From Alkalibacterium thalassium (GTDB lineage Bacteria > Bacillota > Bacilli > Lactobacillales > Carnobacteriaceae_A), in NCBI RefSeq assembly GCF_900101165.1, contig NZ_FNFK01000011.1, forward strand, positions 1 to 57,056: 57,056 nucleotides of DNA, in the 5' to 3' direction. The notes beneath the pieces were generated by a model. That model saw only the letters and a program-made list of their open reading frames with translations, was not told the origin of the DNA and searched no databases. Position numbers and translations under genes: made by a program. This document shows, one piece after another, positions 1 to 57,056 of the stretch (position 1 is its first letter; the number at the start of each line of letters is the position of its first letter).

Positions 1-338
1 TGTCTCAGTTCCAGTGTGGCCGATCACCCTCTCAGGTCGGCTACGTATCACAGCCTTGGTGAGCCATTACCTCACCAACTAGCTAATACGCCGCGGGGCC
101 ATCCATAAGCGATAGCCGAAGCCATCTTTAATGATCTAAGCATGCGCTATGATCACCTATGCGGTATTAGCACCCGTTTCCGGATGTTATCCCCCTCTTA
201 TGGGCAGGTTCCCCACGTGTTACTCACCCGTTCGCCACTCATCCACACTCTGCAAGCAGAGTGTTTCAGCGTTCGACTTGCATGTATTAGGCATACCGCC
301 AGCGTTCGTCCTGAGCCAGGATCAAACTCTCGTTTTAA
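1..338 (-). rRNA. rrs: 16S ribosomal RNA, 5' portion (partial)
   Basis: The reverse complement ends with the universal 16S 5' primer site (AGAGTTTGATCCTGGCTCAG at 330-311), so the mature 5' end lies a few bases beyond it, near 338. The left edge reads as the region around E. coli positions 290-330 (GAACTGAGACA). Only about the first 338 nt of the gene are present and the rest lies outside the window. The exact 5' end is an estimate. Small open frames in this stretch are spurious. Confidence 0.97.
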
Positions 339-443
339 GTTTGACTTGCTCATTGTATTACTTGTGAGTTAACCATGTTAACTCGTTTGTTGCTTTCGAC
401 TCCAAAAGAATCGAAGACCCCTGGCACATTTGGTTGTTTCTAC

Positions 444-465
444 TTTGTTCAGTTTTCAAAGATCT
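444..465 (-). promoter_or_regulatory. rRNA leader motif (pre-16S processing/antitermination region)
   Basis: The minus strand reads GATCTTTGAAAACTGAACAA, the motif commonly found in leaders and spacers of Firmicute rRNA operons. It lies between the tandem promoters and the 16S 5' end, as expected for a transcribed leader of about 170-270 nt. A processing or boxA-like role is inferred from that family resemblance. Confidence 0.6.
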
Positions 466-509
466 ATCTCGTTCAGTTTGTGTTGCTTGCGTTTCGCAAC
501 AACTTTTAT

Positions 510-538
510 ATAGTACCATGTCTCCGATTCGCGGTCAA
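510..538 (-). promoter_or_regulatory. rRNA promoter P2
   Basis: The minus strand has TTGACC (538-533), a 17-bp spacer and TACTAT (515-510). It is the second of two tandem sigma-A promoters upstream of 16S, the usual P1/P2 arrangement of Bacilli rRNA operons. Confidence 0.7.
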
Positions 539-610
539 CACTTTTTTTGAAAAAGTTTCTGAGCACTTCTCTCTTGAAAGCGTTACCTTCATTCGTGTGA
601 CAGCTATTTT

Positions 611-639
611 ATTATAGCTCATTGTCGACTCACTGTCAA
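611..639 (-). promoter_or_regulatory. rRNA promoter P1, perfect sigma-A consensus
   Basis: The minus strand has TTGACA (639-634), exactly 17 bp, then TATAAT (616-611). Both hexamers are perfect consensus, and A/T-rich DNA suitable for an UP element lies just upstream. The rest of the 339-792 gap holds only this promoter pair, the leader and the terminator at 752-787. Confidence 0.85.
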
Positions 640-751
640 CAATCAACTTTATTTTTCTCATTGCCGTTACGTGTTTATGTTTTGCAGCAACGAGATTAAT
701 AATAACAGGTTTCTGCATCATCGTCAACAGTTAAATGTCATCTTTTCTATA

Positions 752-787
752 AAAAAACTGGCCCGTCTGTAAGACAGGCCAGTTTTT
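752..787 (-). terminator. Terminator after the AI-2E family gene
   Basis: An inverted repeat (ACTGGCC...GGCCAGT) is flanked by A-run and T-run and could work in both directions. It closes the minus-strand gene ending at 793 and insulates it from the rRNA promoter. Confidence 0.85.
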
Positions 788-792
788 AATTA

Positions 793-2109
793 TTATTCAT
801 CATCGATTTCTACTGAATCATCTAGCTGCTCTTCTCCTGATTGACCAGCCTCAGTATCTTCTTTAACTTTCTTGTTCTCTTTTTTATTTTTTAGTTTCGC
901 TATTTGTATATTACGCTTAAGCTGAGGGTCATGTTTGCTCTTTGCACTGACCGCAGCTTCGATTGTTCTGACTTCGTATTCTCCAGCAAGGTCCCCATAG
1001 TATTTATTATACCGTTTCTTGAACTGCTGAAACAAATGAACAACGATGACTTTAAGAATGGCATAAATCGGCACACCGAAAATCAGGCCGAATAGTCCCA
1101 GGAGGTCGCCCATGACCAGCAGGACTATAATAATAGTCAGCGGGTGAACATTTAACTGTCTTCCCATAACGTTCGGCTCAATCAGATTTCCGTCAACGAA
1201 CTGAACAACTGCCCAGACGAGAAGCAGCTGTATAACCATCCACCAGGAATCGATCAATGCTATTACAAGCGCCGGGATAAAGGCCAGCGTCGGACCGATA
1301 TAAGGAATAATAGATGTAAATCCGGCAATTACTGCTAGTACCCCATTAAATTCCAAATTTATTATTGAGAAGCCAATGAACATCATGACACCAATCGATG
1401 TTGCAATGATAAGCTGTCCTTTAACATAAGCCCCCACCTGATCATTAACTTCAGAGGATACTCTAATTAGATCTTCTCTCCATTTTGGTGGGACAATACT
1501 CAGCACTGCGTAAAAGAAACGTTTTTCATCTTTCAGCAGGAAAAACAGAATAATTGGGAAGGTAACGATTGTTACTACTACATTCGTCAAACCAGTCATG
1601 ACCGCCGATAACCCACTGAATCCATCTGATAGATACTGATTTAAGTTGTCTGGTATCGAAGTTACAAAGTCTTCTCCTTCTTCAATAAACGATTCTATCT
1701 CATTGCCAAAAGGAAAATCTTCCAGCCATCCAGTAACTGAAGCAATGATCGACTGGATAAAGTCAGGAAAGTTTTCTACAAAGCTGGTAACCTGATCTCT
1801 AAGCAGGGGATAAAGTGAACCTATCCCTACAACCAATACCCCGATAAGTAGAAGAAATAATATGACTACTCCATATATTCTTTTGACTTTTTTCTTTTCA
1901 AGAAAATCGACGAATGGATTAAATAAGTAATACAATAATAAGGCAATAACAAATGGCATTAAGATGTTGGACACAATAACAAAGAAAGGCGTGAAAATAT
2001 AGTCGACCTGGTTAAATATTATCGCCACGATACCGATCAAAATTAGTGTGACTAACGTAAACAGTAAATTGCTTCCCCCAAGAAAATTGATCCATCTTGT
2101 CTTTTTCAT
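793..2109 (-). CDS. AI-2E family transporter (permease of the PerM/YdiK type)
   Basis: The product is a polytopic membrane protein of about 438 residues with the hydrophobic layout of the AI-2E/PerM exporter family: N-terminal membrane pairs, a soluble middle around residues 120-180, then repeated membrane segments including the family-like stretch PYIGPTLAFIPALVIAL. The C-terminal ~70 residues are highly charged and rich in K, E and D. The transported substrate is not predictable; some members export autoinducer-2 and others act as Na+/H+ antiporters. I place the start at the ATG at 2109 because a TATAAT-like -10 lies just upstream (near 2150). An in-frame ATG at 2190 with a weak AGGA is the alternative. 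The gene sits between the rRNA operon and lysS with its own terminator. Confidence 0.85.
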   Translation of the reverse strand: MKKTRWINFLGGSNLLFTLVTLILIGIVAIIFNQVDYIFTPFFVIVSNILMPFVIALLLYYLFNPFVDFLEKKKVKRIYGVVILFLLLIGVLVVGIGSLYPLLRDQVTSFVENFPDFIQSIIASVTGWLEDFPFGNEIESFIEEGEDFVTSIPDNLNQYLSDGFSGLSAVMTGLTNVVVTIVTFPIILFFLLKDEKRFFYAVLSIVPPKWREDLIRVSSEVNDQVGAYVKGQLIIATSIGVMMFIGFSIINLEFNGVLAVIAGFTSIIPYIGPTLAFIPALVIALIDSWWMVIQLLLVWAVVQFVDGNLIEPNVMGRQLNVHPLTIIIVLLVMGDLLGLFGLIFGVPIYAILKVIVVHLFQQFKKRYNKYYGDLAGEYEVRTIEAAVSAKSKHDPQLKRNIQIAKLKNKKENKKVKEDTEAGQSGEEQLDDSVEIDDE

Positions 2110-2221
2110 TCTTATTCCCACTTTCTCCTGATTCTTTATTCTCTTACCTATTATAGTATAGAAGTTTGAAGATATTATCGAGAAAATCATACTATAATTC
2201 CTGACTTCTTTTAGTTATGTA

Positions 2222-2258
2222 AAAAATCTGGAAGTCACAAAGGGTGGCTTCCAGATTT
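2222..2258 (-). terminator. Terminator after lysS
   Basis: A long perfect stem (AAAATCTGGAAG/CTTCCAGATTTT) lies a few bases past the lysS stop codon. It has T-runs on both sides. Confidence 0.85.
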
Positions 2259-2262
2259 TCGG

Positions 2263-3780
<1,518 letters not shown>

Positions 3781-3835
3781 CTATTGACTTTTCTTCAGTA
3801 AGGTATTCATACAGGAAACACGTTTTTTATAGAAA

Positions 3836-3872
3836 CAAGGGGTTCTTCTAAGAACCCGACCTTTCTTTTCCT
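3836..3872 (-). terminator. Probable terminator after hslO
   Basis: A GGGTTCTT/AAGAACCC hairpin on the minus strand is followed by a T-rich stretch, between hslO and lysS. The T-run is interrupted, so termination may be partial. Confidence 0.55.
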
Positions 3873-3952
3873 GTTCTCTTAATACCTGTTATCTGAATTA
3901 TAGTACCATATCTTTACTCCAGCATAAAGATGATTTCCTGACTTAATTCAGA

Positions 3953-4843
3953 TCAGCCATTGATCCCGTCAGCTTCTTCCATCAGTTCTTCCAGTTCATT
4001 CCGGTCGAAATGGTAAGGTGTCCGACAGAATTGGCAGACTGCTTCCGCTCCGCCGTCTTCATCTATCATGTCATTTATTTCCTGTTTACCTAGTGTAATG
4101 ATTGCATTTTTAAATCGTTCCTTTGAACAATCACAAGTAAAACTGACAGGCAAACCATCAATAATTCGTGCTGATCCATCTCCGACTAATCGGTCAAGAA
4201 TCTCTTCTGGGGTTTCTCCCTTTTCCATAAGCTGTGAAACCATAGGTAATTCTGCAATAGCCTGTTCGATTTTATCAATTGTTTCATCCTCTGCGTTAGG
4301 AAGGACTTGAATCATGAACCCTCCTGCAGCTTTTACAGATTCATCCGGGTTGACCAGAACAGAAAGTCCGATCGCTGAAGGGACCTGTTCAGAGTTTGCC
4401 ATATAATAGGTATAGTCTTCACCGAGTTCTCCGCTGATCAGTGGAACCTGGCCTACGAAGGGTTCTTTCATTCCCAGGTCCTTACTGACTGTCAGCATGC
4501 CTTCGGTTCCAACTGCTCCTCTTACATCGATTTTGCCCTGATCGTTAAGAGGCAGGCTGATATGAGGATGCTTGATATATCCCTTTGTCTCGCCTTTACC
4601 ATTGCTGTCGATCAGAAGATATCCGATCGGACCATCCCCATCGATTCGAACGGTCAGCTTTTCTTCACCTTTTAATGTGGCTCCCAGAAGTGTCGTTCCC
4701 ACCATTGCACGTCCCAGTGCACAAGTTGCTGCACTCCAGGTGTCATGTTTTTTCTGTGCTTCTCTTATCATATCTGTCGCATCAACGACGTAGACTCTGA
4801 CCTGATCTTTGTATCCTAATGCTTTAATTAATTTATCTGACAC
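3953..4843 (-). CDS. hslO: Redox-regulated chaperone Hsp33
   Basis: Hsp33 is a cytoplasmic holdase activated by oxidation. The C-terminal redox switch is complete: a CxC pair (CDC, residues about 237 and 239) and a CxxC pair (CQFC, about 270 and 273), which bind zinc when reduced. The N-terminal core contains the family pattern around GPIGYLLIDSNGKGE and SGELGEDYTYY. I prefer the GTG at 4843, which gives the usual MSDKLIKAL start with AAAGGA 11 bases upstream. GTG at 4852 is too close to that site. It lies between ftsH and lysS as in related Bacilli. Confidence 0.96.
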   Translation of the reverse strand: MSDKLIKALGYKDQVRVYVVDATDMIREAQKKHDTWSAATCALGRAMVGTTLLGATLKGEEKLTVRIDGDGPIGYLLIDSNGKGETKGYIKHPHISLPLNDQGKIDVRGAVGTEGMLTVSKDLGMKEPFVGQVPLISGELGEDYTYYMANSEQVPSAIGLSVLVNPDESVKAAGGFMIQVLPNAEDETIDKIEQAIAELPMVSQLMEKGETPEEILDRLVGDGSARIIDGLPVSFTCDCSKERFKNAIITLGKQEINDMIDEDGGAEAVCQFCRTPYHFDRNELEELMEEADGING

Positions 4844-4901
4844 ACTATTCACGATCCTTTATTTCAGTATTTACTGCATCTTATTCTTTATTTTACATGG
4901 A

Positions 4902-4937
4902 AAGAAGAGGAGGGCTAATGATACGCCTCCTCTTCTA
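4902..4937 (-). terminator. Terminator after ftsH
   Basis: A GAAGAGGAGGC...CCTCCTCTTC stem is followed by TTTCC just downstream of the ftsH stop codon. Confidence 0.75.
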
Positions 4938-4946
4938 CTTCAGCTG

Positions 4947-7073
4947 TTATTCTTTCGTTTCGTCTTCAGAAGATTCTTCTGAGTCTGTTGTTTGACTGTC
5001 GGACTCATCTGACTGTCCCTCTTCAAACTGTTTCTCTCGTGCTTTTTCTTTTTCTTCTCTTGCTGCTTTTACTTCTTCGAAGGATGTTCCGATTTGTTCC
5101 TCTTCAGGATCACGGTCAGCTTCTGCGCTTTCGCGTGGGAATTCAGTCGGCTTCTCTCCTTTTTTAGCTGGCATTTCACCTTCTTCAAACAGAGACTTGA
5201 TTTGCTTCTCATCAAGTGTCTCAAACTCAAGAAGTTTTTGCGCAATTAGTTCATGAGACTCTTTATGCTCCTCAATGATTCGCTTAGCTTCTGCATGTCC
5301 TTCATTAAGAATACGTAGAACTTCCTGATCTATCTGATAGGCAAACTGTTCAGAATATGCCTTGGATTGAGAATAGTCTCTTCCAAGGAATACTTGTCCG
5401 CCGCCTTCGTACTGTACTGGTCCGAGCAGATCACTCATCCCGTATTCCGTAACCATGCTTCTGGCAATTTGTGTCGCCTGCTGGAAGTCATTGGATGCCC
5501 CACTTGACTGAGAACCGAAGATCAGCTCTTCAGCTACACGTCCACCAAGAAGGCCGACGATCTGCTCGAACAACTCTTTCTTAGTCATTAAGAAGCGGTC
5601 TTCTTTAGGCAGCATGATGGCATATCCACCGGCACGTCCACGAGGGACGATCGTCACCTTATGAACGATACGGGCATCACTTAGTACTAAACCGACAATG
5701 GTGTGTCCAGCTTCGTGGTAAGCAACCATGCTTCGTTCAGTCTCGGAAATGACTCGGTCCTTCTTAGCTGGACCTGCAATGACCCGGTCATATGCTTCGT
5801 CAATATCCATTGCTTCTATTTCTTTACTGTCGCGTCTTGCAGCGACCAGCGCAGCTTCGTTAAGCAGATTCTCAAGGTCAGCTCCTGCAAATCCAGGGGT
5901 CTGTCTTGCGATAACTTTCAAATCGACATCAGGAGACATCGGTTTATTCTTGGAGTGAACTTTAAGGATCGCTTCACGTCCTTTAACATCCGGTCTGCCG
6001 ACCATGATGCGTCTGTCAAAACGTCCAGGTCTCAGAAGTGCCGGATCCAGAACGTCCTGTCTGTTGGTAGCCGCAATGACGATGATTCCTTCATTACCGG
6101 TAAATCCGTCCATTTCAACAAGCAGCTGATTAAGTGTCTGTTCACGTTCATCATGACCTCCACCCATTCCAGCGCCACGCTGACGACCGACTGCATCGAT
6201 CTCATCGATGAAGATGATGGCTGGTGCAGTTTTCTTGGCATTCTCGAACAAGTCACGTACACGACTTGCCCCAACTCCGACGAACATCTCAACGAACTCA
6301 GAACCTGAGATCGAGAAGAAAGGTACGCCGGCTTCACCCGCTACTGCTTTCGCTAGCAAGGTCTTACCTGTACCGGGAGGCCCCTCAAGCAGCACACCTG
6401 CTGGAATTCGAGCACCCAGATTTGAGAATCGCCTTGGATCCTTAAGGAATTCAACGATTTCAACGAGTTCTTCTTTTTCTTCGTCTGCTCCTGCAACATC
6501 TGAGAAGCGGACTTTACTTGTCTTGGCATCCGTTTCTTTAGCTTTGGACTTGCCGAAGTTCATGACTCCGCGTCCACCGCCTGCTCCGCCACCTTGTCCA
6601 GCCTGACCCATCATAAAGTAGATGAATCCGATGAACAGAAGCATCGGCAGGAATGTAAACAGAAGACTGGTCCAGACACCGGTTGTCGGCTCTTCGACCG
6701 TCACAATATTAACATCATTTTCTCTTGCTAATGAGAACATTTCATCAACGACAATGTCGTTAACTAAAATATAAGTTGTAAATCGGGAAGCCTGCTGCTG
6801 ATCAAGACTACCGAACAATGTGACATCCTGATCCTGTTCAACTTCTACTTCCTGTCCTTCTCGAAACTGCGCTCTTATCTCATATACGCCAGCTGTAGGC
6901 TGGACCTGAAATTCTTCTATGCGATCATCTTCCAGATATTCGATAAACTGGGTTGAACTAACCCTTTCTGAAGCCTGATCTCCACCGCCACTAGTCGCCC
7001 AACTTGCAATACCTATAACTGCAAGAAACACGATGACGTAGAAGAATCCACTCTTAAAAAATCCTTTCTTCAT
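4947..7073 (-). CDS. ftsH: ATP-dependent zinc metalloprotease FtsH
   Basis: FtsH is a membrane-anchored AAA+ protease that degrades misfolded and regulatory membrane and cytosolic proteins. In order, it shows an N-terminal membrane segment (about 6-25), an extracytoplasmic domain, a second membrane segment (about 135-155), Walker A GPPGTGKT (about 231-238), Walker [10 protein letters not shown] (about 286-294), the second region of homology (RPGRFDRRI) and the zinc site HEAGH (about 453-457). The C-terminal tail is long, acidic and probably disordered. The start is the ATG at 7073, preceded by GGAGG at 5 bases; the upstream in-frame ATG at 7085 overlaps that site. It follows hpt, the usual order in Bacilli. 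Confidence 0.98.
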
Positions 7074-7252
7074 GTCATCCTCCATCTATCAACTGATTTT
7101 GATTGTGATCCATTTTAAGGTTACTTACTTAAAATAATATACCATATCATGTTACCATACTTGACCATTTTTGACTATGAATTTTGTTTGATGATTTCAT
7201 ATACTAGCTTTTTCAGCATTGAAAATCCATACTTCTTTCACAAGTCAGTTGA

Positions 7253-7789
7253 CTACCGGTAGATTTCAGGCTTAAGGACGCCTATGAATGGCAGGTTACG
7301 GTAATTTTCAACATAGTCCAGTCCGTAGCCCACTACGAATTTGTGCGGCACTGTAAACCCTACCCAGTCGGCATGAATATCGATTTTACGGCCGGACGGC
7401 TTGTCCAGCAGCGTGACGATTTTGACCGAAGCTGCTTGACGGTATTTGAAAAGATCCTTCAGGTAAGCCAGAGTACCCCCAGTATCGATAATATCTTCCA
7501 CGAAAAGGACGTGTCGGCCTTCGACGTTTGTATCTAAGTCTTTCAGGATCTTGACTTCTCCAGATGAGACCATTTCTTTTCCGTAGCTTGATACATCCAT
7601 GAAGTCGATTTCCAGGTGTATGTCCATCTTTTTGATTAGATCTGCCATAAATGGCAGAGCACCTTTAAGTACACCAACCAATAGAGGGTTTTTCCCGTCA
7701 TATTCCTTGCCAAGAAGCTCACCAAGCTCCTGAACTTTCTCCATAATTTCCTCTTCAGATATCAGTATGCTTTCAATTTCATTTCTCAT
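7253..7789 (-). CDS. hpt: Hypoxanthine phosphoribosyltransferase
   Basis: This enzyme salvages hypoxanthine (and usually guanine) to IMP/GMP using PRPP. The 178-aa protein has the type I phosphoribosyltransferase PRPP loop [14 protein letters not shown] (residues 94-107) and the flexible-loop region around [13 protein letters not shown]. The ATG start has AAAGGAG eight bases upstream. It lies between tilS and ftsH, an arrangement conserved in Bacilli. No clear terminator separates it from ftsH, so some readthrough is likely. Confidence 0.97.
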
Positions 7790-7827
7790 GTCATGATCTC
7801 CTTTTCATCTACTCTTTACTTTTAAAT

Positions 7828-9234
7828 TTACATTCTTTCATATACGAGTACGTAGCTAATTGTATCAGTTCTAGGGTCCAGTGACAATGCAGATTCCTTA
7901 AGGTCAACGACCCATAAAATGCGACCTGTACTGTCTGTCACGACCCAAGCCCGCTCTCTGTCTTTTCTCGGTATTTTCTGATCTATAAAAATATCTTTCA
8001 CTTTCTTTGTTCCAGTCATTCCCCTGACAGTCATCCTGTCTCCATTGTGTCTGTGACGTATTGTCAATGGGGTGCTCTGTAATGGAATTCCAAGATACAG
8101 ATGTCGTTCATTCTGACTTGATTCCCTGGACCGGAATGATTCATAGGTGAGCAACCCCATCGAGCTGCCGTCCTCCAGTTCGATCCATTGACCGACTGCC
8201 AGTTTCTTCTCAATTTCATTTTCGCTTTCGATCTCATACCTGCTGTCAGACTCTTTTTTTCGAATCATGCAGCGATCATACATTCTCTCTGCAGTCAGCC
8301 CCCCCGGAAGATCCAGTGTCGTATTAGGACTAGACGCTTTCAGCCAGTCAATGATCATCTGTATGTGCTTGTGCCCGAGAGTGTAGGACTGCTTGCTGGA
8401 CCACTGTTTGATCCCACTGCTCAGTACCCGTCTCTGCAAGGCCTCATCCGCCTGTTTAAGAGCAGGAACCATGATGTACAGAGCGTCATTATCAAATGAT
8501 AGTATGTCTTTTTTCCACTCTTCGACACATGGGGCAGAGAGGGACAGAAGACTATCGAGATCTTCTGTAAACCGGATCAGATGATCGTCAACTGCTGGGT
8601 TTTCAGATCTGAGAAGCGGTAGAATTGTCTGCCTGTATCGATTTCTCGTAAACTTTACCGATGCATTGGACTCATCTTCAGCCCAGCGCAGCTGTCTTTG
8701 TTCTGCGTAGGATATCAGATTTTTCTTGGTAAATGGCAGTAGTGGCCTGACTATCGTAACTGTCCCCTCTGATCGTTTAGCTGATATACCTTTCAGTTCT
8801 TCCAGCGCACTGCCTCTGACCAGCTTCATGAGGATCGTTTCAACTTGGTCATCCTTATGATGGGCAGTCAGAACTGCACGGCTGCCCATCCGCTGGGCAA
8901 TCTCTTTGAAAAAGGAATAACGAATATCTCTTGCCGCTTTCTCGATGCCTGAGTCCGGGTGGTCTTCTTTTCGCCAGTGATGGACGTAAACAGGAACAGT
9001 GTATCGTTCAGCAAGTTTTCTGACTGCCGATTCCTCATCATCAGAGATCCCTCTCAGATGATGATTGACATGAGCAATTATAATATTCGGTTTGACATCC
9101 TCTGGCAGCCTGCCCATCAGGTCAAGGAGGACGACAGAATCAACCCCTCCCGATACTGCGACGATGACCGGTTCGTCAGGTTCCCAGGCATCGAGCGTTC
9201 TAATGTGTTCAGTAAACTGCTGGAGCAGATCCAT
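7828..9234 (-). CDS. tilS: tRNA(Ile)-lysidine synthase
   Basis: TilS modifies C34 of the CAU-anticodon tRNA-Ile to lysidine so that it reads AUA. The ATP-pyrophosphatase P-loop SGGVDS is at residues 28-33, followed by the family HVNHHLRG and TAHHKDDQVET motifs. The C-terminal part carries the TilS substrate-binding domains. The start at ATG 9234 is chosen because AGGTGG precedes it by 6 bases and the domain begins at once. In-frame ATG 9255 and TTG 9267 lack good sites. Length (468 aa) is normal. It is probably co-transcribed with hpt, 38 bp downstream. Confidence 0.95.
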   Translation of the reverse strand: MDLLQQFTEHIRTLDAWEPDEPVIVAVSGGVDSVVLLDLMGRLPEDVKPNIIIAHVNHHLRGISDDEESAVRKLAERYTVPVYVHHWRKEDHPDSGIEKAARDIRYSFFKEIAQRMGSRAVLTAHHKDDQVETILMKLVRGSALEELKGISAKRSEGTVTIVRPLLPFTKKNLISYAEQRQLRWAEDESNASVKFTRNRYRQTILPLLRSENPAVDDHLIRFTEDLDSLLSLSAPCVEEWKKDILSFDNDALYIMVPALKQADEALQRRVLSSGIKQWSSKQSYTLGHKHIQMIIDWLKASSPNTTLDLPGGLTAERMYDRCMIRKKESDSRYEIESENEIEKKLAVGQWIELEDGSSMGLLTYESFRSRESSQNERHLYLGIPLQSTPLTIRHRHNGDRMTVRGMTGTKKVKDIFIDQKIPRKDRERAWVVTDSTGRILWVVDLKESALSLDPRTDTISYVLVYERM

Positions 9235-9267
9235 CTTCTCCCACCTTTCAGACATTGGATATTCCAA

Positions 9268-9303
9268 TTAAAAAGGGTTCAGGGACTCCCCCCAAACCCT
9301 TTC
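9268..9303 (-). terminator. Terminator after the S1-domain gene
   Basis: An AAAGGGTTTGGGG...CCCTGAACCCTTTTT hairpin on the minus strand lies between the S1-domain gene and tilS. Confidence 0.75.
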
Positions 9304-9327
9304 TCTTATGATTTAAATGTTAATGTG

Positions 9328-9768
9328 TCAACTTCTTCTTCCGCCACGTCCACCGCGTTTGTTTTCAGTGTTTCGTTTAATGGAGGTCAAGCGGTCTTCA
9401 CTGTCTTTCAGGAATGAACTCATTAGAGAGTCGAAGTCCTGTTTTTTCGGAGCTGAGCTGGTTCTTTTATTTGAAGAAGAACTTGAACGCTCACGACTTG
9501 GCGCTTTAGGTTTTGGAGCTGATTCAGCAGGCTTGTCCTGGGCTTTGCGAAGAGATAGTCCGATTTTGCCGTCATCTGCTATAGATAAGACTTTCACTGT
9601 AACGGTCTGGCCAACTTCCAGTTCTTCATTGATGTTTTCTACATAACTGTCTGACACTTCACTGATGTGAACTAACCCTGTCTTGTTATTGCCTAAATCA
9701 ATAAACGCACCAAAATTGGCAATACCCGTGACTTTACCTTCTACTTTGCTTCCAACTTCAATTGACAT
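9328..9768 (-). CDS. S1 RNA-binding domain protein (YabR-like)
   Basis: A single S1 domain fills residues 1-75 (IEVGSKVEGKVTGIANFGAF, then GLVHISEVSDSYVENI), the fold that binds single-stranded RNA. It is followed by a serine/arginine/lysine-rich linker and an RGGRGGRRS tail. The architecture and the position next to divIC match Bacillus YabR and the polynucleotide-phosphorylase-like S1 proteins of lactic acid bacteria. An exact function is not established. The start is the ATG at 9768, with AGGAGG 13 bases upstream, a rather long spacing; no closer start fits the domain. Confidence 0.88.
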   Translation of the reverse strand: MSIEVGSKVEGKVTGIANFGAFIDLGNNKTGLVHISEVSDSYVENINEELEVGQTVTVKVLSIADDGKIGLSLRKAQDKPAESAPKPKAPSRERSSSSSNKRTSSAPKKQDFDSLMSSFLKDSEDRLTSIKRNTENKRGGRGGRRS

Positions 9769-9881
9769 ATTTTCTATGTTTCCTCCTAAATAATTTGAAA
9801 CAATTATACCATGCAATTTTTTAAGAATAAAGGTCTATATAGAAGAATCTTGATAAATCACTCTCGATTGTTCGGGTTTTG

Positions 9882-10319
9882 TCATTCTTCGTCCGTTTCT
9901 TCTTCGTCAGCATCCGGATTTTCATCAGTGGCTTCCAGATGATCCGGATTTCGGTCATCCGGGAAGCTGAAGACGATTTCGTTATCCTTTGTCAGATAAT
10001 ACTCGCTTCTAGCGAGCTTGGTTACATACTCCTCGTCTTCCAGGAGACCGATATAGTAAGCTAGTTCTTCCTGCTGGAGGTCCAGAGATTCCAGTTCCTG
10101 CTGTGCTACCACTCTCTGTTCCTCCAGATCCTGAAGTTTAATATAATATCTTGCCAGGGTACTTCCAGCCAGAACAACCAGAAGCATGCCTGCTGCGACG
10201 ATGATACGCATCCTTCTTTTCAGCTTTTTACGTCTTTTATGCGCTCTAATATTTTCCAGGGTCTTCGTTTCTATAAAGTCGTTTTTCATACGGGCAATAC
10301 GTGGTTTTTTATTTCCCAT
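9882..10319 (-). CDS. divIC: Septum formation initiator DivIC/FtsB family
   Basis: This is a bitopic division protein of 145 aa. A basic cytoplasmic N terminus (KKLKRRMR) precedes one membrane segment (IIVAAGMLLVVLAGSTLA) and an extracellular coiled coil rich in Q, E and L, then the family pattern EEYVTKLARSEYYLTKDNEI. DivIC pairs with FtsL and DivIB at the septum. The C-terminal 30 residues are very acidic. The start at ATG 10319 has AGGAG eight bases upstream; the ATG at 10343 is upstream of that site. It follows rqcP, as in other Bacilli. Confidence 0.93.
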   Translation of the reverse strand: MGNKKPRIARMKNDFIETKTLENIRAHKRRKKLKRRMRIIVAAGMLLVVLAGSTLARYYIKLQDLEEQRVVAQQELESLDLQQEELAYYIGLLEDEEYVTKLARSEYYLTKDNEIVFSFPDDRNPDHLEATDENPDADEEETDEE

Positions 10320-10437
10320 AGTGATTGCTCCTCCTTCTTCCAATTCAGGGAATCGTGATTAAAGTATACCAAGAATAAGCCGAATGATAAAGATGCTCTG
10401 GAGAGGAAACCGGTCCAGATTTAAATTGTAATGAAAA

Positions 10438-10484
10438 AGACACAATCAGTTCCGCTAAATCAAGCGGTTCTGATTGTGTCTAAC
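10438..10484 (-). terminator. Terminator after rqcP
   Basis: An AGACACAATCAG...CTGATTGTGTCT stem followed by TTTTTC lies downstream of the rqcP stop codon. Confidence 0.85.
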
Positions 10485-10491
10485 TGATCAG

Positions 10492-10761
10492 TCAGTTGTT
10501 GTCAGACTCCTTATAGGTCTCTTCCAGCACAGTATATAGATCTTTTGCTTCATCTTTTTTCGTTGTGTCTTTTATATTATCGACTCTAACTTTCAGTGTT
10601 TTGTTTCCGAACTGTATCGTCAGTTCATCTTCAACTGCTACTGAACTCGAAGATTTAGCTGTCTTTCCATTGATCTGTATACGGTCTTTATCCGCAATTT
10701 CTTTTGCAACAGATCTTCTTTTGATTATACGTGACACTTTAAGAAATTTATCAAGTCTCAT
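10492..10761 (-). CDS. rqcP: RNA-binding S4 domain protein RqcP (YabO)
   Basis: This 89-aa protein consists essentially of one S4 domain: MRLDKFLKVSRIIKRRSVAK, then ADKDRIQINGKTAKSS. It belongs to the Hsp15/YabO group. RqcP works with RqcH on stalled 50S subunits in ribosome-associated quality control, helping alanine tailing. Its start overlaps the end of the MazG-type gene by 11 bp, so translation is probably coupled. Confidence 0.93.
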   Translation of the reverse strand: MRLDKFLKVSRIIKRRSVAKEIADKDRIQINGKTAKSSSSVAVEDELTIQFGNKTLKVRVDNIKDTTKKDEAKDLYTVLEETYKESDNN

Positions 10762-11809
10762 CTCTCAACCTCTTCTCTTCCTGTTTGATTTTCTGCCAGA
10801 TGGCATCGACTTCTTCCGGCGTGGATGCACTCACACCGTCAAAGACATGAGGGTGACGGCGTCTCATTTTGCGGTTCACACTTCCAAGCACCTCTTCGAA
10901 TGTAAAGAGTCCCTCTTTTTCAGCTGCATTGGTCTGGTAAAGTATCTGAACAAGGACGTCTCCCAGTTCCTCCATCCAATTATCTATATCTTCCCGTTCG
11001 ATGGCTTCGATCAGTTCTTCTGTTTCTTCTCTGATGTATTCCACCAGAGAAAGCGGGGTCTGCTCAATGATCCATGCATCCCCATCTTCTCCGGTAACCC
11101 TGTCTATATAATACTGAAGGGTGGATAGTGACGTCACTTGTTCGTCCTGAGTCAACGGCGGGACATACAGCGACCTCAAATTGAACACACCGTCAAAACG
11201 GTCCATTTCAAATAATGGGAGCCACTGCACTTTTTCCTCAGATGTTCCAGCGCCATCGATAACTGCCACCTGATGGTCATCCGGATATTTCTCCATTAAA
11301 GTCAGTTTAACTTCTCCTGCCATTAATGCATTAAACACTTGCATGACGATGATATGCTGACCAGTCTGAACCAGATCATGATTCAGCTCAAAGGAATCAA
11401 CCAGCTGGAACCCTTCGACCGGATCGATGTGGACAGCTTTGAACAGATCATCGAGAAAACTTTTTCCGTCCAGGATTTCGACTTTGTCATATTGTTCCAG
11501 CAGATCCTTGACCGTCTTCTCAGCAACCATAGGATGACCCGGAACGGCGTAAAGCACTTCCCTGCTTTGTGCTTCTGTTATCAACTTTTCGACAATCGCC
11601 TGATAGACTTTATTAAAATCTTTACTATACTGGTCGTAGAGGTAGTCCATCGATTCAAAGACGAGTCCTTCTTCTTTCAGTTCGTTTAAGGCAGGATGGT
11701 CCGATGTTCTGACAAATACCGACTGACTGTTCATGAGCTTCTCATATACACTCAATGGCATCTGCTGTTTTTCTCCAGGTCCCAGCCCGACTATAGTGAT
11801 GGTGTGCAT
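10751..11809 (-). CDS. Tetrapyrrole methylase-like / MazG nucleotide pyrophosphohydrolase fusion (YabN-like)
   Basis: The N-terminal ~200 residues form a SAM-dependent tetrapyrrole methylase-like domain (ITIVGLGPGEKQQ; YAVPGHPMVAEKTV). The C-terminal ~120 residues are a MazG domain with the EEXXE-type metal site (EYIREETEELIEAIE, then EELGDVLVQIL). MazG enzymes hydrolyse aberrant or excess NTPs. The architecture and the mfd/rqcP neighbours match YabN of Bacillus. At about 352 aa it is shorter than the ~490-aa Bacillus protein as I recall it. The start at ATG 11809 has AAGGAGG seven bases upstream; the frame is open further upstream, but no start there has a site. Confidence 0.9.
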   Translation of the reverse strand: MHTITIVGLGPGEKQQMPLSVYEKLMNSQSVFVRTSDHPALNELKEEGLVFESMDYLYDQYSKDFNKVYQAIVEKLITEAQSREVLYAVPGHPMVAEKTVKDLLEQYDKVEILDGKSFLDDLFKAVHIDPVEGFQLVDSFELNHDLVQTGQHIIVMQVFNALMAGEVKLTLMEKYPDDHQVAVIDGAGTSEEKVQWLPLFEMDRFDGVFNLRSLYVPPLTQDEQVTSLSTLQYYIDRVTGEDGDAWIIEQTPLSLVEYIREETEELIEAIEREDIDNWMEELGDVLVQILYQTNAAEKEGLFTFEEVLGSVNRKMRRRHPHVFDGVSASTPEEVDAIWQKIKQEEKRLRDET

Positions 11810-11948
11810 AACTGCCTCCTTATGATGATGTATTGACAACTGCTTGATGCTGCCTACTCCGACGACATCAGGCAGCAGATAAGATTCTTTGTTCATTGCA
11901 GACAATTCGTCTCAGTTCCGGACGGATACTTTTTCCTATCTGATCGGG

Positions 11949-14900
11949 TTATTTCTGTGGATCAGCTGACTGTTTCTGCTGTTCCTCTTCTTCTCTTTTC
12001 TCTTTTTCAATCAGATACTCCGCTGTATTTTTAGAAAAGAGAACCAGCGCATCCAGCCATTCATTGACAGACGTCCGACTGGTCAGCTTAAATGCGACAG
12101 TCAGTTTCTCCTCTGCCTGCATATCTGTTTTCAACGTGATCGGTTTAAGCGCCTTGAACACTTCAGGAAGTGGAAGACGCGTCGTTCCGGCCTTCGAGAA
12201 GACGACAGTCAGATTGTTTCCATCACGCCTAATCAGTTCTATAAGCGCCTGTTCACTGTACATCTTGAGCAGACCTACTGAGAGCAGATCTGCGACTTCC
12301 TGAGGGTAGTCCCCAAAGCGGTCGATCAGTTCATCCTGAAGCTCTACATAGTCCTCATCGGAAGAAAACTGTCTGATACGCTTGTACAGCTCGATTTTCT
12401 GACGTTCATCCTGGACATACGTTCCAGGCAAGTAAGCATCGACCGACAGATCCATTTCCACCACCGTTTTCTGGTGACGCTTGTCCCCGCGTTTTCGTGC
12501 AACTGCTTCTTCGAGCATCTGTGAATACAGATCAAATCCGACACTGTCGATGAATCCGTGCTGCTGCTGCCCTAAGAGGTTACCAGCCCCACGTATGGCA
12601 AGGTCTCTCATGGCAATCTTGAAACCTGATCCGAGTTCGGTAAAGTCCTTGATCGCCTGCAGCCTTTTTTCACTGACTTCTGTCAGAATCTTGTTCGGTT
12701 GATGCATGAAATACGAATAGGCAATCCGGCTGCTCCGACCGACCCGTCCCCTCAACTGATAAAGCTGGGACAAGCCCATACGGTCAGCATCCTCTACGAT
12801 AAGCGTATTGACGTTAGGGATATCGACCCCTGTTTCAATGATCGTCGTTGTGACGAGCAGATCATACTCTCCCTGTATGAACTGGTATAGAATGTTCTCC
12901 AGCTGAACTTCTGTCATCTGTCCGTGTGCATGCGCAATTCGGGCTTCGGGAACGAGCTGCTGAAGTTCGTCTACCCGCTGCTCGATCGTGCTGACACGGT
13001 TGTGCAGATAGAATGCCTGACCGCCTCTAGCCATTTCTCGTTTGATCGATTCAGCTACCACTGCCCCATTCATCTCCATAACGTAAGTCTGTACCGGGTA
13101 GCGGTTGGCCGGCGGAGTTTCTATCACTGACAGATCTCTCACACCCAGCATGGACATATGAAGAGTCCGGGGAATAGGGGTGGCCGTCAGCGTCAGCACA
13201 TCCACCTCGCTTTTCAACTGTTTCAGTCTTTCCTTGTGCTTGACTCCGAAGCGCTGCTCTTCGTCTACAATAAGCAGCCCCAGATCCTGAAAGACAATAT
13301 CTTTAGACAGAACTCTATGCGTCCCGACGACGACATCTATGTGTCCTTTTTTCAGTCCGTCGACAGTTTCTTTCAGCTGCTTACCTGTACGGAAACGACT
13401 CAGCAGTCCGATCTCCACAGGAAAATCAGCAAATCGTTCTAGCATAGTATTGTAATGCTGTTGAGCCAGAACGGTAGTTGGCACCAAAAATGCCACCTGT
13501 TTCCCGTCCTGAACTGCTTTGAAAATGGCACGCATAGCTACTTCTGTTTTTCCGTAACCAACATCTCCTACGATCAGGCGATCCATAGGCTTGTCTTTTT
13601 CCATATCTTTTTTCACTTCACGAATCGAGCGAAGCTGGTCATCCGTTTCTGTGTAAGGAAACGCATCATCGAACTCCCTCTGATAGGCATTGTCTTTGGA
13701 GAAGGCATAGCCGGTTCTCTGCTCTCGTTCAGCATACAGCTCGACCAGCTCATCTGCTATGTCTTCAACCTGAGAGGCTACTTTTTTCTTCGTTTTCGCC
13801 CATGATGTGCCTCCCAGTTTATTCAGTTTGGGGGATTTCCCTTCTGATGACACATACTTCTGGAGGAGATTCAGCTGTGTCACAGGTATGAACAGTTTCG
13901 ATGAATCCTTGTACACAACACTGAGGTAATCCTGATGCACCCCACCAATTTCCATGGTTTCCATGCCCATGAACTGACCGATCCCATGATTGACATGCAC
14001 CACGTAGTCGCCTTTGTCCAGTTCAGAGTAGCTTTTCAGTCTTTCAGCATTCGACAGATTCTGTCTTCTCGGTTTCTTTTTAGGCAGTCTATTGAAGAGC
14101 TCTTTCTCTGTCAGTACCGCAATTTTTTCATGAGGCAGCTCAAATCCCGTCATGACACTTCCACTGATGACCTGTATAATGCCTTCTTTTAAATGATCCC
14201 TGTCCGATAAGGTACTCGGAATCTCAAAATTGAGAAGAGTCTGATGTACTTTTTCCGCCCGGTCTTCACTTTCTGTCATGACAATGACAGTATAATCCTG
14301 TTTCAACCAGCGGTCCATTTCCGTCTTGACTAGGTTCATCTGTCCAAAGAATTTCTGCATCGTCCGATACTGAAAGGCATGGATGCTGTCCAGTCGGAGT
14401 CCTTTCATTCCTTTCTGGAACAGTGAGAAATAAAGCTGATTCAGTTCTGAACCTTTGAGTGTGTCTCTGAAATTTTTCGAGAAGGACTGATTGATGAGGA
14501 TATTCCCCTGAGATAACTGGGATGTAACCCATTCACCCTCCTCTTCTTCCAATCTTGCTTCGTTTTCAAGTATACGTGGGTATTCATCCATGACGACGAT
14601 CGCATCATCCGACGCATAGTCGATGAGGGTCGCTTTATCCTTATACAAAAGATCCGCATATCTGACCAGCTCTTCGCTGTAAGTTTCGTCTTTGATCGTA
14701 TCTATGATATCCCTGACTGTCTCATTCAGATTAGTCTGCTGGTCTTCGTCCTTTGTTTTTTTCAGTGACGAGGCCAGTGCTTTCTCAAACCGGGTGATGA
14801 TGGCATCTTTTTCCTCTATACAGAGTAAGGTATCTGTAGCAGGGATGATTTTTACGGTTTCAATATTCTGTTCAGACCTTTGAGTGTCCGCATCAAAGTA

Positions 14901-15512
14901 CCTTAGTGAATCGATTTCCACATCAAACAGCTCAATTCTGACAGGCTTTTCTTCAGTCAGCGGATACACATCAATGATGCCGCCTCGAATGCTGAATTCT
15001 CCAGGAGCGGATACTTTCTGCTCCCGCCTGTAACCCATCTCGGCAAGTTTCCGCTGGAGCTGCTCAAGCTCTACTTCATCTCCGATAGAGAATAAAAGCT
15101 CTGCCTGAGCAAAGAGGACCGGATCGGGAAGAAGCTTTCTTGCCCCGGCCAGAGAAGTGACCACCACCCCCGGTTTATTTTTCAGCATGAAATCTAGAGC
15201 CTTGACGCGCTCTGCCCGGGATTCCGGAGAAGAGACGGCCATTTCAGCATGGATCATATCGTCCACTGCAAACAGAAAGAGCTGGTCATCAGGAATGAGA
15301 CCAGTTAAATCGGTTATGAGCTGATTGGCATGATAGACATTTTGAGTGACCACGACGAGCTGTCTAGATTCTTCTTCAAATAATGATTTGAGCACTAATG
15401 TCCGCGCCGATCCTGCCATTCCAGTTATGAGGTGCTTCCTCTTTTTTCCCATTTGAGAAAAAAGTTCTTTAACGGATGGTTTCTCGCTAATTAATGTGTG
15501 TAAGTCTGCCAC
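11949..15512 (-). CDS. mfd: Transcription-repair coupling factor Mfd
   Basis: Mfd removes RNA polymerase stalled at DNA lesions and recruits UvrA. The 1187-aa protein has the UvrB-like N-terminal region, the RNA polymerase interaction domain ([22 protein letters not shown] region), and an SF2 translocase with Walker [12 protein letters not shown] (about 645-655) and the DEEQRFG box (about 750), plus the C-terminal TRCF domain. The start is GTG at 15512, with AGGAG eight bases upstream. It follows pth (30 bp) and precedes the MazG-type gene, the standard order. Confidence 0.98.
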
Positions 15513-15541
15513 GCTATTTTCTCCTTTTCTCTAAAATTCAT

Positions 15542-16102
15542 TTAGTTAAATTGTGTCATCGTGTCAGTAAACGAATGACCCTCGACCCAGTATAAAGCGG
15601 CATCGGCTGCTTTCTTCACTGAAAGAAGCACCTCTTCATGCGTCGATTTGTGAAAGGGACTCAGGACATGAGAGACGACCGACTGATTCTCATATGGGCG
15701 TCCGACACCGATTCGGAGACGATTGAACTGTTTCGTCCCGAGATGATCGATCATACTCTTGATGCCATTATGTCCACCGGCACCACCCTTCTGTCTCAGC
15801 CGGATTTTACCAATCGGCAGGTCCATATCATCATAGACGACAACTATGTCTTCCACACTACAGTCATAGTAGTCCAGCCACTGTCTCACTGAACGTCCCG
15901 ATTCATTCATATAAGTCTGAGGCTTGATCAGGATGACCTTTTCAGTTCCGACCATCCCCTCTGCATAAACTGATTCAAAGTTGGACCGGTTGAATGTCCA
16001 GCCTCTTTGAAAAGCTATTTCATCTAATGTAATAAATCCAATGTTATGTTTAGTCTGAGCGTATTTAGCTCCCGGATTGCCTAACCCTATTATTAATTTC
16101 AT
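15542..16102 (-). CDS. pth: Peptidyl-tRNA hydrolase
   Basis: Pth releases tRNA from prematurely dropped peptidyl-tRNA. The 186-aa protein starts MKLIIGLGNPG and has the catalytic His in TKHNIGF (H19), the PQTYMNESG motif, and VVYDDMDLPIGKIRLR with GGAGGHNGIKS further on. The start ATG at 16102 has AAGGAG ten bases upstream; the frame extends to an ATG at 16132 without a site. It is followed closely by mfd, probably in one transcript. Confidence 0.97.
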   Translation of the reverse strand: MKLIIGLGNPGAKYAQTKHNIGFITLDEIAFQRGWTFNRSNFESVYAEGMVGTEKVILIKPQTYMNESGRSVRQWLDYYDCSVEDIVVVYDDMDLPIGKIRLRQKGGAGGHNGIKSMIDHLGTKQFNRLRIGVGRPYENQSVVSHVLSPFHKSTHEEVLLSVKKAADAALYWVEGHSFTDTMTQFN

Positions 16103-16133
16103 ATTATAGAAACTCCTTAACGTTTTGTACATG

Positions 16134-16172
16134 CAAAAAAAGCTGAACGAAACTGTCGTTCAGTTTTTTTAT
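16134..16172 (-). terminator. Terminator between the zinc-ribbon gene and pth
   Basis: A CTGAACGA...TCGTTCAG stem is flanked by A-run and T-run. It ends the upstream minus-strand gene (16222-16623) shortly before pth. Confidence 0.85.
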
Positions 16173-16221
16173 TTATTCTATTGTACCATATTTGGAAGTC
16201 ACTTTTCCCTCCGGTGATCGA

Positions 16222-16623
16222 TCAGGTTTTTTTAATGAATGTATCCTGACATTTAGGGCAAGTCACCCGCAGTTTCTTCCTTCCTCTCGGGAGACGGATC
16301 TGCTGTCTACAGTTAGGACATTTAACGATTTTATACGCTTTTCGCTGAGCCCACCTGTTTCTTAGTTTCCTTGTTTTCAGCTGAACGGTCTGCTTGACAG
16401 ATAAATATTTCTGAAGTTCTCTATAGCGGTTTGCCTTATCTCTGGAGAGGATCCTGAGCGCACCATAGGCGAGCAGAGCAATTCCAGCAGCTGAGACCCA
16501 GATGCCCCCAATAAAGTTAGCCAGGATACCGAAAACCAGGCCGGCAGCCATCAGCACTTTTGATAACTCATCAAAGCCATACCGACCTGACATATAAAAC
16601 AGAATTTTCTGAAGCCATTGCAT
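16222..16623 (-). CDS. Small membrane protein with C-terminal zinc ribbon, function unknown
   Basis: This protein of about 133 aa has two adjacent hydrophobic segments (LSKVLMAAGLVFGILANFI and GIWVSAAGIALLAYGALRIL). A basic linker follows, then a C-terminal zinc ribbon with two CPxC knuckles (CPNC at about 103-106 and CPKC at about 124-127). It resembles uncharacterised zinc-ribbon proteins of lactic acid bacteria. A regulatory or scaffold role at the membrane is only a guess. The start at ATG 16623 has AAAGGA nine bases upstream. Confidence 0.75.
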   Translation of the reverse strand: MQWLQKILFYMSGRYGFDELSKVLMAAGLVFGILANFIGGIWVSAAGIALLAYGALRILSRDKANRYRELQKYLSVKQTVQLKTRKLRNRWAQRKAYKIVKCPNCRQQIRLPRGRKKLRVTCPKCQDTFIKKT

Positions 16624-16701
16624 ATTAGTCATTCCTTTAATTTGCTGTTATTTTATCAATTATACTATAGGAGTTTTAAGATTATATGAAGATTCTCAGC
16701 A

Positions 16702-16742
16702 AAAAAACAGAGGCTCCCCTCGCTCACGAGAAACCTCTGGTC
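16702..16742 (-). terminator. Terminator after the acidic lipoprotein gene
   Basis: A CAGAGG...CCTCTG stem followed by TTTTTTT on the minus strand closes the gene ending at 16757. Confidence 0.8.
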
Positions 16743-16756
16743 TGTATTATTTAAAA

Positions 16757-17311
16757 TTATTCACCGGGAGCTAAGATGATGATGTTTTCGAATCTAACGA
16801 ACTCTTCGACGTCACCTTCATCGCCTACTTCATACAATTCTTCTTCAGATACACCGACTTGGTATTCCTGATCAGAATCTGTAGCTTCAACTGTAAAGCT
16901 GAATGCTCCATCTTCGACTGCAGGTGTTTCTACTACTTCCCCGTCCTGAAGAACGTAGGCATAGACGTCTCCTTCTCCAACAGCTGAACCGTTAACTGTA
17001 GCTTCTCCGTCTTCAGGTGTGAATACATATCCTTCCTGAGACCAAGTTCCACCAACGATTTCCAGCTCGATAGATGCAGTGTAACCTAGATCGCTTCCGA
17101 TTCCGTCAATGATATCGTGAGCACTTTCACCGTTTCCGGCATCCTCATCAGTTTCGTCTTCTGGAGTTTCTTCTACATCTTCAACCTCAGCATCGTCTTC
17201 TACTTCTTCTTCTTCGACGTCTGGTGTCGGGCTTGGATCTCCATCTGTATCACACGCAGCTAGTGCAAGTGTAGATACTGCCAGCAAACCTAATAGTTTT
17301 TTATAACTCAT
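16757..17311 (-). CDS. Acidic lipoprotein of unknown function
   Basis: This secreted lipoprotein of about 184 aa has a basic start, a hydrophobic core and a lipobox LAAC (lipidated Cys about 20). It continues with an extremely acidic linker (about 25-65, nearly all E/D with T, V and P) and a C-terminal beta-rich region of about 115 residues (TASIELEIVGGTWSQEGYVF...). The linker looks like a tether through the cell wall. No enzyme motif is visible. The start could be ATG 17311 (AGGAGG at 11 bases) or ATG 17320 (too close to it). It is monocistronic with its own promoter and terminator. Confidence 0.8.
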   Translation of the reverse strand: MSYKKLLGLLAVSTLALAACDTDGDPSPTPDVEEEEVEDDAEVEDVEETPEDETDEDAGNGESAHDIIDGIGSDLGYTASIELEIVGGTWSQEGYVFTPEDGEATVNGSAVGEGDVYAYVLQDGEVVETPAVEDGAFSFTVEATDSDQEYQVGVSEEELYEVGDEGDVEEFVRFENIIILAPGE

Positions 17312-17397
17312 TTTGTACATTCCCTCCTAATATCTTACATCTCTTTTATATAAGAGATAAATGGGATAGAACTATCTTTATAATTTCGCTCGTCGCT

Positions 17398-17426
17398 ATC
17401 ATAACACAATAAAAAACATATGACAA
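17398..17426 (-). promoter_or_regulatory. Promoter of the acidic lipoprotein gene
   Basis: The minus strand has TTGTCA (17426-17421), a 17-bp spacer and TATGAT (17403-17398), in very A/T-rich DNA upstream of the lipoprotein start. Confidence 0.6.
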
Positions 17427-17486
17427 TTTTTATACATATATTTGTCAACAAATTTTTAATGTTCTCTAAACCTCCAGAACATGCAG

Positions 17487-17515
17487 TTGACTTAACTGTC
17501 CGCCCTCCTTATTAT
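17487..17515 (+). promoter_or_regulatory. Candidate distal promoter of glmS
   Basis: TTGACT, a 17-bp spacer and TATTAT form a plausible sigma-A promoter about 230 bp before glmS. It would give a leader of about 220 nt. I found no glmS ribozyme core in that leader. Confidence 0.5.
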
Positions 17516-17608
17516 ATAAGAGCTGTACCGTGCATTCATGATTAAAAGCTCCCGCCCGCATCCAGCAAAATGACTATACCAATCAGAAAAAATAATCAGT
17601 AAAAATGG

Positions 17609-17637
17609 TTGACTTTTAACATATTTGCTTTTAATAT
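17609..17637 (+). promoter_or_regulatory. Proximal promoter of glmS
   Basis: TTGACT, a 17-bp spacer and TAATAT lie about 105 bp before the glmS start. A small hairpin (CCACTT/AAGTGG, 17691-17707) lies in the resulting leader. Confidence 0.65.
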
Positions 17638-17742
17638 TATTATGCTTGCATAAGCAACTACTACACCACAACACAACTAACAACTATACCACTTCAGTTA
17701 AGTGGGCTAAAACATTTAATCTATAAGAAAGCAGGGATACAC

Positions 17743-19551
17743 ATGTGTGGAATCGTTGGATACATTGGATCGAAAGACGCTAAAGAAGTATTATTACACG
17801 GACTTGAAAAACTGGAATACCGGGGCTATGACTCTGCCGGGATTTATGTCATCAGAGAACAGAATGACGGCCATTTATTTAAAGAAAAGGGCCGTATTGC
17901 AGCCTTACGAGATACAGTCGACGGATCGGTCGAAGCTAATGCTGGAATCGGACATACCCGCTGGGCTACTCATGGTGAACCTAGTGTACGCAACGCCCAT
18001 CCTCATCAGTCAACTAGCGGTCGCTATACCATTGTACATAATGGTGTAATCGAAAATTATCAGGAAGTAAAAGATGCTTATCTTGAAGATGTTGAACTGG
18101 TCAGCGAAACTGACACGGAAATCATTGTTCAGCTGATAGCCTGGTTTGCAGAAAACGAAGGTCTGGATACACTTGATGCCTTCAAAAAAACCATCGTGAC
18201 CCTTGAAGGTTCATACGCTATTGCTCTGATCGACAAGGAAGATCCAGATGTTATCTATGCCGCTAAAAACAAGAGTCCTCTGCTTCTAGGTAAAGGAGAC
18301 GGCTTCAATGTTATCTGTAGTGATGCCATGGCTATGATCAAGGAAACGAATCAGTTCGTAGAATTAATGGACAAAGAAGTTGCAGTCGTGACTAAAGACA
18401 GTCTGTCCATCGAGAACTTCAGCGGCGATATTATTGAAAGAAACCACTATATCGCAGAACTGGATTCCAATGACCTTGAAAAAGGCACCTATCCTTACTA
18501 TATGCTTAAAGAAATCGACGAGCAGCCAGCCGTTATGCGTAAGCTCGTTCTGAAATATCAGGATGAGGAAGGCAAGTTGTCCATCGATCCTGAAATCGTC
18601 AGCACTATGATGGACTCTGACCGCATTTATATTATCGCGGCCGGAACAAGTTATCATGCCGGTCTAGTTGGCAAAAAACTTCTGGAAGAGATGACGAATA
18701 TTCCAACAGAAGTGCATGTATCAAGTGAATTCGGCTATCATACGCCTCTGCTTCCTGAAAAACCATTTTTCATCTTCATCTCTCAAAGTGGGGAAACGGC
18801 AGACAGCCGTCAGGTACTGGTCAAAATGAACGAACTGGGTCATCCGTCTCTTACTGTGACAAACGTGGCCGGTTCAACATTATCCAGAGAATCCAACTTC
18901 ACCCTGCTTCTGAATGCAGGTCCGGAAATTGCTGTAGCTTCTACAAAAGCCTACACGGCTCAGATTGCTGTTCTGGCTATTTTATCTGAAGTGGTCGGTA
19001 TGGAAAAAGGTCTGATCGATGAGCCGACAATGATTCACGATCTTGGTATAGTTGCAAATGCTATGCAGACGCTCGTTGATGAAAAAGACGTGATCGAAGA
19101 GCTTGCATCTGAATACTTGAGCATCACACGCAATGCGTTCTACATTGGCCGTGGCATGGACTATCATGTCGCTCTCGAAGCTGCACTTAAGCTGAAAGAG
19201 ATTTCCTATATCCAGACAGAAGGATTCGCTGCAGGTGAACTGAAACATGGAACGATCGCTCTGATTGAGAAAGGTACACCAGTCATTGCGATCGTGACTG
19301 AACAGGCTGTAGCCGGACATACCCGCGGCAACCTTCAGGAAACACGTGCACGTGGCGCTCATACTATGGTCATTTCAATGGATGGACTGGACCGCCCGGG
19401 TGACCACATCGTGATTCCTAAAGTCAATCCACTGCTGTCAGCTTTAGTCAGCGTCATCCCGACTCAGCTGCTTTCATACTACTGCAGCCTGCATCGTGGG
19501 AATGATGTAGACAAGCCTCGTAACCTGGCTAAGTCAGTAACTGTAGAATAA
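17743..19551 (+). CDS. glmS: Glutamine-fructose-6-phosphate aminotransferase
   Basis: GlmS makes glucosamine-6-phosphate, the first step toward UDP-GlcNAc for cell wall synthesis; GlmU at 26482 completes this route. The N-terminal nucleophile Cys2 (MCGIVGYIG) and the class II glutaminase motifs [11 protein letters not shown] and HNGVIENY are present. Two SIS sugar-isomerase domains follow ([16 protein letters not shown]). The ORF is 602 aa, full length. The leader carries no recognisable glmS ribozyme. Confidence 0.98.
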
Positions 19552-19576
19552 TCATACTGATAGTGATATTAGACTA

Positions 19577-19625
19577 CTAAACCCCCGGTGGGGCGTCTGA
19601 CAGACGGCCCACCGGGGGTTTTTCA
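19577..19625 (+). terminator. Terminator after glmS
   Basis: A very strong GC-rich stem (AACCCCCGGTGGG/CCCACCGGGGGTT) runs into TTTTT just past the glmS stop. Confidence 0.93.
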
Positions 19626-19714
19626 TTTAATCCTCCTCTTTGCTGGCTGTGGATAACATGTGGATAACTTCAAAATTTGTTTATTTCATTAGTCGTTCCT
19701 GCGTCAACTTAAGT

Positions 19715-19755
19715 AAAAAACGAGTCCTTTTAAGGTCGGACAGACTTTTCTAAAT
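19715..19755 (-). terminator. Weak terminator after aspD
   Basis: The minus strand has an AGTCTGTCC...GGACT imperfect stem followed by CGTTTTTTAC, about 45 bp past the aspD stop. The stem is short and bulged. Confidence 0.45.
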
Positions 19756-19797
19756 CTGCCTTCTCTTATAAGGATCCCGCTTTTGTATGCTATTATC

Positions 19798-21384
19798 TTA
19801 TTTTGTCAGAGCTGTCCATGATTCATGCATCCGGTCAAGCATGGCAATAAGTCGCTCGCCGACTTCCTTGTAGGAATCTGTGTCCAGATTGGCGAGTGAC
19901 ACCCGGACTGTCCACTTGCTTGAGCCGAACGCTTCTGATTTAAGCAGCATCAGGCGCTCTTCCTCAGCCAGTTTCGTAACGATATCCGTCATCGTCCAGC
20001 TGGACTGGATATACTCTTTAAAGTCTGATCCATACCGTTTATTAAGCAGCCATTCAAAGTCTATTTCACAGTAGTAAGCTGTATTATATTCTTCGACCGG
20101 CATCATCAGTCCCAGAGAGTTATACAGCAGCTGCCCCCTCTTCTGACAGATCTGAATGACCTCCTGTTTGTACTGGTCTTCAGTGTCAAGCAAAGCATAG
20201 AGACTGAACAGCGTCATCATGACCTGCTGTGGTGCAGACAGGCCAGCTGCATGGTTCAGCGCTACTGACCGGCTGTCAGCCACCATTCTGTCAATGAAGG
20301 AAATCCCTCTTGGGTCTGACGTCAGTGTGCCGTACCGCTCATCAAGCGCCACTTTCTTCTCCTCAGGAAGCTCTTCTAATCTTCTATCAAACACATTATC
20401 TTTTGCCAGGGCGATCGTTCCGATTCTCCATCCCGTCGCACCAAAGTATTTAGAGTAAGAATAAATGCAGGCAGTATTGTAAGGAATAGCTGTAAACAGC
20501 GATGTGAATGATTCAAGGAAGGTGCCATACACATCGTCAGATAATATCATCAAATCAGGATTATCCTTTTCAACAATGTCTTTCAGCTGTTCAATCGAAT
20601 CACCGTATATCGCATTCGCTGTCGGATTACTTGGATTCACTACAAAAACTGCTTTAATGTCCGTATTCCTTAATTTTTTCAGTTCGTGTTCACTGAACTG
20701 ATGACTAGTCTGTCCATCGATTGTCATGATTTCAGACCTAATATATTCTACATCGAATTCATATTCCGGCAGTTCAGGAATTTCCATGTAAGGCGCAAAG
20801 GTTGGGATCATCAGAGCAATCTTATCTTTGGGCTCAAGCAGGTGGTTGTTCACTAAAGACTTAAAGGTATAGACGATTCCAGCTGTTCCTCCTTCGACCG
20901 CAAAAATATCGAAGGGTTCCGTCTCACCTGAGAACAATTCATGGTGAAGATACTGCTTGATCGGCTGTTCACACGCTGTCAGCACGCGCTCAGGATAGGG
21001 ATAGTTATCCCCAATTGTATAGTCGAGCATTTTCGTCAGCCACTGTTCTCTCGGCATGCCCAGCAGATGAGCAGCGTTTCCCCAGATGTTTCTGAGCATG
21101 TCAGCTCCATCCGATTCTTTTTCATTCAGGAAGGATTCGAATCGCTCCGTTCGTCCGCCTTCTTCTTTGATCATAGTGCCCAGACTTTCTTTTTCACTTA
21201 TGACCGTTTCTTTTACTGCAAATTCGCCTAGAAGAAAATACGCTTCTCGGGGAATAGGGGCTGTCCAGTTCGGATTCCCTCGTCCGGCATTCAACCATTC
21301 TTTGGTCACATCTTGTGACCCCATACGATTTTCCAGATACAGCGACAACTCAAACGGACTTAAACTTTCTAAATCTTGCTTCAA
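19798..21384 (-). CDS. aspD: Bifunctional aspartate aminotransferase / aspartate 4-decarboxylase
   Basis: This PLP enzyme of aminotransferase fold I converts aspartate to alanine and CO2. The 528-aa length, with a long N-terminal extension (SPFELSLYLENRM, NAGRGNPNWTAPIPREAYF), fits AspD rather than ordinary aspartate aminotransferases of about 400 aa. The PLP lysine is in SYSKYFGATGWRIG (about K312), and the family VVNPSNPTANA motif precedes it. The start is TTG at 21384 with AGGAG seven bases upstream. In related bacteria the enzyme works with the AspT aspartate:alanine exchanger to generate proton motive force; no aspT is in this window. It is monocistronic. Confidence 0.92.
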   Translation of the reverse strand: MKQDLESLSPFELSLYLENRMGSQDVTKEWLNAGRGNPNWTAPIPREAYFLLGEFAVKETVISEKESLGTMIKEEGGRTERFESFLNEKESDGADMLRNIWGNAAHLLGMPREQWLTKMLDYTIGDNYPYPERVLTACEQPIKQYLHHELFSGETEPFDIFAVEGGTAGIVYTFKSLVNNHLLEPKDKIALMIPTFAPYMEIPELPEYEFDVEYIRSEIMTIDGQTSHQFSEHELKKLRNTDIKAVFVVNPSNPTANAIYGDSIEQLKDIVEKDNPDLMILSDDVYGTFLESFTSLFTAIPYNTACIYSYSKYFGATGWRIGTIALAKDNVFDRRLEELPEEKKVALDERYGTLTSDPRGISFIDRMVADSRSVALNHAAGLSAPQQVMMTLFSLYALLDTEDQYKQEVIQICQKRGQLLYNSLGLMMPVEEYNTAYYCEIDFEWLLNKRYGSDFKEYIQSSWTMTDIVTKLAEEERLMLLKSEAFGSSKWTVRVSLANLDTDSYKEVGERLIAMLDRMHESWTALTK

Positions 21385-21567
21385 AATTCCACTCCTATTA
21401 TTATTTATTTCAATTACTTGTTAGACCTCTTAACCGTTAATGAGTATAACAAAGAAACCGGCAGCCCTGTAGTTATATGGAATCTATTTAATAGAGTCTC
21501 ATAATCTTTTAACTTTCTCCTTATATATTTGATATGACCGGATGACTGGTCACTTGCGCCTGTCCAC

Positions 21568-21596
21568 ACAAAAAGAGAACTTCCTTGACGAAAGTC
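21568..21596 (-). terminator. Terminator after the S9 peptidase gene
   Basis: An AGGACTT...AAGTTCT stem followed by CTTTTTG lies 15 bp past the peptidase stop. It separates that gene from aspD. Confidence 0.7.
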
Positions 21597-21611
21597 CTCC
21601 TTCATTATTAT

Positions 21612-23567
21612 TTACTTCATCCAGTTACTGATTTCATTCAGTCGCTCGATTCTAAGGTTTGGCAGGCCGGCACGTGACAGTCCATGACTCGATTTAGGGA
21701 AGAGAACAAGTTTGGTCCTGACTCCCTGTTTCTTCATAGCTGTATACATCTGCTCACCTTGTTCCTGCGGGCATCTCAAGTCTTCCTGTCCGTGGATGAC
21801 CAGCAGAGGTGTCTTGATATTCTTAGTATAGGCTAACGGAGACATTTTCCACAGGTCTTCCATTTGAGAGACGTCTCTTTTCAACTGGAATTCTACGAAG
21901 AACGCGCCCACATCACTGGTCCCGTAGAAGCTGACCCAGTTTGATATGCATCGCTGCGTTACAGCAGCCTTGAAACGGTCAGTGTGTCCGACGATCCAGT
22001 TTGTCATAAATCCACCGTAACTTCCACCTGCAACATATACATTCGACTGATCGATCTCCGGGTGCTGTTCCAAAACATAATCCGTACCTAGCATCAGATC
22101 CTCATAGTCCTTGTTTCCGTAATCGCCGAGAATGGACGCAACAAAATCCTGTCCGTAGCCGTTTCCTCCACGAGGATTCAGAAGGATTACACCGTATCCT
22201 TCTGCTGAGAGCTTCTGCATCTCATGGAAGAACGTTTCTCCGTAACACACCTGAGGGCCCCCATGGATATAGAGAACAGCTGGATGGTTTTCACTCTTGT
22301 CCACAGGTGGAACGTACCATCCCTGGATATCCCAGTCGTCTGCTCCTTTGTACCAGAATCTTTCCACAGGCGTGATTTGATGCGTGTCTTCAAACGCAGC
22401 GTTCGGATTATACAGATCCGTTACTTCTCCGGTTTCGACATCAATCAGCCCGAGAACGCTTGGTGTCGTCAAGTCAGAATAGGAAACTGCAAAAGTAGAG
22501 GCGTCCACAGGATCTCCATCTGTAATATGGAACGGCTTGTCCACCAGACATTTACTGCCGGCAGTTTTGTCTCCTTTGTACAGTTTCAGCTTGCCATGTT
22601 CGGTAACTGGATAGACAAAAGAGTCATCGTCCAGCCACTTGATCGGAAATCCCTTGGTTTTCTGCTGGAAGTCTCCGATGATCAGATCACCAACGTATTT
22701 ATCCTCAACTGACAGTGACTCGAAAGTATGGTTTGCTCTGTCCCAGCCGTAAATTTTATCGAGGGTTACAAAAGCATGAGAAAAATCATTTCCAGTAAAT
22801 AGGAAGTAGTTTTCCGACTCGTTTACAGCTTCAAATGAAAAGCTGCCTTCCGGTATATTTTCAGTGACGAGACGGGCTGTCTCCGAGGCAATGTCGTATT
22901 CGTAGACGCTTGCTCCGTAGACCCATTCATCATCTAGATTCAGCTTATCCACATAGAGCAGAAAAGATTCGTCTTTAGAAACATATTGAAGTCTGAAAGG
23001 ACGGTCTTTCTCAAGAATTAGCGTCGATTCCTTTTTGGCCACACTGATTTTCTTAACTTGCTGCAGACAATTTTTTTCAGTAATCCCCTGACCATCCATT
23101 TTGTACTGCAGTTTAGTAATCGTCACTGGCTTGACTTTGTCATCGGACTTGCTGTCATTCTCTGCTTTTTCCTTATCCTGGTCGGGATCGACAGTCGTCT
23201 GATAATAGAGTGACCCACTGTTGCTTGTCCATTCAAATGAACTGACGCCTTGTTCCTCATCAGTCAGAGCAAAGGCAGTTCCACCTCTCAAAGGCATCAA
23301 GTAAATCTGAGGCTTCTCGCCTTTTTTACCGGCCAGAAAACTGATCCATTCCTTGTTCGGAGAGATTTTGATTTGGGAAGGATTCAACTCTTCATCGATC
23401 CACATGATCCGTTCCTTCGATTTCTGATCGATGCTCCATAAAGACGTCAGGTAAGTATTTTTTTCTTTGTCTGTTCGGGTTTCCAGGTAAAAGATACGGT
23501 CATCCAGAACAATCGGCTGTGATACATTCTTCAAGTCAAACAGGCTTTCACTCGTTATGTGCTTCAT
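21612..23567 (-). CDS. S9 family peptidase (acylaminoacyl/dipeptidyl peptidase type)
   Basis: This is a serine peptidase of the prolyl oligopeptidase clan, 651 aa. The N-terminal ~390 residues form a beta-propeller-like region (LMPLRGGTAFALTDEEQGV). The C-terminal alpha/beta-hydrolase domain has the nucleophile in GGSYGGFMTNW (about S518), the acid in VIHGQEDLRCP and the His in SSHGLSR, so the triad is complete. There is no signal peptide, so it should act on small peptides in the cytoplasm. It has a divergent promoter region with ldh and its own terminator. Confidence 0.92.
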   Translation of the reverse strand: MKHITSESLFDLKNVSQPIVLDDRIFYLETRTDKEKNTYLTSLWSIDQKSKERIMWIDEELNPSQIKISPNKEWISFLAGKKGEKPQIYLMPLRGGTAFALTDEEQGVSSFEWTSNSGSLYYQTTVDPDQDKEKAENDSKSDDKVKPVTITKLQYKMDGQGITEKNCLQQVKKISVAKKESTLILEKDRPFRLQYVSKDESFLLYVDKLNLDDEWVYGASVYEYDIASETARLVTENIPEGSFSFEAVNESENYFLFTGNDFSHAFVTLDKIYGWDRANHTFESLSVEDKYVGDLIIGDFQQKTKGFPIKWLDDDSFVYPVTEHGKLKLYKGDKTAGSKCLVDKPFHITDGDPVDASTFAVSYSDLTTPSVLGLIDVETGEVTDLYNPNAAFEDTHQITPVERFWYKGADDWDIQGWYVPPVDKSENHPAVLYIHGGPQVCYGETFFHEMQKLSAEGYGVILLNPRGGNGYGQDFVASILGDYGNKDYEDLMLGTDYVLEQHPEIDQSNVYVAGGSYGGFMTNWIVGHTDRFKAAVTQRCISNWVSFYGTSDVGAFFVEFQLKRDVSQMEDLWKMSPLAYTKNIKTPLLVIHGQEDLRCPQEQGEQMYTAMKKQGVRTKLVLFPKSSHGLSRAGLPNLRIERLNEISNWMK

Positions 23568-23653
23568 TCCTCTAAAACTCCTCTTCTGCTTATCATCTTA
23601 AATACTCTTTAAATTTCTTTCATCATTTTCTCATTTATGTCAGGGTCCGTCAA

Positions 23654-23677
23654 TGTACAAAATTTTCATATTGTACA
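23654..23677. promoter_or_regulatory. Palindrome in the ldh/S9 peptidase divergent promoter region
   Basis: TGTACAA and TTGTACA are separated by 10 bp: two perfect 7-bp inverted arms about one helical turn plus one arm apart, as in a dimeric repressor site. It abuts a TTGACG -35-like hexamer for the peptidase gene on the minus strand and lies upstream of the ldh -10. It does not match the Rex or CcpA consensus as I know them. The regulator is unknown. Confidence 0.5.
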
Positions 23678-23709
23678 GTAAGCTTCTTATTAGTTTTGAC
23701 GATTAGCTA

Positions 23710-23718
23710 TGTTATACT
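23710..23718 (+). promoter_or_regulatory. Extended -10 promoter of ldh
   Basis: TGTTATACT provides an extended -10 element (TGnTATACT) about 33 bp before the ldh ATG. There is no good -35 at 16-18 bp. AAAGGAAAGGAATGATCAT precedes the start. Confidence 0.55.
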
Positions 23719-23750
23719 AAGAGTGTAAAAAAAGGGAAAGGAATGATCAT

Positions 23751-24734
23751 ATGAACGACAGAAAAAAACAGCAGAAAATCATTCTCATAGGTGATGGAGC
23801 TGTCGGTTCAAGTTATGCCTACTCACTGATCAATCAGAATATCGGGCAGGAGCTTGGCATCATTGATGTCAATACAGAAAAGGCAGAAGGAGATGTAATG
23901 GACCTGAACAGTGCCTTGGCCTTCACTGCACCTAAGAAGATATATGTGGCTGATTATGCGGACTGCCATGATGCTGATCTGGTCGTCTATACTGCCGGAG
24001 CTTCTCAGAAACCCGGAGAGACCCGACTGGATCTGACCGAAAAGAACCTTCGCATTACTAAGGATGTCGTGGAGAAAGTAATGGCCAGCGGATTCAATGG
24101 CATCTTCCTGGTTGCGACCAATCCAGTGGATATCCTGACCTATGCTGTATACAAGTTGTCCGGCCTCCCTTCTCATCAGGTAATCGGATCTGGAACGTCG
24201 CTTGACAGCGCACGATTCCGTCAGGCAGTTGCCAATCTGCTGGATGTGGATGTCCGGAATGTTCACGGCTACATCATCGGTGAACACGGAGATACTGAAT
24301 TCCCCGTCTGGTCACATGCTAACGTTGCCGGCCTTCAGATCAATGAGTGGCTGAACAATAACCCGGATACAGATGAACAGGCCCTCGTTGAGATTTTCTT
24401 CTCCGTGCGAGACGCCGCTTATGAAATCATCAAGCGTAAAGGTGCGACATTTTACGGTATCGGAGTATCGCTGGCCCGTATCACCCGGGCCATTCTGAAC
24501 AATGAACATGCTGTCCTGCCTCTGTCAGTTTACCTTGAAGGAGAGTACGGACAGAATGATATCTACATCGGCTCCCCCGCCATCATCAATCAGAGAGGGA
24601 TCGAAAAAATCGTCGAGATTCCACTTAATGATTCCGAAAAGGAGAAAATGACTCATTCAGCAGATACCATCAGAAATCACCTGAAAGAAGTCCTGGATAA
24701 AAATCCGGATTTAGGTTTCACGATCTCTGACTGA
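23751..24734 (+). CDS. ldh: L-lactate dehydrogenase
   Basis: Ldh reduces pyruvate to L-lactate and regenerates NAD+ in fermentation. The Rossmann glycine motif [10 protein letters not shown] is near residue 14. The substrate-binding Arg region ([11 protein letters not shown]), [11 protein letters not shown] and the catalytic His in [11 protein letters not shown] (about H179) are all present. It is 327 aa, a usual length. The gene stands alone between a divergent promoter region with a palindrome and a very strong terminator. Confidence 0.97.
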
Positions 24735-24758
24735 TATTTTGCATCTTCAAGTGATCTA

Positions 24759-24818
24759 CAATATAAAACAGGGACCGTCAGCCGATTTATACCAGCTGAC
24801 GGTCCCTGTTTTATATTG
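24759..24818. terminator. Very long bidirectional terminator after ldh
   Basis: A perfect stem of about 24 bp (CAATATAAAACAGGGACCGT... and its complement) has A-run and T-run on either side. It can stop both ldh and the converging minus-strand NusG-II gene. Confidence 0.93.
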
Positions 24819-24822
24819 AAAA

Positions 24823-24900
24823 GAACAGCCGCCACCGGACGTTTTCTCTGCCCCCTTATTACAAGAGTTTAGAGAAAAACATTCAGGTTTCGGCTGTTTT
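24823..24900 (-). terminator. Possible additional terminator after the NusG-II gene
   Basis: AACAGCCG...CGGCTGTT arms lie about 75 bases apart on the minus strand, directly past the stop codon and ending in TTCTTTTC. The loop is long, so this is weaker than the adjacent hairpin. Confidence 0.4.
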
Positions 24901-24901
24901 A

Positions 24902-25345
24902 TTACATTGGTATGATTATGTCATCTTCTTCGTGAATTTCCTGTCCATCCTGATTCTCTGCATGAATCTCGATTATGAGCTGATGAGGCAGGACAACAAC
25001 TGTTTCGCCAGGCTGACTGATCCAGCCTCTTCTCACTCCGAGCTGATCCGGACTGTTGTCTTCACGGTTGCGAATACGCGTGCCGTCCACTTCAATGATA
25101 TTGTACTGCCCGTCACGAGGTTCGAGCCTGAATTCCTCTTGTGGTGTTTCCTCGCTCAGTTCCACACGGTACACTTCTTCTCCAGATATTTTAACTGTAG
25201 CAATGATCCGGGCGTCCTCATCGATGCTGCTCAGCTGGTAGCCGTATACAATATGCGGGATGAAGGATGCGACCAGAAGAATGATGATAATGGCGACATC
25301 CATCGGTTTCATCTTTCTCAAATGGAAAAGAACCTTATCTATCAC
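24902..25345 (-). CDS. NusG domain II-containing membrane-anchored protein
   Basis: This 147-aa protein has one N-terminal membrane segment (MDVAIIIILLVASFIPHIV). It is followed by a beta-rich extracytoplasmic domain (ATVKISGEEVYRVELSEE...PGETVVVLPHQLIIEI) matching the NusG_II family of small secreted proteins, common in Firmicutes and sometimes next to FAD:protein FMN transferase genes. The function is not established. The start is GTG at 25345 with GGAGG seven bases upstream. It lies 52 bp after prs and may be co-transcribed. Confidence 0.82.
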   Translation of the reverse strand: MIDKVLFHLRKMKPMDVAIIIILLVASFIPHIVYGYQLSSIDEDARIIATVKISGEEVYRVELSEETPQEEFRLEPRDGQYNIIEVDGTRIRNREDNSPDQLGVRRGWISQPGETVVVLPHQLIIEIHAENQDGQEIHEEDDIIIPM

Positions 25346-25397
25346 CTGACCGCCTCCTTTCCTTTAATAAAGACGCAGGCTTTTAAACATCAGATAC

Positions 25398-26372
25398 TTA
25401 TCCTTTAAACTGCTTCTCAAACAATGGGGATACTGAACGGTTTTCATGGATCCGCTTGATAGCATGACCCATCAGTTCACCTACGCTGACTTGAACGACT
25501 TTATCAATTTTCTTGTCCTCTGGAAGCATGATGGAATCCGTGACCACCATATTTCTGATTGGGGAATCAGCCAGACGTTCCATAGCAGGTCCGGAAAATA
25601 CCGGGTGAGTCCCACAGGCATAGACTTCTTTTGCTCCTTTTTCAATCAGAGCATCTGCCGCAAGGGTAATCGTTCCCGCTGTATCGATCAGGTCATCGAT
25701 CAGTACGGCTGTTTTCCCTTCAACATTACCGACAATATTCATGACTTCTGCTACATTGGCTTTCGGACGGCGTTTATCAATGATGGCAATAGGTGACTTC
25801 AGGAACTCTGCCAACTTTCTGGCACGAGTCACTCCTCCGTGATCAGGAGAGACCACGACTGTGTTTTCTCCTCCAAGATTTCTGTCGATGAACCAGTTTG
25901 CCAGAAGTGACGCACCAAGTAGATGATCAACTGGGATATCGAAGAAGCCTTGAATCTGAGAAGCATGAAGGTCCAAAGTCAGCATACGGTCAGCCCCTGC
26001 CTGAGTGATCATATTCGCGACCAGTTTCGCCGTGATAGGTTCTCTCGAACGAGCCTTACGGTCCTGTCTCGCATAGCCGTAATAAGGCATGACAATGTTG
26101 ATCGTCTTGGCACTTGCACGTTTCAATGCATCGATCATAATGAGCACTTCCATCAAGTGATCATTAGTCGGCGCAGAAGTTGACTGCACAACATAGACAT
26201 GGTCCCCACGAATACTTTCTTCAATGTTGATACGGATTTCCCCATCACTGAACTTGTTGACGGATACTTTTCCTAATTCTACTCCTACATCCTTCGCAAT
26301 CTTTTCTGCTAATGGCTTGTTGGAACTCAATGCAAAAATCTTCAGTTTTGGATCAGAATAATGTTCGGACAT
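25398..26372 (-). CDS. prs: Ribose-phosphate pyrophosphokinase
   Basis: This enzyme makes PRPP from ribose-5-phosphate and ATP; PRPP feeds hpt and is the effector of PurR, both in this window. The motifs are [16 protein letters not shown], the catalytic flexible loop [30 protein letters not shown], and the PRPP loop [13 protein letters not shown]. The start is ATG 26372, with GGAGG five bases upstream; an in-frame ATG at 26384 overlaps that site. It follows glmU, the conserved order in Bacilli. Confidence 0.98.
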
Positions 26373-26481
26373 GTCGGCCTCCATAAATTTTATCTCATTG
26401 TTTTTACTACTATAAGTGTATGCCTAAGCACTGAATAAATCAACTGTATAAGGGCGTGAAAGCCCTGTTTTGAAGAGTTTT

Positions 26482-27855
26482 CTAATTTTTATGAGGCATT
26501 TTCTTAAAATAGCCCTCTTTATTTACTTGACGGGCACGAGCAATCGCCATCGCTTCTTCAGGAACATCATCAGTAATCGTAGATCCGGCTGCCACGTAGG
26601 TATTTGCATCAATTTTAACGGGTGCGATCAGGTTCGTATTGCAGCCAATAAAGGAATTATCTCCGACTTCGATGTGGTGTTTCTTTTCACCATCGTAATT
26701 GACGAATACCGTTCCGCATCCCAGATTGATATTTTCTCCTAGCGTTGCATCACCAACATAAGTCAGGTGGCCGACTTTCGTGTTTCTTCCAAGAGTCGCT
26801 TTTTTAACTTCTACAAAGTTTCCGATGTGTGCATGTTCTTTCACGACGGATTCTGGTCTCAGGTGACTGTTAGGTCCGATGTTACTCTCATTTTCCATTA
26901 TTGATGATTCAATCATCGAGCTCTTCACATGAACACCGTTGCCGATCTGGCTGTCTTCGATAATCGAATGCGCTCCGATGATACAGTCCTCACCAATGGA
27001 AGTTTGTCCTTTAAGATAGACGCCGGGTTCTACAAGCGTGTCCTGACCGATCACCACATCACTTTCAATATAAGTCTGCTCAGGATCGATAAAAGTTACA
27101 CCATTACGCATATGCTGCTCATTGATACGTTTCTTCATCAGCTTACTGGCCTGAGCTAATGCCACGCGGTCATTGACTCCCAGAGCGTCTTCCTTGTTCT
27201 CAAGCTGGAATGCAGAAATAAGCTCATTCTGTTTTTTTAGGATTTCCATAACATCCGGCAGATAATATTCACCTTGGGAGTTATTGTTGTCCACTTTTTC
27301 AAGTGCAGCGAATAATGCCTTGTTGTCGAAACAGTAGGTCCCAGTATTGATTTCCTGGACTGCCTGTTCTGCTTGAGATGCATCTTTCTGTTCAACGATT
27401 TTAGTGACTGATCCATCTTCAGATCTGATTACGCGACCATAGCCAAACGGATTATCCGCGTGAGCAGTAAGGACGGTAGCCTTCGCATTCACTTCTTCAT
27501 GATGAGCCATCAGCCCTTCAAGTGTCTCCTTAGTTAGAAGAGGTGTATCTCCACAGATAACCAGTGTGGTCCCTTCCTCGCTTTTCAGGATCGATGCAGC
27601 CTGTTCGACCGCATGAGCTGTTCCCAGCTGTTCTTCCTGGAGGACATAGTCACTCTTATCGCCTAGATACTCCTGAACGGTTTCAGCACCGACACCTGTA
27701 ACTGTGACGATTTTATCCATTCGAGCGCCAAGTGCCTGATCGACAACATGTCCGACCATAGGTTTCCCCATTACCGGGTGCATCACCTTGTAAAGTTTGG
27801 ATTTCATTCGAGTTCCCTGTCCAGCTGCAAGCACTACTGCAAATCGTTTAGTCAT
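26482..27855 (-). CDS. glmU: Bifunctional GlcNAc-1-P uridyltransferase / GlcN-1-P acetyltransferase
   Basis: GlmU carries out the last two steps to UDP-GlcNAc. The N-terminal uridyltransferase has the [20 protein letters not shown] loop and QLGTAHAV. The C-terminal left-handed beta-helix is visible as hexapeptide repeats from about residue 250, with [20 protein letters not shown] and the acetyltransferase active-site region [13 protein letters not shown]. At 457 aa it is full length. ATG has AGGAG six bases upstream. It precedes prs by about 110 bp. Confidence 0.98.
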
Positions 27856-27939
27856 TAGTTTCTCCTCATCATTTCTATTTATAGTTCCCTTACCCTTGCT
27901 TAATCAGCATGTCCAAAAGGGCATACAAAACCTCTTTAC

Positions 27940-27968
27940 ATCATACTTTATGACTAAGCTGTTTTCAA
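27940..27968 (-). promoter_or_regulatory. Promoter of glmU
   Basis: The minus strand has TTGAAA (27968-27963), 17 bp, then TATGAT (27945-27940). It gives a leader of about 75 nt before glmU. Confidence 0.7.
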
Positions 27969-27987
27969 GTTTCATAAGGTGTATTGT

Positions 27988-28016
27988 TTGTCGTATTTAT
28001 TACAGTTTCCTATAAT
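27988..28016 (+). promoter_or_regulatory. Promoter of the stress-protein gene
   Basis: TTGTCG, 17 bp and TATAAT stand 75 bp before the ATG at 28091, divergent from the glmU promoter. No sigma-B type promoter was recognised. Confidence 0.6.
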
Positions 28017-28090
28017 TAAATTATATTATAAATGAGTGAACTAGAAAATAGATGGTTCTATTTCTGCCATCTTCAGGAAGGAAGCGTTTA

Positions 28091-28711
28091 ATGAATAAAG
28101 ATTTTACAGTCATAGGCAGCTATCCCACTGAAAGAGAAGCTGAACAGGTCGTTCGTCGCCTGATGGACGAAGGTACGGATAAAAAGGATATAACTATTTT
28201 TACCAACAAGGATAAAGGCAATCAGCTTCGAAACCCGGACAATGTCGATGTAGCCAATCCGGATGTCAACGGAACTGATAAAGATCATGACAACGAAAAG
28301 AGTTTCTGGGAATCACTGAAAGATGCTTTCTTAGTGAGAGATGATGAGTATTACAATGATTCAAATTATATACAGGAAGATGATACGCTCCACATGTATC
28401 GGGATGACTTGAAGAAAGGTCACCTGGTTGTCGCTATCGATCGTTCTGATAAAACAGATAATGTAGAAAATCCGACATCATCTTCCGCTACACATGCCGG
28501 AGATCCGGATCTTGAAACACTTGGAACAACAGCCGGTTTTCCTAATGAGGGAAGCGTTCAGGGAATGGGTGACGGCGGTCAGCCGCCGATGGAACCTAAA
28601 ACGAATGACGGAACCCCTCCGGAACTGGAAGACACACACGGAGAAGCTGATGTGGATGATTCAACAGAAGACCGTCTTCGTCAGACACGCAAGGAAGACC
28701 TCGACACCTAG
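28091..28711 (+). CDS. General stress protein 17M-like (YflT) domain protein
   Basis: The N-terminal ~100 residues match the YflT/heat-induced stress protein domain (MNKDFTVIGSYPTEREAEQV, a typical opening that reads like a ferredoxin-like alpha/beta fold). The remaining ~100 residues are acidic and low in complexity (D, E, T, P, G) and probably disordered. The start is ATG 28091, preceded by AAGGA at 8 bases; an open frame continues to 28052 without a site. It is monocistronic with a promoter and terminator. The exact function is unknown. Confidence 0.82.
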   Translation: MNKDFTVIGSYPTEREAEQVVRRLMDEGTDKKDITIFTNKDKGNQLRNPDNVDVANPDVNGTDKDHDNEKSFWESLKDAFLVRDDEYYNDSNYIQEDDTLHMYRDDLKKGHLVVAIDRSDKTDNVENPTSSSATHAGDPDLETLGTTAGFPNEGSVQGMGDGGQPPMEPKTNDGTPPELEDTHGEADVDDSTEDRLRQTRKEDLDT

Positions 28712-28732
28712 ACTGAAAGATTTCTGAATAAG

Positions 28733-28768
28733 TAAAAAGCCTGCCGGAGATGGCAGGCTTTCCTTTTT
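28733..28768. terminator. Bidirectional terminator between the stress gene and purR
   Basis: An AAAGCCTGCC...GGCAGGCTTT stem has T-runs on both strands. It terminates the plus-strand stress gene and probably also purR. Confidence 0.9.
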
Positions 28769-28851
28769 GTCATTTATTTACTACTCAACTCGAGATAGTC
28801 CCTCAGTGGGCATTACTCACTGATTTTCCAGCCAACAATAGCTGCCATAGC

Positions 28852-29673
28852 TTACTCGATAGAGAAGTTTCCAGGAGATACTTCGATCGTGCGGTCCTGT
28901 GTGTTGACCTTATCAACTTTAATCAGTGAGGTGTAATCTTTCACTGAACGTTCCCCATTAAATATATTTTCAGCAATAACCGTTGCGCCAACTACTTCAG
29001 AATTGAATTCTTCGATCAGGCTGATCATGCCGTTGACCGTACCTCCGCCTTTCAGGAAGTCATCTACGATCAGCACCTTTGAACCCATGTCCAGACTTCT
29101 TCTGGACAGCTCCATTTTCTCCACTCTATCGGAAGATGAGCCGGACACATAGTTGATGCTGACTGTGGACCCTTCAGTCACTTTTGAGTCTCTTCTGACA
29201 ATAACAAACGGAACATTCAGATAGAAGGCCACGGACTGAGCAATCGGCACACCCTTAGTCGCAACAGTCATCACGCTGTCCACGTCTTTATCCATATATC
29301 GGGAAGCAATAACTCGTCCAATGCCCCTCAGCCATTTTGGATCCCCCAGCATATCGGACAAATAGACATATCCACCGGGAAGCAGTCGCTTGGAATAATT
29401 CAGCTCTTCACACAAGTCGCGGATAAACAGTTCAACATCTTCTGCTTTCATCTTTGGAATATATTTGACTCCTCCAGCTGCTCCGGACAGAGTCTCAAGG
29501 AAGCCGATGCCTCTTTTGGCAAAGGTTTCTTTTACAATGGTAAGATCTTCACTGATACTTGATTTTGCAGACTCATACCGTTTTGAAAACAGAGTGAGTG
29601 GAATCAATGTGTGGGGATGTTCAATCAGATAATGTGTAATATCGATCAGTCGTTCGCTGCGTTTTACTTTCAT
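28852..29673 (-). CDS. purR: Pur operon repressor PurR (Gram-positive type)
   Basis: PurR binds PurBox sites of purine genes and responds to PRPP. An N-terminal winged helix (KRSERLIDITHYLIEHP) precedes a phosphoribosyltransferase-like domain with the PRPP motif VLIVDDFLKGGGTVNG (about residues 200-215). At 273 aa it matches the Bacillus and Lactococcus regulators. The start is ATG 29673, with AGGTG nine bases upstream; GTG at 29685 is in frame but lacks a site. In Bacillus purR lies near ispE, veg and glmU, so the neighbourhood is conserved in part. Confidence 0.96.
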   Translation of the reverse strand: MKVKRSERLIDITHYLIEHPHTLIPLTLFSKRYESAKSSISEDLTIVKETFAKRGIGFLETLSGAAGGVKYIPKMKAEDVELFIRDLCEELNYSKRLLPGGYVYLSDMLGDPKWLRGIGRVIASRYMDKDVDSVMTVATKGVPIAQSVAFYLNVPFVIVRRDSKVTEGSTVSINYVSGSSSDRVEKMELSRRSLDMGSKVLIVDDFLKGGGTVNGMISLIEEFNSEVVGATVIAENIFNGERSVKDYTSLIKVDKVNTQDRTIEVSPGNFSIE

Positions 29674-29733
29674 TTTTACTTTCACCTCATTATGTAACGT
29701 ACATTACAATCTATTACTGACCATTCTACCTCT

Positions 29734-29746
29734 TTTATTCGGAAAT
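29734..29746 (-). promoter_or_regulatory. Possible single PurBox upstream of purR
   Basis: The minus strand reads ATTTCCGAATAAA, 11 of 13 matches to the PurBox consensus as I recall it (AWWWCCGAACWWT). Functional sites usually come in pairs and no second copy is obvious, so this is weak. Confidence 0.3.
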
Positions 29747-29826
29747 TCATAGGTTTTTTATTGCTTTAAATAATAAATGTTCGTCTATTGTGATTTCTTT
29801 TCGTCAGTACCAGTAATTTATTCTTG

Positions 29827-29866
29827 AAAAAAGAAAAGAGACCCGTCTGCCGAGGGTCTCTTCACG
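29827..29866 (-). terminator. Terminator after pyc
   Basis: A GAGACCC...GGGTCTC stem followed by TTTTCTTTTTT lies just beyond the pyc stop codon. Confidence 0.88.
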
Positions 29867-29873
29867 AATAATT

Positions 29874-32800
29874 TTATTTAGTTTCAATTTCAACAAGCAG
29901 ATCATTAGACTGAATCTGATCGCCTTCTTTGACAAATAAGCGTTCAACTCGTCCAGCAATTGACGAACGGATCGTCGTTTCCATCTTCATTGCCTCAGTT
30001 ATAACGATCGGTGCACCTTTTTCGACTTTGTCACCACGCTTGACCAGAACCTGAAGAACAGAACCGGGCATCGTCGCACCAATATGTCCTTTATTGGACG
30101 GTTCAGCTTTCTTGCGGACCGCTTTGGTCGTCGTTACACTCTTGTCCTGAATTTCGATCTGACGGCCCTGGCCGTTCAGTTCAAAGTAAAGGGTACGGTT
30201 ACCTTCCAGATCAGGGTCACCAATCTGATTCAGCTTGATGATCAACGTTTTCCCTTTTTCAAGAGTCACTTCGATCTGCTCACCCATACGCATGCCGTAG
30301 AAGAAGGTCGGTGTATCAAACTTATTCACTTCTCCATACATATTATAGAAGAAGGTGTAATCCAGGAAGACCTGTGGATACATGATGTAACTGATGACCT
30401 CTTCCATACTCGGTTCTCTGTCCAGGTGTTCGCCGAGCTCAGCCTTGATCTTCTCAAAATCCATCGGCTCCTTGTATTCCCCTGGTCTTTTCTCAAGCGG
30501 TTTTTCTCCTTTTAGAACGATCTCCTGCAGACGTTTCGGGAATCCACCTTCGGGTCTGCCGAGCTCACCTTTAAAGAAGCTGACAACTGATTTAGGAAAA
30601 TCGATGTCCTCTCCTTTATCGTAAATGTCCTGTTCGGTCAGGTCATTTTGAATCATGAACAGAGCCATGTCTCCTACTACTTTGGAAGACGGCGTAACTT
30701 TGACAATGTCCCCGAACATATGGTTCACGACAGTATAAGCGGCTTTGATATCATCCCAGCGATCCTCAAGGCCGACCCCTTTGGCCTGCTGTTTGAGGTT
30801 CGTGTACTGTCCACCCGGCATCTGGTGCGTATAGACTTCAGTAGACGCACCAGGCATGCCTTCTTCATAAACAGCATAGTATTTACGTGTATCTTCCCAG
30901 TATCGGTTCAACTGCTCTACATTCTGTATATTGAAATTAGGCGCATGGGATGTTCCTTCCAGTGCATAATACAGACTGCTCATGCTAGGCTGACTTGTTT
31001 TTCCACTTAATGCACTCTGAGCGACATCGACAACATCAACACCGGCACGGATCGCAGCACCATAGGTATAGACGCCATTTCCGCTCGTGTCATGCATATG
31101 CAGATGAATCGGTATCTTCACAGTGTTTTTCAGTTCGCCGATCAAACGATAGGCAGCATGCGGTTTAAGCAGTCCTGCCATATCTTTGATTGCAAGAATA
31201 TGTGCGCCCATTGCTTCTAGCTCTCTTGCCATCCACTTATAGTAATCCATCGTATACTTGGTCTGAGACGGATCGTTCAAGTCACCCGTGTAGCAGATGG
31301 CCGCTTCTGCGATCTTATTCTCATCCCTAACAAACTGAATACTTTTCTCCATCTGAGGAAGCCAGTTCAGACTGTCAAATATTCTAAAGACATCGATTCC
31401 GTTAGCTGCTGCCAGACGGATAAATTCCTGAAGGACATTATCCGGCAGATTTTCATACCCAACGCCGTTCGATCCTCTGAAGAGCATCTGGAATAAAGTA
31501 TTCGGCATTTTCTGACGGAGTTTTCTCAGACGCTCCCATGGGTCTTCGGTCAGGAAGCGGTAAGACACATCAAATGTGGCGCCTCCCCACATTTCCAGAG
31601 AGAAGAGTTCAGGTATCGCCTGCTCCGTCTGTTCAGCAATTGCCAGCATATCTTTCGAACGCATACGTGTTGCCAGCAGACTCTGGTGGGCATCTCTGAA
31701 CGTCGTATCAGTCATCAGTACTGAGTTCTGTTCTTTAAGCCACTGGGCTACTGCTTCGGGACCATCTGAATCCAGAATATGTTTAGGATAGACAATATCT
31801 TCAGAAGGAAGGATCAGTTTCTCCGGCATTCTTGGTTTCTTGTAAGCTTTTTTCTCTACTTTTCCGATTCCCGGGAACCCATTGACCGTTACATTTCCGA
31901 TATACTGTAGAGATTTATTCCCTCTGTCTCTCAGCTTTGAATACTCGAAAAGTTCCGGTGTTTCATCAATAAATCGTGTCGTCGCTTTCCCTGAAGAAAA
32001 CTCAGGGTGCTTGAGTACGTTGATCAGGAAGGGAATATTAGTTTTTACGCCTCGAATTCTGAATTCGATCAGAGACCGTGTCATTTTCTGAACAGCTTTT
32101 TCATAGTCCATCGCCTGAACAGACAGTTTAACTAAAAGTGAATCGAAAAATGGAGTAACGACTGACCCCTGGAAGCCATTCCCTGCATCCAGTCGGATAC
32201 CAAATCCACCCGGTGAGCGGTACGTATTGATTTTTCCAGTATCAGGAAGGAAATTATTTACTGGATCTTCAGTTGTGATCCGGCACTGAATAGCTGCACC
32301 GTTCAGTCGGATATCTTCCTGATGAGGCAGTCCGACTTCTTCAAACAGATTTTTTCCTTGAGCGATCAGAATCTGGCTCTGAACGATATCGATTCCGGTC
32401 ACCATTTCAGTGATCGTATGCTCAACTTGTACACGGGGGTTTACTTCAATAAAGAAAAATTCGTCGTTTTCAAGCAGAAACTCTACTGTCCCTGCGTTGA
32501 CATAGTCTACATGCTTCATGAGTTTGACCGCTGTTTGGCACAGTTCTTCTCTCACTGAAGGAGACAGGTCTACACATGGCGCTACTTCGACTACTTTCTG
32601 GTGACGTCTTTGAACAGAACAGTCTCGTTCATACAGGTGGACGATATTCCCATGACTGTCCCCGAGGATTTGAACTTCAATATGCTTGGGGTTGGAAATA
32701 TAGCGTTCGACGTAAATATCGTCACGGCCAAACGCCGCTTTCGCTTCACTCCTTGCCCGCTCGAATCCTTCTTCAGCTTCGGCTTCGTTATGAGCTACAC

Positions 32801-33305
32801 GCATACCGCGTCCACCGCCACCTAAAGCGGCTTTCATCATGATCGGATATCCGAATGTGCGTCCGAATGCCTTGACCTCTTCAACACTGTCGACCGGCCC
32901 GTCTGTTCCTGGAATAGTAGGAATACCTGCTTCTTTGGCTACTTCCTTAGCTTTCAGTTTATCTCCAAACACATCCAGATGACGCGTTTCCGGTCCGATG
33001 AAAATGATCCCTTCCTCTTCACAGCGTTCTGCAAAGTCCAGATTTTCAGATAAGAACCCGTATCCAGGATGGATCGCTTCAGCACCCGAATCTTTAGCAA
33101 TAGAAATAATGCTTTCAATGTCCAAGTATGCATCGATGGGCTTCTTTCCTTCTCCCACCAGATAAGCTTCATCTGCTTTAAACCGGTGAACGCTCGCTTC
33201 GTCCTCCTGAGCGTATATAGCAACCGTTGAAATCCTTAATTCATGCAGTGCTCTAAATATTCGGATAGCAATCTCGCCCCTGTTGGCAACCAATACTTTC
33301 TTCAT
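29874..33305 (-). CDS. pyc: Pyruvate carboxylase
   Basis: This biotin enzyme carboxylates pyruvate to oxaloacetate (anaplerosis) and feeds aspartate synthesis. The 1143-aa chain has the biotin carboxylase domain (VANRGEIAIRIFRAL; ATP-grasp KAALGGGGRGMR; FIEVNPRVQVEHT), the carboxyltransferase domain (TTFRDAHQSLLATRMR; LHMHDTSGNG) and the C-terminal biotinyl domain with EAMKMET (biotin Lys about 1107). It is full length. The start ATG has GAGGTGAAGACTTA before it. Aspartate 4-decarboxylase at 19798 could draw on the same oxaloacetate/aspartate pool. Confidence 0.98.
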   Translation of the reverse strand: MKKVLVANRGEIAIRIFRALHELRISTVAIYAQEDEASVHRFKADEAYLVGEGKKPIDAYLDIESIISIAKDSGAEAIHPGYGFLSENLDFAERCEEEGIIFIGPETRHLDVFGDKLKAKEVAKEAGIPTIPGTDGPVDSVEEVKAFGRTFGYPIMMKAALGGGGRGMRVAHNEAEAEEGFERARSEAKAAFGRDDIYVERYISNPKHIEVQILGDSHGNIVHLYERDCSVQRRHQKVVEVAPCVDLSPSVREELCQTAVKLMKHVDYVNAGTVEFLLENDEFFFIEVNPRVQVEHTITEMVTGIDIVQSQILIAQGKNLFEEVGLPHQEDIRLNGAAIQCRITTEDPVNNFLPDTGKINTYRSPGGFGIRLDAGNGFQGSVVTPFFDSLLVKLSVQAMDYEKAVQKMTRSLIEFRIRGVKTNIPFLINVLKHPEFSSGKATTRFIDETPELFEYSKLRDRGNKSLQYIGNVTVNGFPGIGKVEKKAYKKPRMPEKLILPSEDIVYPKHILDSDGPEAVAQWLKEQNSVLMTDTTFRDAHQSLLATRMRSKDMLAIAEQTEQAIPELFSLEMWGGATFDVSYRFLTEDPWERLRKLRQKMPNTLFQMLFRGSNGVGYENLPDNVLQEFIRLAAANGIDVFRIFDSLNWLPQMEKSIQFVRDENKIAEAAICYTGDLNDPSQTKYTMDYYKWMARELEAMGAHILAIKDMAGLLKPHAAYRLIGELKNTVKIPIHLHMHDTSGNGVYTYGAAIRAGVDVVDVAQSALSGKTSQPSMSSLYYALEGTSHAPNFNIQNVEQLNRYWEDTRKYYAVYEEGMPGASTEVYTHQMPGGQYTNLKQQAKGVGLEDRWDDIKAAYTVVNHMFGDIVKVTPSSKVVGDMALFMIQNDLTEQDIYDKGEDIDFPKSVVSFFKGELGRPEGGFPKRLQEIVLKGEKPLEKRPGEYKEPMDFEKIKAELGEHLDREPSMEEVISYIMYPQVFLDYTFFYNMYGEVNKFDTPTFFYGMRMGEQIEVTLEKGKTLIIKLNQIGDPDLEGNRTLYFELNGQGRQIEIQDKSVTTTKAVRKKAEPSNKGHIGATMPGSVLQVLVKRGDKVEKGAPIVITEAMKMETTIRSSIAGRVERLFVKEGDQIQSNDLLVEIETK

Positions 33306-33424
33306 TAAGTCTTCACCTCAACCTTATTTGATTTGATTATTTATCATTCTATTTTAACCTTACTCTCTATTTTACCAGAGATTGGCTTCATAAGAAAAAA
33401 ATATTTTTCATTGTCTCAGAAATC

Positions 33425-33455
33425 AAAAAGGAATGCCATCGATAGGCACCCCTCT
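33425..33455 (-). terminator. Hairpin with T-run in the adcB-pyc gap
   Basis: GGGGTGCC and GGCATTCC arms with loop TATCGAT are followed by TTTTTG on the minus strand. It would end any transcript entering from the zinc operon side before pyc. Confidence 0.55.
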
Positions 33456-33555
33456 ATACTGACATCTATAAAAAGCTTGTTCAGTAACTTACCACATTTA
33501 TTCCTTTATCTTTTGCTCCAAAAGGGTAATCCTTTCCCTGATGAGGCAGAAGGAA

Positions 33556-33582
33556 AAAAGAGATATACCCTCTTTTCTAAAC
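33556..33582. terminator. Hairpin following the small candidate ORF
   Basis: AAAAGAGGG/CTCTTTTTT arms with A-run and T-run on both strands lie about 17-40 bases past the 33599 stop. Confidence 0.5.
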
Positions 33583-33598
33583 AGGTTAAGCAATACGA

Positions 33599-33691
33599 TC
33601 AGAAACCTGCTGCCATTTTTCTTCTCCAATCGTCTGCTTCAAACCTAGTCCACATTAATATGTAATCAATCATTACCATTCTATCATTCAT
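33599..33691 (-). CDS. Candidate small ORF (30 aa) between adcB and pyc
   Basis: The minus strand encodes a short peptide beginning MNDRMVMIDYILMWTRFEAD and ending RRKMAAGF. It is directly followed by an AAAAGAG...CTCTTTT hairpin. The frame is open further upstream, without stops to about 33760, so it could be the tail of a decayed gene. There is no convincing ribosome-binding site. I do not recognise the peptide. The rest of the 33306-33805 gap holds only hairpins and A/T-rich DNA. Confidence 0.3.
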   Translation of the reverse strand: MNDRMVMIDYILMWTRFEADDWRRKMAAGF

Positions 33692-33746
33692 GCCCGACTG
33701 AATCTCAGACAGTTCGGATAATTTTATGACAACATTCGCACAAAGA

Positions 33747-33795
33747 CCCTCAATCAAGGAAAAATCACCTGTCCTTGGTTGAGGGTCACTTTTTT
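33747..33795. terminator. Terminator after adcB
   Basis: A GACCCTCAATCAAGGA/TCCTTGGTTGAGGGTC stem of 16 pairs lies 11 bp beyond the adcB stop. The T-run is better on the plus strand (CACTTTTTTA) than on the minus strand (TTTG). Confidence 0.75.
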
Positions 33796-33805
33796 ATCTT
33801 GCAAA

Positions 33806-34663
33806 TTAATCTGTATCGCCAGTTATATTTCTGCGACGGGTCAGTCGTTCATACTGGGAGGCCGAGAATAGTTTCTTTATAGCAGTGGTCAACCCAAAAA
33901 TGAAAATAAATATCAGAGTGATCGATGCTCCTGGCGGTGTGCCGTATTGATACGAAGCAGTGAGACCACTCAGCATTCCGATAACTGCAATGACTATGCC
34001 GATGAGGATAACGCCATTAAAACTCTTGCTTAACCGCATGGAAATTGCGGCTGGGAGAATAATAATCGCCGACACTAGTAAGGCGCCTACAATTGGCATG
34101 ATGACTGCTATCGTCACACCAGTCAGTACGTTGAACAGAATCGACATACGCTTAATCGGAAGGCCAGCTGTAAATGCCGTATCTTCATCGAACGTCAGAA
34201 TATACATCGGTTTTCTGAAAATAATGTATAAGCTCCCGATCGCCAGGGTCAAGCCAAGCAGAAGCCAGATCTGCTGCTGGCTTATCGTAACGATGGAACC
34301 GAACAGGAACTGGTTGATATTCAGTGATGCACCGCCCTCGTTCAGACCTAGAAGAACCAGAGCGACTGCCATCCCTCCGGACATCAACATTGCTACTGAT
34401 ATTTCAGAATATGTCCGGTATATCATTCGAAGATACTCCAGTAAGATGGCTACGCCTATCACGACGATAATATTTGTCCAGGTCGGGTCAGTACCTAACA
34501 GCATACCAAGTGCCACCCCGGCAAGCGATACATGCGAGAGGGTATCCGCCATCAGAGACTGTCTTCTCAAAATCAGAAAAAGCCCCAGAACTGGCGCAAT
34601 CAGTGAGATGAGGAATGATGCTTGGAAGGCTCTTTGCATGAATCCATAGAAAAACATCTCCAA
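33806..34663 (-). CDS. adcB: Zinc ABC transporter permease (AdcB/ZnuB)
   Basis: This is the membrane subunit of the zinc importer, about 285 aa with some eight hydrophobic segments. It has the ABC-3 permease signature region ([21 protein letters not shown] near residue 34; [20 protein letters not shown] near 195). The start is TTG at 34663 with GGAGG seven bases upstream; the next codon but one is ATG. The start lies inside the end of adcC, an overlap of 64 bp in another frame, so translation is likely coupled. Zinc as substrate is inferred from the Zur-boxed adcA beside it. Confidence 0.92.
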
Positions 34664-35316
34664 GGGGAATCCTCCTTCCGTATCAGTTCGATATGTTTAT
34701 TCGCGTATTGACGCAGCTCTTCATGATCATGCGTCACCATCAGTATGCCTTTTCCATGATCCTGACTGTTATGCTTAAGTAGGCGATAAAATTCTTCACG
34801 GGAATGGCTGTCCATACCTGTGGTCGGTTCATCCAGGACAAAGAGATCAGGGTCCGTTGCAAATACTCGGGCGATCGAAATACGCTGCTTCTGCCCCCCG
34901 GACAGTTCACCTATTTTCTTGTGACGCATATCCCACATACCAACGGATTCAAGAGATCGTCTGACATGTTCCTTATCTTCTTTATCCAGTTTTTTGAACC
35001 AGCGTCCTCTAGGATATCTCCCTGACTGAACGAGTTCCAGAACAGTACTTGGAAAGCCTGCGTTGAATGAAGAAACCTGCTGAGGAACATAGCCTACAAC
35101 GAGTTTTTCATTCCACCTATTTGTTCTGGACAGAGTGACGTTTCCTTTCGACGGTTTAAGAAGTCCCAGGATATTCCGTAATAAAGTTGTTTTTGCTGCC
35201 CCGTTTTCACCAGTCAGCATGACAAAATCACCGGAGTTCACCTCAAAAGAGATATTTTCCAGGACGGGTTCATCTTCATAATGGAAAGCAAGGTCATCGA
35301 CTGTAATATATTGCAT
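34600..35316 (-). CDS. adcC: Zinc ABC transporter ATP-binding protein (AdcC/ZnuC)
   Basis: This ATPase (238 aa) has a Walker A of the form GENGAAKTT, with Ala where most ABC proteins have Gly; I believe this variant is common in AdcC. The Q-loop region (GYVPQQ), signature LSGGQKQR, Walker [11 protein letters not shown] and switch His VTHDHEEL are all intact. The last ~20 residues are encoded in the overlap with adcB. It lies about 130 bp after adcA, with a hairpin between them. No Zur-type palindrome was seen directly before adcC, so expression probably depends on readthrough from adcA. Confidence 0.93.
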
Positions 35317-35397
35317 AAATTATCGACCTTTCTTAGATAGATTCGCTCTTAAGTATAGCATTTTATCCAGCATTTTTCAGCTGAATCTGTTAAACAG

Positions 35398-35439
35398 AAG
35401 ACGAGGTGTGCCGTTTTAAGCTGCGCACACCTCGTTAAT
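35398..35439 (-). terminator. Hairpin between adcA and adcC
   Basis: An ACGAGGTGTGC...GCACACCTCGT stem of 11 pairs lies just past the adcA stop. It is followed by CTTCTG rather than a real T-run, so it may be a leaky terminator or an mRNA-stability element that sets the adcA:adcCB ratio. Confidence 0.65.
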
Positions 35440-35443
35440 TGAT

Positions 35444-36670
35444 TTAGTTAATGGACTGTTTCAGTGCTTCGAGATTTTCTCTCATTGCTTCTACATATCC
35501 AAGACCTTCAGCTTGCAGTTCTTCTGACAAAGTTTCCAGATCATGCAGAACGGCTGTTTCTGTACCAGTCTCATTGGCTACTGTCTGGGCAATCGCCGAA
35601 TTGGCACCCTGCTGATAGTAAATGACCGGCACGTCGTATTCATTCACCAGCTGGTTTATTTCAGCTATTCTTGAAGGACTCGGCTCCACTTCTGTAGAAA
35701 GCCCTCCGATTGCTATCTGATCCAGATCATACCTGGCTGCAAGATAGCCGAATGCCTGATGCTGAACAACAAAGGTTCTATTTTCCGCACCCTCGAAAGC
35801 TTCCAGATAATCTTCATGAAGTGCAGACAGTTCATTGATGAACTGGTCTGCGTTTTCCTGATAGCTCTCTGCATTCACCGGATCTGCTTCAATCAGTGCT
35901 TCCATGATAAGCAGGACCTGATCTTGTGCAAGGACAGGATCAAGCCAGATATGAGGATCTTCTTCTTTATGATCATCAATGTGTACATGAGCCACTTCTG
36001 ATTGTGCGAGTTCATTTCCATCACCATCAGTTGCTACAGCCTGTACCAGAATATCTTCTCTTTCAATCTGGTATTCGAACCGGTCAGATGTCAGGTTATC
36101 GACCTGTTCCCATTGGCCTTCTTTTTCCATGACATACCATTGCCAGTCTTCTGCCTGTTCATATTGAGCCATTAAAGTGACGGTATCACCACTATGATAG
36201 TGGCCTGCCAGACCAATGATCTGAACATCCTCAGGAAGATTTGCCACTGGCTCAGCTGAAAAGTCTGTTTCATTTCCACTTGACGCCGGCGAGTCATAAT
36301 GCCTTTCCGTTCCCAGAGCGTCAGCTGTTCGGACAACTTCCAGTTCTTCATTCTCAATTGAATTCAGCAGGCTGGGTACCCAGAACTCCATTTCCTCACT
36401 TGTATAGATGAACAGATCTGCATTATTGATTCCTGCAATATCCCGAGCACTTGGTTCATAACTGTGTGGATCTGCTCCTCCACCTACCATGAGAGAAATA
36501 TCTGCATGCTCACCAGCCACCTGCTGAGTAAATTCATACACAGGATAAAAAGAAGTGACAATTGATAAGTTATCATCTGATGTTTGTTCAGAATTTTCTG
36601 GCGTACATGCACTTAAACCAAGAATTGCGAGAATAAGAGGCAGCAGCCCATACATTTTTTTATTAATCAT
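35444..36670 (-). CDS. adcA: Zinc-binding lipoprotein AdcA/ZnuA with an inserted extra domain
   Basis: This is the substrate-binding protein of the zinc importer, 408 aa from ATG 36670 (AAGGAG six bases upstream; the ATG at 36703 lies inside the Zur box). It has a signal peptide with lipobox LSAC (Cys22). The usual cluster A-I zinc ligands are visible: H69 (GADPHSYEP), H240 (DPHIWLDP), H304 (VVQHQAFG) and an acidic ligand in STEVEPSPSR (about 327-329). At residues about 148-234, where the family has a His-rich loop, there is instead a beta-rich domain with GHYHSGD, WQWY and AQSEVAHVH. The same domain forms the C-terminal half of the neighbouring lipoprotein (36799-37335). Confidence 0.93.
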   Translation of the reverse strand: MINKKMYGLLPLILAILGLSACTPENSEQTSDDNLSIVTSFYPVYEFTQQVAGEHADISLMVGGGADPHSYEPSARDIAGINNADLFIYTSEEMEFWVPSLLNSIENEELEVVRTADALGTERHYDSPASSGNETDFSAEPVANLPEDVQIIGLAGHYHSGDTVTLMAQYEQAEDWQWYVMEKEGQWEQVDNLTSDRFEYQIEREDILVQAVATDGDGNELAQSEVAHVHIDDHKEEDPHIWLDPVLAQDQVLLIMEALIEADPVNAESYQENADQFINELSALHEDYLEAFEGAENRTFVVQHQAFGYLAARYDLDQIAIGGLSTEVEPSPSRIAEINQLVNEYDVPVIYYQQGANSAIAQTVANETGTETAVLHDLETLSEELQAEGLGYVEAMRENLEALKQSIN

Positions 36671-36690
36671 CGTTAACTCCTTCAGATTGT

Positions 36691-36710
36691 AAATCGTAAT
36701 CATTACGGTG
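36691..36710. promoter_or_regulatory. Zur-type operator of adcA
   Basis: AAATCGTAATCATTACGGTG is a near-perfect palindrome matching the Bacillus Zur box (TCGTAATNATTACGA). It lies between the adcA -10 and its start codon, so a zinc-loaded repressor would block transcription. Confidence 0.85.
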
Positions 36711-36711
36711 A

Positions 36712-36743
36712 ATAAAGTATCATGAGAATAGATACTCTGTCAA
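36712..36743 (-). promoter_or_regulatory. Promoter of adcA
   Basis: The minus strand has TTGACA, then 17-18 bp, then a -10 of the form ATACTT/TACTTT, directly upstream of the Zur-type palindrome. Confidence 0.7.
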
Positions 36744-36760
36744 ATTATAATTTCAGAAGA

Positions 36761-36791
36761 GAAGGCAGCCGACTATATCAGCTGCCTACAT
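36761..36791 (-). terminator. Terminator after the zinc lipoprotein gene
   Basis: A GGCAGC...GCTGCC stem followed by TTCTCTTCTG lies just downstream of the lipoprotein stop. The T-run is interrupted. Confidence 0.6.
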
Positions 36792-36798
36792 TTTCTAT

Positions 36799-37335
36799 TT
36801 AATGATTGTCCACTTCAAGCTCAACAGCTTCAGATTGTGCATATGGTGCGTGTGCATCATCGTAAAGAACCGCCCTAACGTTTACTGTTGTTTCAGGTGC
36901 TTCCATAATCAAGTCTTGAGTATGCTGGCCGGAAATGATTTCCCATTCATCAGCATCATCTTCCCGGCTGTACCAGTGCCAGTCATCATAATCTGTCTCT
37001 TCTGACATGACAGCTGTCAGTTCAACTAGTTCTCCAGTGTGGTAATGATCCGCCACTCCTTCGATCGTGATCAGCTCTGCGACATCTGCATCAGCTTCAT
37101 CATGATCATAATGTTCATCTTCGGCCTCTTCATCAAGATCAGCAGTGTCGTCCGCTTCTGTATCTTCATCGCTGTCTTCTTCTAGTGCAGCTTCGTCACC
37201 TGTTTCTTCACTTCCTTCTTCTTCAGCCATATCTGTCGTGTTATCTTCTATACCTTCATCTTCTGCTGTATCACAGGCAGCTAAGTATAAACTCATTAAA
37301 GCAACTCCAGAAAGTTTGATCCATTTATTCAACAC
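36799..37335 (-). CDS. Zur-controlled lipoprotein with acidic tether and AdcA-like His/Trp domain
   Basis: This 178-aa lipoprotein has lipobox LAAC (Cys21). A tether of about 60 residues (25-85) is almost entirely D and E and ends in EHYDHDEAD. The C-terminal domain (about 88-178) contains ADHYHTGE, WHWYSR, SGQH and YAQSEAVELEV. It aligns along its length with the domain inserted in AdcA (HYHSGD, WQWY, AQSEV). The start is GTG at 37335 with AGGAGG seven bases upstream. It has its own promoter and Zur box just upstream of adcA. A role in capturing zinc and passing it to AdcA is inferred; no published function is known to me. Confidence 0.85.
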   Translation of the reverse strand: MLNKWIKLSGVALMSLYLAACDTAEDEGIEDNTTDMAEEEGSEETGDEAALEEDSDEDTEADDTADLDEEAEDEHYDHDEADADVAELITIEGVADHYHTGELVELTAVMSEETDYDDWHWYSREDDADEWEIISGQHTQDLIMEAPETTVNVRAVLYDDAHAPYAQSEAVELEVDNH

Positions 37336-37356
37336 AATTATTCCTCCTATATAAGT

Positions 37357-37378
37357 AAATCGTAATTGTTACGTTTTA
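37357..37378. promoter_or_regulatory. Zur-type operator of the zinc lipoprotein gene
   Basis: AAATCGTAATTGTTACGTTT closely matches the Zur box palindrome and overlaps the likely transcription start, just before the ribosome-binding site. Confidence 0.85.
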
Positions 37379-37379
37379 C

Positions 37380-37408
37380 ATTTAACCATGTTCCGCAGAT
37401 GATGTCAA
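37380..37408 (-). promoter_or_regulatory. Promoter of the zinc lipoprotein gene
   Basis: The minus strand has TTGACA (37408-37403), 17 bp, then TTAAAT (37385-37380). The Zur palindrome begins two bases downstream of the -10. Confidence 0.8.
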
Positions 37409-37508
37409 CCACTTTTTTTGTAAAAACTTTCGTTACACCTCGTAATGAGCAGCCAGACTACTAAGAATCACGGGAAAATAATGGTCAGGACTGGATCTTT
37501 GTCAGGCA

Positions 37509-37544
37509 CAATAAAAGAGCTGCTCTTCTGTGCAGCTCTTAATT
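37509..37544 (-). terminator. Terminator after ispE
   Basis: An AAGAGCTGC...GCAGCTCTT stem followed by TTATTG lies about 55 bp past the ispE stop. Confidence 0.8.
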
Positions 37545-37597
37545 TAGTCATTCTAACTTTTCGGGTGTGAAAAAAAGAGTCTTGTCTGAACCGTTTT

Positions 37598-38446
37598 TCA
37601 ACTAATCGTACGTACTAAGTACACTTCCTTGCAGAATCCCTTGAGCCCATTGACTATGCGACGGGCTTTGGAAAGATTTTGTGTCAGCCCATAAACAGTC
37701 GGCCCTGTTCCGCTCATCAAAGCGGTATCTGCACCGAAACTGCTCATTTTTTCTTTGATTTCCTTTACCATATGATTTTGTTCAACAGCTTTCTCTTCCA
37801 GTGCATTTCCAGTTGCTTTGATGATGCGCTTATAATCTGACTGTATCACGGCCTCTTTCATTTCATTCACGTCGAAAACAGGCAGATTAGCAACATCAAG
37901 ATCTTTAAAAACAGTCCAGCTGGATATGCCTTTTGGCGGCTTGACTATAATGACCCAGGCATGAGGAAAAGAAGGAAGGGGTTCAACTTTTTCGCCTCGC
38001 CCAGTTACATAAGCGGTCTGGCCGTATACACAAAAAGGGACGTCCGACCCGATCTGTTCCCCCAGCTCAGCCAGCTCATCAAGAGTCAGGTTAAGTCTCC
38101 ACAGGCGATTTAGGGCCCTTAAAGTAGCTGCCGCATCGGCACTACCTCCCCCTAGACCGGCTGCGATCGGGATATGCTTATCAATAAAGATATCTGCACC
38201 ATATCTCACTCCATAAGTGCGTTTCAGAAGAAGCGCAGTCTTGTAGACAATATTCTTTTCATTAAGCGGCATAAATGAACTCGAAGAATCCAGAGTGACA
38301 GCTTCATCAGTCAATTTAAAAGTCAGCCTGTCCGCCAGATCTACGGGTGTCATCACCATTTCCATCTCATGAAAGCCATCCGGACGCCTGCTCAAGACAT
38401 TTAAACAGACATTGATTTTAGCAGGGGCTTTTTCATATTCCTCCAT
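37598..38446 (-). CDS. ispE: 4-diphosphocytidyl-2-C-methyl-D-erythritol kinase
   Basis: IspE phosphorylates CDP-methylerythritol in the MEP isoprenoid route. It is a GHMP kinase with the N-terminal APAKINVCLNV, the ATP loop PIAAGLGGGSADAAATL (about 90-105) and C-terminal LMSGTGPTVYGL. It is about 282 aa. The start is ATG 38446 with AGGAGG six bases upstream; an in-frame ATG at 38461 overlaps that site. It lies next to veg as in Bacillus. Many lactic acid bacteria rely on mevalonate instead, so its presence is a useful metabolic marker. Confidence 0.96.
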   Translation of the reverse strand: MEEYEKAPAKINVCLNVLSRRPDGFHEMEMVMTPVDLADRLTFKLTDEAVTLDSSSSFMPLNEKNIVYKTALLLKRTYGVRYGADIFIDKHIPIAAGLGGGSADAAATLRALNRLWRLNLTLDELAELGEQIGSDVPFCVYGQTAYVTGRGEKVEPLPSFPHAWVIIVKPPKGISSWTVFKDLDVANLPVFDVNEMKEAVIQSDYKRIIKATGNALEEKAVEQNHMVKEIKEKMSSFGADTALMSGTGPTVYGLTQNLSKARRIVNGLKGFCKEVYLVRTIS

Positions 38447-38564
38447 TACATCCCTCCTCATGAAAAGTCTGATTCTATCTCTATTGTAGAACAGTTAGGC
38501 AATATTTTAAAAAGAAAAACCTTTATACTGAGGAAAACCCCTCATTCACGGACTGTTTTAGGGT

Positions 38565-38600
38565 ATAAAAAAAGTAGTATAATGTGACATTATACTACGA
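38565..38600 (-). terminator. Terminator after veg
   Basis: GTAGTATAATG and CATTATACTAC arms are nearly perfect and are followed by TTTTTTT on the minus strand, just past the veg stop. Confidence 0.9.
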
Positions 38601-38607
38601 TCTGTAA

Positions 38608-38865
38608 CTAGTTTAAGATAACTTCTCTTTCATCTTCAAATTCCAGTTCGACTGAATGTGTCAGTACGTCCGTGTAGCTATATGAGACGCGTTCAACGGC
38701 GTTCTCGTCCTGATCGAGTTCTACAACAAAAACCGCAGGGTACGTATCAGTTAAAATTCCTTTGCGTTCTGTCGTTTTCTTTCTTCCCGCCTGGGCAATC
38801 AGAGTAATTTCTTTTCCAATGTGACTGTCCAAGTTTTTCTTGATGCTAGCTAAAGTAGTTGGCAT
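38608..38865 (-). CDS. veg: Veg family protein
   Basis: This 85-aa protein starts [20 protein letters not shown] and has the family body [19 protein letters not shown]. Veg of Bacillus stimulates biofilm matrix genes, but its biochemical action is not well understood. It lies upstream of ispE as usual. ATG has GAGGAG eight bases upstream. Confidence 0.95.
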
Positions 38866-38895
38866 AATCGACTCTCCTCACAAAGTATTGACTAT

Positions 38896-38924
38896 ACTAT
38901 AACACAAAAAGACGAAAATTGTAA
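38896..38924 (-). promoter_or_regulatory. Promoter of veg
   Basis: The minus strand has TTACAA (38924-38919), 17 bp, then TATAGT (38901-38896). veg promoters are known to be strong in Bacillus. Confidence 0.65.
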
Positions 38925-39069
38925 GCCAACTTTAAAAATAAAGATAGGATTTCCTTAAATCATTAAAAATAAATGAGCCAAGAGAACCCTATAATAAAAG
39001 TTATTTCGTAGTTTCCATTAATACTTTAACTACAATTCCATGAGAACAGCACTGGTGAAACGTTCGGAT

Positions 39070-39591
39070 TTACCGTTCCTTCTCCCTGTCCTGTAAAGAA
39101 AGGAGTCTGGAAAAGGCGCTGGACTTTTTCATCTGATATGCGAGGATCACCCCTGCAACGGTTCCAATCAGTGCGCTGATGAAGAACACCGGAACGAATC
39201 CAAATAAGGCAGCCTCCGCATCAAGAAAAAGTCTTGCCACCGGGTAACTCACCAGTGCACCAAAAATACCCGTACCGACCAGTTCTCCTGCTCCTAAAAG
39301 ATAAAATTTCTTTCCTTTTCTGAAAAGATAGCCTGACAGAAACGCTCCAATCATGCTTCCTGGAAAAGCAAGCAGTGAACCTGTTCCTGTTATGTTTCTC
39401 AATACAGAAACACCAAATGCCTGCGCGAGACTGTACCAGGGCCCCAGAAGGAAGCTGACAATAATATTCATAAAATGCTGAAAAGGTGCAGCTCTGACGA
39501 ATCCCAGCGGAATGATGATCAGACTTCCTCCAATATAACCGATTGCAATGGATAGGGCAGTAAAAACAAGGGCCAGTGTCCGTTTGTTCAT
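39070..39591 (-). CDS. thiW: ECF transporter substrate-binding subunit ThiW
   Basis: ThiW is a membrane S component of about 173 aa with five to six hydrophobic segments. It is thought to bind a thiamine precursor (hydroxyethylthiazole) and to pair with the shared EcfA/EcfT module encoded elsewhere. Family features seen are GYIGGSLIIIPLGFVRAAPFQH and LAFPGSMIGAFLSGYLF. The start is placed at ATG 39591 (AAAGGA nine bases upstream), with ATG 39597 as an alternative. The frame remains open to 39648, but that stretch overlaps the attenuator hairpin. A TPP-type riboswitch precedes the gene. Confidence 0.88.
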   Translation of the reverse strand: MNKRTLALVFTALSIAIGYIGGSLIIIPLGFVRAAPFQHFMNIIVSFLLGPWYSLAQAFGVSVLRNITGTGSLLAFPGSMIGAFLSGYLFRKGKKFYLLGAGELVGTGIFGALVSYPVARLFLDAEAALFGFVPVFFISALIGTVAGVILAYQMKKSSAFSRLLSLQDREKER

Positions 39592-39613
39592 TTTCATTCT
39601 TCCTTTCTTTGTC

Positions 39614-39658
39614 TGCAAAAAAACACTTCCCTTAACTGGATTCATCAAGGCGGAAGTT
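39614..39658 (-). terminator. Attenuator hairpin in the thiW leader
   Basis: AACTTCC(G)CCTT and AAGGGAAGTG arms are followed by TTTTTTT on the minus strand. They sit between the riboswitch and the thiW ribosome-binding site, as expected for transcription-terminating control. Confidence 0.8.
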
Positions 39659-39745
39659 TAGAAAGGCAGCATGAATAAGCTGTGTGTCAGTATAGACACT
39701 GGACTGGGCCGCACTGGCCACAAGCCCCATATCTTTTATCATACT

Positions 39746-39880
39746 TCACCCATTCCCTCCGCTGGTATCATCCAGTTCAGGTAACGACAGACCAGTACGA
39801 TCTGTTAGGGATAAGGCTTATTCGCCACTTTCAGAACTACTCACGGAATGCTATCCGCCAAGAACTCTCCCAGGGTCAAC
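39746..39880 (-). ncRNA. TPP riboswitch (diverged) upstream of thiW
   Basis: The 3' half of the aptamer is clear: ACCTGAACTGGATGATACC followed by AGCGGAGGGAA (39782-39753), close to the TPP signature ACCUGAUCUGGAUAAUGCC/AGCGUAGGGAA. The 5' half is degenerate: GGGAGAG in place of GGGGUG, CTGAAA in place of CUGAGA, and an extra CAGATC/GGTCTG hairpin. Possible P1 (ACCC/GGGT) and P2 (GGGA/TCCC) pairings exist. A terminator follows and a thiazole-uptake gene lies downstream, which supports the call. Confidence 0.75.
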
Positions 39881-39919
39881 GTATTTAATTGTGTCGTGAG
39901 TTTTTCTTTGTTAAACGTA

Positions 39920-40822
39920 CTATTTTTTATCCTCGAATACAAGATTCAAGTCAGACAACGCATTTGCCAGTCGGGCAAACTCGTCTATGTCGAGTGTTTC
40001 TCCTCTTCGCTTTGGATCGATTTCAGCCTGTTCGAGAGCCTTAGCAAGAATGTCTTTCGTATGTTCATCTTTTCCTAAAACACTTGTCAGATTGTTCCAT
40101 AATGTTTTTCTTCTCTGCACAAACGCAGACCGGACCAATCTGAAGAACAAGGGCTCGTCTTTCAAATCGGTCAGCCTTGTCGATTTTTCAGTCAGCTTGA
40201 TGATGGCCGACTCAACATTCGGCTGGGGCATGAAGACTGTTTTAGGGACCGTAAAGGCAATCTCTGCATCCATATAGTACTGCACGGCAATCGACAGCGA
40301 TCCATAGGCTTTCGTACTCGGAGATGCCGATATGCGGCTGGCTACTTCTTTCTGCATCATCATAATCATACGGTCAATATGCATGCCTGCTTCCAGAAAA
40401 CGCATAATGATCGGTGTTGTAATGTAATACGGGAGATTAGCCACGATAACGACTTCTTCTGCCTCGCTCAGATAGTCTGCTTCAAATGCCTTGAAATCCA
40501 CTTTCAGGACATCAGAATGAATTATTTCGATATTCTTATAAGCAGACAAGGTATCATCAAGGACAGGAATCAGCCGGTCATCGATTTCAAAAGCTATGAC
40601 TTTTTTTGCTTTCTTTGCAAGCTGTTCGGTCAGCGCTCCGATTCCCGGACCGACTTCGATCACCGTTGTTTTCTTTGTGACATTTCCAGCCTTGACAATT
40701 TTACCGAGGATATTCGTGTCCACAATAAAATTCTGCCCCAGGCTTTTTTTGGCGGACAGATCATATTTGCTTAGTATCTCTGCTGTTCTCACAGGCGTTG
40801 CTATTTCTCTATATTCAGTCAT
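39920..40822 (-). CDS. rsmA: 16S rRNA (adenine1518/1519-N6)-dimethyltransferase
   Basis: RsmA (KsgA) dimethylates two adenosines at the 3' end of 16S rRNA late in 30S assembly. The SAM-binding motifs are KSLGQNFIVDTN, VIEVGPGIGALT, and the catalytic NLPYYITTPII. At 300 aa it is full length. The start is ATG 40822, with AAGGA eight bases upstream, overlapping the end of rnmV by 8 bp. The conserved tatD-rnmV-rsmA order is present. Confidence 0.97.
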   Translation of the reverse strand: MTEYREIATPVRTAEILSKYDLSAKKSLGQNFIVDTNILGKIVKAGNVTKKTTVIEVGPGIGALTEQLAKKAKKVIAFEIDDRLIPVLDDTLSAYKNIEIIHSDVLKVDFKAFEADYLSEAEEVVIVANLPYYITTPIIMRFLEAGMHIDRMIMMMQKEVASRISASPSTKAYGSLSIAVQYYMDAEIAFTVPKTVFMPQPNVESAIIKLTEKSTRLTDLKDEPLFFRLVRSAFVQRRKTLWNNLTSVLGKDEHTKDILAKALEQAEIDPKRRGETLDIDEFARLANALSDLNLVFEDKK

Positions 40823-41384
40823 GAGATGATTCCTTTCTAATCTCTTCAAGTGCACCTGCTACCTCTTTTTCCGTAATCCCGAACATATTCAGCCGTTTTT
40901 CCAGCTGCTTTCCATTAGTATAGCCTATGCGCAGACGATTCCCCAGTTTTTCTCTCAGCAGGCGGGCATCGGATGTCCCGATCAGGTTGTGTCTGATCAG
41001 GAAAGACTTTGTTACGGTTGGAGCATTATCAATTCTTTCTTCTACTACCTTGTCCAGAGCCTCTCTTATGGCGGTTACGGAAGCGTGTTCGATCCCTATG
41101 CTTTCACGGGACTTTCCCTGCTTTCTTGCTTCGTCTCTTGTCAGAAAGGCGTGCTTGACTCCAGGGATCCGTTGAGAAATAATTTTCCTTATCTGTTCAC
41201 CAGGACCGTCCGGGTCGGTAAAGACGATGACCCCACGCGTTTCGTGCGCATGCTCGATCTGAGCAAGGGTCAAGTCGTTGATTGCCGATCCGTTGGTTTC
41301 GATCGTGTCACAATCAACGGCCATTTTCAGGCGTTTTGTATCATCTCTGCCCTCTACAACTATAATTTCTTTTAGTTTTTTCAC
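40815..41384 (-). CDS. rnmV: Ribonuclease M5
   Basis: RNase M5 matures 5S rRNA. The 189-aa protein is built on a Toprim domain, with the catalytic Glu in IIVVEGRDDTKRL and the DxD in FTDPDGPGE. It lies 4 bp after tatD and overlaps rsmA, so the three are co-translated. Confidence 0.96.
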   Translation of the reverse strand: MKKLKEIIVVEGRDDTKRLKMAVDCDTIETNGSAINDLTLAQIEHAHETRGVIVFTDPDGPGEQIRKIISQRIPGVKHAFLTRDEARKQGKSRESIGIEHASVTAIREALDKVVEERIDNAPTVTKSFLIRHNLIGTSDARLLREKLGNRLRIGYTNGKQLEKRLNMFGITEKEVAGALEEIRKESSHD

Positions 41385-41388
41385 TCGA

Positions 41389-42159
41389 TTACCCCTTCAG
41401 TTTGAATAAATCACGTGCATTCTCAGTGGTCAGTCGAGCAACTTCTTCGAAGGGCATCTGTCTAAGTGAGGCAATTTCTTCTGCTAGATACCGGACATAA
41501 GCCGGTTCATTCCGCTTGCCTCTGTTTGGCATCGGAGCAAGATAAGGGGCGTCCGTTTCAATAAGCAGCTTGTCTGCCGGGACTTGTTTCGCAACCTCTT
41601 TGACTTCCGGGGCATTCTTAAATGTAACGACTCCACTCAAAGAGATGTGCATACCGATATCAATAAATTTTTCCATCCAGTAGGTATCCAGATTGAAGCT
41701 ATGCATAATTCCGCCAGTATCCCCGGCATGCTCGTCTTTTAGCACCTTATACGTATCTTCAGTCGCTTCACGGTTATGGATACTGATCGGCAGCCCAAAC
41801 TCTTTTGCTACACGGATCTGACGACGGAATACATCCTGCTGAACGGATTTGGGAGCAGTATCCCAGTAGTAATCCAGACCCATTTCTCCCATGGCTACAA
41901 CGGTCTCATCCGACAGTCTGTCGATCAGATATGCTTCGACTTCATCAGAGTATGTTCCAGCTTCAGTAGGGTGCCAGCCAATAATGGCATAAAGCCTATC
42001 ATGCCTATGAGTCAGTTCCAAGGCTTTGTCGATCGTCGGGTAATCGAATCCGACAATCGCCATTTGGTCTACTCCGTTTTCATTGGCCCTTCTTATTATC
42101 TCGTTCTCTTCACCTTTAAACTTATCTACATTAATGTGTGTATGTGTATCAAATAACAT
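41389..42159 (-). CDS. tatD: TatD family metal-dependent deoxyribonuclease
   Basis: This TIM-barrel hydrolase has the metal ligands FDTHTHINVD (residues 3-6), GEMGLDYYWD, SIHNREA, HSF and ETDAPYLAP. The family shows 3'-5' exonuclease and D-aminoacyl-tRNA deacylase-type activities; the physiological role of this copy (YabD/YcfH type) is not certain. It is 256 aa. It opens the tatD-rnmV-rsmA cluster downstream of metG. Confidence 0.95.
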   Translation of the reverse strand: MLFDTHTHINVDKFKGEENEIIRRANENGVDQMAIVGFDYPTIDKALELTHRHDRLYAIIGWHPTEAGTYSDEVEAYLIDRLSDETVVAMGEMGLDYYWDTAPKSVQQDVFRRQIRVAKEFGLPISIHNREATEDTYKVLKDEHAGDTGGIMHSFNLDTYWMEKFIDIGMHISLSGVVTFKNAPEVKEVAKQVPADKLLIETDAPYLAPMPNRGKRNEPAYVRYLAEEIASLRQMPFEEVARLTTENARDLFKLKG

Positions 42160-42217
42160 CTCATTTATCCTTCCTGTCTGCTTATTTGTCCGTCATCCTG
42201 TTCAGAATACAACATCC

Positions 42218-42273
42218 TCAAAAAAATTCCAATAAAGCCGGCCTCATTGCTCACCGCTTTACTGGAATTTTTA
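42218..42273 (-). terminator. Terminator after metG
   Basis: AAATTCCAGTAAAGC and GCTTTATTGGAATTT arms form a stem of 15 pairs followed by TTTTT on the minus strand, between metG and tatD. Confidence 0.9.
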
Positions 42274-42282
42274 ACTGTCAGG

Positions 42283-44352
<2,070 letters not shown>

Positions 44353-44405
44353 TCATGTATACTTGATTAGTATAGCACAGCTCATATCGCTCTAAAAGTT
44401 CAGGT

Positions 44406-45230
44406 TTAGATCAGACCCAAGTATTTTAATCCTTTAGCTATCCCATCCTGGTCGACTGGTGCTGTCACATGATCTGCGGCCTCTTTTATTTCATCCCAGC
44501 CGTTGCCCATCGCTACTCCTGTATTGACGTAGCCCAGCATTTCCTTGTCATTCGGACTGTCTCCGAAAGCATAGGTATCCTTCTGATCGAGGTTGAGCTT
44601 CTCCAGAAACTTCTGGATTCCTACAGCTTTGGAAATCCCTTCACTGATAATATCGACTGTGTAGTGATTGGAACGTGCAAAATGCAGCTCCGGAAACTCT
44701 TTACTGTAATGCTTCTCTTCATCCATGGATGTTTCTAAAATAACCTGATAGATCGGCTTACCTTCATATTCTTCTGGATTAGGCGGTTTTCTGATCAGAC
44801 GCTTGAACAGAGACAGCTGAAGGTGTCCTGGTATGATCTTGCCCAGCCCTTTAAGAACTGTCCACACAGAACTTCTTTTAGCCAGAGAAACAATCGAGTT
44901 GCTGAAGATATCCTTCGCTCCACAGAGAATGATCCCGTTTTTGCGTTCCACTGCTTTCTCAGTCAGACGATCTACAGTCTCTTTCTGAATAGGATTATGA
45001 AAAATCACTTCCCCTTCATGCATGACAAGCTGACCGTTCATTGCAATATAGCTTTCGATGCCGAGCTCCAGTCTGATTTCTTCAATGAGAATCGGTGCCC
45101 GTCCTGTAGCAATCACTGGAATGACATCATTTTTCTTCAGCTGATCGATGGCTTTCTTTGCAGATTCAGGGATGGTATTACGTTTAGTCACTAATGTTCC
45201 GTCTATATCAAAAAATACGATTTTAGTCAT
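44406..45230 (-). CDS. HAD superfamily Cof-type phosphatase
   Basis: This HAD hydrolase of class IIB has the nucleophile motif FFDIDGTLV (about residues 5-13), motif II VIATGRA, and motif IV FGDSPNDKEML near 215. It has the length (274 aa) and cap of Cof-type sugar-phosphate/flavin-phosphate phosphatases. The substrate cannot be predicted. The start is ATG 45230; a TTG at 45254 is also in frame. It is monocistronic or follows the GH31 gene, from which a hairpin separates it. Confidence 0.88.
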   Translation of the reverse strand: MTKIVFFDIDGTLVTKRNTIPESAKKAIDQLKKNDVIPVIATGRAPILIEEIRLELGIESYIAMNGQLVMHEGEVIFHNPIQKETVDRLTEKAVERKNGIILCGAKDIFSNSIVSLAKRSSVWTVLKGLGKIIPGHLQLSLFKRLIRKPPNPEEYEGKPIYQVILETSMDEEKHYSKEFPELHFARSNHYTVDIISEGISKAVGIQKFLEKLNLDQKDTYAFGDSPNDKEMLGYVNTGVAMGNGWDEIKEAADHVTAPVDQDGIAKGLKYLGLI

Positions 45231-45303
45231 CTGAGCCGTTCCCTTTCCTTTCAACTTCCTTATTATTGTATCACGTATTGCTTTGTGTATGTATGATTAT
45301 GGA

Positions 45304-45354
45304 AAGAAAAAGCCATTCTTCTCTGGTCTATGCCCAGAAAGAAGAATGACTTCT
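45304..45354 (-). terminator. Terminator after the GH31 gene
   Basis: GTCATTCTTCTTTCTGG and CCAGAGAAGAATGGC arms are followed by TTTTTC on the minus strand, just past the GH31 stop. Confidence 0.8.
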
Positions 45355-45374
45355 TTTCTTTATATTTGTTTCAT

Positions 45375-47786
45375 TCAGCTGACATCATCAGGATTTGCCC
45401 AGACGATTTCACTGATTGCTTCCATCAGGTCCGGATCGATATCCAGAGCAAGCAGTGCACTGATTACTCTCCCACTCGATTTACCTTTGACGATCGTACT
45501 GTAAATGTTCTCTTTCTCACTTGCTTCGATTTGAGCACGGTCCAGGAATCGGAAGAGTTCTCCGTGCATATCGTTTTTCTTAAGTTCCACTCCTTTAAAG
45601 TATAGAGTGTACTGAGCATCAGACGGCTGCTCAGGGATCACGATCTTAGTAACTTTTCCTTGTCGTGTCACCTCGGCCTCCACTTTATCATCATTGACAT
45701 GGACTTCAGGCATTCGAGTGCATTTGAATCCTATCAGTGATATAGTGAACTGCCTGTTTTTCGGAAGGATATCAATATTCCCTTCAGGACTGCTGATCTG
45801 GAACATTGCCCACTCGTTTCCATTCTCTTTCCATTTCAGAGACATTTTAGTTGTAGCGGCTTCGCTTCCCTGACCTACTCCATCATCTTCATATAATGTG
45901 AAATTACCGTCTTCTCCGGCATAAACTCTGACTTCCATATTCTCAGGGTTGTCTATATGATTCTGATGACTCTGATCCATCGGAACAATTCCCCCAGCCT
46001 TCACAAATACAGGGAAAGTGGACATCGGTCTGAACACGTCAAGCATGCGGTCGCCCTCATAGCTGCGGTTGTTAAAGAAATCGTACCATTTTCCTTCAGG
46101 CAGCCAGACTTTCACTTTTCCTAACCGCAGATCATCTTTCGTGGGTGTCGTAATCGGCGCGACGATCATCTGAGTACCAAAGTAATACTGATTTGGTACA
46201 TCATACGCTTCATCTTTCCAAGGATAGTGATAATACATCGGTCTGACCAGCGGAAAGTCATCAAGGTGATTCAATACATTCATAGTATACAGGTAAGGAA
46301 CCAGACGATGGCGAAGCTGCATGAAATCTGTCACGATGCGTTCCGCTTTCTGTCCATATCTCCATGGCTCTTTCCCGCTGAATTCCCCGTTCTGACTATG
46401 CAGACGATTGATTGGGGAGAAGACGCCGAACTGGACCCATCTGACGAACAGATCATTGTCTTTGATTCCGCCCATATGCCCGCCGATATCATGGCTCCAC
46501 CAGCTGTAGCCTACATTGGAAGCTGTTGCTGTAAAATAGGGCTGGAAGTGAAGAGAATCCCATGTTGCGGCAGTATCTCCTGAAAATCCGATTGGATAAC
46601 GGTGTGAACCGAGACCTGCATACCTTGAGAAAATAAGCGGACGATTACCGTTTCGCCCATGATCAAGGAAGTGGTAGTGGTTGAGCATCCACAGTGGGTC
46701 CAGTCCTTCAACTTTTGTCACACTGCCTTGCTGCCAGTCGATCCACCAGAAATCTACCCCGATTTCTTCATGAGGATGGTGCAGATACTTGAAATAGGCA
46801 TCTAGAAATTCAGGATCGGCGATATCGAACCGAATGGGTTCTTCCTCTTCAGCATTGACGCCGAGTTCCTTAGCCATTGGTTCATACATTTCTTCAAAGG
46901 GCTGGACGCCGTTGGCTGGGTGCAGATTAAGTGTTGTACGCATGCCATTATCCTTGAGCCAAGTCAGAAATTCTTCCGGATCGGGGAACAGTTCAGTATT
47001 CCAAGTGTAACCGGTCCATCCTGATCCGTATTCCGGTGGGATATCTGTCACATGCCAGTCCATATCGAGGACAGCCACTGAAAACGGGATTTGTCTTTCC
47101 TGAAATTCGAGCATAAGACGTTTGTACCCGTCTTGACTATATGGGTAATAACGGCTCCACCAGTTTCCTAATGCGTATCTCGGGAGGAGTGGCGTCTTTC
47201 CTGTCAGATAATGATAGTCCTTCAGGGCACCTAGGTAATCCCGACCATAGCCTAGGAAATACATGTCAGTCACATTCTTCGGACGCTTCTCTACCCAACC
47301 GTCTTCTGTCAGACGCATAGATGTACTGTCATCAAAAACTGAAAAACCGTCCTTGTTCATCAGTCCTTCTTCCAGTTCAATAGCTCCATCAGCGAAATCC
47401 AGGGTTCGTGCCGTCCCTTTCAGGGTATCCGGTTTATCTCCAAAATACCATGTACTGTGGTACAGACTGTAATTACCTATTGCTTCAATATTTAAATTAT
47501 TTCGTGTAAAGCCACCCTCGGTCTTGTAAAACATCAGGTGAACATGTGAGGTGATGATTTCAATATATTCATCTGTTTCTTTTAAATTATATTCGGGCGT
47601 GTCAAAATCTCTGTTCAGGACTGTCTGAGTTGCCTCATCTTCAAAAATCCCTTCAGGGTGATGTTCTAATCGGATCATTGCAGGGGTAAGTACAGTAAAC
47701 CGATAATTTTCCCAGGTCACAACGGACTCATCCGGTGCCAGGGGGTGTGTTTCCATTTTGAATGTTTCTGTTCTATTCTTTACCAA
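45375..47786 (-). CDS. Glycoside hydrolase family 31 (alpha-glucosidase-type)
   Basis: This is a retaining alpha-glycosidase of 803 aa. The catalytic nucleophile lies in DFWWIDWQQG (about D350) and the acid/base in GFSGDTAATW (about D404). SWWSHDIGGH is the usual GH31 substrate-site motif. A beta-sandwich N domain precedes the barrel, and a C-terminal extension with an all-helical tail follows. There is no signal peptide, so it acts on imported oligosaccharides. The substrate (maltose/isomaltose-type glucosides or xylosides) cannot be decided. The start is TTG 47786 with AAAGGA nine bases upstream. It is not in a sugar-transport operon here. Confidence 0.93.
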   Translation of the reverse strand: MVKNRTETFKMETHPLAPDESVVTWENYRFTVLTPAMIRLEHHPEGIFEDEATQTVLNRDFDTPEYNLKETDEYIEIITSHVHLMFYKTEGGFTRNNLNIEAIGNYSLYHSTWYFGDKPDTLKGTARTLDFADGAIELEEGLMNKDGFSVFDDSTSMRLTEDGWVEKRPKNVTDMYFLGYGRDYLGALKDYHYLTGKTPLLPRYALGNWWSRYYPYSQDGYKRLMLEFQERQIPFSVAVLDMDWHVTDIPPEYGSGWTGYTWNTELFPDPEEFLTWLKDNGMRTTLNLHPANGVQPFEEMYEPMAKELGVNAEEEEPIRFDIADPEFLDAYFKYLHHPHEEIGVDFWWIDWQQGSVTKVEGLDPLWMLNHYHFLDHGRNGNRPLIFSRYAGLGSHRYPIGFSGDTAATWDSLHFQPYFTATASNVGYSWWSHDIGGHMGGIKDNDLFVRWVQFGVFSPINRLHSQNGEFSGKEPWRYGQKAERIVTDFMQLRHRLVPYLYTMNVLNHLDDFPLVRPMYYHYPWKDEAYDVPNQYYFGTQMIVAPITTPTKDDLRLGKVKVWLPEGKWYDFFNNRSYEGDRMLDVFRPMSTFPVFVKAGGIVPMDQSHQNHIDNPENMEVRVYAGEDGNFTLYEDDGVGQGSEAATTKMSLKWKENGNEWAMFQISSPEGNIDILPKNRQFTISLIGFKCTRMPEVHVNDDKVEAEVTRQGKVTKIVIPEQPSDAQYTLYFKGVELKKNDMHGELFRFLDRAQIEASEKENIYSTIVKGKSSGRVISALLALDIDPDLMEAISEIVWANPDDVS

Positions 47787-47859
47787 GCGCAGTCATCCTT
47801 TCCTCGTCTAACATAACTATATTTTAGCATACCAGAAATAATCTGCCAGTTTTAAGTGT

Positions 47860-47887
47860 TTTACATTTATTAATAAAAAGGTATAAT
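47860..47887 (+). promoter_or_regulatory. Promoter of the tyrS T-box leader
   Basis: TTTACA, a 16-bp spacer and TATAAT lie about 75 bp before the T-box stem I region. Confidence 0.65.
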
Positions 47888-47949
47888 CCTGTCTTTCGGA
47901 TATGAGCTAAATGAGTATATTGACTATTCCCTTTATATCCTTTATACTG

Positions 47950-48203
47950 ACCACTATAATATTTCAGCGATGAATAGGCACAGTAGTGCGTTCTGTTTCA
48001 TAGTAATTTCAGAGAACGGGTGGCTGGTGAAAACCCGTATGAACGAACGACACGAATTACACCTAGGAGCACTCTCACTAGAGACGCATCCCGGCGTTAT
48101 GGGAATGAGTGAAAGTAGGTTTTTCTACTTTAAACTGGGTGGTACCACGGCACTGTTCGTCCCGACAAGAAGCATAGGCTTTTTGTGGGGCTTTTTTTAT
48201 ATC
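47950..48203 (+). ncRNA. T-box leader, tyrosine-specific, upstream of tyrS
   Basis: The leader carries AGAGAACGGGTGGCTGGTGA (AG-box and stem I), a probable specifier TAC followed by A (48058-48060), and the T-box itself, TGGGTGGTACCACGG (48136-48150), whose GGTACCACG pairs with the tRNA acceptor end. A competing terminator follows. The specifier matches the downstream tyrosyl-tRNA synthetase, so uncharged tRNA-Tyr should promote readthrough. Confidence 0.92.
48160..48200 (+). terminator. T-box regulated terminator
   Basis: A CCCGACAAGAAGC...GGCTTTTTGTGGGG stem is followed by CTTTTTTTAT. It shares sequence with the antiterminator, the standard T-box switch. Confidence 0.88.
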
Positions 48204-48240
48204 TTTATTTAGCTGAGACTTGAATTTAAGGAGGCTGCTT

Positions 48241-48401
48241 ATGTTCAAAACCCATGATTATTACGATATTCTTCATTTTGGGGTTTACTGCATCAGTATG
48301 GTACGTGAACGATATTGGCACTTATTCAGAGTACTGGATGACAGCTATGGCAGCACATCCATTTTCAACTGACACTATACATGGTGTTTCAATCATCTAG
48401 A
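48241..48401 (+). pseudogene. Small membrane-protein ORF with an apparent frameshift, between T-box and tyrS
   Basis: AAGGAGG stands 6 bases before ATG 48241, but that frame gives a 43-aa peptide unlike a protein (MFKTHDYYDILHF...). From ATG 48254, in the next frame, a membrane-like peptide of 48 aa reads MIITIFFILGFTASVWYVND and continues to TAG at 48401. Removing one C from ACCC (48250-48253) would fuse the good ribosome-binding site to the hydrophobic frame (MFKTMIITIFF...). It may be a recent frameshift, a sequencing error, or translation from the inner ATG. The function is unknown. Confidence 0.45.
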
Positions 48402-48433
48402 CCAATAGAATACATTATTAAAGGAGATTCAAA

Positions 48434-49699
48434 ATGACTATACTAGACGAACTTGAATGGCGCGGAGCCATCAACCAGCAGACAGATGAAGAAGGGCTGA
48501 AATCCCTGACTGAAGAGAAAAGTATTGCCCTTTACTGCGGAATCGACCCGTCAGGTGACAGCATGCACGTCGGCCACCTGATCCCATTCATGATCCTTAA
48601 ACGATTCCAGCTTGCCGGTCATAAACCGGTGATTCTGATTGGTGGAGGAACAGGGTCTATCGGAGATCCAAGCGGGCGTAATTCTGAACGTGTCCTTCAG
48701 ACAATGGATAAAATCATGGATAATGCAGATAAGCTGAGTGCTCAGATGCGCAAGCTTTTCAAAGCAGGGTCAGAAGAGTCCGGTATTAAGCTGGTTAACA
48801 ACTACGACTGGCTGAGCGGTCTGTCTTTCCTTGATTTCCTGCGCGACTTCGGAAAAGAATTCAATATCAATACGATGCTGGCCAAAGATGTCGTATCCAG
48901 CCGACTTGACACCGGTATCTCCTTTACAGAATTCAGCTACCAGATTATTCAGTCAGTCGACTTCCTACATCTATTCCAGAATGAGGACGTCCAGCTGCAG
49001 ATCGGCGGATCCGACCAGTGGGGAAATATCACAGCTGGCCTTGACCTGATCCGTAAAAAGGAAGGTCCCGAGGCTAAGGCATTCGGCCTTACAATTCCAC
49101 TATTACTGAAGGCTGACGGGACCAAATTCGGAAAATCTGCGGACGGAGCGATCTGGCTCGATCCGGAGAAAACCACCCCATACGAATTTTACCAGTTCTG
49201 GTTCAATCAGGATGACCGAGATGTTGTGAAATACCTGAAATACTTCACTTTCCTGACCAAGGATGAAATCGACGAACTGGCGGAGCAGGTGGAGACCGAG
49301 CCGCATAAACGTGCTGCTCAAAAAGCGCTGGCTGAAGAAATGACACGTTTTGTGCACAGTCAGGAGGCGCTGGATGAAGCAATCAGCATCTCACAGGCTC
49401 TCTTCTCAGGTGACATTCAGGACCTGACAGCCGATCAGATCGCTACGACATTTAAAGATGTCCCTTCATCTGAAGCTGCTAAGGGTGAACACAATCTTGT
49501 CGAACTGCTGGTTGACATTACAGGCATCGAGCCGTCACGACGCCAGGCTCGTGAAGATATAAAAAATGGAGCGATTCGTCTGAAAGGTACCCAGATACAA
49601 GACGTTGATTACGTTGTCAGCGAAAAAGACAGCTACGACAACCGCTTCATCATCGTCCGTAAAGGGAAGAAAAAATACTTCCTGATCAATCTCGTGTAA
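48434..49699 (+). CDS. tyrS: Tyrosyl-tRNA synthetase
   Basis: This class I synthetase charges tRNA-Tyr. HVGH (residues 45-48) is the HIGH motif and KFGKS (about 231-235) the KMSKS motif. A C-terminal S4 RNA-binding domain begins near residue 350 (SRRQAREDIKNGAIRLKGT). At 421 aa it is full length. AAAGGAG precedes the ATG by 7 bases. Expression is controlled by the tyrosine T-box upstream. Confidence 0.97.
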   Translation: MTILDELEWRGAINQQTDEEGLKSLTEEKSIALYCGIDPSGDSMHVGHLIPFMILKRFQLAGHKPVILIGGGTGSIGDPSGRNSERVLQTMDKIMDNADKLSAQMRKLFKAGSEESGIKLVNNYDWLSGLSFLDFLRDFGKEFNINTMLAKDVVSSRLDTGISFTEFSYQIIQSVDFLHLFQNEDVQLQIGGSDQWGNITAGLDLIRKKEGPEAKAFGLTIPLLLKADGTKFGKSADGAIWLDPEKTTPYEFYQFWFNQDDRDVVKYLKYFTFLTKDEIDELAEQVETEPHKRAAQKALAEEMTRFVHSQEALDEAISISQALFSGDIQDLTADQIATTFKDVPSSEAAKGEHNLVELLVDITGIEPSRRQAREDIKNGAIRLKGTQIQDVDYVVSEKDSYDNRFIIVRKGKKKYFLINLV

Positions 49700-49715
49700 T
49701 CTTTTATCTAAATAT

Positions 49716-49757
49716 AAAGTCGCTGCTACTCAAAAAGGTAGCAGCGACTTTTTTTGT
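49716..49757 (+). terminator. Terminator after tyrS
   Basis: AAGTCGCTGCTAC and GTAGCAGCGACTT arms form a perfect 13-bp stem followed by TTTTTG. Confidence 0.93.
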
Positions 49758-49832
49758 ATGGGTACAGAGATTTGGGTCTTCTTTATTCTTACCCTCCCAT
49801 AGTCAGTTTTGTACAGCTCAATTCTTTCAATC

Positions 49833-49898
49833 AAAAAAAGCCTCAGGCTCAGCTTAAGAAAGAGATCGTTCTCTTTACACGCTGAGCTTAAAGCTTAT
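49833..49898 (-). terminator. Terminator after the DUF1002 gene
   Basis: A compound stem has GCTCAGC/GCTGAGC on the outside and AAAGAGA/TCTCTTT inside. It runs into GGCTTTTTTT on the minus strand, about 25 bp past the stop. Confidence 0.8.
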
Positions 49899-49920
49899 AA
49901 TTTTAATATCTGGTTGATAA

Positions 49921-50886
49921 TTAGTTGAACAGGCCTCTGATTGCTTCCCAGATTTGTCTGAAGAAGTTGCCGATCTGATCGACTAGTCCGCTGTCTTCTG
50001 CCTGCTGCCAAGCGTCTCCAAAACGATCACGCAAGTTACCGGACAACTGTTCCAGCTGTTGTCTGACTTGAGCCGAATCAATCGCCCCTGTCTGCTGATA
50101 GCGTTCAAAGAATGCCAAGAGTCGATCAATCTGATCCTGAGAAATCACAGATTGAAGATTATTGTTTTCCAATGCATCATTGATGATCTGTTCGATTTCT
50201 TCCCTCGTAGCCAGTTCATCCTGACGGTCCCGTAGTTCTGCCAGCTGCTGCTTGATTTCAACAATTGCCTGATCCAGACGGCTGGAGTCGAATTCCTCTT
50301 CATCCGCATTTTCCTGAGCAATCTGATTCGTCGTTTCCAGTTCCTCCTGTGCAACCTCCATACGGTCCTGATCCAGTTCCTCACCGTTTACATCGAACGC
50401 TTTATAAATTCCAGTCAAGGCACTTTCGCCAGTCACCGGGCGAATACTGGCTACCATGATGGTCACATCTTCTACTCCGGCAGTAATGGCTGCATTGCTG
50501 TATTGTTCTTCAGTAATCTGAGTGATATTATCCGGGGTTTTGTTGATAACATTGACACCATGTCCTTCATTTTCCCTCTGGACCAGAACAGATGAGATCA
50601 TGCTGGCCGTATTCCCGGAGCCTGTACCCAGATAGTTCTGAAGGTCTTCACCTGTTACAGCAACGCTGGCTACATTGTCCATGCTGTCTATGCCTAAAAG
50701 GTCGGCCGTTTCTTCGACCTGGGCATCATTCAACCCGCCGCCATAGACATATGTGGGAAGGCCCCATGCTTCGTTGACAACGCTTGTGTCGATGCCTTCA
50801 GAAGCCTGTGCAGAAGGCATCATCAGCACAGCTGATGCAGTCAATGCGATACCTGCAGCCATTAGTTTTTTTAAGTGTTTCTTCAT
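49921..50886 (-). CDS. Secreted DUF1002 (YpuA-like) protein
   Basis: This 321-aa protein starts with a signal peptide (basic KKHLKK, hydrophobic core, AQA cleavage near residue 28). Residues about 30-180 match DUF1002, a family of secreted Firmicute proteins of unknown function (YGGGLNDAQVEETADLLGI; VASIRPVTGESALTGIYKAF). A coiled-coil-prone acidic region (about 185-245) and an amphipathic C terminus ending IWEAIRGLFN follow. No sorting motif is visible. GGAG stands ten bases before the ATG. Confidence 0.82.
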   Translation of the reverse strand: MKKHLKKLMAAGIALTASAVLMMPSAQASEGIDTSVVNEAWGLPTYVYGGGLNDAQVEETADLLGIDSMDNVASVAVTGEDLQNYLGTGSGNTASMISSVLVQRENEGHGVNVINKTPDNITQITEEQYSNAAITAGVEDVTIMVASIRPVTGESALTGIYKAFDVNGEELDQDRMEVAQEELETTNQIAQENADEEEFDSSRLDQAIVEIKQQLAELRDRQDELATREEIEQIINDALENNNLQSVISQDQIDRLLAFFERYQQTGAIDSAQVRQQLEQLSGNLRDRFGDAWQQAEDSGLVDQIGNFFRQIWEAIRGLFN

Positions 50887-50974
50887 ACTTAATTCTCTCC
50901 TTTGTATAACTCATTCAAACAAACTATTTAATCTAGACTACAGTATACCACCAACAAAAACTTTTTCCTATATA

Positions 50975-51090
50975 ATAAAAGCAGCCGCTTCAGTCCCAGG
51001 AACACGCCGAGAACATTGACCGACTGCACTTTATCGAAATCATTGATATCCTGATCCCTCATTATCATAAAGGGAAACGTACGCTGATTG
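50975..51090 (-). pseudogene. Remnant of a short-chain dehydrogenase gene
   Basis: The minus strand encodes, in one frame, NDFDKVQSVNVLGVFLGLK, a clear match to the SDR consensus around the end of helix D and start of helix E (FDxVxxVNxxGVFLGxK). The flanking sequence does not continue as an SDR in any frame: there is no glycine motif upstream, no YxxxK, and the frame runs into A/T-rich DNA (LLLLYRKKFLLVVY). It is a decayed fragment of about 30 codons between the intact reductase gene and the DUF1002 gene. Confidence 0.6.
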
Positions 51091-51130
51091 TTCACTTGCT
51101 GTCTATCCTTAGACTACGCAGTTTATAGGC

Positions 51131-51784
51131 TTATAATTTGTTCAGTGCATCACTGATATCGTCTTTACCAGTGACCAGGTCGAATGCTTTTTTGTAGGTT
51201 GCTTCCGTATCAAGACTGGCTGCTATCACTTTAGCCACATCTACTCTAGGGATACTAAAGTTATCTGGTGTACCGATATCAGTACTGGCTGTGACCGTTC
51301 CGATTGAGTCTTCGTTTTCCAGCATTCCCGGGCGGACGATCGTATAGTTCAGACTTGAATCCATCAGCCACTCATCAGCGTAATGCTTGGCAACATAGTA
51401 CGGTTTGATTTCTTCGTTCCATTGATCACGGTCATCTGCTTTAAAGGCACTGACCATGACAAACCGGTCGATTCCAGCTGCTTTCGTCGCTTCGACTGTT
51501 TTCACTGCCCCATCCAGATCGATTAGCAAGGTCTTGTCTGCACCTGTACTGCCTCCAGAACCGGCAGTAAAGACAACAGCATCGATGTCAGTCATGCGTT
51601 CTTTAATTTTGTCGACTGAATCTTCCAGATTACCTAGCCTGGCTTCTACGCCTTTGTCTTCAAACTCCTTCACTTGTTCTTTTTTTCTGACAAAAGCTAC
51701 TGGTTTATGCTTGCCTTCTTCTTTAAGAATATCGACTAGGTGACGACCGATCTGACCGTTTGCTCCGACTATCAATACGTTCAT
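51131..51784 (-). CDS. NAD(P)-binding reductase, atypical SDR (YwnB/YhfK-like)
   Basis: This cytosolic protein of 217 aa has the atypical SDR cofactor motif VLIVGANGQIGRHLVD at the N terminus. It also has VVFTAGSGGSTGADKTLLID, DRFVMVSAFKADDRDQW and the active-site-like region YYVAKHYADEWL. It belongs to the NAD(P)H-binding family of stress-related quinone/flavin reductase-like proteins; the substrate is unknown. The start is ATG 51784 with AAAGGAG nine bases upstream. It follows the iron-uptake operon with a hairpin in between. Confidence 0.88.
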   Translation of the reverse strand: MNVLIVGANGQIGRHLVDILKEEGKHKPVAFVRKKEQVKEFEDKGVEARLGNLEDSVDKIKERMTDIDAVVFTAGSGGSTGADKTLLIDLDGAVKTVEATKAAGIDRFVMVSAFKADDRDQWNEEIKPYYVAKHYADEWLMDSSLNYTIVRPGMLENEDSIGTVTASTDIGTPDNFSIPRVDVAKVIAASLDTEATYKKAFDLVTGKDDISDALNKL

Positions 51785-51837
51785 TAATATCGCTCCTTTA
51801 AATTTCATCTCCAATCTTACCATAACAAAAAGGAAAT

Positions 51838-51877
51838 CATTCTTCCAAAGATAAGCTTACTTTTTGGAAGAAGATTC
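51838..51877 (-). terminator. Terminator after the iron-uptake operon
   Basis: TTCTTCCAAA and TTTGGAAGAA arms are followed by TGATTTCCTTTTTG on the minus strand, downstream of the ATPase gene. Confidence 0.65.
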
Positions 51878-51889
51878 CCTCATGATTAT

Positions 51890-52672
51890 TTATATTAAGT
51901 GATAGGTCAGGCAGGCTGGTTTTTTTGTTGATGGATCCTGAACGATTTGAGCATCGATATCGAAGACGTCTCTCAGCACCCCATTGGTCATAACTTCTGA
52001 CGGTTTACCCGCTTTGATGATCTTTCCGTCTCTTAACGAGATGAGATAGTCTGAAAAGCGTGATGCATGATTCAGGTCATGCAGAACCATAACGATCGTC
52101 TTGTTCTGATCCCGGTTCAGTTTCTCCAGCACCTGAAGCACATCCAGCTGATGCGCCAGATCCAGATAGGTCGTTGGTTCATCGAGCAGCAGGATATCCG
52201 TATCCTGAGCAAGGGCCATTGCGATCCAGACGCGCTGGCGCTGACCACCTGACAAGGCATGCACATAACGGTCCGCGTATTCCAGCAGATTTGTCTCTTT
52301 CAGTGCCCAGTGGATCATTTCCCAGTCTTTTCCTGAGAGCTGACCAAATCCTTTCTGATAAGGCGACCGGCCATAGGATACCAGATCCTTGACTGTCATT
52401 TCTTCAGGCGTATGCGGTGACTGAGCCAGTATGGCTATTTTTTTGGCGATACTTTTAGTGGACTGCTGATGGATAGCTTTTCCGTCGAGGAGTACAGACC
52501 CGCTTGATGGCTTAAGCAGTCGAGCAATTGTCTTCAGAATCGTCGACTTCCCGCAACCGTTCGGTCCAATGATGCATGTGATTTTTGAATCCGGAATCGT
52601 CAGCTCGAGTCCGTCGACAATCAGCTGTCGTCCGTACCCGATAGACAAGTCATCTGTAGATATCCGTGACAC
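51890..52672 (-). CDS. Iron-siderophore ABC transporter ATP-binding protein (FecE/FhuC type)
   Basis: This ATPase of about 260 aa has Walker A GPNGCGKST, the Q-loop region ILAQSPHTPE, signature LSGGQRQRVWIAMAL, Walker B ILLLDEPTTYLDL (typical of the FhuC/FecE group) and switch His VLHDLNHA. The start is taken as GTG 52672 (AGGAGG at 10 bases), with GTG 52681 as an alternative. It is the last gene of a Fur-boxed operon and would power the two permeases upstream. Confidence 0.95.
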   Translation of the reverse strand: MSRISTDDLSIGYGRQLIVDGLELTIPDSKITCIIGPNGCGKSTILKTIARLLKPSSGSVLLDGKAIHQQSTKSIAKKIAILAQSPHTPEEMTVKDLVSYGRSPYQKGFGQLSGKDWEMIHWALKETNLLEYADRYVHALSGGQRQRVWIAMALAQDTDILLLDEPTTYLDLAHQLDVLQVLEKLNRDQNKTIVMVLHDLNHASRFSDYLISLRDGKIIKAGKPSEVMTNGVLRDVFDIDAQIVQDPSTKKPACLTYHLI

Positions 52673-52708
52673 GCTACCCACCCCTCCTTTACTATTAGTT
52701 AATATATT

Positions 52709-53662
52709 TTACTGCTGCAGGCTGCTGTCAATATGCTCCAGCACCTGCTCGTTAGCTATTGGTCCATAATACAACCAGGCTGACTGCGAGTCAAATGTGT
52801 ATACATTGTCATTTTCGACAGCAGGTATATTCTGCCACAACCGGTCTTCCATGAGTTCGCTTTCAGCATCTGAGATAAGGAAGAGATGATCAACATCCAT
52901 TTCAGCCAGCTCCTCTAGTGAAACAGCAGCCCAGTCTGCATCATCAGACAGCTGATCTACGACATCAGGAATATCAAACCCCGCATCCCCGTATAGGACA
53001 GAGCCACTCGAACGTTCGGGATGAACAACGAACAGACTCGTATCGATCATCCAGATCGCAGCGGCTGACTCACCTTCTGCAGTTTCCTGAACTAGAGACG
53101 CTGTTTCCTCAGCCCTGGCATCGTAAGACTCGATAACTGAAGCTGCTTCGTCTTCTCTGTCCAGAACCGTACCGATTTCTCTCATTGTTTCTCTCCAGCT
53201 TGTTGGACTGGCATTCATAACGTAAGTCGGCGCAATTAGATTGTATTGGTCCACCATATCCTGTTCGATCTGATCACGGACAAGGATCAGGTCCGGCTCA
53301 ACCGACATGACGGATTCGTATGGTAAATCATAAGGAATCGTCTGCACATCCGCCAGATCGTCTTGAAGATAAGACTGAACGCCCTCTCCATCATTGATCG
53401 ACCACTGCGCAACAGGTGTGATGTCAAGTGCTGTAAGGTAGTCTTCAAGATAAGAAGCAAGCACTGCTTCCGGATCTTCCGGGATTTCTACTTCGTTCCC
53501 CAGTCCATCTGTCAGAACACGCGGGCCTTCACTTTCCTGTACCTCTTCTGTTGCTTCATCTGTTCCATCAGCCGGATCCAGTTCAGTATCTTCCTCGTTG
53601 TTCCCGCAGGCCGCCAGAAGTAAAGTCAGTGATAATGTACCTAAAGCTAGTTTTTTCATCAT
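52709..53662 (-). CDS. Iron-siderophore substrate-binding lipoprotein
   Basis: This 317-aa lipoprotein (lipobox LAAC, Cys about 19) has an acidic linker (NNEEDTELDPADGTDEATEE) before a class III (BtuF/FepB-like) binding fold: RVLTDGLGNEVEIPEDPEAV, DLILVRDQIEQD, and VDHLFLISDAES near the C terminus. It delivers a ferric siderophore to the permease pair. The ligand type (hydroxamate, catecholate or citrate) is not readable from sequence. ATG has GGAGG upstream. It lies 10 bp after the permease gene. Confidence 0.93.
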   Translation of the reverse strand: MMKKLALGTLSLTLLLAACGNNEEDTELDPADGTDEATEEVQESEGPRVLTDGLGNEVEIPEDPEAVLASYLEDYLTALDITPVAQWSINDGEGVQSYLQDDLADVQTIPYDLPYESVMSVEPDLILVRDQIEQDMVDQYNLIAPTYVMNASPTSWRETMREIGTVLDREDEAASVIESYDARAEETASLVQETAEGESAAAIWMIDTSLFVVHPERSSGSVLYGDAGFDIPDVVDQLSDDADWAAVSLEELAEMDVDHLFLISDAESELMEDRLWQNIPAVENDNVYTFDSQSAWLYYGPIANEQVLEHIDSSLQQ

Positions 53663-53672
53663 ATTTCCTCCA

Positions 53673-54716
53673 TTAGTCTTTGATAGTTATTAATAGATAA
53701 ATAAAGTAAGGGGCACCGATTACAGAGACAATCAAGCCGACAGGTATTTCAGATGGTGCAAGTATTGTACGTGCCAATGTATCGGACAGGACGATTAGAA
53801 TGGCTCCGGTCACAGCTGATACAGGAATCAGCCGCTGAAACTTTCCTCCGACCAGCCTTCTGGCCAGATGAGGAGCGATCAGGCCGACAAAGGCGATGCC
53901 CCCGGCAGCTGATACACTTGCTGCGGAAAGTGCAACGCCTATGGTCAGCAGCTTGATCCGTTCTTTTTCAATCGCTGTGCCTAGTCCTACAGCCATCTCC
54001 TCACCGAGCTGCATGACAGACAGCACTCTGGCTTTATACAAAGATAAAGGGATGAATATCAGGATCCACGGAAGCAGTCTCAGGACAGCAGCCCAGGAAG
54101 CATTCCAAATCGAGCCCGAGAGCCAGATCAGTGCCCTATTGAAGTCACTTTCACTCATTCTTAGCTGAACAAGTAGCAGCGCCGCAGAAAAGCCGGCATT
54201 TACTCCGATACCGACCAGAATCAGTCGGATCGGGGTAACCCCTTCTTTCCAGGCAAGCACATAAATAAGTACGGCAGCTGAGATGCCTCCGATAAATGCT
54301 GCAAAAGGCAGGCCAGCATTTAACCATACGGGTGGCTGATCCTGATTCAAAGTCAGAAGATAAAGGTATAGAACAGCAAAAAATCCTGATCCTGAATGGA
54401 TACCAATGATCCCAGGGTCTGCCAGGCCATTCTGAGTGACACCTTGAAATATAGCACCAGCCGTAGCCATTCCAGTTCCCACCAGTACGGCCAGTACAAT
54501 GCGTGGGAGACGGAACTGATACAGGAGAAGCTCATGAGAAGCTGTACCAGCGCCCGTAACTGTCAACCAGATTTCAGTTGGTGTCAAGGCCATATAGCCT
54601 GACGCCAGACTGACCATGACGAGAACGCCTAAAAGACAGATAAGAAAAAGTAAGAGCCATGTACTTCGCTTGAATGCTTTATCTTTATAATGAGAGGATT
54701 GCTTTGATCGTTCCAT
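53673..54716 (-). CDS. Iron-siderophore ABC transporter permease (FecCD family), second
   Basis: This FecCD-type permease of 347 aa has about nine to ten membrane segments. Typical motifs are LRLPRIVLAVLVGTGMATAG-like (QFRLPRIVLAVLVGTG), GIHSGSGFFAVLY, GGIAFVGLIAPHLARRLVG (the coupling-helix region) and APSEIPVGLIVSVIGAPYFI. The start lies one base after the stop of the first permease gene (TGAAATG), so the two are translationally coupled and likely form a heterodimer. Confidence 0.95.
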   Translation of the reverse strand: MERSKQSSHYKDKAFKRSTWLLLFLICLLGVLVMVSLASGYMALTPTEIWLTVTGAGTASHELLLYQFRLPRIVLAVLVGTGMATAGAIFQGVTQNGLADPGIIGIHSGSGFFAVLYLYLLTLNQDQPPVWLNAGLPFAAFIGGISAAVLIYVLAWKEGVTPIRLILVGIGVNAGFSAALLLVQLRMSESDFNRALIWLSGSIWNASWAAVLRLLPWILIFIPLSLYKARVLSVMQLGEEMAVGLGTAIEKERIKLLTIGVALSAASVSAAGGIAFVGLIAPHLARRLVGGKFQRLIPVSAVTGAILIVLSDTLARTILAPSEIPVGLIVSVIGAPYFIYLLITIKD

Positions 54717-54717
54717 T

Positions 54718-55776
54718 TCAGCCTCTCCCTTTTTTTCTAGCCAGTAAAAGGAAAAATGGCACCCCGATCAGTCCAGTCAAGGCCCCGACAGGCGTCTCGT
54801 AAGGCGGATTGATCGTTCGAGCTGCAATATCTGCAAGAACAAGCAGACCAGCGCCGAAGACAGCAGAGCCTGGGATGACCCATCTGTAGTTCATTCCCAT
54901 GACTTTTTTCGCAACATGAGGAATGACCAGTCCGACAAATCCGACCGTACCGGCGATCGAGACGGCTGCACCAGTTAAAATCAGGACGACAAGAACTGAA
55001 ACGAACTTGATCCAGCCGATTCTGATTCCAAGTCCCTTAGCCATCTCTTCTCCAAGCCCCATGATTGTCAGTGAACGAGACAGCGCGAAGGCAGCGATCA
55101 GTCCGGCAAATGCCAATATGCCAATTACTCTGACGCTTTCCATTCGCACTCCCGCGACTCCACCTGCAAACCAGAAGCTGATGTCTCTGGCGACATTGAA
55201 ATGGATGGCAATAATCGTCGACAGGGACTGGAGAAGCGCGCTTACCGCAGCTCCAGCTAGAGCCAGCTTAACGGGAGTCAGTCCACGTTTACTGAAGGAG
55301 CCGACCAGAAAAACCATTCCGGTCCCTAATCCTGCTCCAGCAAAAGACCAGAGGATCAGCTGCCAATAATTGGACTGGGGATAAAAAGCAAAAGCAACAG
55401 CAATCATGAAAGCCGATCCTGATGTCACCCCCATAATGGATGGTGAAGCCAGCGGATTAAGCGTGAGTGCCTGCATGATGACACCCGACACAGCAAGAAA
55501 GGCGCCAACCAGAGCGGCCGCAAGAATACGCGGGATCCTCAGGTCTCTGATGATGACATGACTCGTACTGCTTGAGTCGAAAGCGGTAAAAGATTCTATA
55601 ATGTCTCGCCACCCGATATCAGAGACTCCTATGGAAATAGAAACAATCATAATCAGAACCAGCGCTGCTATACTGGATATTAAAATAAGAGCGGCCGGGT
55701 GAGGGGCACTCAGTCGCTTCATCAGCCGCTTCTGTGTCTCTTTTTTTGTAAGCTGGTCCTTTCTGATCTGTTCCAT
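54718..55776 (-). CDS. Iron-siderophore ABC transporter permease (FecCD family), first
   Basis: This is a 352-aa paralogue of the next gene, with the same fold: IRDLRIPRILAAALVGAFLA, NPLASPSIMGVTSGSAFMIA, GTVGFVGLVIPHVAKKVMG and NPPYETPVGALTGLIGVPFF. An N-terminal basic extension of about 25 residues precedes the first membrane segment. It follows the reductase gene by 40 bp and ends one base before the second permease. Confidence 0.95.
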   Translation of the reverse strand: MEQIRKDQLTKKETQKRLMKRLSAPHPAALILISSIAALVLIMIVSISIGVSDIGWRDIIESFTAFDSSSTSHVIIRDLRIPRILAAALVGAFLAVSGVIMQALTLNPLASPSIMGVTSGSAFMIAVAFAFYPQSNYWQLILWSFAGAGLGTGMVFLVGSFSKRGLTPVKLALAGAAVSALLQSLSTIIAIHFNVARDISFWFAGGVAGVRMESVRVIGILAFAGLIAAFALSRSLTIMGLGEEMAKGLGIRIGWIKFVSVLVVLILTGAAVSIAGTVGFVGLVIPHVAKKVMGMNYRWVIPGSAVFGAGLLVLADIAARTINPPYETPVGALTGLIGVPFFLLLARKKGRG

Positions 55777-55816
55777 AATACGCCCTTTTCTTTTGATTCA
55801 ATTAATTCGTTCACGT

Positions 55817-56836
55817 TTATTTCTCCTGCAGACCTTTATGAAAAGATGACATGATAACTTCAGGAGTTTCAACAGGAAGAAGCGTTGACTTGATCTGATT
55901 GACTGCATTGATGGCATCCTGGAATGCACCGGCAATCAGCCTGACTTTCCCTTCATAATCAACGATGTCTCCAATAGCATAAATGCCTTCCACGGAGGTC
56001 TGCATCTGTGTATTTCCTTCAATATAGTAGTTGTCTTTCAAGTTCAATTTCAGAGTTTTTTCCTGATAGAAATTTGGCTCACTGTCAAACCCTATATTGA
56101 CGATCAGTTCATCAAGTGACAAAGTAAACAGCTGACCAGTCTGGCTGTTCCTGACTGCTATGGCCTGAATGCCGGTTCCCTGTTCATCGGGTATCAACGT
56201 TTCTATTGAAGTATAAGAATGTATTGCCACATTTGATTCTTTCAGTTTTCTAAGCTGAGACTCATGCGCCCGAAAGGTGTCGTTTCTGTGGATCAGATGA
56301 AGTTCATCTGCCGTTTCTTTCAGTTCATTGGCCCAGTCGATAGCTGAATTGCCTCCTCCGACAATCACAACTTTTTTTCTTGAGAAGTCTTCTATACGAA
56401 AAATTCTGTAATGCAGATTTGTCTGTTCATAATGTGATGCTTTATGCATGTTCAATTTTCGTGGAGACACTAGACCGCCTCCGACAGCTATGATCACAGA
56501 CCGGCTGTAGTAGCATGCTCCAGATTCGCTGATCACTTTAAATAAGTTTTCTTTTAATTTATCAATATTCACTATTTTCTCTTTAAGTATGATTTCCGGA
56601 TCGAACAAGGTTCCCTGTTCTTTCAGGTAAGACATGACATCTGCCCCGTGTGTAGGAGGCATGCCTCCTATATCCCAGATTCTTTTTTCCGGATAGAAAT
56701 GAAGCTTCCCACCCAAAGTTTCTTTCACTTCAATCAGACGTACAGAGAGATCCCTCATGCCTGCATAAAAGGATGCGTAGAGACCTGCCGGCCCGCCACC
56801 TACTATCGTGCAGTCTGTTATTTTTGTATTATCCAT
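55817..56836 (-). CDS. Ferredoxin/flavodoxin-NADP reductase type 2 (YumC/IruO-like), iron operon
   Basis: This FAD- and NAD(P)H-binding flavoprotein is 339 aa. The FAD motif is CTIVGGGPAGLYASFYAGM (about 9-27), the NAD(P) motif KVVIVGGGNSAIDWANEL (about 155), and the second FAD motif GIYAIGDIVDYEGKVRLIAG. There is no CxxC of thioredoxin reductase. Its place at the head of a siderophore-uptake operon under a Fur box suggests reductive release of iron from the siderophore, as described for IruO of Staphylococcus; that role is inferred. ATG has AGAGGG six bases upstream. Confidence 0.92.
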   Translation of the reverse strand: MDNTKITDCTIVGGGPAGLYASFYAGMRDLSVRLIEVKETLGGKLHFYPEKRIWDIGGMPPTHGADVMSYLKEQGTLFDPEIILKEKIVNIDKLKENLFKVISESGACYYSRSVIIAVGGGLVSPRKLNMHKASHYEQTNLHYRIFRIEDFSRKKVVIVGGGNSAIDWANELKETADELHLIHRNDTFRAHESQLRKLKESNVAIHSYTSIETLIPDEQGTGIQAIAVRNSQTGQLFTLSLDELIVNIGFDSEPNFYQEKTLKLNLKDNYYIEGNTQMQTSVEGIYAIGDIVDYEGKVRLIAGAFQDAINAVNQIKSTLLPVETPEVIMSSFHKGLQEK

Positions 56837-56855
56837 TGTATCCCTCTTAAATAAT

Positions 56856-56870
56856 TGAGAATGATTATCA
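56856..56870. promoter_or_regulatory. Fur box of the iron-uptake operon
   Basis: TGAGAATGATTATCA matches the 7-1-7 Fur box (TGATAATNATTATCA) at 14 of 15 positions. It overlaps the likely transcription start, just downstream of the -10. Confidence 0.9.
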
Positions 56871-56881
56871 CTTTCATATAA

Positions 56882-56910
56882 GTTATACCATTCACAAAGT
56901 AATGTGTCAA
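56882..56910 (-). promoter_or_regulatory. Promoter of the iron-uptake operon
   Basis: The minus strand has TTGACA (56910-56905), 17 bp, then TATAAC (56887-56882). The Fur box lies 12 bp further downstream. Confidence 0.85.
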
Positions 56911-56966
56911 GATGACATCCGCTTAAGACCGGTGCTTTCGTCTTCTTTTCCCCACCCTTGTTTACA

Positions 56967-57056
56967 ATCGAGTAGGAGGTAAATAATTAATTTATTTACC
57001 GTCCTCTCACACCACCGTACGTACGGTTCCGTATACGGCGGTTCAATATCTTAAGT
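56967..57056 (-). mobile_element. Group II intron, 3' end (domains V and VI), partial
   Basis: The minus strand reads a 32-nt domain V (57042-57011): a 9-bp lower stem (ACCGCCGTA/TACGGTGGT) containing the CGC triad, a two-base bulge, and a short upper stem TACG/CGTA with a four-base loop. It is followed by GTGAGAGGACGG, a domain VI stem (GGTAAAT/ATTTACC) and the terminal CCTCCTACTCGAT. This is the typical 3' end of bacterial introns that encode a reverse transcriptase (IIC-like). The rest of the element lies beyond the window edge. The 3' boundary near 56967 is an estimate. Confidence 0.82.

Follow-up and report, generated by a model that had tools for sequence, protein, structure and literature searches.

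The window, a 57,056-nt stretch of the Alkalibacterium thalassium genome, contains adcA and the associated transporter genes on the minus strand. The adcA gene (35444–36670) encodes a zinc-binding lipoprotein of the ZnuA family, which spans positions 1–262 of the 263 in the ZnuA profile PF01297 (Pfam, E = 9.8e-77) and has YcdH (2o1e) and AdcA (7jj8 and 7jj9) as the nearest solved structures by sequence. The start at 36670 is favoured over that at 36703, as the latter is covered by a Zur-like palindrome. Residues H43, H214, H278 and E303 of AdcA (numbering of alignment A3) are invariant in 25 chosen sequences and, by motif position only, are putative counterparts of the Streptococcus pneumoniae metal ligands H63, H140, H204 and E279 reported in PMC7858048, the glutamate being the least sure. 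Genes for a metal ABC transporter ATPase (AdcC-like, 34600–35316, minus strand) and permease (AdcB-like, 33806–34663, minus strand) were named by sequence and place and served as ZnuC and ZnuB queries, respectively.

The other gene of interest (36799–37335, minus strand) starts with GTG and encodes a 178-aa lipoprotein with the lipobox cysteine at position 21, for which the Pfam scan yielded no match. It comprises an acidic tether (37072–37272, minus strand), which the earlier note put at about 60 residues of D/E-rich sequence and which measures 67 residues, 54% of them D/E, and a stand-alone 90-aa domain (36802–37071, minus strand), here named HYH, whose last histidine coincides with the C-terminus of the protein. 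A second copy of the domain is inserted in AdcA (35969–36226, minus strand) directly ahead of the zinc-ligand motif DPHIWLDP, with the last histidine of the domain (H208, A3 numbering) six residues ahead of the histidine of this motif (H214). Between the two genes there is a terminator-like hairpin (36763–36787, minus strand; 11 pairs, weak T tail), a weak candidate, as the region contains two such hairpins and shuffled sequences 2.6.

The two best Zur-like palindromes of the window precede exactly these two genes, at both of which the earlier note had seen a Zur palindrome. With at most three mismatches to AAATCGTAATNATTACGATTT, the Zur consensus of Bacillus subtilis, two sites are found in the window, 36691–36711 upstream of adcA (three mismatches over 21 bases, one over the 15-base core) and 37357–37377 upstream of the lipoprotein gene (two mismatches), with 0.00 expected from 100 shuffles. 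The 15-base core with three mismatches has seven matches in the window vs. 2.72 expected, the adcA and lipoprotein sites being the best (one and two mismatches, respectively). Promoter-like hexamers adjoin both palindromes: TTGACA-16-GATACT before adcA (36716–36743, minus strand), a weak candidate with 12 such sites in the region and 7.8 in shuffles, and TTGACA-17-TTAAAT before the lipoprotein gene (37380–37408, minus strand), read by eye and missed by the promoter search, which requires an A as the second base of the second hexamer. Three Fur-family genes are present in the genome, and one of them resembles Zur by its motif features. From the palindromes we infer that adcA and the lipoprotein gene are probably controlled by Zur.

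AdcA and the tethered lipoprotein share the domain of approximately 90 residues (BLASTP, E = 3e-9). Residues 151–245 of the long AdcA ORF (140–234 from the likelier start at 36670) align with residues 80–178 of the lipoprotein with 30% identity and four gaps in 99 columns, and the blocks HYHTG/HYHSG, WHWY/WQWY and AQSEA/AQSEV (lipoprotein/AdcA) fall opposite each other. In the profile–profile comparison suggested by the earlier note, seven AdcA copies versus seven lipoprotein copies yield an hhalign probability of 99.35% and E = 6.5e-21. The domains are homologous at the places where the earlier note had seen the similarity by eye, chance resemblance being ruled out by the E-values of both methods. 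The genome has a third HYH copy on another contig, also behind a Zur-like palindrome, in a protein carrying a ZinT domain (PF09223, E = 1.1e-75, residues 93–272 of the piece after the stop).

Scans of 21 HYH copies against Pfam and NCBIfam retrieved no model of the domain, only scattered matches (best E = 0.0038 and 0.0091, respectively), with any one family matched by at most four of the 21 copies, and a literature search on the motif letters or TIGR03769 returned no papers. The distribution of the domain was studied by a motif scan with the pattern HYH[TS]G[DE]x[VI][ET][LI] (the best 80 of 97 confirmed stretches, in 75 loci, several from one genome) and by protein and profile searches; motif and profile tallies count the own or centre genome. 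The resulting 187 sequences, which include cut or shifted duplicates, correspond to 178 distinct copies, two of them pieces of one interrupted zinT. ORFs of the ZnuA/AdcA type account for 107 copies and those of ZinT for 58; the other 13 are eight stand-alone lipoproteins, four copies in actinobacterial wall proteins and one ZinT fragment. The survey of co-occurrence proposed in the earlier note gives a domain-bearing adcA beside the stand-alone lipoprotein gene in eight cases of eight, which may reflect plain co-inheritance, as the genes neighbour each other. The AdcA–lipoprotein pair described in the note is real, but it is a minor arrangement of a wider family, in which HYH-ZinT accompanied by a two-copy AdcA is the commonest (37 of 75 named loci).

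A Zur-like core with at most two mismatches lies close to the start codon in 84 of the 128 ORFs that carry the domain (range from 250 bases upstream of the start to 40 downstream, starts chosen nearest to the lipobox), equalled in at most 2% of 50 shuffles per ORF, and is present in 63 of 75 loci. The 44 ORFs lacking a close core include three actinobacterial wall genes and the Geomicrobium zinT genes; some adcA genes among these 44 come after a zinT gene that has such a core.

AlphaFold2 predicts the lipoprotein HYH domain confidently as an Fn3/Ig-like sandwich (pLDDT 95.4, pTM 0.83); for AdcA pLDDT is 84.5. Among the 50 Foldseek matches listed, most are Fn3 and Ig domains (TM-score by query 0.53–0.75), with the best E = 2e-3 and none at or below 1e-3. 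Isolated strand-or-bridge residues (10 and 87 in the model of the lipoprotein domain, 132–133 and 205–206 in that of AdcA) hint that the HYH segment is located next to where strand G ends. PDB sequence matches of HYH copies are scattered Ig domains; that to 9d7z_J, with E = 0.0026 for 21 copies, weakened to 0.35 when 109 were used.

For alignment, 108 of the 187 copies were selected (length of 76 aa or more, free of X, ungapped identity not above 72%). In alignment A2, G5, Y10, H11, W33 and H90 are present in 109 of 109 copies and H9 in 108, with W31 kept in 95 and W43 in 102. Loci from the motif scan cannot prove conservation of the motif by which they were found. Protein or profile searches yielded 69 copies, 66 of them full (the exceptions are L237 and two pieces of L008), with HYH in 63, HFH in two, YYH in one, and the last histidine in all 66. 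Excluding seven of the 94 loci, from genomes also reached by the motif scan, leaves 55 full copies out of 58, with HYH in 52, HFH in two and YYH in one; thus, 54 of 55 retain HxH and all 55 the last histidine, in line with the suggested conservation of the histidines in orthologs, with the caveat that the profiles favour HYH-bearing copies, being built from them. Even copies no more than 26–31% identical to the window copy retain HYH[TS]GD and have D[DN]H as their C-terminal residues. Deviations include YYH in the L022 lipoprotein, NYH in the first AdcA copy of L069, and a ZinT-fused copy (L237) that has lost HxH and kept the last histidine.

As the glycine, tyrosine and one tryptophan of the motif are as invariant as the histidines, the HYH block could be structural, and many surface proteins contain Fn3/Ig-like domains. 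That the domain is mainly a structural element or a spacer, an Ig-like extension with the conserved histidines being part of the fold, is nevertheless quite improbable: a spacer need not stay in zinc proteins, whereas ZnuA-type and ZinT ORFs account for 165 of the 178 copies and eight more stand beside such adcA genes, and the three histidines are kept across two phyla. Conservation of tryptophan and tyrosine would also be expected of a docking module, through which the ZinT, lipoprotein and AdcA copies bind each other or the permease, gathering zinc carriers without holding the transported zinc. ZinT and the AdcA core each possess a zinc site already, and homotypic docking predicts that partners within a pathway share a domain. 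Still, H9, H11 and H90 are stricter than W31 and W43, HYH is the only folded domain of the Alkalibacterium lipoproteins, and in AdcA the domain occupies a site where congeners lacking it carry an acidic, His-containing loop, pointing to metal handling; we regard docking as rather unlikely.

The loop is seen within the genus. Seven of 12 Alkalibacterium genomes have both the lipoprotein and the domain in AdcA, and five have neither. In these five the 30 residues before DPH[IV]WLDP contain 3–9 histidines and 12–15 D/E, which agrees with the idea in the earlier note that the AdcA domain takes the place of a His-rich loop. All seven lipoproteins end at the last histidine of the domain, and one congener (G006) has a tether that is itself His-rich (18 histidines in 82 residues). 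Such tethers, together with a promoter-like site read by eye and a Zur-like palindrome of its own, would suit a role in storing or buffering zinc instead of delivering it to AdcA. This role is unlikely for the lipoprotein, given a domain-carrying adcA adjacent to it in all eight genomes, and starvation, not excess, is expected to induce it, provided that Zur acts as a repressor at the palindrome.

The lipoprotein domains match best the profile of the first AdcA copy in all seven cases, with a margin over ZinT of only 2.4–11.6 bits, which makes an origin from a ZinT fusion less likely. The resident domains of the same AdcAs score higher with the second-copy profile than with the first in seven cases of seven, and in two of them the profile of other one-copy AdcAs is slightly above the second copy. 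In a tree of 139 domain sequences, which is poorly resolved for want of columns and cannot place groups firmly, the seven lipoproteins group with AdcA copies, and without any ZinT, in a set with support 98. The Alkalibacterium lipoprotein appears to correspond to the first copy in the two-copy AdcAs of other genera, freed from AdcA and placed on a tether. For the one lipoprotein from Desemzia (L080) the best score is with the ZinT profile, so stand-alone lipoproteins may have arisen twice.

Several known systems resemble this one. The Pht histidine-triad proteins hand zinc to AdcAII in S. pneumoniae, as demonstrated by NMR (PMC3842936), and likewise combine a surface protein bearing a His motif with a zinc-binding partner. 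As described there, Pht sites consist of HxxHxH and an acidic residue in short three-strand units, whereas HYH is a predicted Fn3/Ig-like sandwich and, unlike in the Pht–AdcAII pair, also resides inside the receiving protein. HYH is not a Pht-type triad, as the position three before H9 is histidine in none of 109 copies; the Pfam scan of 21 copies gave no Pht-type match. The two-domain AdcA of S. pneumoniae combines a ZnuA core with a ZinT-like domain and a His-rich loop that aid zinc recruitment under restriction (PMC7858048), that is, accessory zinc-recruiting parts on the same core. HYH sits at the site of this loop as a folded domain replacing or joining it, and ZinT of the HYH system, compared with the architecture reported there, is a separate protein bearing the same domain.

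In the actinobacterial anchored-repeat ABC system (TIGR03769/TIGR03772/TIGR03773, choice_anch_M), Zur-regulated in Corynebacterium diphtheriae according to Table 1 of PMC6711530, the wall protein and the binding protein also share a domain; there it is TIGR03769 with sortase-type anchoring, and here HYH with lipid anchoring. The analogy drawn in the earlier note stands in part. The repeat itself is no detectable homolog of HYH, as none of 21 copies match TIGR03769 at E up to 5 (NCBIfam) and hhalign gives 0.22% against the choice_anch_M/TIGR03769 region (four sequences). The link is still closer than analogy, because HYH copies occur inside Streptomyces TIGR03773 wall proteins. No ZnuA-like gene was found within the 10-kb Actinophytocola locus (L107). 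AztD is a beta-propeller protein and, unlike the HYH partners, is not known to have a domain in common with AztC. In this pair, as proposed for HYH, zinc reaches the ABC binding protein from a distinct extracytoplasmic zinc protein, by direct transfer (PMC6689063).

Computation establishes the homology of the domains, their confidently predicted fold, the insertion site, the residue conservation and the gene context. We consider it probable that HYH serves the zinc-starvation response as an accessory module for recruiting zinc, with hand-over from carriers to AdcA. His9-x-His11 after strand A and the last residue, His90, after strand G would lie at the same pole and jointly hold one Zn2+. The copy in AdcA, in the loop ahead of the DPHxWLDP ligand, would collect zinc beside the transport site, since congeners without HYH have an acidic, His-containing loop there. 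On ZinT or the tethered lipoprotein, HYH would be a mobile carrier reaching out from the membrane and passing zinc to AdcA, which would feed AdcCB. More tentatively, and with some doubt, HYH might be a portable zinc-transfer cassette, copies of which on AdcA, ZinT, lipoproteins and sortase-anchored wall proteins of Streptomyces would dock by their poles with a zinc ion shared between them, any carrier passing it to any other, with the in-cis AdcA domain moved in trans onto a tether in Alkalibacterium.

For the passage of zinc through the Gram-positive wall to the importer in the membrane, the known models are Pht–AdcAII and ZinT–AdcA. HYH, for which scans of 21 copies retrieved no Pfam or NCBIfam model, is compact, has a fold predicted with confidence and three near-invariant histidines, and is amenable to zinc-binding and transfer tests. 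It connects the AdcA/ZinT systems of Bacillota with the actinobacterial anchored-repeat system, and could allow unannotated surface proteins to be assigned to zinc uptake. Its presence on a transporter protein, a zinc scavenger and a membrane-tethered partner suggests a reusable part for extracellular zinc capture and hand-over.

The lipoprotein gene of this locus (37335–36799, minus strand; 178 aa by ORF reading) is followed in the order of transcription by adcA (36670–35444, minus strand) and then, on the same strand, by the genes of two ABC components, an ATPase and a permease. Pfam assigns AdcA to the ZnuA family (E 9.8e-77) and gives no match for the lipoprotein. The homology between the two proteins, noticed by eye in the earlier note, is confirmed by BLASTP (30% identity across 99 columns, E 3e-9) and by hhalign of seven lipoprotein against seven AdcA copies (probability 99.35%, E 6.5e-21); the lipoprotein domain of the window shares 92% identity with its A. 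pelagium counterpart. No description of this domain, here called HYH for His9-Tyr10-His11 of its alignment, was found in the Pfam and NCBIfam scans or in open-access literature, and we regard it as a real, unnamed, zinc-associated domain of the Fn3/Ig-like type. Two further features of the window lie on the minus strand: a second small lipoprotein (16757–17320), which has a D/E-rich tether and a C-terminal region without assigned function, and a gene cluster (51890–55776) whose ORFs, for two permeases, a binding protein, and an ATPase, suggest an ABC uptake operon of the siderophore type.

Gly5, Tyr10, His11, Trp33, and His90 are invariant across 109 aligned copies, and His9 is present in 108 of them. 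The predicted conservation of histidines in homologues also holds for full copies from outside the motif scan, with HYH in 52 of 55 (HFH in two, YYH in one) and the last histidine in all 55; in a larger set of 66 full copies from the protein and profile search, HYH is found in 63, HFH in two, YYH in one, and the last histidine in 66. The Alkalibacterium lipoproteins stop exactly at His90 (7/7). The ZinT-fused copy of locus L237 (ORF of 341 aa) has lost the HYHTG segment, retaining Trp33 and the last histidine, and is a natural test case for the need of HxH. The AlphaFold2 model based on the 109 copies has eight strands (pLDDT 95.4, pTM 0.83), and Foldseek matches it to sandwich domains of the Fn3 and Ig types (TM by query at most 0.75), none of the matches listed having E ≤ 1e-3. 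In an Fn3/Ig-like fold the A–B turn sits at the same pole as the end of strand G, and such a fold would put His9, His11, and His90 close together.

The motif scan covered genomes of 84,980 species, and the best 80 of 97 confirmed stretches, in 75 loci, were retained. Architectures were scored within about 5 kb on each side, partners elsewhere in the genome being invisible. The most frequent one is a ZinT fusion with two-copy AdcA (37 loci), followed by the ZinT fusion alone (11) or with one-copy AdcA (10), two-copy AdcA alone (5), and one-copy AdcA with a stand-alone lipoprotein (5; four Alkalibacterium and one Desemzia). Three loci each have one-copy AdcA alone or an actinobacterial wall protein, and in one locus the ZinT fusion is interrupted and appears in two pieces. 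The 178 distinct copies (a recount of 187 listed sequences) comprise 107 in ZnuA-type ORFs, 58 in ZinT ORFs, and 13 others, that is, eight stand-alone lipoproteins, four wall copies in three actinobacterial proteins, and one ZinT fragment. Profile searches, in which the own or centre genome is counted, place HYH in 14 of the 27 genomes surveyed in the family, in 3 of 398 at class level, in 14 of 249 from the order that includes the Shouchella clausii genome, and in 2 of 150 from a Streptomyces family; hence its distribution is patchy and, overall, the domain is rare. To judge by name only, several carriers from the motif scan belong to salt- or alkali-loving genera.

A Zur palindrome had been proposed before each gene of the window, and both are borne out as Zur-like sites: AAATCGTAATNATTACGATTT with at most three mismatches has two matches in the window, one preceding the lipoprotein gene and one adcA, versus 0.00 expected (100 shuffles). 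As the palindrome at 36691–36711 covers the ATG at 36703, the adcA start at 36670 is favoured. In the 75 named loci, the 15-base core (at most two mismatches) is found near the start of 84 out of 128 domain-bearing ORFs (ZinT, 48/59; ZnuA-type, 32/60; other, 4/9), and 63 loci have at least one such ORF. Among the 128 ORFs, a close core is absent from the three actinobacterial loci and several Geomicrobium-like zinT genes (L086–L088, L093); other ORFs without it include adcA genes 3' of a core-bearing zinT. The 2.36-Mb genome has three Fur-family genes, one of which, presumably, resembles Zur by its motif features.

On another contig of this genome (stretch L002), a ZinT lipoprotein bears a third HYH copy at its N terminus, and its gene is preceded by AAATCGTAATGATTACGATTT. 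In the assembly, an in-frame TAG lies within the zinT signal peptide (L002, about 1896–1920, minus strand), and the HYH-ZinT copy of congener G003 (L008) has a single TAG inside the HYH domain, neither being read through; locus L103 looks alike, and the third HYH-ZinT copy, L009, is open. Within the genus, ZinT is confined to 3 of 12 genomes, and each of the three is an HYH fusion. Small genes near zinT (L002, 623–892 and about 2080–2412) are taken by us from their sequence to be paralogues of ribosomal proteins S14 and L32, and two Zur-like palindromes lie upstream of the L32-like gene. This neighbourhood would suit a Zur regulon, that of B. subtilis being listed with znuABC, ZinT, and ribosomal paralogues (PMC6103462).

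Five of the 12 genomes lack the HYH domain. Their AdcA orthologues have acidic loops with 3, 4, 5, 6, and 9 histidines in the 30 residues before DPH[IV]WLDP, the site occupied by HYH in the other seven. In S. pneumoniae AdcA, a His-rich loop precedes the ligand His140 and, together with the ZinT-like domain, is described as aiding zinc recruitment under restriction (PMC7858048). Such loop replacement is not universal, since other members of the family (G016, G018, genus g9) combine HYH with His-rich stretches. The lipoprotein tether of L018 (G006) has HDHDHDDED-type repeats (18 histidines in 82 residues), a kind of segment otherwise seen in AdcA loops.

The actinobacterial TIGR03769 pattern, drawn as a parallel in the earlier note, stands in part. 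HYH itself is found inside that system: in Streptomyces loci L098 and L100 it lies in a wall protein matching TIGR03773, choice_anch_M, and TIGR03769, all over cut-off (LAVTG sortase signal over cut-off in L100, just below in L098), and the gene that follows codes for a binding protein of the TIGR03772 type (E 1.3e-225 and 1.1e-232, respectively). The Actinophytocola protein (L107) combines choice_anch_M with HYH, TIGR03773 being below cut-off; a ZnuA-like gene was not found in that locus. A related cluster of Corynebacterium diphtheriae is under Zur control according to Table 1 of PMC6711530. The HYH profile has no resemblance to the choice_anch_M/TIGR03769 region (hhalign, 0.22%); therefore, the parallel drawn in the note concerns a different repeat.

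To assess origin, profiles were prepared from the named loci other than those of Alkalibacterium. The first AdcA copy scores best for all seven Alkalibacterium lipoprotein domains (2.4–11.6 bits above ZinT), and for all seven AdcA-resident domains the second copy outscores the first by 3.0–12.8 bits. The simplest reading of these sequence scores would be that a two-copy AdcA split, copy 1 having moved onto a tether; the domain tree, so far as resolved, is in accord with it. The Desemzia lipoprotein looks ZinT-derived. By analogy, a zinc relay from the HYH carrier to AdcA is plausible, its model being the zinc transfer from PhtD to AdcAII that has been demonstrated by NMR, as reported in PMC3842936. 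The putative role of the HYH domain is, most likely, to capture zinc and deliver it locally to AdcA.
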